The notes beneath the pieces were generated by a model, which did no database searches, was not told where the DNA came from, and was given only the letters and a program-made list of their open reading frames with translations. 38,403 nucleotides of DNA, taken from contig JAFGXO010000105.1 of the NCBI GenBank assembly GCA_016936595.1, forward strand, positions 1-38,403, in the 5' to 3' direction. This DNA is from Bacteroidales bacterium. Lineage in GTDB: Bacteria > Bacteroidota > Bacteroidia > Bacteroidales > JAFGUD01. Made by a program: the position numbers and the translations under genes. The number at the start of each line of letters is the position of its first letter. Within the stretch, counting starts at the first letter, position 1. Below are positions 1 to 38,403 of this stretch, piece after piece.

Positions 1-753
1 GGATTTCACGACTTTATATCTGTACTAATAACCGGACATATTTTAATGCTTAAACTTTCGACTAAAGACAAAAAATTACCAAATCAAATAATAAAAGTTT
101 TACTAAAAATTGAACCTCAATTTAAAAATAAAATAATTATTGTTGAACAAAAACTTTCTGATTTTGAAGCAATTATAGCTACGGGTTCAAACAACTCTGC
201 TCGATATTTTAAATATTATTTTTCTAAAGTTCCAAACATTATCAGAAAAAGCCGAAATTCAGTAGCTGTACTATCCGGAAACGAAACCAACTCCGAACTT
301 GATGCACTAACCAACGATATTTTACTTTATTTTGGGCTTGGATGCCGAAATGTTTCAAAAATATTTGTTCCCGAAAACTATAATTTCAACAAAATATTTG
401 AAGCTATTTATAGATACAAAGATTTAGCAAATCACAATAAATTTGCTAATAACTATAGCTATAACAGAACCATTTATCTATTAAACAATGATGTTTTTTT
501 AGAAAATAATTTTTTTATTATAAAACAAGATGCTTCAGTTGCTTCACCCATTTCTGTTCTACATTACGAAAATTACGAAAAAATTGATCATGTTAAAAAA
601 ATATTACAATCTCAAAAAGAACAACTCCAGTGCGTAGTTTCAAATATTCAGAATATTTATTATGAAATTGTTAATTTTGGACAAGCTCAATTCCCTGAAT
701 TAACCGACTACGAAGACGGAATAAATACACTCGATTTTTTAACAACAATTTAA
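1..753 (+). CDS. Acyl-CoA reductase, LuxC family (5' truncated)
   Basis: The reading frame is open from the first base, so the N-terminus lies outside the window; an internal ATG at 46 is not the true start. The 250 visible residues match the C-terminal two thirds of the Bacteroidota LuxC-type acyl-CoA reductases, which reduce activated fatty acyl groups to aldehydes with NADPH. Diagnostic pieces are FHDFISVLITGH at the visible N-terminus, ATGSNNSARYF, and YFGLGCRNVSKIFVP, whose cysteine (visible residue 115) is the likely acyl-carrying nucleophile. There is no signal peptide or membrane segment in what is visible. MarC follows after 10 bases on the same strand, so they may share a transcript. 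No luxD/luxE or luciferase genes are seen, so a role in bioluminescence is not implied; the physiological substrate is unknown. Confidence 0.8.
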   Translation, partial: GFHDFISVLITGHILMLKLSTKDKKLPNQIIKVLLKIEPQFKNKIIIVEQKLSDFEAIIATGSNNSARYFKYYFSKVPNIIRKSRNSVAVLSGNETNSELDALTNDILLYFGLGCRNVSKIFVPENYNFNKIFEAIYRYKDLANHNKFANNYSYNRTIYLLNNDVFLENNFFIIKQDASVASPISVLHYENYEKIDHVKKILQSQKEQLQCVVSNIQNIYYEIVNFGQAQFPELTDYEDGINTLDFLTTI

Positions 754-763
754 TCAAAAACCA

Positions 764-1402
764 ATGAACGAATATATAACATTAGGAGTATTATGGTTTA
801 CAGCCTTTTTTACATTATTAAATCCGATAGGAATATTGCCGGTTTTTATGACAATGACAAATAGCTTTACGCCGGTAGAACGTAAAAAAACTGCTTTAAA
901 ATCGGTTTTAATTGCTTTTTTAATTTTATTAGCTTTTGCTTTTTTAGGTGAATTTTTATTCAATTTTTTTGGCATATCTGTAAATAGTTTCAGGGTTGTT
1001 GGAGGAATTATCTTTTTTCTGGTTGGTTTTGACATGCTTCAAGCCCGACTAACTAAAACCAAAATTTCAGCAAAAGAAGTAAAGGAATATTCAGATGATA
1101 TTTCAGTTACTCCACTTGCTATACCGATGATTACCGGACCCGGAGCCATCACAAACGCAATTGTTTTTATGAATGATGCAAATACTTTAGCTCTAAAAGG
1201 AGTTTTGATTAGCGTTATTGTTTTTACTTTTTTATTAGTTTATATTATTCTTGCAAGTTCTACAAAAATAATTAAACTTTTGGGTGAAACCGGTAATAAA
1301 GTACTAATGAGGATAATGGGTTTAATTGTAATGGTTATTGCTGTTGAATTTTTCTTTTCGGGATTAAAACCTATAATTCAGGATATTTTAAATATTCAGT
1401 AA
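764..1402 (+). CDS. MarC family integral membrane protein
   Basis: This 212-residue, very hydrophobic protein has about six predicted membrane helices and the usual MarC/UPF0056 layout. The first helix carries FTAFFTLLNPIGILPVF (family signature near Asn-Pro-Ile-Gly), and the middle has PLAIPMITGPGAITNAI, the second conserved Pro/Gly-rich repeat. MarC proteins lie in the inner membrane. Their transport role is unsettled; the old link to multiple antibiotic resistance was not confirmed. The ATG at 764 lies 10 bases after the acyl-CoA reductase stop, and no separate promoter is visible. The 3' end faces the outer-membrane protein gene with only three bases between the stops. Confidence 0.88.
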   Translation: MNEYITLGVLWFTAFFTLLNPIGILPVFMTMTNSFTPVERKKTALKSVLIAFLILLAFAFLGEFLFNFFGISVNSFRVVGGIIFFLVGFDMLQARLTKTKISAKEVKEYSDDISVTPLAIPMITGPGAITNAIVFMNDANTLALKGVLISVIVFTFLLVYIILASSTKIIKLLGETGNKVLMRIMGLIVMVIAVEFFFSGLKPIIQDILNIQ

Positions 1403-1405
1403 TTG

Positions 1406-2434
1406 TCAAAAATTTAAAGAAAAACCCAAAGAAACACCATAAGTAAAATATTTATACTTTGTATTATTTAAAGAGTAATTATAATTCAAAGGATATTTAG
1501 CCCATGTATTTAAAAAAATACTGTAACTTTCTGTTAATGAGTAGCTTAAATACAAAGCACCAAAGGCATAATAATTAATTTTTGCTATTTTAGGCAATAA
1601 AAAGCCATCATCATCAGCCGCAATTCTATAATTTGAATAATAAAGAACACCTGTTATTAAACCAATTTGTGGCGAAAATTGCCAATTTTTTATTCTTTTT
1701 TGCCACCCAATTATCAAAGGAAATTCAATATAACTTATAGAATTTATTTTTTCGTACCTGTTATTAAATTCAGAAGTATCGTAACTTGCAATATTTGTGG
1801 TGTCATAAACTACATTAAAATTAGAATCAATATATGGCACCCATACAGTATCACCAATAATTAACGAATCTAAGTTAAGAAACCAAACTGTATCAACAAG
1901 CCAAAAAGTTGAAGGAATTACTTTTTGATAATAATTAGTATCAACTATTTGTCTGTTTTTTACAAGATTATAATTTTCATAATAATTTGTTAATTTTATT
2001 CCGGTAGTATAAAAAACATTTAGCTTATTAAAGTTTAACAAAAATCCATACCCTGAATAAAAATATGGTGTTCTGCTTGTATCAATAATATCATTATCAC
2101 TTAATAGCTTAAATTTTCCAACATCAATAATGGGAGAAAAATTATTAATATTTAGTTTGTATTTTGTTTTTTGGTGATGATAACTTTCGGCTATAAAATT
2201 ATATCTAATAAAATCGTACTTTGGGGGAGTAAAATTAGATAATTTTAAAGTATCAATTCTATTAGAAAAAGTATTGACGTCTATAACAACAGTAATATGC
2301 CTAACTTTATAAATAAATATAGTATCACCTTTTCTGATGGTGTCAAGCGAAAAAGTTGTATCTCTGCGAGTAACTTGAGCACTCAAAGAAAATGCACATA
2401 AATATAACAATAAAAATACAAAAAGATGCTTCAC
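1406..2434 (-). CDS. Putative outer-membrane beta-barrel protein of a sigma-factor cassette
   Basis: I do not recognise a named family. The 342-residue product begins with a classical signal peptide (MKHLFVFLLLYLCAFSLSAQ, cleavage likely after SAQ). It continues with alternating polar/hydrophobic strands rich in Tyr, Asn and Asp. The C-terminal strand ends FGVSLGFSLNF style, with a terminal Phe as in outer-membrane barrels, and GYGFLLNF and YLSYSLTESYSIFL look like further strands. Residues 25-75 contain Thr/Asp-rich repeats (DTTFSLDTIRKGDTIFIYKV) and may form a periplasmic part. It is the third gene after an ECF sigma factor and a one-helix putative anti-sigma factor, 32 bases downstream of the latter. 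It may therefore be a target or a sensor for that pair. Function is inferred from topology and context only. Confidence 0.6.
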   Translation of the reverse strand: MKHLFVFLLLYLCAFSLSAQVTRRDTTFSLDTIRKGDTIFIYKVRHITVVIDVNTFSNRIDTLKLSNFTPPKYDFIRYNFIAESYHHQKTKYKLNINNFSPIIDVGKFKLLSDNDIIDTSRTPYFYSGYGFLLNFNKLNVFYTTGIKLTNYYENYNLVKNRQIVDTNYYQKVIPSTFWLVDTVWFLNLDSLIIGDTVWVPYIDSNFNVVYDTTNIASYDTSEFNNRYEKINSISYIEFPLIIGWQKRIKNWQFSPQIGLITGVLYYSNYRIAADDDGFLLPKIAKINYYAFGALYLSYSLTESYSIFLNTWAKYPLNYNYSLNNTKYKYFTYGVSLGFSLNF

Positions 2435-2466
2435 AATAATTTTTGCACAAATTTAATAAATTATGT

Positions 2467-2931
2467 TTAATTATTATGCAAAGTATCTATTTCAGTAGTT
2501 TCAACGTTAATAATAATAATTTGATTTGCTGTATCAGAAGCATTATTTTGATTGTTGCTCAAATCTAAATTGGGATTTTGCTGGTTGTCAACGATTAAGT
2601 CAGCATCATTTGTGTAGTCTGTTTCAACAGTAACATTAGCTTGTCTGCCAACAACAATTTCGATGGTAACATCAACAGGTTTTTGAGTTGCAGCTTTTTC
2701 GGAATTTGGTTTAACAATAAAAAAGAAAGCAGCAACAACACCGGCCGCAATAGAAAAAGCAGCAACAATTTTAGAAAAAACTGAAGACAAGAAATTTCCA
2801 CTTGTTGGTATATGTGCTTTGGGAGTATCTTGAATTGTATTTTGAATTTGTTTCCAAGAAAAATTTACCGGAGCTTTCATCTCTCCAATAGAATCTTTCA
2901 CAATTTTATCTATGTAGTTTATATCATTCAT
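2467..2931 (-). CDS. Putative anti-sigma factor, single membrane helix
   Basis: The 154-residue product has a cytoplasmic N-terminus (about residues 1-45, MNDINYIDKIVKDSIGEM), one membrane helix (about 55-75, SKIVAAFSIAAGVVAAFFFI) and an Asn/Asp/Thr-rich outside segment with no recognised domain. It overlaps the upstream sigma factor gene by 8 bases, the arrangement expected of a sigma/anti-sigma pair. I see no zinc-binding HxxxCxxC motif, so it is not a ZAS-type anti-sigma; the assignment rests on position and topology. A start at 2952 is possible in frame. The ATG at 2931 is preferred because a strong Shine-Dalgarno (2936-2943) sits four bases before it. The extracytoplasmic part could sense an envelope signal or contact the downstream barrel-like protein. 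Confidence 0.6.
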   Translation of the reverse strand: MNDINYIDKIVKDSIGEMKAPVNFSWKQIQNTIQDTPKAHIPTSGNFLSSVFSKIVAAFSIAAGVVAAFFFIVKPNSEKAATQKPVDVTIEIVVGRQANVTVETDYTNDADLIVDNQQNPNLDLSNNQNNASDTANQIIIINVETTEIDTLHNN

Positions 2932-3556
2932 TATTATCACCTCTTTTTCCAATTACTTCTTTAAAAAATATATTTTCAGTTATGCTATGTTTTTTTAAAG
3001 CAATAGCAAAAAGCTTTTTCTGAATTAATTTTCTGGCTCTTAAAAGTTGTGTTTTAGAAGTGCTTTCGCTAATTTCCAATAATTCTGCAATTTCTTTATG
3101 TTTGTATTCTTCAAGCACATACATGCTAAATACAATTCTAAATCCATCTGGAAGTTCAGAAACGACATCTAAAATTTCTTTCTGCGAAAAATCCGTATTA
3201 CTTACTAACGATTTAGCATCATCGATATCAACTTGTTCAATATCCTTATTTTCAGCAATCTGAAAAGAATCAATATCATCAAAATATCGTTTTTGTTTTT
3301 CGTTAATAAATCTCAAACAATTGTTTACAGCAATACGTTTTATCCAACCTTCAAAAGAGCCTTTACCGGCATACTGATGTATTTTTCGGTAAATTGTAAC
3401 AAAAGTTTCCTGCAAAATATCTTCGGCATTATCCCAGTCTCTAATATATCTAAAAGCAATAGCCTTAATCAATCCGGCATACTCATTATAGAGTTCACTG
3501 AATGCTTTTTTATCGCACTGCTTTAATCTTTTTATGAACTGTTTTGTAACTTTCAT
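2924..3556 (-). CDS. ECF-type RNA polymerase sigma-70 factor
   Basis: This 210-residue protein has the two-domain layout of extracytoplasmic-function sigma factors. Region 2 spans about residues 18-90 (AFSELYNEYAGLIKAIAFRY, then NAEDILQETFVTIYRKI, which contacts core polymerase and the -10 element). Region 4 spans about 130-185 (LPDGFRIVFSMYVLEEYKHK, then the helix-turn-helix EIAELLEISESTSKTQLLRA, which reads the -35 element). The linker 95-125 is acidic. It is first in an apparent operon with a one-helix putative anti-sigma factor, which it overlaps by 8 bases, and a barrel-like outer-membrane protein. The sigma is therefore likely held inactive at the inner membrane until an envelope signal arrives. 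The ATG at 3556 gives a normal N-terminus of about ten residues before region 2. Confidence 0.93.
   Translation of the reverse strand: MKVTKQFIKRLKQCDKKAFSELYNEYAGLIKAIAFRYIRDWDNAEDILQETFVTIYRKIHQYAGKGSFEGWIKRIAVNNCLRFINEKQKRYFDDIDSFQIAENKDIEQVDIDDAKSLVSNTDFSQKEILDVVSELPDGFRIVFSMYVLEEYKHKEIAELLEISESTSKTQLLRARKLIQKKLFAIALKKHSITENIFFKEVIGKRGDNNE
2936..2943 (-). promoter_or_regulatory. Strong Shine-Dalgarno for the anti-sigma gene
   Basis: On the minus strand GAGGTGAT stands four bases before the ATG at 2931. It pairs over eight bases with the usual bacterial 16S tail. It lies inside the last codons of the sigma factor gene, so translation of the two is probably coupled. Such sites are rare in Bacteroidota, and the site decides the start of the downstream gene. 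Confidence 0.7.
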
Positions 3557-3559
3557 TTA

Positions 3560-3587
3560 CAAGATATGTAATTTTTAAAGGGTTGCA
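3560..3587 (-). promoter_or_regulatory. Candidate autoregulated ECF promoter of the sigma gene
   Basis: Reading the minus strand just upstream of the sigma gene, TGCAACC (3587-3581) resembles an AAC-containing ECF -35 element. Sixteen bases after its AACC comes TCTTG (3564-3560) as a possible -10. The transcript would begin at or very near the ATG at 3556, so the mRNA may be leaderless. No TAnnTTTG box is present here. This is inference from motif shape; the element could be chance in A+T-rich DNA. Confidence 0.3.
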
Positions 3588-3633
3588 TTTGTGGCACTAA
3601 TTTTTGTAATTTTTTTTTATCTTTCCAAAAAAA

Positions 3634-4566
3634 TTATTCTAAAAAATACTTATAATCTTTTATCAACAAATCAAAGTCGTAAAATTTTGCTAAAACTACC
3701 AAATTATTGTCAATAAGCCCCAAAAATTTATTTTTATCTGCAACTCCTTGATAATTAAAATAATAAGCTTTAAAATTTATTTTACTCAAATTAGTTTTTG
3801 TGATATCAATTTCAAAAATGGGCTCTCTTGATATTAGCGAATCAATTGTTTGATTATCAATATTATAAAAAAAATCATCAAAAACTACATTTTCAAAACG
3901 AGTTAAATAAAACAATATTTTATCATCAATAGCATTTTGAACAATACCTGAATTTTTTGACGCATAAAGCTCAAAAAAATTATTAGCGTTTTTTAAAAAA
4001 AACTCATCTCCGGTTTCAAAATTTTTAACAAAAAGCTCGCTAATTTCATTTTTTTTCAAACAAAACAAAGTAGTGCTTAGCCATTTTTTAACATCAGTGC
4101 TAAAATTATTTCTTAAATCAAAATCATAAGAAGGAATATGAGCAATATAAGGTACATTAACATTATTTAACATATAATAATTTCCCGAACCAGATATATA
4201 ATCGCCAATATAATAAGCTTTTAGCAACCTATTATCAGAAAAAATTTGAACAAAAATATCGTCTTTTATTTTAGATGAAATTGCCGATATTGCATTTTCG
4301 GGCAGAGGTGAGTTCATTTTTATCAACCTAATAGAATTTAAAAGCCTTTCTATTGAACTTTGGCCAACATTATAAGCACCATTAACAATCCAATTATTAT
4401 CATGTTTAGAAACAACTAAAATTTCGTCATTTATAATTACAATACTATCAATAACCGAAGTATCAGAAAGAGCAAAGTTAATTTCGCTATCTTTTATAGT
4501 TGAATGGGAACATGAATTAACTATAAATAAAACACTTAATAAACTTAAGCAGAAAGTTTTCATCAT
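3634..4566 (-). CDS. DUF4340-like lipoprotein
   Basis: The 310-residue product starts with a lipoprotein signal (hydrophobic stretch then VNSC, Cys19 as the lipidated residue) and is probably anchored to the cell envelope. The region VIINDEILVVSKHDNNWIVN, followed about 25 residues later by a Leu-rich helix (IERLLNSIRLIKMNSPLPEN), matches the opening of DUF4340 repeats, which resemble a small beta-sheet module of unknown role. The fold seems to recur in the second half (ISELFVKNFETGDEFFLKN). The gene is divergent from dnaN, with 91 bases between the two starts. A second Met directly follows the first, so the start could be one codon later. Function unknown. Confidence 0.65.
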   Translation of the reverse strand: MMKTFCLSLLSVLFIVNSCSHSTIKDSEINFALSDTSVIDSIVIINDEILVVSKHDNNWIVNGAYNVGQSSIERLLNSIRLIKMNSPLPENAISAISSKIKDDIFVQIFSDNRLLKAYYIGDYISGSGNYYMLNNVNVPYIAHIPSYDFDLRNNFSTDVKKWLSTTLFCLKKNEISELFVKNFETGDEFFLKNANNFFELYASKNSGIVQNAIDDKILFYLTRFENVVFDDFFYNIDNQTIDSLISREPIFEIDITKTNLSKINFKAYYFNYQGVADKNKFLGLIDNNLVVLAKFYDFDLLIKDYKYFLE

Positions 4567-4619
4567 AAATTTTTTAAAATATTTAACTTAATTTTTCTTT
4601 ACAAATTAAAAGATTTTTT

Positions 4620-4627
4620 TAATTTTG
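4620..4627 (+). promoter_or_regulatory. Candidate -7 box for dnaN
   Basis: TAATTTTG matches the Bacteroidota -7 consensus TAnnTTTG and lies 30 bases before the dnaN ATG. No good TTTG -33 element is visible at the usual distance, so the match is partial. Confidence 0.5.
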
Positions 4628-4657
4628 CAGTTCTATTTGAACTTAAAAAATAACAAA

Positions 4658-5794
4658 ATGAAATTTATAGCTTCAAGCACAGAATTACTTGTTTATTTGC
4701 AATCGTTAAGTAAAATTGTACCCAGTCGTTCGATCGTACCTTTGGTTGAGAATTTTTTGTTTGAAATAACCGACGAAGGCTTAAAAGTAACTGCCACCGA
4801 TTTAGAAACAACACTTATAGCACATATTGAACTTTCAAATATTGAAGGACAAGGGAAATTTGCCATCGAGTCTAAAAGACTATTAGACATTTTAAAAGAA
4901 TTTTCGCAACAACCTTTAACTTTTGAAATAAACGAAGAAACTTACGAAGTAACAATAAAATCAGAAACAGGAAAATTCAATATACCCGGAGTATCGGCAG
5001 TTGACGAATACCCCGAACCGGCAGAAATTTCACCCGATCAAACAAGCTCATTTGTTACAACACCCGAAATTTTACTAAAAGGAATAAACTCAACATTTTT
5101 TTCAATTTCCGACGACGATTTACGTCCGGTTATGAACGGAATTTTTGTTGAACTTAAAAACGATTACACAACTTTTGTAGCCTCTGATTCTCATAAACTT
5201 GTTAGATACAGACGAATGGATATAAAATCCGAAAACGAAGCATCTTTCATTTTACCAAAAAAACCTGCAGATATTATTCGCAACATTTTACCAAAAATTG
5301 GCGAAGATATTACTGTTGAATTTGACAATAATAACGCAAGATTTAAAATGACCGGATTTACTGTTGTTTGTCGTTTAATTGAGGGTAATTTTCCTGATTA
5401 TGAAGCTGTTATGCCTATTAATAACGACAAAAAAATTGAAATTGACAGAAACAATCTTCTTAATACATTAAAACGAGTTTCGTTATTCTCAAACGAAGCA
5501 AGTAAATTAGTTAAATTTTATTTTCACGAAAATCAAGCCGAAATTTCAGCTCAAGATATTGACTTTTCAATTTCTGCTTTTGAGCAAATACCTTGCTTAA
5601 CCGATGATGTAGATATGAAAATTGGTTTTAAATCAACTTTTTTACAAGATGTTTTACAAAATATTAAAGCTCAAGATATTACAATAACCATGACCGATCA
5701 AAAAAGAGCTTCATTAGTTTTTCCGAGTACTAAAGACGACGAAAATGAAGATGTTTTGATGCTTGTAATGCCCATGATGATTGATGAAGATTAA
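4658..5794 (+). CDS. dnaN: DNA polymerase III subunit beta (sliding clamp)
   Basis: The 378-residue product is the ring-forming processivity clamp of the replicative polymerase, a homodimer around DNA. Three clamp domains of about 120 residues follow each other (roughly 1-120, 130-250, 255-378). Family landmarks include MKFIASSTELLVYLQSLSKI at the start, GKFAIESKRLLDILKE, a central FVASDSHKLVRYR (the usual ATDGHRL-type segment), ITVEFDNNNARFKM, NFPDYEAVMP, and the C-terminal VLMLVMPMM, which stands in for the usual hydrophobic VVMPMR tail. A TTG at 4625 is in frame but overlaps the promoter-like box, so the ATG at 4658 is the start. A terminator follows at 5833. The gene is not next to dnaA, as is common in Bacteroidota. 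Confidence 0.97.
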   Translation: MKFIASSTELLVYLQSLSKIVPSRSIVPLVENFLFEITDEGLKVTATDLETTLIAHIELSNIEGQGKFAIESKRLLDILKEFSQQPLTFEINEETYEVTIKSETGKFNIPGVSAVDEYPEPAEISPDQTSSFVTTPEILLKGINSTFFSISDDDLRPVMNGIFVELKNDYTTFVASDSHKLVRYRRMDIKSENEASFILPKKPADIIRNILPKIGEDITVEFDNNNARFKMTGFTVVCRLIEGNFPDYEAVMPINNDKKIEIDRNNLLNTLKRVSLFSNEASKLVKFYFHENQAEISAQDIDFSISAFEQIPCLTDDVDMKIGFKSTFLQDVLQNIKAQDITITMTDQKRASLVFPSTKDDENEDVLMLVMPMMIDED

Positions 5795-5832
5795 TACGAA
5801 AAACTAATCATATTTGAATATTAAAATTTGTG

Positions 5833-5863
5833 AAAAAAGACGAAAAAAAATTCGTCTTTTTTT
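5833..5863 (+). terminator. Intrinsic terminator after dnaN
   Basis: A 12-bp inverted repeat (AAAAAAGACGAA at 5833-5844, complementary arm 5851-5862) with a six-A loop runs into a T tract. It lies 38 bases after the dnaN stop and separates dnaN from secA transcription. Confidence 0.8.
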
Positions 5864-5882
5864 ATTCTTTCAATAATACAAT

Positions 5883-5890
5883 TAACTTTG
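5883..5890 (+). promoter_or_regulatory. Candidate -7 box upstream of secA
   Basis: TAACTTTG fits TAnnTTTG. If used, transcription would begin near 5896 and give secA an untranslated leader of roughly 155 bases, long for this window. The leader holds a 17-codon ORF and an 18-bp A/T palindrome. No convincing -33 TTTG is visible. Confidence 0.5.
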
Positions 5891-5910
5891 TAAAATTTTT
5901 TTGCTATTAC

Positions 5911-5964
5911 ATGAAAAAAACATCACTTATTAAAAAGATTAAGCATTTAATTACTAATAAATAA
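5911..5964 (+). CDS. Possible 17-residue leader peptide before secA
   Basis: An ATG 21 bases after the TAACTTTG box opens a 17-codon frame, MKKTSLIKKIKHLITNK, ending in TAA. The product is strongly basic, with seven Lys. Spacing from the box matches that of real genes here. However, nothing else shows it is translated, and so short a frame arises easily by chance. It could be a regulatory upstream ORF for secA or nothing. Confidence 0.2.
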   Translation: MKKTSLIKKIKHLITNK

Positions 5965-5967
5965 CAC

Positions 5968-5985
5968 CTTTTTTTTAAAAAAAAG
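5968..5985. repeat. 18-bp perfect A/T palindrome in the secA leader
   Basis: C, eight T, eight A, G reads the same on both strands. It starts three bases after the short ORF and ends 68 bases before the secA ATG. As RNA it can fold into a weak hairpin without a U tail. It may be a regulatory structure or simply a homopolymer accident. Confidence 0.35.
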
Positions 5986-6053
5986 ACCAAACAAGATAAT
6001 CTTAAAATTATTACACATAAAAACTAACATAATTTACTGAAAATTAAATAAAT

Positions 6054-9000
6054 ATGGCATTTTTAGATAATGTACTTAAAAAATTTTTTGGAAATAAATC
6101 TGAAAAAGATATTAGAGAAGTTTTACCAATTTTAGAACATGTTAAAGCAGAATATGACAAATTGCAAAATTTATCAAATGACGAACTAAGAGCTGAATCA
6201 CAAAAACTAAAAGATAAAATAAAACAAGACACAGCAACCGAACAATCAAGAGTTGACGAACTTAAAGGTAAAGTTGAAGACCCCGAAATAGATTTTAGCG
6301 AGAGAGATAAAATGTATAACGAAATAGATAAGCTCATTAAAGTTATTGATGAAAAAATTGAAATTTCGTTAAATGAAATCTTACCATCAGCATTTGCAAT
6401 AGTAAAAGAAACGGCAAGAAGATTTAAAGATAATGAAACGATAACAGTAACAGCAAACGATTTTGACAAAAAATTAGCAGTTCAATACAAAAATGTTTTA
6501 ATTGAAAACGATAAAGCTATTTATCAAAATAAATGGTATGCAGGAGGCAACGAAATTGTTTGGGATATGCTTCATTACGATGTTCAGCTAATTGGCGGAA
6601 TTATTATGCATCAAGGCAAAATTGCAGAAATGGCAACCGGAGAAGGAAAAACACTTGTTGCAACTTTACCATTATTTCTTAATGCTCTATCAGGAAGAGG
6701 AGTACATCTTGTTACAGTAAACGACTATTTAGCAAAAAGAGACTCCGAATGGATGGCTCCGCTCTATCAATTCCACGGCATTTCTGTTGATTGTATTGAT
6801 AAACATCAGCCAAATTCTGCCGAAAGACGAAACGCATATTCTTGCGGCATAACTTATGGAACAAACAATGAATTTGGGTTTGACTATTTAAGAGACAATA
6901 TGGCACATCGCCCCGAACAATTAGTTCAGCGTAGGCACAACTTTGTTATCATCGATGAGGTGGATTCGGTACTTGTTGATGAAGCAAGAACCCCTCTTAT
7001 TATTTCCGGTCCGGTAGGAAAAACCGACGACGAAAAACTTTTTAACGAATACAAACCCAAAATTGTAAAACTTTACGACGCTCAAAAAAAATTCGTTGCA
7101 GGTTTAATATCCGAAGCAAAAAAACATTTATTAGACGGAAAAAATGATGAAGCAGGCGTAAAATTATATAGAGCTCACAAAGGATTACCAAACAACCGAG
7201 CCCTTGTAAAACTTTTAAGCGAACAAGGTAATAAAATGCTTCTTCAAAAAACGGAAAATATTTATTTGTCGGAAAATGCCAAACGAATGCCCGAAATTAC
7301 AAATGAATTATTTTTTGTGATTGATGAAAAAAACAATCAGGTTGAATTAACAGAAAAAGGAATTGATTTAATCACAGGACAAACAGATGACCCTGAATTT
7401 TTTATCATTCCCGATATTGGCGAAAAAATTGCCGAAATAGAGCAAACAATAATCGACGAAAAAGAAAAAAGCACAGCTAAAGAAGAACTTCTCGCCGATC
7501 ACGCTATAAAATCTGAAAGAATACACGCTGTAAACCAACTTGTTAAAGCATATTCAATGTTTGAAATTGATGTTGATTATGTTGTTATGGAAGGCAAAGT
7601 TAAAATTGTAGATGAGCAAACAGGTCGTATTCTTGAAGGAAGAAGATATTCAGAAGGATTACACCAAGCTATTGAAGCAAAAGAAAATGTTAAAATAGAA
7701 GAAACAACCCAAACTTATGCTACAGTTACTCTACAAAATTACTTCAGAATGTATATCAAAATTGCCGGTATGACCGGTACTGCCGAAACCGAAGCTCAAG
7801 AACTTTTTGATATTTATAAACTCGAAGTAGTTGTAATACCTACAAATAAACCAATTACGAGAAAAGATTTTGAGGACTTAGTTTACAAAACAAAACGCGA
7901 AAAATACAACGCAGCTGCCGATGAAATAATAAGATTAAAAGACGCAGATAGAGCTGTACTTGTAGGAACAACTTCGGTGGAAGTTTCTGAAATATTAAGT
8001 AAAATGCTTCAACGAAAAAAAGTGAAACATAGCGTACTTAATGCTAAATTTCACCAAAAAGAAGCCGAAATAGTTGCAAATGCAGGACAACCGGGCGTTG
8101 TTACAATAGCTACAAACATGGCTGGTAGGGGTACCGACATTAAACTTCACCCTAAAGTAAAAGAAGCCGGAGGATTAGCAATTATTGGTACCGAAAGACA
8201 CGACTCTCGTAGGGTTGACCGTCAGTTGCGAGGTAGAGCCGGACGACAAGGTGACCCGGGTTCTTCTCAATTTTTTGTTTCTATTGAAGATGATTTAATG
8301 CGTATTTTTGGTTCTGAACGTATAGCAAAAGTGATGGACTTTATGAACCTTAAAGAAGGAGAAGTTATTCAACATAAAATGATTTCGAGTTCTATTGAAA
8401 AAGCCCAGAAAAAAGTAGAAGAAAACAACTTTGGTATTCGTAAACGTTTACTTGAATATGATGACGTAATGAACGCTCAAAGAGAAATGGTTTACTCCAG
8501 AAGAAGAAATGCACTATTTGGCGAAAAACTTGATATTGAGCTTTCAAATATGATTTACGATTTAAGTAAAATTGTGATTGATAAAAATTTTACCGACTTA
8601 AATTACAATAATTTTAAATACGATGTTCTCAGAAACTTCGCATTTGAAATTAAAATTACTGAAGACGAATATAAAGCAATAGACCCGAACGAACTAATAG
8701 AAGATATCCACGAAGAAGCTATTAAAACATTAAAAAACAGGTTGAACAATATCAGAGAACAACTATGGCCTTTTGTTGAAAAAACTTACCTTGAGCAATC
8801 AGGTCAGCATGAATTTGTTTCTGTATTAATTTCTGATGGCTTTAAAGTTTACAAAATAATGACTGAAATTAAAGCAGCATACCAAAACAAAGCCAGAGAA
8901 ATTATTAAAGACCTTGAACGCACCATAATGTTAGTTGCTATCGACGAAGCATGGAAAGAACATTTAAGAGACATGGACTCTCTTAAACAAGCTGTTCATG

Positions 9001-9332
9001 GTGCTTCGTACGAACAAAAAGACCCATTGCTAATTTACAAAATGGAATCCTTTGAACTGTTTCAAACTACTCTCGAAAAATCAAACACCGATATAATTTC
9101 CAGCTTATTCAGGGCTCATATTTACATTCCCGAAGAGGCGAAAAAAAGAGGTAGAAGTCAACGTAATGTTGAAAGAAAATCTTTGGACTTCCAAAAATTA
9201 CAAATGTCAAAAAACGATGGAGAAAACAAAGCAACCGGAGGTGGAACAAGAAGAACCGATAAAAAAGTTGGAAGAAACGACCCTTGCCCTTGCGGTAGCG
9301 GTAAAAAATACAAAAATTGTCACGGCCAATAA
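6054..9332 (+). CDS. secA: Preprotein translocase ATPase SecA
   Basis: SecA is the peripheral membrane ATPase that drives unfolded preproteins through SecYEG. The 1092-residue product has nucleotide-binding domain 1 with Walker A EMATGEGKT (192-200) and DEVDSVLVDEARTPLIISGP. Next come the preprotein cross-linking domain, domain 2 (VVTIATNMAGRGTDIKL and HDSRRVDRQLRGRAGRQGDP), the helical scaffold/wing region (VAIDEAWKEHLRDMDSLKQA), and a C-terminal zinc tail with CPCGSGKKYKNCHG for SecB or lipid contact. Walker A lies some 90 residues further in than in E. coli because of an N-terminal insertion (about 55-105, Lys/Glu-rich). The protein is also longer than the roughly 900-residue E. coli form, as in other Bacteroidota. 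The ATG at 6054 gives the normal N-terminus; a terminator follows. Confidence 0.98.
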   Translation: MAFLDNVLKKFFGNKSEKDIREVLPILEHVKAEYDKLQNLSNDELRAESQKLKDKIKQDTATEQSRVDELKGKVEDPEIDFSERDKMYNEIDKLIKVIDEKIEISLNEILPSAFAIVKETARRFKDNETITVTANDFDKKLAVQYKNVLIENDKAIYQNKWYAGGNEIVWDMLHYDVQLIGGIIMHQGKIAEMATGEGKTLVATLPLFLNALSGRGVHLVTVNDYLAKRDSEWMAPLYQFHGISVDCIDKHQPNSAERRNAYSCGITYGTNNEFGFDYLRDNMAHRPEQLVQRRHNFVIIDEVDSVLVDEARTPLIISGPVGKTDDEKLFNEYKPKIVKLYDAQKKFVAGLISEAKKHLLDGKNDEAGVKLYRAHKGLPNNRALVKLLSEQGNKMLLQKTENIYLSENAKRMPEITNELFFVIDEKNNQVELTEKGIDLITGQTDDPEFFIIPDIGEKIAEIEQTIIDEKEKSTAKEELLADHAIKSERIHAVNQLVKAYSMFEIDVDYVVMEGKVKIVDEQTGRILEGRRYSEGLHQAIEAKENVKIEETTQTYATVTLQNYFRMYIKIAGMTGTAETEAQELFDIYKLEVVVIPTNKPITRKDFEDLVYKTKREKYNAAADEIIRLKDADRAVLVGTTSVEVSEILSKMLQRKKVKHSVLNAKFHQKEAEIVANAGQPGVVTIATNMAGRGTDIKLHPKVKEAGGLAIIGTERHDSRRVDRQLRGRAGRQGDPGSSQFFVSIEDDLMRIFGSERIAKVMDFMNLKEGEVIQHKMISSSIEKAQKKVEENNFGIRKRLLEYDDVMNAQREMVYSRRRNALFGEKLDIELSNMIYDLSKIVIDKNFTDLNYNNFKYDVLRNFAFEIKITEDEYKAIDPNELIEDIHEEAIKTLKNRLNNIREQLWPFVEKTYLEQSGQHEFVSVLISDGFKVYKIMTEIKAAYQNKAREIIKDLERTIMLVAIDEAWKEHLRDMDSLKQAVHGASYEQKDPLLIYKMESFELFQTTLEKSNTDIISSLFRAHIYIPEEAKKRGRSQRNVERKSLDFQKLQMSKNDGENKATGGGTRRTDKKVGRNDPCPCGSGKKYKNCHGQ

Positions 9333-9356
9333 ATTTATCTTATTTCCGAACCATCT

Positions 9357-9394
9357 AAAAAAATCACTCAAAATAATAATGAGTGATTTTTTTT
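9357..9394 (+). terminator. Intrinsic terminator after secA
   Basis: TCACTCA (9364-9370) pairs with TGAGTGA (9380-9386), extended by flanking A and T runs, with a nine-base loop and an eight-T tail. It lies about 25 bases after the secA stop. Confidence 0.82.
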
Positions 9395-9530
9395 ATATAA
9401 AAGAAACACAATTTAAAAAATAAAAAATTATATTTTACAAATAACAAGTAATCATCAAAAAAGAAATAGTCATCTAAATATAAAACAAATACATAACATC
9501 ATGCGATTAAAATTGTTTTTAAATATTTTG

Positions 9531-9544
9531 TATTACTCGTAATA
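9531..9544. repeat. Short inverted repeat upstream of the hybrid kinase
   Basis: TATTAC, two bases, then GTAATA form a 6-2-6 dyad in the 283-base gap between secA and the hybrid kinase, 72 bases before the kinase start. Its shape would suit a dimeric regulator. No clear TAnnTTTG box is nearby, and the rest of this gap beyond the secA terminator shows nothing I can name. Confidence 0.25.
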
Positions 9545-9615
9545 AATTGATAAATTAGCAAAGATTTATTTTAAGCAATAACTTTAAAATACTCTTTTTC
9601 TATAAAAGAACGAAT

Positions 9616-12600
9616 ATGAAAAAAGCAAACTCTATACTTGTTATTAATAACGATAAAGATATTCTTACTAACATAAAATCTGAGCTTACAAAAAACGGAT
9701 ACCTAACATGTGCCGAAAACAACAGCAAAGACGCCTTAGAAACATTGTCATCAATACAAACTGATATTATTATTATTGACGTAGAAGTATTAAAAAAGAG
9801 CGAAATTGATTTGTTCAACGAAATAAGAAGCAAAAAACAATACGCCGACACACCAATATTTTTAAGTGCCAATGCTAAAGATGAAGAAGTTAAACAACTT
9901 GTAGGAACAAAAGGAATTATAGCGGTTCTGGAAAATCCTTTAAATATTGAAGAGATTTTTTTGCACCTTCCTCAACAAAATTCCGATACCGAAAATAAAG
10001 CCCAACACACTATACAAGAAAACAAAGCTGAAGACCAAAACCAAGAAGATGATATATTTAATATTAATAACAACTCAGAAAATGGTTTATTACGTTTTAA
10101 ATACACGATAAATCACAGCTCTGCAAGTATTATTATTACCGATAAATTTGCTAATATTCAATACGTAAATGCCAAATACTGTGAACAAACAGGTTACGCA
10201 AAAGAAGAGTTAATTGGGCAAAACCCTAAAATTTTAAGTGCCGGAACCACAGCAAAAGAACAATATACCGGATTATGGAAAACTATTTTAGACGGACAAA
10301 CTTGGACAGGAGAACTTCAAAACAAAAAAAAATCGGGTGAATTATTTTGGGAAAAAGCTACAATTACTCCGGTAAAAAACAATTTAGGTCAAATTTCTCA
10401 CTTTATTGCAGTTAAAGAAGATATCACTCAACGAAAAAACAAAGAGTTAGAAATTGAGGAACTTAAAATCACCACAAATAAAATAAATGAACAAATTGAA
10501 AAAAATGAACTCTTATTCAAGTCCATTTTTAACAATAGTATAGACTGTAAAATAATATTAGACAAGGATTTTAATTACTTAAATATCAATGACTTATATG
10601 CAAAAACACACCAAAAAAAATTAGCTGATTTTGTAGGAAAAAACTATTTTGAAATATTCCCTTCAAATCTCAAAGATGATTTTGAACAAGCAAAAATCAG
10701 CAAAAAAATATTCAGAAAAAATGCTTTCCCATTTGTTTTCCCCGATCAACCTGACTTAGGGATAACATATTACGACATTGTTTTAACACCAATTTTAGAC
10801 AAGAACAGACAAATTCAAATGTTTATTCTTTCGCTAAACAACGTAACTAAAAATATTACAGAATATAATCATCTTAAAAATTCAATTATACAAATTGAAC
10901 AAAGCGAAAATAAATACAAACAATTAACAAAAAGTATTACAGACTTATTTTTTGCTTTAGATGAACAACTAAATATCACATTTTGGAACAATGAGTGCGA
11001 AAAATTGACCAAAATAAAGTCAATAAATGCAATAGGTGAAAATATAACTAATATCTTTTCTGATATTCAAAACACAAAATATAATATTGAAAAATATCAA
11101 CAAGTAATAAACACTCAAAAAGATATTAATTTTAGCAATAAAATAAACATAAACAATAATTTATACTATTATAATATCAATGTATCACCTTTTTTAAACG
11201 GAATTTCTGTTTATATGCATGATATTACTGAACAAAAACAACAAGAATTTAAAATTTTTGAAGCAAAAGAAGCTGCCGAAAAGCAGAAAAATATACTTAA
11301 AATGTTTTTTGAAAACATGAGCCAAGGATTATATTTGTTTCAAATAATTCACAACGAAACCGATAATCATAGAGACTATAAATATATACTGATAAACAAA
11401 GCTTTAGAAAAAATAACCGGCATAAATGCAAAACTTTATCTTAATAAAACAGCAAAAACAGTTCTGCCAAAAATTGATCAAACTTTATTAAAAAATTTAG
11501 ACAAAGCTGCAATAACTAACAACGTAATTTCATTTGAATATTATTCCGAAGAAACTCAAAAATATTTCAATGTTTTAATAAATCCTCATCAAAAAGACTT
11601 TCTATCAGTAATTTACATTGATATTACCGAGTCTGTAAACTTAGAAAAAAATGCAATATCAGTTAATAAAAAATTCAAAAATTTTGAAACAAAACACAAA
11701 AGAATTATTAATTCAATGTTTGCAGGATATTGTTTGCTCAACGAAAACAGTGAAATAATTGAAGCAAATGAACAAGCAAGCAACATCTTAGGCTTTTCTA
11801 AAGATGAAATTTTAAACAAAAATTTTATTGAAAATGAAAAATTTGAAAACTTATCGGAAATCAAAAAACAATTTAATATCTCTGAACAAAAAAACAAAAC
11901 TTATTTTGAAACTAAATACAAACAAAACAACAATAAAATAATTGATTTAATAATCTACTTAGAATACAATCCAACTAAAGAGTACAAATATATAGTTAAT
12001 TTTCAGGATATTACAGAAAAAAACAGAAACATCACAGAAATAATTAACGATAAAAATAAGGCAATTCAAAATAATGATTTTAAAACCAATTTTTTGATAA
12101 ATTTATCACATGCTATTAAAACTCCTTTAAATGGAATTATTGGATTTTCCGATTTTTTACAACAAAAAAACCTTAAACCCGAAAAAAAGAGCAACTACAT
12201 TCAAGTTATCAAAAATAGCAGCCAACAACTTATAAAAATTATTGACGAAATTATTGAAATATCAAAATTAACCTCTCAATCTGTTGAACTAACTGAAACT
12301 GAAGTTTGTTTAAACGATATTTTAGTTGAACAATTTTCCTTTTTTGACCTAAAAGCCAAAAAAAATAATACCCCTATTTACATCAAAAAAGAGTTGTCTG
12401 ATATTGAAAGCACTATAATAATTGACGAGAATAAATTAAGTAGAATAATAAATATTTTATTAGATAACGCTATAACTTACACTAACTTAGGACATATTGA
12501 AATTGGATACAAATTAAACAATGAAAATATTGATATTTACGTAAAAGATACCGGAATTGGAATTTCAGAACAAAAAAAACTTAAAATTTTTGACCCTTTT

Positions 12601-13188
12601 TCAAAAAAAGATGCTAATACAAAAAATGATGCTAATTTAGGCTTAGGTTTAGCTATTGCTAAAGAATATTCAACCTTAATTGGCTCCGAAATAAAATTGG
12701 AATCAACTGTTGATATTGGTTCTACATTTTCATTTGCAATTCCTTACAAACCTGTATATTTGGAAAAAGAAATTTCTACAAAAAACACCAAAACAGAAAA
12801 AGACAAAAAATCATTCACCATTGTAGTTGCCGAAGACGAAGAAATAAACTTTTTATATATCGAAACTTTATTAGAATCATTTTTTGACTTAAATTGTAAA
12901 ATTATTTCGTGTATAAATGGAATAGAAACGGTAGATGTTTGCCTAAAAGAAAGTAATATTGACCTAATTCTAATGGATCTTAAAATGCCCGATTTAGATG
13001 GTTTTGAAGCTACCCGAAAAATAAAAAAACTAAGACCTCAGATACCAATTATTGCTCAAACTGCTTTTGCTTCATATGACGAAAAACAAAAAGCATTTTT
13101 AGCTGGTTGTGATGATTTTATTACTAAACCAATTAAAAAAGAAGCTCTTAAATCTATGTTGAAAAAATTCCTGATTATTAATGATTAG
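9616..13188 (+). CDS. Soluble hybrid sensor histidine kinase, REC-PAS(5)-HisKA-HATPase-REC
   Basis: The 1190-residue protein has no membrane helix and should sense a cytoplasmic signal. Order: a receiver-like domain (5-118), about five PAS domains (roughly 160-275, 297-412, 430-540, 560-672, 690-802), a HisKA dimerisation helix with phospho-acceptor His832 (INLSHAIKTPLNGIIGFSDF), an ATPase domain (N box around Asn946/Asn951, G1 DTGIGIS at 978-984, G2 LGLGLAIAK), and a C-terminal receiver (about 1067-1188). The last has acidic Glu1073/Asp1074, phospho-acceptor Asp1121 (LILMDLKMPDLDGFEA) and Lys1171. The first PAS is the most typical (GQNPKILSAG, AVKEDIT). The N-terminal receiver keeps Asp55 but has Asn-Asn for the acidic pair and Asn for the conserved Lys, so it may not be phosphorylated. 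No response regulator with an output domain lies beside it. It converges with the phosphatase gene. Confidence 0.93.
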   Translation: MKKANSILVINNDKDILTNIKSELTKNGYLTCAENNSKDALETLSSIQTDIIIIDVEVLKKSEIDLFNEIRSKKQYADTPIFLSANAKDEEVKQLVGTKGIIAVLENPLNIEEIFLHLPQQNSDTENKAQHTIQENKAEDQNQEDDIFNINNNSENGLLRFKYTINHSSASIIITDKFANIQYVNAKYCEQTGYAKEELIGQNPKILSAGTTAKEQYTGLWKTILDGQTWTGELQNKKKSGELFWEKATITPVKNNLGQISHFIAVKEDITQRKNKELEIEELKITTNKINEQIEKNELLFKSIFNNSIDCKIILDKDFNYLNINDLYAKTHQKKLADFVGKNYFEIFPSNLKDDFEQAKISKKIFRKNAFPFVFPDQPDLGITYYDIVLTPILDKNRQIQMFILSLNNVTKNITEYNHLKNSIIQIEQSENKYKQLTKSITDLFFALDEQLNITFWNNECEKLTKIKSINAIGENITNIFSDIQNTKYNIEKYQQVINTQKDINFSNKININNNLYYYNINVSPFLNGISVYMHDITEQKQQEFKIFEAKEAAEKQKNILKMFFENMSQGLYLFQIIHNETDNHRDYKYILINKALEKITGINAKLYLNKTAKTVLPKIDQTLLKNLDKAAITNNVISFEYYSEETQKYFNVLINPHQKDFLSVIYIDITESVNLEKNAISVNKKFKNFETKHKRIINSMFAGYCLLNENSEIIEANEQASNILGFSKDEILNKNFIENEKFENLSEIKKQFNISEQKNKTYFETKYKQNNNKIIDLIIYLEYNPTKEYKYIVNFQDITEKNRNITEIINDKNKAIQNNDFKTNFLINLSHAIKTPLNGIIGFSDFLQQKNLKPEKKSNYIQVIKNSSQQLIKIIDEIIEISKLTSQSVELTETEVCLNDILVEQFSFFDLKAKKNNTPIYIKKELSDIESTIIIDENKLSRIINILLDNAITYTNLGHIEIGYKLNNENIDIYVKDTGIGISEQKKLKIFDPFSKKDANTKNDANLGLGLAIAKEYSTLIGSEIKLESTVDIGSTFSFAIPYKPVYLEKEISTKNTKTEKDKKSFTIVVAEDEEINFLYIETLLESFFDLNCKIISCINGIETVDVCLKESNIDLILMDLKMPDLDGFEATRKIKKLRPQIPIIAQTAFASYDEKQKAFLAGCDDFITKPIKKEALKSMLKKFLIIND

Positions 13189-13208
13189 TACATCAATAAA
13201 AAAACAAA

Positions 13209-13805
13209 TTAATTTTCAATAAGATGAGCTATATCGTTCTTTATCAACACTTTACCATTTAATTCACTGTCTAATTCAACAACTGTTAAACTTGTGTTTT
13301 TTATATGTTCAACTGAAAAAATTAGAGATTTTTGAACACCGGTAAATATTGAAATAAAAGCCTTTATTGTACCACCATGAGAAACCAATAAAATTTTTTC
13401 GGCATTATTTTTTGATGAAATTTTAATCAAAAAACCCATTACCCTGTCATATAATTGTTCAGTGCTTTCGCCTCCTTTGGGTGTAACATAAACGCCGGAA
13501 AAATCTTGATTATATCGTAACTCCTCACGAGTTTTTCCTTGATTTTCGCCCATTTTAATCTCACGTAATTCCTGAGTATAATCAACCGGTACGTGTTTAT
13601 GGAAACCAATAATTTCGTGGGTAGTTTGAACAGCACGATGCAAATCACTTGAAAAAACAAGATCAAATTTAACGTCTTTTAAACGTTCACCAAGTTTTTT
13701 GGCTTGAAGAATGCCTGTTTCAGTCAATTTCCCGGGCAAATGCCCTTGAATTACTCCTCTTAAATTATCAACTGTTTCGCCATGTCTTACAATATACAAT
13801 AACAT
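13209..13805 (-). CDS. Histidine phosphatase family protein
   Basis: The 198-residue soluble protein belongs to the phosphoglycerate mutase-like histidine phosphatases. The catalytic set is visible: RHGE with nucleophile His8 (IVRHGETVDN), Arg57 in SSDLHRAVQTT, the acid Glu82 (LREIKMGENQG), and the second His143 in VSHGGT. Members act as phosphatases on small phosphorylated molecules (for example CobC, alpha-ribazole phosphatase) or as cofactor-dependent mutases. The length suits phosphatase members better than the roughly 230-250-residue glycolytic mutase. It starts 19 bases after the acyl-CoA ligase stop, so the two are likely one transcript, though no shared pathway is obvious. The substrate cannot be told from sequence. 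Confidence 0.9.
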   Translation of the reverse strand: MLLYIVRHGETVDNLRGVIQGHLPGKLTETGILQAKKLGERLKDVKFDLVFSSDLHRAVQTTHEIIGFHKHVPVDYTQELREIKMGENQGKTREELRYNQDFSGVYVTPKGGESTEQLYDRVMGFLIKISSKNNAEKILLVSHGGTIKAFISIFTGVQKSLIFSVEHIKNTSLTVVELDSELNGKVLIKNDIAHLIEN

Positions 13806-13824
13806 AAAAATATTTTTTTATATA

Positions 13825-15738
13825 TTAACTAAAAAATTTATTTAAAATTTTCAAGTTGTGCTCTTTATCAGACTTGGCGTTTGGTTTATACATGTCCTCT
13901 ATCAGATTTCTATATGCTTGGGTTATCTTATAACGAACCATTTTTAAAGTAGAATTTATCATTTTATTATCTTCTGTAAACTGTTCGGGTGAAAATCTAA
14001 AAATTGCAGGCAACCATTTTTTCTGAAAACGACCATCTTTTTCACCATCAGTAAGCATTTTATTAATAGAAGTTTCAATATCAAATAACAATTTATTTGC
14101 ATCTAAAATATTATTATCTTTTATAAATTTTTTAATATAAACATCATCAATATTAATTATAGAAGTTGTATATTTTGAATGATCATTATAAAGCATTGCA
14201 TGATTAACAAAAGGGTTAACAGCCAAAGTTTCTTCAATTTCTTCGGGTGAATATTTTTCACCATCTTCGGAAATTAACAAAGCCTTTGCTCTGCCGGTAA
14301 CAACAAGAAAACCGTCTTCATCAAAATAACCTAAATCGCCTGTGTAAAGCCCACCATCACGCAACACTTTTGCAGTAGCCTTTGGATTATTAAAATATCC
14401 TTTCATCACACTATCGGCTTTAATAAATATTTCACCTTTTTGCCCCTGCCGAAGCTCTTTTCCGTCGTCAATTATTTTACAATCTATATTTTTAAGCACC
14501 ATACCCGAAGTTCCAAGTTTGTGCAATTCGGCAGTATTTGCAGATATTACAGGAGTAGCCTCCGTTAATCCATAACCCTGATAAATTGGCATTCCGATAG
14601 CATAAAAAAACTGTTGTTGTTTTATATCGAGCAATGCACCACCTCCAACCATAAAGAGTATTTCGCCGCCAAAATTACCACGTATCTTACTAAAAACCAA
14701 TTTATTAGCAAGTTTATAAATTACACTTGACGGTGGTTTAGTGTTAAATCCGTTACCATTTGACTTAATAGCAACATCTAAACCCTTATTAAATAACCAT
14801 TTAGCAAATCCACCTTTTTTATCAATAGCTGAAATAATATTTTTCATAAAACTGCCCGACAATGCCGGAACAGTAAACATTATTGTTGGTTTTATTTCAT
14901 TTATATTAATAGGTATATTTTTTAAAGCAGCAACACCTCCTCCTCGAGTATCTAAAAAATACAATGTTATAGGTATTTGCAAGCCCACAAAAGTACCGGC
15001 AGTATGTGCAAATGAGTGATCAAGTGGTAAAATTATAAACATTTTACTATTGGGAGGTATATTAAATAGACTTGTTGAAGCCGAAGAATTAGCATAATAA
15101 TTTAAATGTGTTAACATTATTCCCTTTGGATTTCCGGTTGTTCCCGAAGTATATGAAATATTTACAACATCATCTTCCTCTATTTTGTTTAAACAAGTGT
15201 CTAATTTAGATTTATTTACGTCATAACCTGATTTTCCAAGTTCAACAATTTCATCAAAAGTTATAATATTTTTTTCGGCATTAAAATAATCATATTTATC
15301 TTCAAGGGACTTAACAAAACCCAAATCATTATCTAAATATATAATTTTAAAGTTTTTAAAATCAATATTTTTAACAGATTGAATAACTTTTTCAATATTA
15401 TTATGTGATGTTAAAATTGCTTTTGCCTCAGAATGATTTAATCTGAACAAAATTTCTTCGGGAGTTAATTTTATTGATAAGGGCACAGAAACTGCTCTCG
15501 ATTTTAAAATACCAAATTCGCCAACAACCCACTTGGTTCTGCCTTCGGATAAAATTGCCAACTTGTCATTTCGTTTATAACCAACTGATATTAAACCAAT
15601 TGCAAATAAATCTGACAAATATTCAGTTTCTTTAAAAGAAATAGTTTGCCAACCTTTATCGGTTTTTTCGCCTAAGAATTTAAAATCCGGATAATTTTGT
15701 GAAGCGTTTTTTAAAAGATAAATTATTGTTCTTTTCAT
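13825..15738 (-). CDS. Long-chain fatty acid-CoA ligase (AMP-forming)
   Basis: The 637-residue enzyme activates fatty acids to acyl-CoA through an acyl-adenylate, using ATP and CoA. Key motifs of the adenylate-forming superfamily are present: P-loop YTSGTTGNPKGIMLTH (from residue 196), the A4/A5 core YQGYGLTEATPV, YTGDLGYFDEDGFLVVTGRA around the hinge, and a C-terminal lid. It resembles the FadD15-type ligases of about 600 residues rather than E. coli FadD (561). There is no signal peptide; it is probably membrane-associated, as usual for the family. It is the first gene of a likely two-gene unit with the histidine phosphatase. The ATG at 15738 is supported by a TAAATTTG box 22 bases upstream. 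Confidence 0.93.
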   Translation of the reverse strand: MKRTIIYLLKNASQNYPDFKFLGEKTDKGWQTISFKETEYLSDLFAIGLISVGYKRNDKLAILSEGRTKWVVGEFGILKSRAVSVPLSIKLTPEEILFRLNHSEAKAILTSHNNIEKVIQSVKNIDFKNFKIIYLDNDLGFVKSLEDKYDYFNAEKNIITFDEIVELGKSGYDVNKSKLDTCLNKIEEDDVVNISYTSGTTGNPKGIMLTHLNYYANSSASTSLFNIPPNSKMFIILPLDHSFAHTAGTFVGLQIPITLYFLDTRGGGVAALKNIPININEIKPTIMFTVPALSGSFMKNIISAIDKKGGFAKWLFNKGLDVAIKSNGNGFNTKPPSSVIYKLANKLVFSKIRGNFGGEILFMVGGGALLDIKQQQFFYAIGMPIYQGYGLTEATPVISANTAELHKLGTSGMVLKNIDCKIIDDGKELRQGQKGEIFIKADSVMKGYFNNPKATAKVLRDGGLYTGDLGYFDEDGFLVVTGRAKALLISEDGEKYSPEEIEETLAVNPFVNHAMLYNDHSKYTTSIINIDDVYIKKFIKDNNILDANKLLFDIETSINKMLTDGEKDGRFQKKWLPAIFRFSPEQFTEDNKMINSTLKMVRYKITQAYRNLIEDMYKPNAKSDKEHNLKILNKFFS

Positions 15739-15760
15739 TTGATAAATCTAAAAAATTTTC

Positions 15761-15768
15761 CAAATTTA
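15761..15768 (-). promoter_or_regulatory. Candidate -7 box for the acyl-CoA ligase gene
   Basis: On the minus strand TAAATTTG matches TAnnTTTG, 22 bases before the ATG at 15738. No clear TTTG is seen at -33. Confidence 0.45.
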
Positions 15769-15914
15769 TAAAAATATCATGAAAAATAAATTCATTCTTT
15801 TAAAGATAAATTTACAACAAATTAAAAAATTTTGGAGTTTTCATTATTTCTGTAAATAAACAAGTATAAAATAAAATGATAAACGAAAAAATCCAAGTAT
15901 ATTTAAACACAAAA

Positions 15915-15947
15915 ATTGAAAAAATCCAAATATTATTCTTAAATTTG
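15915..15947 (+). promoter_or_regulatory. Candidate promoter for the AAA/DUF4143 ATPase
   Basis: TAAATTTG (15940-15947) fits the -7 consensus 20 bases before the ATG at 15968. ATTG at 15915-15918, 21 bases further upstream, could serve as the -33 element. The rest of the 229-base divergent gap shows no other signal. Confidence 0.45.
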
Positions 15948-15967
15948 TTCACTAAAAGTTTATAAAA

Positions 15968-17323
15968 ATGAAAAGATATTTTGAAGATTTTTTAATAAAA
16001 TGGAAAAACAGAACCACACGTAAACCTCTAATTTTAAGAGGAGCACGACAAGTAGGAAAAACATATCTAATTAATTCATTTGGCGAAAAAAATTTTGACT
16101 GCGTTATTAAAATCAATTTTGAAGAACATTCCAATCTGAAAAAATTATTCAAATTAAAAGACACAAAGCAAATATTGGAAAATTTAAGTATTATTTTTCA
16201 CACAAAAATTATTCCCGGTAAAACCTTAATTTTTATTGACGAAATTCAAGCATCGCCAACCGCCATAGCAACTTTAAGATATTTCTATGAGCAAATACCC
16301 CAACTTCATGTAATTGCGGCAGGTTCGCTGTTAGATCACACCTTAAACAAAATGCAATATTCAATGCCGGTAGGTAGAGTTGAATTTGCGTACTTGTATC
16401 CCATGAATTTTAAGGAATTTTTATGGGCTTTAGGTGAAACTGAGCTCGCTGATTTTATAGATAATTATAAAATAAATGACTATTTTGCCGAAGCAATTCA
16501 CGAAAAAATAATGATTTTATTACGTCGATATTTTTTTATTGGCGGAATGCCTGAAGCTGTAAAAACATATTCACAAACCGGCGAATTACTTGAAGTTGAA
16601 CGAATACACAACAATATTATAACTTCTTTAGAATACGACTTTGCAAAATACGGCACAAAAACCGAACAGCAACATTTAATAACAATATTTAGGCAAATTT
16701 CTAAAAGTATCGGGCAAAAAATTAAATACGTTAATATAAGCAAAACAATCAGACCAGATGCTCAACGAAACGCACTTTACAAATTAGAAATGAGCCGAAT
16801 AATAAAACTTATTTATCATTCAAATGCACAAAATTCTCCTCTTGAACACGAAAGTAAAGATGTTTTTAAACCAATGTTTTTGGATATTGGATTGTTAAAT
16901 CATCTTTTGCAAATTAGACTAACAGATACCGATAATTTAATGACCGTAAACAACGGAGTTTTAGCCGAACAATTTGTTTATCAGGAACTTTTAACAATTG
17001 AACCACATTTTATTGACACAAAATTATTTTATTGGCTGCGAGAAACAAAAAATTCATCTGCCGAATTAGATGCGTTATGGGAACACAATAATAAAGTAGT
17101 GCCAATTGAAGTTAAATCCGGTAAAATTGGAACACTTAAATCTTTGTATGTTTATGCGTTCGAAATGCAAAAAAAATTCGGAGTAAGATTTTACATTTTT
17201 GAACCAAAAATTGAAACTATAAGCACTCAAATACGCATAAAAGCAAAAAACGAAAATGTTAATTTTGAACTTCTATCATTACCATTATATTTCACTTACC
17301 GACTAAATAAACTTTTAAAATAA
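15968..17323 (+). CDS. AAA-type ATPase with DUF4143 domain
   Basis: The 451-residue protein belongs to the widespread AAA_14/DUF4143 family of unknown function. The N-terminal ATPase has Walker A GARQVGKT (25-32), Walker B LIFIDEIQ (Asp91/Glu92) and sensor-like VIAAGSLLD. The stretch PVGRVEFAYLYPMNFKEFLW (about 134-153) is a family hallmark. The C-terminal part (about 200-420) is DUF4143. It carries ELD (366-368) and, thirteen residues later, EVK (381-383), the spacing of a PD-(D/E)xK nuclease-like core. Genes of this family are often present in many variable copies per genome and are thought to move horizontally. This copy stands alone, with its own promoter-like box, between two minus-strand genes. 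No toxin or restriction partner is next to it. Confidence 0.92.
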   Translation: MKRYFEDFLIKWKNRTTRKPLILRGARQVGKTYLINSFGEKNFDCVIKINFEEHSNLKKLFKLKDTKQILENLSIIFHTKIIPGKTLIFIDEIQASPTAIATLRYFYEQIPQLHVIAAGSLLDHTLNKMQYSMPVGRVEFAYLYPMNFKEFLWALGETELADFIDNYKINDYFAEAIHEKIMILLRRYFFIGGMPEAVKTYSQTGELLEVERIHNNIITSLEYDFAKYGTKTEQQHLITIFRQISKSIGQKIKYVNISKTIRPDAQRNALYKLEMSRIIKLIYHSNAQNSPLEHESKDVFKPMFLDIGLLNHLLQIRLTDTDNLMTVNNGVLAEQFVYQELLTIEPHFIDTKLFYWLRETKNSSAELDALWEHNNKVVPIEVKSGKIGTLKSLYVYAFEMQKKFGVRFYIFEPKIETISTQIRIKAKNENVNFELLSLPLYFTYRLNKLLK

Positions 17324-17488
17324 AAACTATTTTAACAAAAAAATATTGTTTTACCTAATATTAAACCAGTTATAAACCTAAATATTATAATGAATTTCTA
17401 TTCTTAAATTATAAAAAAAAGCCAAAAATAAAATTTATGTTAACTATATCAAACAAATAATTCTTGTAAAATTCACTAATACAACAAA

Positions 17489-19309
17489 TTACATCATTTG
17501 CATTTCAACTAAACGTTTATAAATTCCGCCACTATTAATAAGTTCGTCGTGCTTTCCGCTTTCAATTATTTTTCCGTCTTGCATTACGAATATACAATCT
17601 GCATTTTTAACCGTTGAAAGCCTGTGAGCTATAACAATAGCCGTACGATTTTTCATAATATTATTAAGAGCATCTTGCACAAGTTTTTCAGCTTCGGTAT
17701 CTAAAGCCGAAGTAGCCTCATCAAGAATTAATATTGGCGGATTTTTCATAACCGCACGGGCAATACTTAATCTCTGTTTTTGTCCACCCGATAATTTTGC
17801 ACCACCTTCTCCAATGTTAGTAGCAAACTGTTCAGGCTTTTCCATAATAAAATCGTAAGCATTTGCTATTTTGGCAGCCTCAATTAATTCATCTTTTGTA
17901 TAATTATTTACACCAAAAGAAATGTTATTTTCTATTGTATCATTAAATAAAATTGAATTTTGAGAAACAATACCAAATAAATCTCTTAATTCTTTAATTT
18001 TAAAGGTTTTAATGGGTAAACCATCAATTTTTATTTCACCATCAAAAACATCGTAAAAACGGGGTAATAAATCCACTAAAGTTGATTTACCTGAACCGGA
18101 TTCGCCAACTAAAGCTATAGTTTCACCTTTTTTGATAGTTAAATTAATATTTTTCAAAACCTCAAAATTATCTTCATATTTAAAGTTGATGTTTTCAAAT
18201 TCAATTTTATCTTTAAAATCAGTAATTATCAATGGATTATCAACTTCTCTGATACTTGAATCAGCCTCTAAAATTTCATCTATTCTTTTTATAGAAGCCA
18301 ATCCTTTTTGAATATTATAATAAGAATTAATTGTAGATTTTGCAGGAGTAATAATTTGCGAAAAAACAACCAAATAAGCAATAAAAACCTCTGAAGAAAG
18401 CGAACTGCTTTGCCCCAAAACCAGCACACCTCCAAAATACATTATTACCATTATTATTATTGTGGCAAAAAATTCGCTTACAGGGCTTGCTAACCATATC
18501 CGACGCTCAACTTTGTTCATAATTTTAAAGTATTTTTGCGAAATACCAAAAAAATTATTTTCCACTTTTCTTTCTGCATTAAAAGCCTTGATAATGCGTA
18601 ATCCGGTAATTGTTTCCTCAGTACTATTCAAAATATCACCCTGTATTTGTTGAGACAAATATGCTTTAGATTTTAAACTGCGAGATATTTTGTTAATAAT
18701 AAAACCCATAATAGGTAAAAATATCAAAACAAAAAATGTTAATTTATAACTTGTGTAAAACAAAAAGGCAAGATAAATAATTATTGAAATTGGACCGGTA
18801 AAAAGCAGTGAAAGAAGATGTTGAGAACTTTTTCTGACTTCAAGAATATCGGAGGTCATTCTAGACATAATATTACCTTTTCGTTCATCAGAAAAAAAAC
18901 TTAGAGGCAAGCTAACCAATTTTGCAAATATTTTTCGCTGATTATCGCGTGCAACTCCATTCATTAAGGGAGCCAAAATATATTTTGACGAATAAGTAAG
19001 CCCGTTTTTCATCAAAGCGGCAATAAGAATTATCAAACTTACAAAAACTAAAGCAGTTACTTCGCTATATTCCTGTATAATTTTACTTAACAAATAAAAT
19101 AAATTATGTTGCAAAGCAGTAGCTGAAAATGAAAAAGGAACAGGGTCAACTACTAATTTGTCGGGATTAAATAATATTCTTAAAAATGGAATTACCATTG
19201 TGTAAGAAAAAAGTGCAAAAAACACCGACAATGATTCTAATAAAATACTAAAAATAGCATTTTTTTGATAAGGCTTTATTTGTAATCGTAACTTTTTAAA
19301 ATCTTTCAT
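17489..19309 (-). CDS. ABC transporter, fused permease and ATPase (MsbA-like)
   Basis: The 606-residue half-transporter has six membrane helices in the first 330 residues and a nucleotide-binding domain in the rest, and acts as a homodimeric exporter in the inner membrane. The ATPase motifs are complete: Walker A GESGSGKST (402-410), Q loop IVSQNSILF, signature LSGGQKQR (from 506), Walker B ILILDEATSALDTEA and the switch His562 (IAHRLSTVKNAD). The overall look is MsbA/lipid A-type or multidrug exporter; sequence alone does not settle the substrate. The upstream gap contains a promoter-like pair at 19364-19392. It is followed by 165 bases with no recognised signal and a divergent ATPase gene. 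Confidence 0.93.
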   Translation of the reverse strand: MKDFKKLRLQIKPYQKNAIFSILLESLSVFFALFSYTMVIPFLRILFNPDKLVVDPVPFSFSATALQHNLFYLLSKIIQEYSEVTALVFVSLIILIAALMKNGLTYSSKYILAPLMNGVARDNQRKIFAKLVSLPLSFFSDERKGNIMSRMTSDILEVRKSSQHLLSLLFTGPISIIIYLAFLFYTSYKLTFFVLIFLPIMGFIINKISRSLKSKAYLSQQIQGDILNSTEETITGLRIIKAFNAERKVENNFFGISQKYFKIMNKVERRIWLASPVSEFFATIIIMVIMYFGGVLVLGQSSSLSSEVFIAYLVVFSQIITPAKSTINSYYNIQKGLASIKRIDEILEADSSIREVDNPLIITDFKDKIEFENINFKYEDNFEVLKNINLTIKKGETIALVGESGSGKSTLVDLLPRFYDVFDGEIKIDGLPIKTFKIKELRDLFGIVSQNSILFNDTIENNISFGVNNYTKDELIEAAKIANAYDFIMEKPEQFATNIGEGGAKLSGGQKQRLSIARAVMKNPPILILDEATSALDTEAEKLVQDALNNIMKNRTAIVIAHRLSTVKNADCIFVMQDGKIIESGKHDELINSGGIYKRLVEMQMM

Positions 19310-19363
19310 TTTTTAACCCAAATTTATTTTTTCTACACCGCCATAAGTTATAAAAACATACAA

Positions 19364-19392
19364 CAAAATTACTCTCATATTATTTTAGCAAA
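19364..19392 (-). promoter_or_regulatory. Candidate promoter for the ABC exporter
   Basis: On the minus strand TTTG (19392-19389), a 17-base spacer and TAATTTTG (19371-19364) resemble a Bacteroidota promoter. The box is 54 bases before the ATG at 19309. Confidence 0.45.
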
Positions 19393-19510
19393 ATTTTTCT
19401 TCCATTTTCATTAAATTTACAATTTTTATTGTTTAAATCTATTACAATTTCTTTATATCCCGAAAGAAACATTTATACTCATAAAACAAAATATTAAAAA
19501 ATTGTAAACC

Positions 19511-19993
19511 CTACAAATAAGAATGATGAATTTCAGAAGCAATAATATCAGGCACAAATCTGCTAACATCGCCCTTATACTTAATTATTTCTCTAACGAT
19601 AGTGGAACTAATGTAGGTATGTTCGGGCAAAGTTAAAAGATAGATAGATTCAATTTCGGGATACAATGATTTATTAACTTGTCCAATTTGACGTTCAAAT
19701 TCAAAATCGGCAGAAGTTCTTAAACCTCTAAGCAAAAATTTAGCACCTGTTTTTTTAGCATACTCAATAGTTAAACTGTTAAAAGTATCCACCTCTATCA
19801 TATCATAATCTCTGAATATTGCTTTTATCCATTCAGTTCTTTTTTCTTTCGAAAAAAAAGATCGTTTATCATCATTTAAACCAATGGCAATAATAATTTT
19901 ATCAAAAACAGGAATTGCTCTTTTTATAATCGAACAATGCCCTATTGTAAATGGGTCAAACGACCCCGGGAAAACGGCTATTCTTTCTTTCAT
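19511..19993 (-). CDS. coaD: Pantetheine-phosphate adenylyltransferase
   Basis: The 160-residue enzyme transfers AMP from ATP to 4'-phosphopantetheine, the penultimate step of coenzyme A synthesis. Diagnostic motifs are the nucleotidyltransferase signature FPGSFDPFTIGHCSIIKRA (with TIGH at the active site), the substrate-binding LRGLRTSADFEFERQ, and the C-terminal YISSTIVREI. Length and order are those of a normal bacterial CoaD hexamer subunit. The ATG at 19993 gives the standard N-terminus. It has a TAACTTTG box 29 bases upstream, so it is likely transcribed on its own. The ABC exporter lies 201 bases downstream on the same strand, with its own promoter-like site. Confidence 0.97.
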   Translation of the reverse strand: MKERIAVFPGSFDPFTIGHCSIIKRAIPVFDKIIIAIGLNDDKRSFFSKEKRTEWIKAIFRDYDMIEVDTFNSLTIEYAKKTGAKFLLRGLRTSADFEFERQIGQVNKSLYPEIESIYLLTLPEHTYISSTIVREIIKYKGDVSRFVPDIIASEIHHSYL

Positions 19994-20022
19994 TTAAATA
20001 ACTTTATGTAATCATAGACCGA

Positions 20023-20030
20023 CAAAGTTA
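20023..20030 (-). promoter_or_regulatory. Candidate -7 box for coaD
   Basis: TAACTTTG on the minus strand fits TAnnTTTG, 29 bases before the coaD ATG. No clear -33 TTTG. The rest of the 189-base gap up to the transaldolase gene holds a short run of TAAC repeats (about 20138-20152) and nothing else I recognise. Confidence 0.5.
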
Positions 20031-20182
20031 AAAATAAAAAAAGCCCAATTAAAATCTTTCTGTTAAAAAAGGTTTTATTAAGGCTATTAAAATACATTTC
20101 AAAAATATTTTTTAAAAAAAATTGAGATTAAATACTTAACTAACTAACTAACGGATAATCTATTGATTTAATAATTAAAAAA

Positions 20183-20845
20183 TTATTTTTTACCAACAGT
20201 GTTATTATAATCTTCTAAAAATTTTTTAATACCGCTATCAGTTAAGGGGTGTTTTAATAAACCTAAAATAGCACTTAAAGGCGAAGTAACAACGTCAGCA
20301 CCGGCTTGGGCACACTGAATAATATGTTGAGTACTACGAATAGAAGCGGCTAAAAGCTGAGTATCAAAGCCATAATATCTATAAATTTCGGCAATATTGT
20401 AAACTAATTCTATTCCATCTGAAGAAACATCGTCTAAACGACCAACAAAAGGCGACACATAAGTAGCTCCGGCTTTAGCTGCCAAAAGTGCTTGACCAGT
20501 AGAAAAAACCAAAGTACAATTTGTTTTTATTCCTTTGTCTGTTAAATACTTAATAGCTTTTAATCCGTCTTTAATAATAGGAATTTTAACCACAATATTA
20601 GGGTCAAGAGCTGCCAATTCTTCGGCTTCAGTTATCATTCCGTTAAAATCGGTAGAAATAACTTCGGCACTAACATCACCTTGAACAATATTACATATTT
20701 CAATATAATGTTTTAATAAATTATCACGGCCAACAATTCCTTCTTTTGAAACCAACGAAGGATTAGTTGTTACACCATCAAGAATACCTAAAGATTTGGC
20801 TTCTTTTATCTGCTCAATATTTGCAGTATCAATAAAAAATTTCAT
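20183..20845 (-). CDS. Small transaldolase / fructose-6-phosphate aldolase family protein
   Basis: The 220-residue TIM-barrel enzyme belongs to the short transaldolase (TalC/FSA) group. Landmarks are MKFFIDTANIEQIKEAKSLG, GVTTNPSLVSKEG, the Schiff-base lysine Lys87 in VVKIPI, TNCTLVFSTGQALLAAKAGA, and YVSPFVGRLDD. These enzymes move dihydroxyacetone units between sugar phosphates in the non-oxidative pentose phosphate pathway, or cleave fructose 6-phosphate. Both activities occur in the group and sequence alone does not separate them here, so no symbol is given. The cytoplasmic enzyme probably decamerises, as in its relatives. The gene lies downstream of the SRP RNA on the same strand, with the RNA's U-rich end between them. 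No exact TAnnTTTG box precedes it. Confidence 0.93.
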   Translation of the reverse strand: MKFFIDTANIEQIKEAKSLGILDGVTTNPSLVSKEGIVGRDNLLKHYIEICNIVQGDVSAEVISTDFNGMITEAEELAALDPNIVVKIPIIKDGLKAIKYLTDKGIKTNCTLVFSTGQALLAAKAGATYVSPFVGRLDDVSSDGIELVYNIAEIYRYYGFDTQLLAASIRSTQHIIQCAQAGADVVTSPLSAILGLLKHPLTDSGIKKFLEDYNNTVGKK

Positions 20846-20903
20846 GAGTTTGATATTTAAAATTTATAATCCAAAATATTTGTTAAGGTAGTAAAAAAAT
20901 AAA

Positions 20904-20999
20904 GGGTAAGCTACTTGTATCGCACCGCTACAACCACCTACCCTTGCTACCTTCCGGTCCTGGGGGATTTAGTGGGAGCTGGTCGTACAAGACTTACCC
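20904..20999 (-). ncRNA. ffs: Signal recognition particle RNA, bacterial small type (4.5S)
   Basis: Read on the minus strand, the RNA begins GGTAAG-type sequence at 20999 and ends with its complement at 20904: CTTACCC (20993-20999 on plus) pairs with GGGTAAG (20904-20910). The apical domain is unmistakable. CCAGGACCGGAAGGTAGCAAGG holds the conserved internal loops that bind Ffh, and the GGAA tetraloop is closed by ACC/GGT (20949-20958). About 96 nt is the usual size of the small bacterial SRP RNA, which with Ffh targets nascent membrane and secreted proteins to FtsY/SecYEG. A U-rich stretch follows the 3' end (20891-20903), and a promoter with good spacing precedes it, fixing the strand. Confidence 0.92.
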
Positions 21000-21003
21000 G
21001 CTG

Positions 21004-21032
21004 CAAAGGTAAAATCTTTTTTTTTAAACAAA
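21004..21032 (-). promoter_or_regulatory. Promoter of the SRP RNA gene
   Basis: On the minus strand TTTG (21032-21029), a 17-base spacer and TACCTTTG (21011-21004) form a Bacteroidota-type promoter. The RNA's terminal stem begins about five bases after the box, as expected for a transcription start. Confidence 0.75.
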
Positions 21033-21068
21033 AATTTTTTTCTATTTTTTTTTCAATGTTTATTCTTT

Positions 21069-21076
21069 TAGTTTTG
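21069..21076 (+). promoter_or_regulatory. Candidate -7 box for the DUF4199/glycosyltransferase pair
   Basis: TAGTTTTG matches TAnnTTTG and is 19 bases before the ATG at 21096. The SRP RNA promoter lies on the opposite strand within 40 bases, so the two units fire divergently from one small region. Confidence 0.55.
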
Positions 21077-21095
21077 CAGACTGAAATTAATCAAC

Positions 21096-21632
21096 ATGGA
21101 AGAAAACGAAAAACTATTTACTTTAAAACAATTAATGCTATATGGTGCAATAATTGGAGTTTTACTTATTTTAAACGCTCTTATGCTTAGTAGAATGGGT
21201 ATTAATATTCTTTTAAACACCGAGGAAAAATTTATTACAAACCTACAACCCCTTATCATAGGATTAGGAATTTATTTTTCATTAAAGCATTATTCGTATA
21301 AAATAATTAATGAAAGATTAAAATTCGGCAAATTTTTAGGCTTCGGAATAATTATTGGTGCATTTTCTTCAATAATATATTCTTTTTATTTAGTGATGTT
21401 TGTAACATACATTTCACCCGACACATTAGTGATTTTTAAAGAAATGATGATAGAACAACAAACAGTTTTTAATTTTCCTGAAGAAGCTTTAGAACAAGCT
21501 GTTCAAATGATGACGCACCCTATTTTTCTTTTTATCACATTCGTTTTATCAACAACATTTTGGTCGGGCGTTTTCAGCTTAATGTTTGCAATTTTTAATT
21601 TAATTATACCCAAACCTAAAAATAAAATTTAA
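21096..21632 (+). CDS. DUF4199 domain membrane protein
   Basis: The 178-residue product has four predicted membrane helices (about 15-35, 48-66, 78-102 and 145-172) and matches the DUF4199 family common in Bacteroidota. Supporting segments are LKQLMLYGAIIGVLLILNAL, LGIYFSLKHYSYKIINERLK and FGKFLGFGIIIGAFSSIIYS. The function is unknown. The stop and the next start share a base (TAATG at 21630-21634), so this gene and the glycosyltransferase are translationally coupled. It probably acts with that enzyme at the inner membrane. The transcript starts from the TAGTTTTG box just upstream. Confidence 0.85.
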   Translation: MEENEKLFTLKQLMLYGAIIGVLLILNALMLSRMGINILLNTEEKFITNLQPLIIGLGIYFSLKHYSYKIINERLKFGKFLGFGIIIGAFSSIIYSFYLVMFVTYISPDTLVIFKEMMIEQQTVFNFPEEALEQAVQMMTHPIFLFITFVLSTTFWSGVFSLMFAIFNLIIPKPKNKI

Positions 21633-22567
21633 TGAATATATCAATTGTTATACCTTTATTAAATGAAGAAGAATCCTTACCCGAACTTACTGAATGGATA
21701 GAAAAAGTAATGATTAAAAATTCATTATCGTACGAAATTATTTTTGTAGATGACGGTAGCACAGATGCTTCGTGGGAAGTGATAAACACCTTAAAACAAC
21801 AGAATAACAATGTAAAAGGCATAAAATTCAGAAGAAATTACGGTAAAGCTGCCGGTTTGCATGTTGGTTTTGTAGCTGCAAAAGGCGACGTAATTGTTAC
21901 TATGGACGCCGATTTACAAGACAGCCCCGAAGAAATACCCGGCTTATACAAAAAAATTACCGAAGAAAAATACGATTTAGTTTCGGGCTGGAAAAAGAAA
22001 CGCTACGACCCTATTTTCAGCAAAAATTTGCCAAGTAAATTGTTTAATTATTCAGCAAGAGTAATGTCAGGCATAAAATTACACGATTTTAATTGCGGAT
22101 TAAAAGCCTACAAAGCAAAAGTTGCAAAATCAGTTGAAGTTTACGGCGAAATGCACAGATATATTCCTATTTTAGCCAAACATGCAGGATTTAAAAAAAT
22201 AGGAGAACAAGTAGTTAGCCACCAAAAAAGAAAATACGGCCAAACAAAATATGGACTTAATCGTTTTATTAACGGTTTTTTAGACCTTATATCTGTAACA
22301 TTTATATCTAAATTTATTAAAAAACCAATGCATTTTTTTGGCACTTTAGGCACCTTGTTTTTTATGATTGGCTTTGGAATTTTAATTTGGTTTACTTATG
22401 CCAAATTTGCTATGAATATGTACAAAATGACAGAAAGACCTCTGTTTTTTCTTGGATTGTTAGCTGTAATTTTTGGATCTCAACTTTTTTTAACCGGATT
22501 TTTAGGCGATATTATCTCCCGAAATTCCCCTATTAGAAATGAATATCAAATAGAATCTGAAATATAA
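21632..22567 (+). CDS. Family 2 glycosyltransferase, polyprenyl-phosphate type
   Basis: The 311-residue enzyme has a GT-A domain: SIVIPLLNEEESLPELTEW, FVDDGSTDASW (Asp40/Asp41), and the metal-binding MDADLQDSPEEIPG (Asp92-x-Asp94). It continues with VSGWKKKRYDP and NCGLKAYK. Two C-terminal membrane helices (about 232-256 and 268-293) anchor it. This layout is that of DPM1/GtrB-like transferases, which load a sugar from UDP- or GDP-sugar onto undecaprenyl phosphate at the inner membrane for glycan or lipid modification. It overlaps the DUF4199 gene by one base, implying joint function. The sugar and the downstream glycan cannot be told from this window. Confidence 0.93.
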   Translation: MNISIVIPLLNEEESLPELTEWIEKVMIKNSLSYEIIFVDDGSTDASWEVINTLKQQNNNVKGIKFRRNYGKAAGLHVGFVAAKGDVIVTMDADLQDSPEEIPGLYKKITEEKYDLVSGWKKKRYDPIFSKNLPSKLFNYSARVMSGIKLHDFNCGLKAYKAKVAKSVEVYGEMHRYIPILAKHAGFKKIGEQVVSHQKRKYGQTKYGLNRFINGFLDLISVTFISKFIKKPMHFFGTLGTLFFMIGFGILIWFTYAKFAMNMYKMTERPLFFLGLLAVIFGSQLFLTGFLGDIISRNSPIRNEYQIESEI

Positions 22568-22705
22568 CTAAAAAACATCTAAAATTATAAATTTTAAACA
22601 TTTATTATAAACTTTAAACTTATCTTTAGTTTTTCGATAATATATTCAAAAAATTATTATTTTCGCAGCTATTATTTTTTTTAACACACAAAAAAACGCA
22701 CAAAA

Positions 22706-24415
22706 ATGAGCAACAATGAAGAAATAGTTCAACTAAAATTTATCACTACAAGTGATATACATGGTGCTATTTTTCAATATGATTTTATTGAAGATGAAGT
22801 TACCAGTTCTTCATTGGCTCAAATATTTACATATATCACCGAACAACGTCAAAATCCAAATCAAGAAATAATTCTATTGGATAATGGCGATATTCTACAA
22901 GGTCAACCTTTAGTTTTTTACTCAAATCTTTTTTACGAAAAAAATCGGGATTTTCAGCATATTTGTGCTCAAGTAATGAACTACATGCAATACGATGCAG
23001 CAGCAATCGGAAACCATGACATTGAAGCCGGACATGATGTTTATGACGGACTTAAGGACGATTTTGATTTTCCTTGGCTTGCAGCAAACGCTATTTGTAA
23101 AAAAACAGACGAACCATACTTTGAACCATACACTATTATTAACCGAAAAGGAGTAAAAATTGCCATTTTAGGTTTAATCACTCCGGCAATTCCAATGTGG
23201 CTACCTGAATCTAAGTGGGAAGGCATAGAATTTGAAGACATGATTATTACTGCCAGAAAATGGGTTGAACACATCAAAGAAGTTGAAAAACCCGATTTAC
23301 TTGTTGGACTATTTCATGCCGGCATAGACTACACATATAATCGCCAAACTGCCGACACATACAAAAACGAAAACGCATCGATTCTTGTGGCACAAAATGT
23401 TCCTGGTTTTGATATTATTTTTGCCGGACACGATCATCAAGAAAATAATTTACAAATAGAAAATGTTGAGGGAGAAAAAGTTATTATACTAAATCCTAAG
23501 AGTTTAGCTAATTTTGTTTCTCTTGTTAGTGTTGAAATGAAATATAATCAAGAAAACGGCAGATACGAAAAATACGACATTATTGGCTTAAACCTGCAAA
23601 TGAATTTTTGCGAAACTAATTCTGAATTTAAAAAGAAATTTGAAAAACAAGTTAATACAGTTAAAAAGTACGTTTCAGAAAATATTGGTTTTTTTAACAG
23701 ATCAATTAGCTCAAGAGAATCTCTTTTTGCCGACACAGGTTTTGTTGATTTAATTCACAGAATACAACTTGAACACACAAAAGCCGACATCTCTTTTGCT
23801 GCCCCTTTAAGTTTTGATTCTGTAATAAAAAAAGGAGAAGTGTATGTTAGAGACATGTTTAAACTATATAAATTCGACAATCTGCTATACATTGTTAGGT
23901 TAACAGGCGAAGAAATAAAAAAATACCTTGAATTTTCGTATGGATTATGGTTCAATCGAATGAGAAGCATAAACGATACTTTATTAAATTTTAAACACAA
24001 CTTCAAAGGAGAACTTGTTATGGCCGAAAAATATTACAATTTTTCTTCGGCAGCAGGCATAAATTACTCTGTATATCTAAAAAAACCTTATGGCCAAAAA
24101 ATAGAAATTCATAGCATGGCAAACGGCCAAGCCTTTGACGAAAAAAAAATATATAATGTTGTATTAAACTCTTACAGAGGCAACGGTGGCGGAGGGCACC
24201 TAATAGAAGGATCTAAAATTCCACACGCCGAACTCCATAAACGCATTCTTTGGAAATCAGAAAAAGACGTTCGTACAATCATTATGGATTGGATTAAAAA
24301 AACGAATACAGTTACACCTTCGGCTTTGGGACAATGGAGGGCAGTTCCAAAAAGTTGGTGGCACAGAGGCAGACTTATTTCGATAAAAGTACTCTTTAAC
24401 AACAAAAAAAGCTGA
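22706..24415 (+). CDS. UshA/CpdB-like 5'-nucleotidase or cyclic phosphodiesterase, no signal peptide
   Basis: The 569-residue protein has an N-terminal metallophosphatase domain with all metal ligands: SDIHG (Asp17, His19), DNGD (Asp59/Asp62), GNHD (102-105), LFHAGIDY and GHDHQEN. The C-terminal 5'-nucleotidase domain (about 330-530) carries YNFSSAAGINYSVYLKKPYG and YNVVLNSYRGNGGGGH, typical of nucleotide recognition. Relatives hydrolyse nucleotides or 2',3'-cyclic nucleotides in the periplasm. Here the N-terminus (MSNNEEIVQLKFITTSDIHG) has no signal peptide, and a TAA stands in frame 24 bases before the ATG, so a missed leader is excluded. The enzyme appears cytoplasmic, or exported by an unusual route. 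A terminator begins inside the last codons. Confidence 0.9.
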   Translation: MSNNEEIVQLKFITTSDIHGAIFQYDFIEDEVTSSSLAQIFTYITEQRQNPNQEIILLDNGDILQGQPLVFYSNLFYEKNRDFQHICAQVMNYMQYDAAAIGNHDIEAGHDVYDGLKDDFDFPWLAANAICKKTDEPYFEPYTIINRKGVKIAILGLITPAIPMWLPESKWEGIEFEDMIITARKWVEHIKEVEKPDLLVGLFHAGIDYTYNRQTADTYKNENASILVAQNVPGFDIIFAGHDHQENNLQIENVEGEKVIILNPKSLANFVSLVSVEMKYNQENGRYEKYDIIGLNLQMNFCETNSEFKKKFEKQVNTVKKYVSENIGFFNRSISSRESLFADTGFVDLIHRIQLEHTKADISFAAPLSFDSVIKKGEVYVRDMFKLYKFDNLLYIVRLTGEEIKKYLEFSYGLWFNRMRSINDTLLNFKHNFKGELVMAEKYYNFSSAAGINYSVYLKKPYGQKIEIHSMANGQAFDEKKIYNVVLNSYRGNGGGGHLIEGSKIPHAELHKRILWKSEKDVRTIIMDWIKKTNTVTPSALGQWRAVPKSWWHRGRLISIKVLFNNKKS

Positions 24416-24437
24416 TTTTTACAATCAGCTTTTTTTA
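24404..24437 (+). terminator. Bidirectional terminator between the nucleotidase and thioredoxin genes
   Basis: AGCTGATT (24410-24417) pairs with AATCAGCT (24423-24430) around a five-base loop, flanked by seven A and seven T. It contains the nucleotidase stop codon and serves both convergent genes. Confidence 0.82.
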
Positions 24438-24488
24438 TTTTAGAACAACATTTTAATTCAATGAGTTCAACATAAACTATCATTTTAT

Positions 24489-24854
24489 TTACTCTGTAAT
24501 TTTAAACACATCAGAAATAGCCTGTTTTAACGATTCCTTTGGTAAAGCACCAACTGCCATTTGTGGCTGTCCATCTATAGGAACAAACAATAACGAAGGA
24601 ATACTTCTAATTCCAAACATTCCGGCTAAACGTTGTTGCTCTTCGGTATTTACTTTAAAAACCTGTATTTTATCACCATACTCTTGTTGTAATTCGTCTA
24701 AAATAGGTCCAATCATTTTACAAGGACGACACCATTCTGCCCAAAAATCTATAATTGAAGGAACACTTCCTTCATATTTCCATTCCTGATTTGCGTCATA
24801 ATTAAAAACTTTTTCTTTAAAAGTCTCTTCGTTCAAATGAATAACTTCAGCCAT
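24489..24854 (-). CDS. trxA: Thioredoxin with CRPC active site
   Basis: The 121-residue product is a cytoplasmic thioredoxin that reduces protein disulfides. The fold markers are DFWAEWCRPCKMIGPILDEL with active-site Cys42 and Cys45, VFKVNTEEQQRLAGMFGIRS, and the cis-proline segment IPSLLF. The residues between the cysteines are Arg-Pro rather than the common Gly-Pro, which may shift the redox potential or partner choice. The N-terminal insertion ANQEWKYEGSVPSIIDF is the form usual in Bacteroidota. The open frame extends back to 24965, but the added residues (basic, Cys-rich) do not fit the family; the ATG at 24854 gives a normal start. The 236-base gap upstream holds a GACAAATTGTC palindrome (24920-24930) and no exact TAnnTTTG box. 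Confidence 0.93.
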   Translation of the reverse strand: MAEVIHLNEETFKEKVFNYDANQEWKYEGSVPSIIDFWAEWCRPCKMIGPILDELQQEYGDKIQVFKVNTEEQQRLAGMFGIRSIPSLLFVPIDGQPQMAVGALPKESLKQAISDVFKITE

Positions 24855-25090
24855 ATTAATTTTTTTAAATTTTTTATTTTCACACAAACATTCAAAGAAA
24901 GTACCAATAAATTTAAAAAGACAAATTGTCATATTTTCAATTCTTAATATGTTTTTTTTAAACAAATTAAAACATTTAGTTTAAAAAAAGCGTTAGTTAA
25001 AAATAAATTTGTAATTAATCACAAAAAAGATGAAATTTGCATCTGATTAAATCAATAAAAAAAAACGTTTAACTTTTAAAAAATAAATTT

Positions 25091-25597
25091 ATGAAAAAGT
25101 ATTTATTTCTTTTAGCCGTAGTAGCTTCGGTTTTTATTTTTAGCTGCAACCAAGTACCCTCTATGACTGCAACAATTGATGGAGTTTCAACAAATTTTAT
25201 GTTCCGACAAAGTAACAAAGTAGTTATTCCTGAAGTTGGCGATGGTATGGTTATTCTTGCCACTACCGGCATAGATTCAACCGACGGAGAATATCTTGTA
25301 TTACTTGTTAGAGGAGCAGATCAAGGCACTTATGATTTAAGTACTACTCTAACAAACGGCAAATTACAATGTGAAGCTATTTATCGTCCAAACGATACTA
25401 CACATTATGTTGCAAAATCCGGTTCCATAACTATTACAAGCATTACAAGCAAAAAAGTTTCCGGAACTTTTAACCTTACTTTAACAAATAAAGTATTGGA
25501 AGCTGATATCATTAACATTACCAATGGTAAATTTGACTATTTAAGATATTTTGAAGCAGATATTGCAGATTTAGCAAATATTGCACTTGATTTTTAA
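25091..25597 (+). CDS. Small lipoprotein, DUF6252-like
   Basis: The 168-residue product starts with a lipoprotein signal (MKKYLFLLAVVASVFIFSC, Cys19). The mature part is all-beta in character. It opens with MTATIDGVSTNF and later has SGSITITSITSKKVSGTFNL, the look of Bacteroidota DUF6252-type proteins, whose role is unknown. The middle contains LRGADQGTYDL-like turns (VRGADQGTYDLST). It probably sits on the envelope. A strong terminator follows, so it is monocistronic. A GACAAATTGTC palindrome lies between stop and terminator (25599-25609), identical to one in the thioredoxin leader. The start is the ATG directly before the signal peptide. The family call is by resemblance only. Confidence 0.6.
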   Translation: MKKYLFLLAVVASVFIFSCNQVPSMTATIDGVSTNFMFRQSNKVVIPEVGDGMVILATTGIDSTDGEYLVLLVRGADQGTYDLSTTLTNGKLQCEAIYRPNDTTHYVAKSGSITITSITSKKVSGTFNLTLTNKVLEADIINITNGKFDYLRYFEADIADLANIALDF

Positions 25598-25616
25598 AGA
25601 CAAATTGTCTTGTTAT

Positions 25617-25652
25617 AAAAAAAGATTGACAAAATTGTCAATCTTTTTTTTT
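25617..25652 (+). terminator. Intrinsic terminator after the small lipoprotein gene
   Basis: Sixteen bases (25617-25632, A run then GATTGACAA) are complementary to 25635-25650, ending in nine T. The two-base centre means the top pairs open to form the loop. Confidence 0.85.
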
Positions 25653-25807
25653 GCATTATTTTAAAATACAAACAATAAAAAAAACACAAAGAACACAAAT
25701 GCATGATTTTTAACAATTTATGAATTATTATTTTAAAATAATATTTTTTTTTCGTATAGTAGCAAAGTATTTGTTAATTAAAAAAAGAACTATTAAAAAT
25801 TTTCAAT

Positions 25808-25815
25808 TATTTTTG
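25808..25815 (+). promoter_or_regulatory. Candidate -7 box for clpC
   Basis: TATTTTTG matches TAnnTTTG, 20 bases before the clpC ATG. A TTTG at 25770-25773 is too far upstream to pair with it. No CtsR or CIRCE-like repeat is visible in the 238-base gap. Confidence 0.5.
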
Positions 25816-25835
25816 TAAAAATTTAAAACTTAAGT

Positions 25836-28364
25836 ATGATTTTATTTTCTAAAAAATCCAATATAATAATTAACTACAGCCGCGAAGAAGCTGTAAGATT
25901 AGGCAGTCAATTAATAAGCCCGGAACATATCTTTATGGGTATGCTCAGAGATGGCGACAATCGTGTTTTAGATCTTTTAGTCAGAAATGGAATAGATCTA
26001 AATATTGTTAAAAAAGAAATAGAAAAAACTCTTCGAAAAGAATTATTTATTTCAGATATTGACAGAGAAATACCCTACGATAAAACAGCCCGCAGAATAA
26101 TTGCATTAGCACAACTCGAAGCAATGTCGTTAGAAAGCGAATTTATTGAACCCGAACATTTTTTTCTGGCTTTATTGCGAGAAGAAACAAATATTGTAAA
26201 CAAAATGATGATAAAAAGAAATTTCACATATTCGGTGGCAAGAAGTATCATACACGTGCCCAAAATAAAGAATCAACGTCCGCCCGAAGATGACGACGAA
26301 GACGATGAAAATGAAGAATTTGACTCACAAAAACGCGAACCTCGTCAACCATCATCACGGGCACAAAGCAAATCGGCAACTCCGGTACTCGACAATTACG
26401 GAATTGATGTTACAAAAGCAGCCAAAGAAGGCAAACTTGATCCTATTGTTGGCAGAGATGTTGAAATTCAACGCTTAGTACAAATTTTAAGCCGACGAAA
26501 AAAGAATAATCCGGTATTAATTGGCGAACCGGGAGTTGGAAAATCTGCTATAGTTGAAGGCTTAGCTTTAAGAATTTTCCAGAAAAAAGTTTCCCGAATT
26601 TTATTTGGCAAACGAATTATTTCTCTAGACTTAGCTTCGCTTGTAGCCGGAACAAAATACCGCGGACAATTTGAAGAAAGAATGAAAAATTTAATCAACG
26701 AATTATCCAAAACCGATGATGTAATTTTGTTTATTGATGAAATACATACTATTGTTGGTGCCGGAGGAGCAAGCGGATCACTTGATGCTTCAAACATGCT
26801 TAAGCCTGCATTGGCACGTGGCGAAATACAATGTATTGGTGCAACTACATTAGATGAATATCGTCAAAATATTGAAAAAGACGGAGCTCTTGAAAGACGA
26901 TTTCAAAAAATAATTGTTGATTCTACGTCCGTTTTTGAAACTATTGAAATTCTTAGAAATATTAAAAGTCGTTACGAAGATTATCATAACGTAGAATATA
27001 CCGATGAAGCAATAGAAGCTTGTGTTAAATTAAGCGAGCGTTACATAACCGACCGGCACTTACCCGACAAAGCTATTGACGTGCTCGACGAAGCCGGTTC
27101 CAGAATCCATATTTCTAAAATATCGGTGCCTGAAATAATTGAAAAATTAGAAAAACAAATTGACCAGATAAGAGAAAAAAAAGTAACAGCAGTTAAAGAT
27201 CAAGATTTTGAACTTGCCGCGTCATATAGAGATGAGGAACAAAAACTAATTTCTAATTTAGAACTTGAAAAATCTAAATGGGAAAAAGGCTTGCTCGGAA
27301 ACCGCGAAGCTGTTGATATTAATAGCGTTGAACAAGTTGTTGCTATGATTACAGGCGTTCCGGTTAGCCGTATTGCTCAAGGCGAAAACGAACGTTTAAA
27401 ATTCATGCGCGAAGCTCTTAAAGAAAAAATTGTTGGTCAAGATCATAGTGTTGATAAAATTGTTAGATCTATTCAACGAAACAGAACAGGCTTAAAAGAC
27501 CCCAACCGCCCCATTGGTTCTTTCATTTTTCTTGGACCAACAGGTGTAGGAAAAACATATCTTGCAAAATTACTTGCCGAATTTTTATTTGACTCAACTG
27601 ACGCACTTATTAGAGTTGATATGAGCGAATACATGGAAAAATTCAGCATATCCAGATTAGTTGGTGCACCTCCGGGATATATTGGATATGAAGAAGGAGG
27701 ACAACTAACCGAAAAAGTTCGCAGAAAACCATACTCAATTGTTCTTTTAGATGAAATAGAAAAAGCACACCCCGACGTTTTTAATTTACTTCTGCAAGTT
27801 CTTGACGAAGGTGTGCTAACTGACAGTTTGGGGCGTAAAGTTGATTTTAAAAACACAGTTATAATAATGACCTCTAATGTTGGAACCAAAGAATTAGAAA
27901 GCTTTGGCAGAGGCATTGGTTTTGGAGACGAAGTAGCAACAGGCGATGAAAAAACCCAAGGAATACTTAAAAAAGCTCTTAAAAAAGTATTTACACCCGA
28001 GTTCTTAAATAGAATTGATGACGTTATTATTTTTAACTCACTCGATAAAAAAGAAATTGACCAAATTGTTGAAATTGAACTTAAAAACTTTGTTAAAAGA
28101 GTTGCTTCAAATAAATTTTATGTAGAATTTGACGATAAAATTAAAGATTATATTGCTGAAAAAGGACTCGACAAAAAATATGGAGCCAGACCCATCAGGC
28201 GAGCACTTCAAAAATACATCGAAGATGAAATTGCAAATGTTTTAATTGAACAAAACGTCTCAAAAAACACAAAACTTTTGGTTTCTTACAATAAAAACGA
28301 AGACAAAATACACGTTGAAGTTATTAATAATCAAGAAGAAGAAGAAGAGGGAAACAAAAACTAA
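25836..28364 (+). CDS. clpC: ATP-dependent Clp protease ATP-binding subunit ClpC
   Basis: This 842-residue Hsp100 unfoldase feeds proteins to ClpP. The N-domain (about 5-140) has two Clp_N repeats. A very acidic linker follows (150-165), which is usual in Bacteroidota. AAA1 has Walker A GEPGVGKS (230-237) and Walker B FIDE (to Glu302); AAA2 has Walker A GPTGVGKT (567-574) and Walker B LLDE. A UVR/middle segment (about 448-475, VKDQDFELAASYRDEEQKL) separates the AAA domains and marks it as ClpC rather than ClpA or ClpB. The ClpP-docking tripeptide Ile-Gly-Phe (694-696, GRGIGFG) is present. The N-terminus begins MILFSKKSN; the ATG at 25836 sits after a TATTTTTG box. A perfect-hairpin terminator follows. 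Confidence 0.96.
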   Translation: MILFSKKSNIIINYSREEAVRLGSQLISPEHIFMGMLRDGDNRVLDLLVRNGIDLNIVKKEIEKTLRKELFISDIDREIPYDKTARRIIALAQLEAMSLESEFIEPEHFFLALLREETNIVNKMMIKRNFTYSVARSIIHVPKIKNQRPPEDDDEDDENEEFDSQKREPRQPSSRAQSKSATPVLDNYGIDVTKAAKEGKLDPIVGRDVEIQRLVQILSRRKKNNPVLIGEPGVGKSAIVEGLALRIFQKKVSRILFGKRIISLDLASLVAGTKYRGQFEERMKNLINELSKTDDVILFIDEIHTIVGAGGASGSLDASNMLKPALARGEIQCIGATTLDEYRQNIEKDGALERRFQKIIVDSTSVFETIEILRNIKSRYEDYHNVEYTDEAIEACVKLSERYITDRHLPDKAIDVLDEAGSRIHISKISVPEIIEKLEKQIDQIREKKVTAVKDQDFELAASYRDEEQKLISNLELEKSKWEKGLLGNREAVDINSVEQVVAMITGVPVSRIAQGENERLKFMREALKEKIVGQDHSVDKIVRSIQRNRTGLKDPNRPIGSFIFLGPTGVGKTYLAKLLAEFLFDSTDALIRVDMSEYMEKFSISRLVGAPPGYIGYEEGGQLTEKVRRKPYSIVLLDEIEKAHPDVFNLLLQVLDEGVLTDSLGRKVDFKNTVIIMTSNVGTKELESFGRGIGFGDEVATGDEKTQGILKKALKKVFTPEFLNRIDDVIIFNSLDKKEIDQIVEIELKNFVKRVASNKFYVEFDDKIKDYIAEKGLDKKYGARPIRRALQKYIEDEIANVLIEQNVSKNTKLLVSYNKNEDKIHVEVINNQEEEEEGNKN

Positions 28365-28373
28365 AATTTACAC

Positions 28374-28407
28374 AAAAAAATCTCAACAAATTTGTTGAGA
28401 TTTTTTT
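28374..28407 (+). terminator. Bidirectional terminator after clpC, 34-bp perfect palindrome
   Basis: Seven A, TCTCAAC, AAA (28374-28390) is followed immediately by the exact complement (28391-28407), ending in seven T. It serves clpC and the convergent muramidase-like gene. A second small dyad, CAGACA/TGTCTG (28424-28441), lies between it and that gene's stop. Confidence 0.87.
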
Positions 28408-28457
28408 AAATTGAATTTTTTCAGACAAAATTGTGTCTGCATAGAACTATATTTTTT

Positions 28458-29096
28458 TTACAAAGAACTAAAATATCTAATATAATAAATACCATTATCA
28501 ACATACTCAGGATCATAAGTTTCTGATTTTCCACTTTGTGGGAACACTTTTCCGGTGTTATGTAAATGAAAAGCATCTAAAAATCGCCCTTCTCTAACTA
28601 CATCACCATATTCATTATCAATCCATTTTACCCCAAATTTAATAGCATCTTTATCGTACAAATCACGAACTGAACAACCAAGCTTGATAGACTTATAACC
28701 CATTATTTGAAATGGCCCATACGATTTAGCTAACTCTTTTAAATCAGAATCCGACATGCCTTTTAAATCAGAGGGAGATAAATCTTCAAATTTGTTAATT
28801 TGCCCATCTCTAAATTTTTTTAATTTTAAATAAACATGTTGTTCAAACCTGGGCTTAATAACTTTAGCCCCCGAACATTCAAGCATAATAAGCGACATCA
28901 AATATGACGCAGGTAATTTATATTCATCGGCATATTTATCAACATCTGATTTGTAATTTTGGATTGCTGCATCAGTACCCATATAATTTTCAACATTAAA
29001 ATTAATAAAAGTACTTCTAATAAAAAAAAACAAGAGCAAAACAAAAGCTAAAATTACCAAAAAAATATAAAAGATTTTATGTAACTTTTTTTTCAT
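28458..29096 (-). CDS. Membrane-anchored lysozyme-like / muramidase-like protein
   Basis: The 212-residue product has one N-terminal membrane helix (about 8-28) after a Lys-rich start, so the rest lies in the periplasm. The soluble part resembles the lysozyme-like fold of phage-type N-acetylmuramidases. Supporting segments are YLMSLIMLECSG with a candidate catalytic Glu73, PRFEQHVY (84-89 region, matching the family's FERH-type segment), KSYGPFQIMGYKSIKLG (from residue 124) and FGVKWIDNEYG, ending DAFHLHNTG where relatives have a YNG segment. If active it would cleave peptidoglycan glycan strands from the inner-membrane side. It is convergent with clpC and separate from the molybdenum hydroxylase gene. 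The family call is by motif order; overall similarity is probably low. Confidence 0.65.
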   Translation of the reverse strand: MKKKLHKIFYIFLVILAFVLLLFFFIRSTFINFNVENYMGTDAAIQNYKSDVDKYADEYKLPASYLMSLIMLECSGAKVIKPRFEQHVYLKLKKFRDGQINKFEDLSPSDLKGMSDSDLKELAKSYGPFQIMGYKSIKLGCSVRDLYDKDAIKFGVKWIDNEYGDVVREGRFLDAFHLHNTGKVFPQSGKSETYDPEYVDNGIYYIRYFSSL

Positions 29097-29369
29097 AATT
29101 ACGTGCGGTATATGGAAACAATAATATGTTTTTTAAAAACTATACTTTAAATATTGTCGATAAAACTTTTAATAAATGAACTTTATTTTAACAAATATAA
29201 ACTTTTTTTTTAAAAAAAGTATATTCAATTCAAAATAAATAACAGTAAATCAAATTTAAAATTATTTTTTTAGGTTAAAACAATTTTGTGTATTTTGCAC
29301 TAATTTTTATATCAACAAAAAAGAAAAAAACCACCATTTTTATCAACTATATAAATAAAATTATAAACC

Positions 29370-31922
29370 ATGATAAAATTTACAGTTAACGGAAAACCAT
29401 GCACTTATAAAGGTGATTTAGGAAAAAATTTATTAAGCTACCTGCGAAACGAACTTCATTTAACTGCTGCAAAAGACGGTTGTTCAGGCGAAGGTGTTTG
29501 TGGGGCATGTACTGTCCATATTAACGGAAAAGCAAAATTAGCTTGTCGTACTAAAATTGGCAAACTTCAAGATGCTGAGATAGTTACATTAGAAGGATTA
29601 GAAACTTACAGAAAAGAAACGCTTGCAAAAACTATGGTAAATAATGGTGCCGTACAATGTGGTTTTTGTACGCCCGGATTTATCATGAAAGCTGATTCTT
29701 TATTAAAAAGCAAACCAAATCCAACTCCCGAAGAAATTCAAAAAGGTTTAAAATCAAATATTTGTCGTTGTACAGGTTACAAAAAAATTGAATCCGCAAT
29801 TTTTGAAGCTGCCGAAATGTTTACAGAAAATCAAGAAGTTGATTTGATTGAAACAACAGGAAAATTAGGTGAACCTCACCCAAAATACGGTGCCTACGAA
29901 ACCGCTATTGGTGAAAGAAAATTTGTAGCTGATTATTATTTTGAAGATATGGGGTTTGCTGCTCTCAAATTTAGCGATTATCCTAAAGCAAAAATATTAA
30001 AAATTGACACATCTGAAGCCGAAAAACTTGACGGTGTATGGCGAATTTTCACTCAAAAAGATGTTCCCGGAAAAAATAAAATCGGTCTTATTCGTCCCGA
30101 CTGGTCGTTTATGATTGGTCAAGGCGAAACAACTCACTACATTGGTAATGTTATTGCCGGCGTTGTTGCCGAAAATGAAGAAATTGCCAGAAAAGCCGTT
30201 GATTTAATAAAAATTGATTACGAAGTTTTAACTCCTGTTACAGATATTTTTGAATCTCTTAAAGATAAAAACAGAGTTCATGAACAATATTCAAATTTAA
30301 TTGAAGCAAGTGTTTCTAAAATAGGAGATTCCGAAAAAGCTTTTGCTGAAGCTGATTTTATTGTTGAGCATCGCTATGAAACCCAACGAATAGAACACGC
30401 TTTTATGGAAGTTGAAGCTGCTGTTGCTCTGCCTACAAACGATGGAATTGAGCTTTTATCCGAATCGCAAGGAATATACGAAGATAGGCGTCAAGTATCT
30501 GAAATACTGAGAATTAGCGAAGAAAAAGTAAGAGTTAGGCTAATACCTAACGGCGGTGGTTTTGGAGGTAAAGAAGATTTGAGCATTCAAGGACATGCTG
30601 CACTTTTTGCTTATCTTTTACAAAAACCTGTTAAACTTGTGCTTACTCGTCAGGAATCTATAAAATTACACCCAAAACGACACCCTGTTTTTATGGATTT
30701 TAAAATTGCCGCAACTAAAGACGGCAAATTAACTGCCGTTAAATTAGATGCTTACGGCGACACAGGAGCATACATGTCGGTAGGCACAAAAGTGATGGAA
30801 CGTGTTGCCGGACACGCAACCGGAGGTTATTATGTTCCTAATGTTGACATCAATGCAAAAACAATTTACACTAATAATATCCCTTGTGGAGCAATGCGCG
30901 GGTTTGGAGCAAATCAAGCTGTTTTTGGTTTAGAATCTGCAATTGACGAAATTTGTGAAATGGCTGGTTTTGACCGCTGGAAATTTAGATTTGATAATGC
31001 ACTCGAAGACGGACTATCTACCGGAACCGGACAAACTGTATATCAAGTTGGTGTTAAAGAATGTCTTTTGCAACTTAAAGAACATTTTTACAACAATAAA
31101 TATGTTGGTTTAGCCGCAGGAATTAAAAATTCAGGCGTTGGAAATGGAATGAACGACGAATCCGATTGCATAATTACAATTATCAGCCCCGAAAAAATTA
31201 TATTAAAACACGGATGGACAGAAATGGGACAAGGTGTTAACACAGTTGCTATCCAAATGCTTTGTGAAGAAACCGGAATTGATCCGGAAATAATTGAAGT
31301 TCAAATTGATACCGAAGCAGGTATTAAAACCGGCATGACCACTTCATCGCGTGCCACTGCACTACTCGGCAATTCTATTATTGACTCTGCTAAGGAATTT
31401 AAAAAAGATCTTAAAAATAACACTTTAGAACAACTTGTTGGAAGAACTTACCGCGGAAAATTTGTGTGTGATTGGACAACTAAACCTGGTTCAGGCAAAG
31501 AAAATCCTATTATTCATTATTCCTATGGATATGCAGCTCAGCTTGTTGTATTAAACGAAGAAGGAAAAATTGACACTGTTTATGCTGCCCACGATGCCGG
31601 AAAAATTGTTAATCCGGTTATGTTCGAAGGACAAATTGAAGGTGCTGTACACATGGGAGTTGGTTACGCTTTAACCGAAAATTTGCCAATGAAAGACGGT
31701 TATTTAATTAGCGACAAGTACAAAGATTTAGGCATACTTCGCACAACTGAAACTCCTAAAATTGTAGTTCTACCTGTTGAGGTACCCGACAGCGTGGGTG
31801 CTCACGGAGTAAAAGGAATTGGCGAAATTGGACTTGTTCCAACCGCCGGAGCTGTTGCTAACGCTCTGTACCAATTCGACAAAATAAGAAGATTTAAACT
31901 GCCTTTAAATAGGAAAAAATAA
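29370..31922 (+). CDS. Single-chain molybdenum hydroxylase (xanthine dehydrogenase/aldehyde oxidoreductase family)
   Basis: The 850-residue enzyme joins two [2Fe-2S] domains to a molybdopterin-binding chain, with no FAD domain. Iron-sulfur ligands are Cys38, Cys44, Cys47 and Cys59 (GCSGEGVCGACTV) in the plant-type domain. Cys97, Cys100, Cys132 and Cys134 (QCGFCTPGF, ICRCTGY) lie in the helical domain. The catalytic chain shows PNGGGFGGKEDLSIQGHAAL, CGAMRGFGANQAVFGLES, WTEMGQGVNT and the base-glutamate loop KGIGEIGLVPTAG. Size and layout match the selenium-dependent molybdenum hydroxylases annotated as xanthine dehydrogenases in anaerobes, and also D. gigas aldehyde oxidoreductase; the substrate is uncertain. 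The selenium in that group is a labile ligand, so no in-frame TGA is expected and none is seen. No cofactor or selenium genes are adjacent. Confidence 0.88.
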   Translation: MIKFTVNGKPCTYKGDLGKNLLSYLRNELHLTAAKDGCSGEGVCGACTVHINGKAKLACRTKIGKLQDAEIVTLEGLETYRKETLAKTMVNNGAVQCGFCTPGFIMKADSLLKSKPNPTPEEIQKGLKSNICRCTGYKKIESAIFEAAEMFTENQEVDLIETTGKLGEPHPKYGAYETAIGERKFVADYYFEDMGFAALKFSDYPKAKILKIDTSEAEKLDGVWRIFTQKDVPGKNKIGLIRPDWSFMIGQGETTHYIGNVIAGVVAENEEIARKAVDLIKIDYEVLTPVTDIFESLKDKNRVHEQYSNLIEASVSKIGDSEKAFAEADFIVEHRYETQRIEHAFMEVEAAVALPTNDGIELLSESQGIYEDRRQVSEILRISEEKVRVRLIPNGGGFGGKEDLSIQGHAALFAYLLQKPVKLVLTRQESIKLHPKRHPVFMDFKIAATKDGKLTAVKLDAYGDTGAYMSVGTKVMERVAGHATGGYYVPNVDINAKTIYTNNIPCGAMRGFGANQAVFGLESAIDEICEMAGFDRWKFRFDNALEDGLSTGTGQTVYQVGVKECLLQLKEHFYNNKYVGLAAGIKNSGVGNGMNDESDCIITIISPEKIILKHGWTEMGQGVNTVAIQMLCEETGIDPEIIEVQIDTEAGIKTGMTTSSRATALLGNSIIDSAKEFKKDLKNNTLEQLVGRTYRGKFVCDWTTKPGSGKENPIIHYSYGYAAQLVVLNEEGKIDTVYAAHDAGKIVNPVMFEGQIEGAVHMGVGYALTENLPMKDGYLISDKYKDLGILRTTETPKIVVLPVEVPDSVGAHGVKGIGEIGLVPTAGAVANALYQFDKIRRFKLPLNRKK

Positions 31923-31931
31923 AGCCACAAA

Positions 31932-31972
31932 AAAAACAAAAAGTTTTATCAAGATAAAAACTTTTTGTTTTT
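31932..31972 (+). terminator. Bidirectional terminator after the molybdenum hydroxylase
   Basis: A 19-base arm (31932-31950, containing CAAAAAGTTTTATC) is complementary, with one bulged A, to 31953-31972, and ends in a T run. It lies between the hydroxylase stop and the convergent SDR stop. Confidence 0.82.
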
Positions 31973-31988
31973 AACATCAATATTTTCA

Positions 31989-32909
31989 TTATATTGAAAA
32001 TTTTACTCCTGTAAGCTTTTCAGAAATAGTCCAAAGTTTTTTAGCATTTTCTATACTATGAGCTTCCTCGGTAGCACCAACAATAACCGGATAACCTTTC
32101 ATCCTTTTATGAGGTCCATAATAATCGCCACCTTTAACTGAAGGATCAACTGCAGCTCTAATTTCGGGCAAAGCCCCAATTGAAGCTTTTTGAACCATAA
32201 GTAACATAACAGGCACAAGAAGTTTAATCCAGAATTTTTTAAGCATATGTTGAGCTAAATTTGTTTTTGAAACTCCCGGGTGTGCAGCAACTGCTATACT
32301 GTCGATATTATTTGCTTCAAAAAAACGTTGTAATTCAAAAGTAAACAAAAGATTAGCAAGTTTTGACTGTCCGTATGCTTTCATAGGAGTATAATCTGTG
32401 CCATTTTCAAACATCAAATTATCAAAATACATTTCCCCTCGTTCGTGAGCAATGCTGCTAACGTTAACAACTCTTGATTTTGGCGTTGATTTTATCAAAT
32501 CAAGTAATAATCCAGTAAGTTTAAAATGGCCAAAATGATTTGTGCCAATTTGTCCTTCCAACCCATCTTTAGTTTTAAAATAAGGGGTTGTCATGATGCC
32601 GGCATTATTCAAAAGCACATCAATTTTTTTATATTTTTGCTTAAAATTTTCGGCAAATTTTTCAATAGAAGCAAAATCTTGTAAATCAAGTTGCATAACA
32701 ACAATTTTTCCGTTGAAAGGCTCTTTTTCGATTTCAATTTTAGCATTTTGCCCCTTTTCAACAGAACGGCTTGCAAGAATTACTTCGGCACCTTTTTGAG
32801 CAAAAGCCTTAACAGCCTCGTAACCTAAGCCACTATTTCCTCCGGTTACAATTATTATTTTTCCTGACAAATCAGGCATATTTTCGGTAGTCCAAAATTC
32901 ATTATTCAT
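31989..32909 (-). CDS. Short-chain dehydrogenase/reductase (retinol dehydrogenase-like)
   Basis: The 306-residue Rossmann-fold oxidoreductase has the classical SDR motifs. The cofactor-binding TGGNSGLG is at 22-29, NNAG at 101-104, the catalytic Ser in VSSIAHERG (about 151) and YGQSK with Tyr179/Lys183. Arg after the second strand (ASRSVEKG) suggests preference for NADP. It resembles the retinol dehydrogenase/WW-oxidoreductase-like SDRs, but the substrate is not predictable. It is the last gene of a minus-strand operon with a TetR regulator, another SDR and a membrane phosphoesterase, starting one base after the stop of the phosphoesterase. It likely shares TetR control. Confidence 0.92.
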   Translation of the reverse strand: MNNEFWTTENMPDLSGKIIIVTGGNSGLGYEAVKAFAQKGAEVILASRSVEKGQNAKIEIEKEPFNGKIVVMQLDLQDFASIEKFAENFKQKYKKIDVLLNNAGIMTTPYFKTKDGLEGQIGTNHFGHFKLTGLLLDLIKSTPKSRVVNVSSIAHERGEMYFDNLMFENGTDYTPMKAYGQSKLANLLFTFELQRFFEANNIDSIAVAAHPGVSKTNLAQHMLKKFWIKLLVPVMLLMVQKASIGALPEIRAAVDPSVKGGDYYGPHKRMKGYPVIVGATEEAHSIENAKKLWTISEKLTGVKFSI

Positions 32910-32910
32910 T

Positions 32911-34014
32911 TTAATTTGGTTTTAAAGTTATTAGTGCAATTTCGCTTTTTGTGCCCACTCGCATTGGAGGATTTGTAGTTCCAACACCCTGCGACACAAA
33001 TATTTTAGTATCATTATATATATTTAAACCTTTATTATATTTAAACATTATTTTTGTTATTAAATTAATCGGGAAAAGTTGTCCGGCGTGAGTATGTCCC
33101 GAAAGGAACAAATCAATTTTTGCCAGATCAGCATATTTAACTCCATCAGGACTATGATGTAATAAAATTGCAGGTTTTTGTTTATCAATATTCATTTCAG
33201 AAATAACACTTTTAATGCTTAATTTTTTATGTTTTGTATGAAAATTTGTTGAAAATTCGTCGGCGGGCAAATGATTTAAGCCAACAATTTGAGTGTTTTT
33301 ACAATTTCTAATTTCGTTTTCTAAAACAGTAACATTGTTTTGACGCAATAATTGCTTTAAAATATTGATATTAGCATAGTTATCGTGATTTCCTTCAACA
33401 AAAAAAACAGGCGATTTAAACTCCGACAAAGGTTTAATATTTTCGGGTTTTAAGCCACTTTTGCCATCTATCAGGTCGCCAGTAATAACAATAAAATCAG
33501 GATTTTTTTCATTTACTTTATAAACAATTTTTCGTAAAAATTTTTCACCTCTAAAGTGTCCAAGATGAACATCTGACAAATGAGCAATTTTAGTTTCAGC
33601 ATCAATTCCCTTAATTAAAACAGAAAACGAAGTGAACCGAGTAAATTTTGCATTAAAAATTCCAAATATTGATAAAATTATAGTTAAAAAGACAACTATT
33701 AAGCCAAAATAAATAGGCTCAAATTTAAGGAACAAATGAAATAATTCAACAAAAATAGTTGAACTTATAAGATAAATCATTATTCCTAAAGCAGTTGCAG
33801 TAATTTTGTAAAAAACAGAATAAAATTTTCCGGTTGTATTTCGTAAAGTAACCGTGCCTATCATAACCGTAATCACAAAAACAGAAACAATAATATTTAT
33901 TAGAATTTTGCTTTCAATACCAAAATACCAAATAATTCTGCTTGACAAAAACACCTCAACAATAGCAAAAAATATAATAAAAACTATAAAAATCAAATAT
34001 ACTTTTCTTTTCAT
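32911..34014 (-). CDS. Membrane-anchored calcineurin-like metallophosphoesterase
   Basis: The 367-residue protein has about four N-terminal membrane helices (7-25, 38-54, 70-92 and 100-120). A catalytic domain follows (about 140-367) of the YkuE/YaeI type. Metal ligands are SDVHLGH (Asp148, His150), GDLIDG (Asp180), GNHDN (Asn209/His210), LLHHSPD (His286/His287) and SGHTHAG (His307, His309). Relatives act on phosphodiesters such as lipid intermediates (for example UDP-diacylglucosamine in YkuE-like or LpxG-type enzymes); the substrate here is unknown. It lies between two SDR genes, 10 bases after the first and one base before the second, so it is part of the TetR-led operon. A phosphoesterase inside an SDR pair suggests lipid or envelope chemistry, as inference. 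Confidence 0.92.
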   Translation of the reverse strand: MKRKVYLIFIVFIIFFAIVEVFLSSRIIWYFGIESKILINIIVSVFVITVMIGTVTLRNTTGKFYSVFYKITATALGIMIYLISSTIFVELFHLFLKFEPIYFGLIVVFLTIILSIFGIFNAKFTRFTSFSVLIKGIDAETKIAHLSDVHLGHFRGEKFLRKIVYKVNEKNPDFIVITGDLIDGKSGLKPENIKPLSEFKSPVFFVEGNHDNYANINILKQLLRQNNVTVLENEIRNCKNTQIVGLNHLPADEFSTNFHTKHKKLSIKSVISEMNIDKQKPAILLHHSPDGVKYADLAKIDLFLSGHTHAGQLFPINLITKIMFKYNKGLNIYNDTKIFVSQGVGTTNPPMRVGTKSEIALITLKPN

Positions 34015-34024
34015 TTGTTTAAAA

Positions 34025-34804
34025 TTATTTTACTTCTTGCATTTTACGTATAGTTTTAAGTTTTAACTTTTTAGGCATAAAAGGCAACATTCCAAACATC
34101 ATTTTTTGCATAAAAGAAACGCCTGTAACAACATCAAGTTTACCTTTTAACATTCCATTATACGCATCAGAGGCAACCCCTTTTGCACTAAAAGTTTTAT
34201 CAAACATTGTAGTTTTATCCATTCCCGAAACTTTTCCAAATTCAGTTTCGGTAGCACCGGGCATCAAAGCAGTAACAGAAATATTTGTATCGTGTAATTC
34301 TTCGGCAATAGCATTACTAAAAAAGGTAACATAAGCCTTAGTTGCAAAATACACCGCCTGCAAAGGACCGGGCATAAAACTGGCAGTAGAAGAAACATTT
34401 AAAATTTTTCCACTGTTACGTTTCACAAAGTCGGGTAAAAAAAAGCGAGTTAAAGCTGTTAAAGCAACAATGTTAAGATTTATCATATTAAGATCATCTT
34501 GCCAATTTCGTTCATGAAATTTCCCCAAACCACCAAATCCTGCATTATTTATCAAATAATCAATTTCAATTCCGGCATTTTTTACTTCATCGTAAACTTC
34601 TTTAGGAGCATGAGATTTAATTAAATCTTTTTCAATAATCATTACTTTAACAGAATATTTTTCTGTAAGCTCTTTCTTAAGCTCTTCGAGTTTTTCAACT
34701 CTTCGGGCAACAATAACTAAATCTCCACCTTTTTGAGCGTGGATATATGCTAATTCTTTTCCTATACCGGTTGAAGCTCCGGTTATTAATGCTATATTTT
34801 TCAT
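34025..34804 (-). CDS. Short-chain dehydrogenase/reductase
   Basis: The 259-residue SDR has TGASTGIG (8-15) for the dinucleotide, NNAG (86-89), the catalytic Ser in NVSSTASFM and YFATK (Tyr152/Lys156). An Arg pair after the second strand (VARRVEKLEELKKEL) favours NADP. It belongs to the classical DltE/YqjQ-like group with a substrate loop PGATETEFGKVSG. The C-terminus (from about 225) is basic and Met-rich and may touch membrane or partner. It is second in the operon, directly after the TetR gene (51-base gap). An imperfect copy of the tetR operator lies 19 bases before its start, so it may have extra control. Confidence 0.93.
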   Translation of the reverse strand: MKNIALITGASTGIGKELAYIHAQKGGDLVIVARRVEKLEELKKELTEKYSVKVMIIEKDLIKSHAPKEVYDEVKNAGIEIDYLINNAGFGGLGKFHERNWQDDLNMINLNIVALTALTRFFLPDFVKRNSGKILNVSSTASFMPGPLQAVYFATKAYVTFFSNAIAEELHDTNISVTALMPGATETEFGKVSGMDKTTMFDKTFSAKGVASDAYNGMLKGKLDVVTGVSFMQKMMFGMLPFMPKKLKLKTIRKMQEVK

Positions 34805-34822
34805 GATATTAAATTTTATTTT

Positions 34823-34832
34823 AGTGATTACT
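34823..34832. promoter_or_regulatory. Imperfect copy of the TetR operator before the SDR gene
   Basis: AGTGATTACT differs by one base from the perfect palindrome at 35404-35413. It lies in the 51-base gap between tetR and the SDR, 19 bases before the SDR start, and runs into TACTTACT repeats. It could be a second binding site of the same regulator. Evidence is sequence likeness and position only. Confidence 0.45.
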
Positions 34833-34855
34833 TACTTACTGTTTTATAAAAAAAA

Positions 34856-35383
34856 TTACACTTTATATTTTAAATTTAAAAAATCAACTGTTTTATTCAA
34901 ATCAAAATTTTCTTGAAGAAAAAATCTTGTTGCAATACCGTCAAAAGTAATTAGCAACAATTTTGCTTCAAGTTTAGGTGATTCATAACCAAGATTTGAA
35001 AACGCTTGAGATAAAGCATGTTCAACCGGCTCCATTTTATGTTCGTTGTATTTTTCTATTTCCCACTTTATTTTATATTGAAGTTTCCAAAAATTTGCAT
35101 CTTCCTCATTACTAATTATTTTAAGTCCTAATTCTAAAACTTTTTTAACAACTTGTTTAGGTTCGGTTTCAAAAACAATATCGGCAAATAAGGTTTTAAT
35201 TTTTTCTTCGCCAAGCATCAAAACAGCTTCTAACAAACCTTCTTTATTCTTAAAATGCCTAAAAATTAAGCCTTCAGACACTCCTGCTTTTTTTGCAATT
35301 TTACCGGTTGACGTTGAAGAAAATCCATTTTGAGCAAATAATTCTAATGCAGCTTGTAATATTTTTAATTGTTTATCAGTCAT
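34856..35383 (-). CDS. TetR/AcrR family transcriptional regulator
   Basis: The 175-residue protein has the TetR N-terminal helix-turn-helix (about 1-50). The pattern is ILQAALELFAQNGFSSTSTG, KIAKKAGVSEGLIFRHFKNK and EGLLEAVL. The C-terminal ligand-binding/dimerisation part (50-175) is helical and not recognisable by ligand. It heads a minus-strand operon with two SDR genes and a metallophosphoesterase, which are its likely targets. A TTTG-N20-TATTTTTG promoter lies upstream, and the palindrome AGTAATTACT covers the expected transcription start, so autorepression is likely. It is divergent from a lipoprotein gene whose promoter starts about 75 bases away. Known relatives with neighbouring SDRs respond to hydrophobic small molecules; that is analogy only. 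Confidence 0.93.
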   Translation of the reverse strand: MTDKQLKILQAALELFAQNGFSSTSTGKIAKKAGVSEGLIFRHFKNKEGLLEAVLMLGEEKIKTLFADIVFETEPKQVVKKVLELGLKIISNEEDANFWKLQYKIKWEIEKYNEHKMEPVEHALSQAFSNLGYESPKLEAKLLLITFDGIATRFFLQENFDLNKTVDFLNLKYKV

Positions 35384-35400
35384 TTTGATTTAAAAATAAA

Positions 35401-35416
35401 GTGAGTAATTACTTGC
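35401..35416. promoter_or_regulatory. Putative TetR operator at the tetR transcription start
   Basis: GTGAGTAATTACTTGC contains the perfect 10-bp palindrome AGTAATTACT (35404-35413). It starts directly after the -7 box of the tetR promoter, 18-33 bases before the ATG. A bound dimer would block initiation. Confidence 0.6.
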
Positions 35417-35447
35417 AAAAATAGAGCAAATATAATTTAAACACAAA
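35416..35447 (-). promoter_or_regulatory. tetR operon promoter
   Basis: On the minus strand TTTG (35447-35444), a 20-base spacer and TATTTTTG (35423-35416) fit the Bacteroidota consensus in full. The transcript would begin about 35411, inside the operator palindrome. Confidence 0.7.
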
Positions 35448-35496
35448 TTTTTAAAAGTATTTAAGTAATTTTTTTAAATTGATAAACTAATTAGCT

Positions 35497-35527
35497 TTTG
35501 TTCGGTGATTAAAAATATTTACTTTTG
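35497..35527 (+). promoter_or_regulatory. Promoter of the lipoprotein/nucleoside transferase-like pair
   Basis: TTTG (35497-35500), a 19-base spacer and TACTTTTG (35520-35527) fit the Bacteroidota consensus, 34 bases before the ATG at 35562. It is divergent from the tetR promoter. Confidence 0.7.
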
Positions 35528-35561
35528 TTCGTATTAAATAAACAAAAAATTAAACAAACAC

Positions 35562-35945
35562 ATGAAATACATTAAGTTATTATTTGTAGCAGTATTAGTT
35601 ATTTTTTCAGCTTGCGAAGGTCCAATATATCATGAATATGAGGTTGTTAACAATTCAGATAAACCCGTTGAAATAAATGTGGCGTTAGCAGATAATCCGG
35701 ATTCTGTTTTTCAAATTATCATTGAAGTTGATTCTACAAAAGTTATTTTTGAAACAGATGATATGCAAGGATTTTTTTCTGAAAAAGTTCCACCACAAAA
35801 AAGCACCGAAATTTTTGCCTCGTTTAATGTTAAACAAGATTCTATTGTTGCAAAAACTAATTTTTTATCCGACAGTTTATGGGTAACAACATATAAACCA
35901 GGTATTTACAGATACAGATTACAAATAATTTCAGAAGATTTTTAG
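35562..35945 (+). CDS. Small lipoprotein of unknown family
   Basis: I do not recognise a family. The 127-residue product has a lipoprotein signal (MKYIKLLFVAVLVIFSAC, Cys18). The acidic, all-beta-looking mature part carries YEVVNNSDKPVEINVAL, a segment like those of small Ig-like or cell-envelope modules. It has no further membrane helix. The stop codon is followed directly by the ATG of the next gene with no base between, so the two are one translational unit. The TTTG-N19-TACTTTTG promoter upstream drives both. Its role is perhaps an envelope one, but nothing in the sequence says what. Confidence 0.75.
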   Translation: MKYIKLLFVAVLVIFSACEGPIYHEYEVVNNSDKPVEINVALADNPDSVFQIIIEVDSTKVIFETDDMQGFFSEKVPPQKSTEIFASFNVKQDSIVAKTNFLSDSLWVTTYKPGIYRYRLQIISEDF

Positions 35946-36416
35946 ATGAAAGTAATTACTGCCCCAAATAAACTATTTTATAACAATAAATCCATTTTTC
36001 TTGCCGGAAGTATAGAACAGGATAATGCAGAAAACTGGCAAAACAATGTTATTGAAGAATTTAAAAATTATGAAGTAACACTCTTTAATCCAAGGCGAGA
36101 AAAATGGAATAGCTCATGGCAACAATCAATTGATAACAAGGAATTTAGCAAACAAGTAAATTGGGAATTAGAAGCTCTTGAAAAATGTGATTTTATAATG
36201 ATGTATTTTGATGCTAAAACAAAATCGCCCGTAAGTATGTTAGAATTAGGACTATTTTCAAGGAGCAAAAAAATGTTTGTTTGCTGCCCCGAAGGTTTTT
36301 GGCGAAAAGGAAATATTGACATTGTTTGCAACAGGTACAATATTCCACAATATAATAGTTTGAAGGAATTAATTTTTGCCATTAAAAAATTATTACGGGC
36401 AAAAGGACAAAATTAA
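35946..36416 (+). CDS. Nucleoside 2-deoxyribosyltransferase-like protein
   Basis: The 156-residue soluble protein matches the second nucleoside 2-deoxyribosyltransferase-like family. The nucleotide-loop-like KSIFLAGSIEQDNAENWQ comes first. FNPRREKWNSSW follows, then KQVNWELEALEKCDFIMMYF, and the signature SPVSMLELGLFSRSKK with the candidate catalytic Glu (LELG). It ends with VCCPEGFWRKGNIDIVCNRY. Family members are thought to exchange or hydrolyse the base of deoxynucleosides or related N-glycosides; many lie in phage, defence or nucleotide-salvage settings and few are tested. It directly abuts an unknown lipoprotein gene. Its 3' end overlaps by four bases the stop of the opposite-strand SpoIIE phosphatase gene. 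Confidence 0.85.
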   Translation: MKVITAPNKLFYNNKSIFLAGSIEQDNAENWQNNVIEEFKNYEVTLFNPRREKWNSSWQQSIDNKEFSKQVNWELEALEKCDFIMMYFDAKTKSPVSMLELGLFSRSKKMFVCCPEGFWRKGNIDIVCNRYNIPQYNSLKELIFAIKKLLRAKGQN

Positions 36417-38403
36417 TCCCAAATATATTTGACACCAATTACAATAATATCATCAATTTGTTCATATTTTACACCCATCCAATTTTTAAGAATTTTATCA
36501 AGGGTAGCTTTTTGTTCGTCCATTGGTTTATCCTTAATAGTTAAAAATAACTTTTGGAAACGCGAAAATTTGAATTTTTTTCCGTTTGGACCACCAAATT
36601 GAGAGGCATATCCATCAGAAAATGTATAAAATAAGTCACCTTTTTGAGGGGTAAAATAATGAGTAGTAAAAGGAGTTTCAACTTCTTCAAAAATGCCTAT
36701 AGGTTTTCTGTCGGCTTTAAGTTCAATAATTTCTTCATCTCTAACAATATAAAGCGGATTAAAAGCGCCGGAAAACTGCAAAGTTTTTTTCTTGGGATTA
36801 AGTTTATAAAGAGCTAAATCCATACCATCTTTAGCTTCTTCAACTTTACCGGTTTGATGCAGAGCATTAACGATTCCGGTTCTTAACTCGTCTAACATTC
36901 TTCCGGCACTTATTTCTTCACTTGCACGCAGAACAATTTCATCTAGAAGAGCCGAACCTAACATGCTCATAAAAGCACCCGGAACACCATGTCCAGTGCA
37001 ATCAGCAGCAACTACAACAATCTCATCTTTAATATGTTTTATCCAATAAAAATCACCTGAAACTATGTCTCGAGGCAAGTATAAAATAAAATGTTCGGGT
37101 AAAAAAGTTTGAACAAATTGTTTAGGAGGCAATATTGCAGCTTGAATGCGTTTTGCATAATAAATGCTGTCCATAATTTCTTCTTGTTGTTGAGCAATTG
37201 CATCACGTTGTTTTTCAGCAACATCACGTTGTTTCATTATTTCATCTCTCTGAACAATAATTTCTTCCTGTTGCTGCTCTAATTCAGCATTTTTAGCTTC
37301 AATTGCAGTTTTTTGTTGTTCAATTTCCCAAGTTCGTTCAAGCACCATTCTTTCAAGCTCTTCATTTTTAGCTTTTAGTTGACGTTCTCTGAGCCTTATC
37401 ATTACAAAAACAGAACCGGCCAAAACCAAAACAATACCCAAAATAAACCACCATCTTAACCAAAAAGGTTTTAAAATTGTAAATTCTAAGGAATGATAAT
37501 AACTCCAAATACCATCTTTACCTTTAGCTCTATATAAAAATGAATATTTCCCTGATGGGAGATTTTGATAAGCTGCTTTATAGGGTACGCCCGAAGAAGA
37601 AGTATAAATTTTATTTTTCCCTCGCAAATAATAGTCATAAACTATTGACTGCTCATTTTTAAAGGATAAGCCCGAAAGTTCAAAAATAAAATTATTCTGA
37701 TTATGTTTTAAAACTATAGGTAAATATCCAACATTGTTACCATTAAGAACTATAGTTTCAATTCTGCAATCGGGGGCAAATTTAGTTTCGCTTTTCTTTT
37801 TTATATCGTAAGTTGCTATACCGTGTAAAGTGCCAACCCACATCATTCCTATAGCATCAGTAAGTAAACCGTTTATTGCAATTTCATTTCCGGGCAAGCC
37901 GTCTTGTTCATTAACTTCAAATTCTGTTTCCCAATTTTTTGTGCTAACGTAATTTAATCCGTTGTAGGTTCCTATCCAAATATAATTTGTGTCATTAGCT
38001 TGATTAATTGCAGTAATTGAATTATTTGATAAATTTCTAATATTTATGTGTTGTATAGTATCAGCAACTATTTGACACAATCCGTTATCAGTTCCAACGT
38101 AAATATTTCCTCTAATATTTTTAAAGGTTGTAACAGAATAAGGAAAATTTATATGCGAAACAAAAGTTGAATCGTTAAATACCACAATACCGGTGTTATT
38201 AGCTCCATAAATAACAGAATCTATTTCAATAAAATCCTGAAGCAGTGTTGTTGATGAATTTTCGATATAAACGGGATTAGACTGAAAATTTTCAAAATAG
38301 TAAACTACACTATTATAACCACTTGTGATAAAAATACGGTTTTGAGAGTCTATAAAAATATTTTTTAAATATAATAATTTATTATCAAATAAATTAGAAT
38401 TTA
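36413..38403 (-). CDS. Propeller-sensor SpoIIE-type serine phosphatase (5' truncated)
   Basis: The frame runs off the window end, so only the last 662 residues are seen; a GTG at 38185 is internal. The visible N-terminus holds beta-propeller repeats of the two-component-regulator type (NIYVGTDNGLCQIV, YIWIGTYNGLNYV, MMWVGTLHGIATYD). A Y_Y_Y-like Ig domain follows (YKAAYQNLPSGKYSFLYRAK). Next are one membrane helix (FILGIVLVLAGSVFVMIRL) and a Gln/Glu-rich coiled coil of about 70 residues. Last is a PP2C/SpoIIE phosphatase with SIYYAKRIQAAILPP, RDIVSGDFYW, ADCTGHGVPGAFMSMLG, FYTFSDGYASQFGG and EQIDDIIVIG, which supply the metal-binding acids. It would sense a periplasmic signal and dephosphorylate Ser/Thr of a cytoplasmic anti-sigma-antagonist-like partner, not visible here. 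Start and signal peptide lie outside. Confidence 0.92.
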   Translation of the reverse strand, partial: NSNLFDNKLLYLKNIFIDSQNRIFITSGYNSVVYYFENFQSNPVYIENSSTTLLQDFIEIDSVIYGANNTGIVVFNDSTFVSHINFPYSVTTFKNIRGNIYVGTDNGLCQIVADTIQHINIRNLSNNSITAINQANDTNYIWIGTYNGLNYVSTKNWETEFEVNEQDGLPGNEIAINGLLTDAIGMMWVGTLHGIATYDIKKKSETKFAPDCRIETIVLNGNNVGYLPIVLKHNQNNFIFELSGLSFKNEQSIVYDYYLRGKNKIYTSSSGVPYKAAYQNLPSGKYSFLYRAKGKDGIWSYYHSLEFTILKPFWLRWWFILGIVLVLAGSVFVMIRLRERQLKAKNEELERMVLERTWEIEQQKTAIEAKNAELEQQQEEIIVQRDEIMKQRDVAEKQRDAIAQQQEEIMDSIYYAKRIQAAILPPKQFVQTFLPEHFILYLPRDIVSGDFYWIKHIKDEIVVVAADCTGHGVPGAFMSMLGSALLDEIVLRASEEISAGRMLDELRTGIVNALHQTGKVEEAKDGMDLALYKLNPKKKTLQFSGAFNPLYIVRDEEIIELKADRKPIGIFEEVETPFTTHYFTPQKGDLFYTFSDGYASQFGGPNGKKFKFSRFQKLFLTIKDKPMDEQKATLDKILKNWMGVKYEQIDDIIVIGVKYIWD

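Follow-up and report, generated by a model that had tools for sequence, protein, structure and literature searches.

Three adjoining genes on the minus strand of a Bacteroidales contig, within the 38,403-nucleotide stretch analysed here (the window), encode a sigma factor, a one-helix membrane protein and a barrel-like protein, and they raise the question of whether they form one envelope-sensing system and of what kind it would be. The original prediction had suggested that they may form a compact, self-contained sensing unit in which the barrel is sensor or target, and had found no recognisable family for the anti-sigma candidate. The reading proposed in this study, to which we give a probability of roughly 0.7, is envelope signalling of the Dma type with the anti-sigma factor split into two genes.

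The first gene (2924..3556, minus strand) encodes an ECF sigma factor of 210 aa, placed as such by the Pfam models Sigma70_r2 (64.1 bits) and Sigma70_r4_2 (52.2 bits), each above its cut-off, and by the sigma tree described below. It is followed by the gene of the membrane protein, with which it shares 8 bases (ATGAATGA, 2924..2931, minus strand; direct DNA reading) holding the sigma stop and the anti-sigma start, and, after a further 32 bases, by the barrel gene. The 8-base overlap between an ECF sigma gene and a one-helix protein was thus confirmed by the coordinates, by Pfam and by reading of the DNA. In the sister genome G001, where this overlap is kept, the sigma factor matched at 68% and the anti-sigma factor at 40%, and triads homologous to the three genes were found in other families. 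A lipoprotein-like gene (3634-4566, minus strand), matched weakly by DUF4340 (27.3 bits against a cut-off of 25), separates the sigma gene from a divergent gene at 4625; G001 and G002 have a similar-sized gene at this position.

The second gene (2467..2931, minus strand; ATG at 2931, stop at 2467) encodes the inner-membrane anti-sigma half, a protein of 154 aa. Hydropathy revealed a single membrane helix at residues 55-73 (2713..2769, minus strand), in front of which residues 1-37 (2821..2931, minus strand) make up an N-terminal cytoplasmic anti-sigma domain with a YID...P...W pattern, delimited by hhalign. As had been predicted, the protein has no zinc motif and its outer part is rich in Asn and Asp: it contains no Cys and two His, the H...C..C motif of zinc-binding anti-sigma factors (ZAS) being absent for lack of Cys, and the 80 residues of the outer part include 14 Asn and 8 Asp (28%). 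The split anti-sigma factors end in a strand-like tail, and a DT motif stands near the C-terminus (2482..2487, minus strand; alignment A1). The T of this motif was invariant in all 10 aligned split anti-sigma factors, two of which have KT at that column.

The third gene (1406..2434, minus strand) starts with GTG and encodes the outer-membrane barrel half, 342 aa in length, assigned by homology and by a low-confidence model with long strands. The signal peptide expected of it was found at residues 1 to about 19 (2378-2434, minus strand), which are hydrophobic and end in SLSAQ. Just behind it there is an Asp-Thr repeat (residues 25-38; 2321..2362, minus strand; alignment A2), in which D25, T26, D37 and T38 are invariant. 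Asp-Thr clusters were present in 13 of 13 standalone barrels, searched over 160 aa, versus 9 of 40 fused barrel starts, searched over 95 aa and drawn from an earlier barrel profile that included the barrel-less L113 and L114. Because only 9 of the 40 fused starts carry them, these clusters are no general ancestral trait. The model of the window barrel, built on four rows, had a mean pLDDT of 47 and was too weak for fold assignment; the 50 PDB matches listed were all outer-membrane proteins, none of them with an E-value below 0.001 (best, 3.1e-3).

The identity of the two membrane proteins was sought among relatives of the sigma gene. The sigma search covered 295 genomes of the same order, 180 of which had a match at E 1e-30; the regions surrounding selected matches were examined, together with named loci. 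Among the 79 sigma-type genes classified, 56 were followed by a long ORF starting with a short N-terminal domain and a membrane helix, and 38 of these 56 long ORFs carried a C-terminal barrel domain, 28 of the 38 being the rows from which the profile itself was built. Independent support for the barrel domain came from the Pfam model OMP_b-brl_2, which reached 27.5 bits in the fused relative L065 (cut-off 27); L086 and the barrel of L041 scored slightly below that threshold. A fused-barrel profile, made from the C-terminal 270 residues of 28 fused proteins with none from the split clade and with L113 and L114 left out, matched a single one of the 30 ORFs in the window, the barrel, with an E-value of 9.4e-34. 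The same profile found none of the PKD/CHU_C-type proteins used as a negative control. As a query against 60 relatives, the window barrel gave matches in nine; by sequence alone, its residues 129-337 (1424..2050, minus strand) matched the C-terminal portion of a frame of 557 aa next to a sigma gene in G035 (contig C158, E 2.1e-17), and matches of this kind were also seen in G049, G055, G051 and G033. At the other end of the chain, the comparison of 10 split anti-sigma factors with 44 fused N-terminal domains by hhalign gave a probability of 97.4 and an E-value of 1.5e-11 over 37 columns; at the level of single sequences, the window anti-sigma factor was the best of the window ORFs, with a weak match (E 0.002 for 5000 sequences).

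In a study on Bacteroides thetaiotaomicron (PMC13088901), the Dma layout is given as an anti-sigma domain, one membrane helix, a tether and an outer-membrane barrel, beside an ECF sigma factor. Because both the N-terminal domain and the barrel match fused anti-sigma/beta-barrel proteins of this layout, the window very probably holds a Dma-type anti-sigma factor that was cut in two within its periplasmic tether. The statement that the anti-sigma candidate belongs to no recognisable family therefore stands for Pfam and NCBIfam, in which neither the second nor the third gene had a significant match, and gives way where profiles are compared, since these point to a split Dma-type protein.

The sigma tree was computed with 70 sequences after 10 of 80 rows had been dropped (L044, L047-L051, L064, L111, L132 and L141). 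The window fell into a clade of 12 rows (UFBoot/SH-aLRT 100/98) which adjoins fused types, the bootstrap there being not fully settled: the window, G001, G002, G038, G174, G287, G204, G146, G086, G033, G133 and the named Bacteroidales locus L041. All 12 rows encode the barrel separately, and seven of them the sigma factor as well; in the remaining five (G146, G086, G033, G133 and L041) sigma and anti-sigma share one frame of 376-421 aa, inside which the first methionine of the anti-sigma factor is retained. Such fusions with the barrel as next gene were observed at L041:5001-6239, L060:305-1570, L062:3603-4826, L091:1357-2604 and L208:538-1668. In the predicted structure of the L041 fusion the sigma part was good and the helix at 214-226 moderate, while the region matching the tether had pLDDT below 50 with no aligned rows there.

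In eight clade rows the barrel follows directly 3'; the other four (G001, G002, G038 and G174) carry it on a different contig, among them both sister species of the window's genus, so that compactness does not hold as a general trait. In G001 the anti-sigma gene is followed by a terminator-like sequence, recognised by eye, and by a convergent reading frame, from which it follows that the barrel has truly moved. The anti-sigma gene of G174 was found by reading the DNA, where an opposite-strand ORF overlaps it; that of G002 was not found, the sigma gene stopping at the contig edge. A profile of 10 standalone barrels identified a single full-length standalone barrel per genome in 10 genomes, its 11 other matches all falling in ORFs of 472-681 aa, and it recovered the G174 barrel, which was outside the profile, with an E-value of 5.6e-73. 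At E 1e-38, a full-length standalone barrel was present in at least 12 of the 295 genomes, a possible undercount given that the best six candidates per genome were scored, and 11 of these 12 also have a sigma factor of the clade. The sole exception among the 12 is G071, in which neither clade sigma nor anti-sigma was found beside its barrel (L209; C844:8156-9280); they were lost or lie in an assembly gap.

Synteny and independent inheritance had been named as the test of the unit, and the outcome was mixed: linkage is broken in a third of the clade, while co-occurrence is kept. The self-contained sensing unit nevertheless largely survives, with the reservation of those unlinked barrels, given this co-occurrence and the fact that neighbouring parts are found fused both ways, anti-sigma to barrel in most relatives and sigma to anti-sigma in five clade rows. 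Since the clade is close to the fused types and nested beside them, a single cut is the simplest history of the clade. A second split lineage is represented by L122, whose separate barrel matches the fused-barrel profile. Two other candidates for split forms were rejected, namely L093, which barrel homology did not support, and the Flavobacteriaceae triads L043 and L052, whose third genes had no profile match.

Some further arrangements were observed among the relatives. In L060, L062, L091, L041 and L108 the barrel is often followed by a gene whose secreted product, about 500-700 aa long, resembles type IX cargo, by eye, at its C-terminus; the window has no such gene. In other loci the outer end of the anti-sigma protein consists of PKD domains and a CHU_C type IX secretion signal, as in L113:3017-4234 (G001) and L092:2062-3312 (G255), where the Pfam models exceeded their cut-offs in both proteins scanned, and, by sequence pattern, in L070, L072, L088, L089, L094, L115, L123 and L133. 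In this variant the far end of the anti-sigma protein would reach the cell surface by another route. The literature search returned no paper that names a membrane anti-sigma factor together with PKD/CHU_C.

A promoter-like site, TGCAAC-N15-TATCT (3562..3587, minus strand), precedes the sigma gene and is probably an autoregulated ECF promoter; the region of the original prediction, which extended to 3587, takes it in. In all 12 clade loci TGCAAC occurs in the interval between 120 bases upstream of the sigma ORF and 20 bases inside it, and 53 of the 68 other sigma rows have GCAAC. At the matching distance, [CT]ATCT was found in 9 of 12 clade rows versus 4 of 68 others (Fisher p 5.8e-7) and GTC in 0 of 12 versus 37 of 68 (Fisher p 2.9e-4), in tests that ignore the relatedness of rows and have cut-offs set post hoc, with shuffle controls that preserve base content alone. 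The −10 element of the clade is thus YATCT whereas most fused relatives have GTC, and the site has the appearance of an ECF promoter recognised by the clade sigma itself, its −10 altered in the lineage that cut the anti-sigma factor. It ends only 5 bases before the assigned sigma ATG, and the sigma transcript may therefore be nearly leaderless. In the window's genome the pattern had seven matches versus two for the reversed control; by automatic ORF calling, the sigma site and L188 alone precede a gene, and the rest lie inside ORFs. L188 (G000:C120:31196-31222) stands 18 bases before an ORF of 186 aa that looks secreted, and that may be another target of the sigma factor; the site L189 is inside an over-extended ORF call and may also be upstream of a gene. 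The 200 bases preceding the unlinked barrels of G001, G002, G038 and G174 showed no TGCAAC site.

With regard to how the two halves might communicate, the net charges of the anti-sigma C-terminus and the barrel N-terminus were opposite, with r −0.83 over 11 pairs and −0.84 over six pairs when one pair per sister group was taken, for segments that were picked after inspection and rows that are related and not independent. Among 11 other segment pairs the next most negative value was −0.65, and a strongly positive one (+0.87) is what shared composition would give; the end charges of G001 fitted poorly (−6/−1). Because the two ends share Asp-Thr motifs and covary in opposite charge, the anti-sigma tail may touch the N-terminal segment of the barrel directly, a suggestion that we put forward with some reserve.

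On these grounds the following mechanism can be proposed. The short inner-membrane protein would hold the sigma factor by means of its N-terminal domain and one helix, as homology and the natural fusions suggest, and the barrel protein, which by homology is the former outer-membrane half, now has a signal peptide of its own. The anti-sigma tail and the Asp-Thr segment of the barrel may meet in the periplasm, replacing the covalent tether, and a change at the outer membrane would alter this contact. The anti-sigma factor would then be cut or would let go of the sigma factor, and the freed sigma would transcribe its own operon from the TGCAAC-N15/16-YATCT promoter. The chances that release occurs by proteolysis are about even; this step is considered because a sigma factor fused to a membrane anti-sigma cannot otherwise leave the membrane. 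Of the two roles that had been predicted for the barrel, that of a sensor upstream of the anti-sigma factor is rather likely and is preferred to that of a mere target, because the barrel descends from the outer-membrane half of a fused anti-sigma.

A different account is that the anti-sigma factor senses periplasmic stress by itself, as does RseA of E. coli, and that the barrel is merely a co-regulated outer-membrane protein made by the sigma factor. The separation of the barrel from sigma and anti-sigma in four clade members agrees with it, and as the final gene of the run headed by the sigma promoter the window barrel is probably a target as well; however, the unlinked barrels have no site for the clade sigma, which argues against the role of target only. 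The lone anti-sigma also fits poorly with a barrel that derives from its own outer-membrane domain, that accompanies the sigma factor even where unlinked and that retains, opposite the anti-sigma tail, a conserved N-terminal segment. For these reasons we regard it as unlikely.

Far less probable is that an ordinary sigma/anti-sigma pair lies by coincidence beside an unrelated outer-membrane protein gene. The lack of Pfam and NCBIfam matches for the second and third genes and the position of the barrel elsewhere in both sister species would suit such a coincidence, which is largely refuted by the fused relatives and by co-occurrence across families. The window's genome is a draft, 85% complete, in which one fused gene could have been broken by misassembly or a frameshift; yet the barrel gene possesses a start and a signal peptide of its own, 12 other standalone barrels are arranged alike and anti-sigma factors of other species also end at this DT motif, so that an artefact is refuted by independent genomes and its probability is negligible.

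The split Dma-type system thus remains our preferred reading. A lineage with a cut chain would mean either that covalent continuity is unnecessary or that the cut indicates the point at which the signal crosses. The arrangements form a series (sigma and anti-sigma+barrel; sigma+anti-sigma and barrel; three genes; barrel elsewhere) of natural cut points and fusions that could be used to locate sensing and release, and the sigma/anti-sigma fusions of the clade suggest that release involves a cutting step. Less likely than not is the broader proposal of a naturally split trans-envelope protein, whose halves would rejoin in the periplasm through matched, oppositely charged Asp-Thr strands, also where the two genes are distant from each other, the lineage reaching independently a layout like that of FecA/FecR.

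Concerning known systems, Dma1 is the subject of a 2024 PNAS paper, whose content is taken here from PMC13088901 and PMC12596196. Among titles and abstract openings, a set from which subscription papers were mostly absent and which did not include that founding paper, no report of a split Dma form was recognised; we consider the split form new, whereas Dma proteins and the sigma/Dma fusion (Dma3) are already published. In PMC13088901 (J Bacteriol 2026), Dma proteins are described as single chains from the cytosol to the outer membrane. The likeness of the window to Dma1 and Dma2 of the Dma/Das systems is one of layout beside an ECF sigma, by published description. As in the Dma family, there is an N-terminal anti-sigma domain (at the level of homology), a single helix behind it and a barrel homologous to fused C-termini of the Dma layout; the family adjoins an ECF21 sigma, and the window anti-sigma adjoins a sigma placed only as ECF by Pfam. 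The family is further characterized by a long disordered tether, with which the Asn/Asp-rich outer part can be compared, and by changes in vesicle production upon derepression. Compared with those descriptions of Dma1 and Dma2, the window has two genes in place of one chain, the cut lying in the tether, and the barrel of its clade has its own signal peptide and is sometimes unlinked. Dma3 of B. thetaiotaomicron, according to the same source, joins sigma domain and anti-sigma in one polypeptide, as do five of the 12 clade members; in contrast to what is described for Dma3, these keep the barrel as a separate gene, and the window has three separate parts. A sigma/anti-sigma fusion is likewise described for IutY of Pseudomonas putida in PMC5411451. 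The window also resembles systems of the FecA-FecR-FecI type, with an outer-membrane barrel bearing an N-terminal periplasmic segment, an inner-membrane anti-sigma factor and an ECF sigma; it differs in that no FecR-type or TonB-receptor domain was found in its proteins by Pfam or NCBIfam, and in that its barrel is small and had an ancestor fused to the anti-sigma factor. Because a barrel in the same chain is one of the defining features, the window pair should not be classed as a Dma protein; it is better described as a two-gene descendant of Dma that probably works like one.
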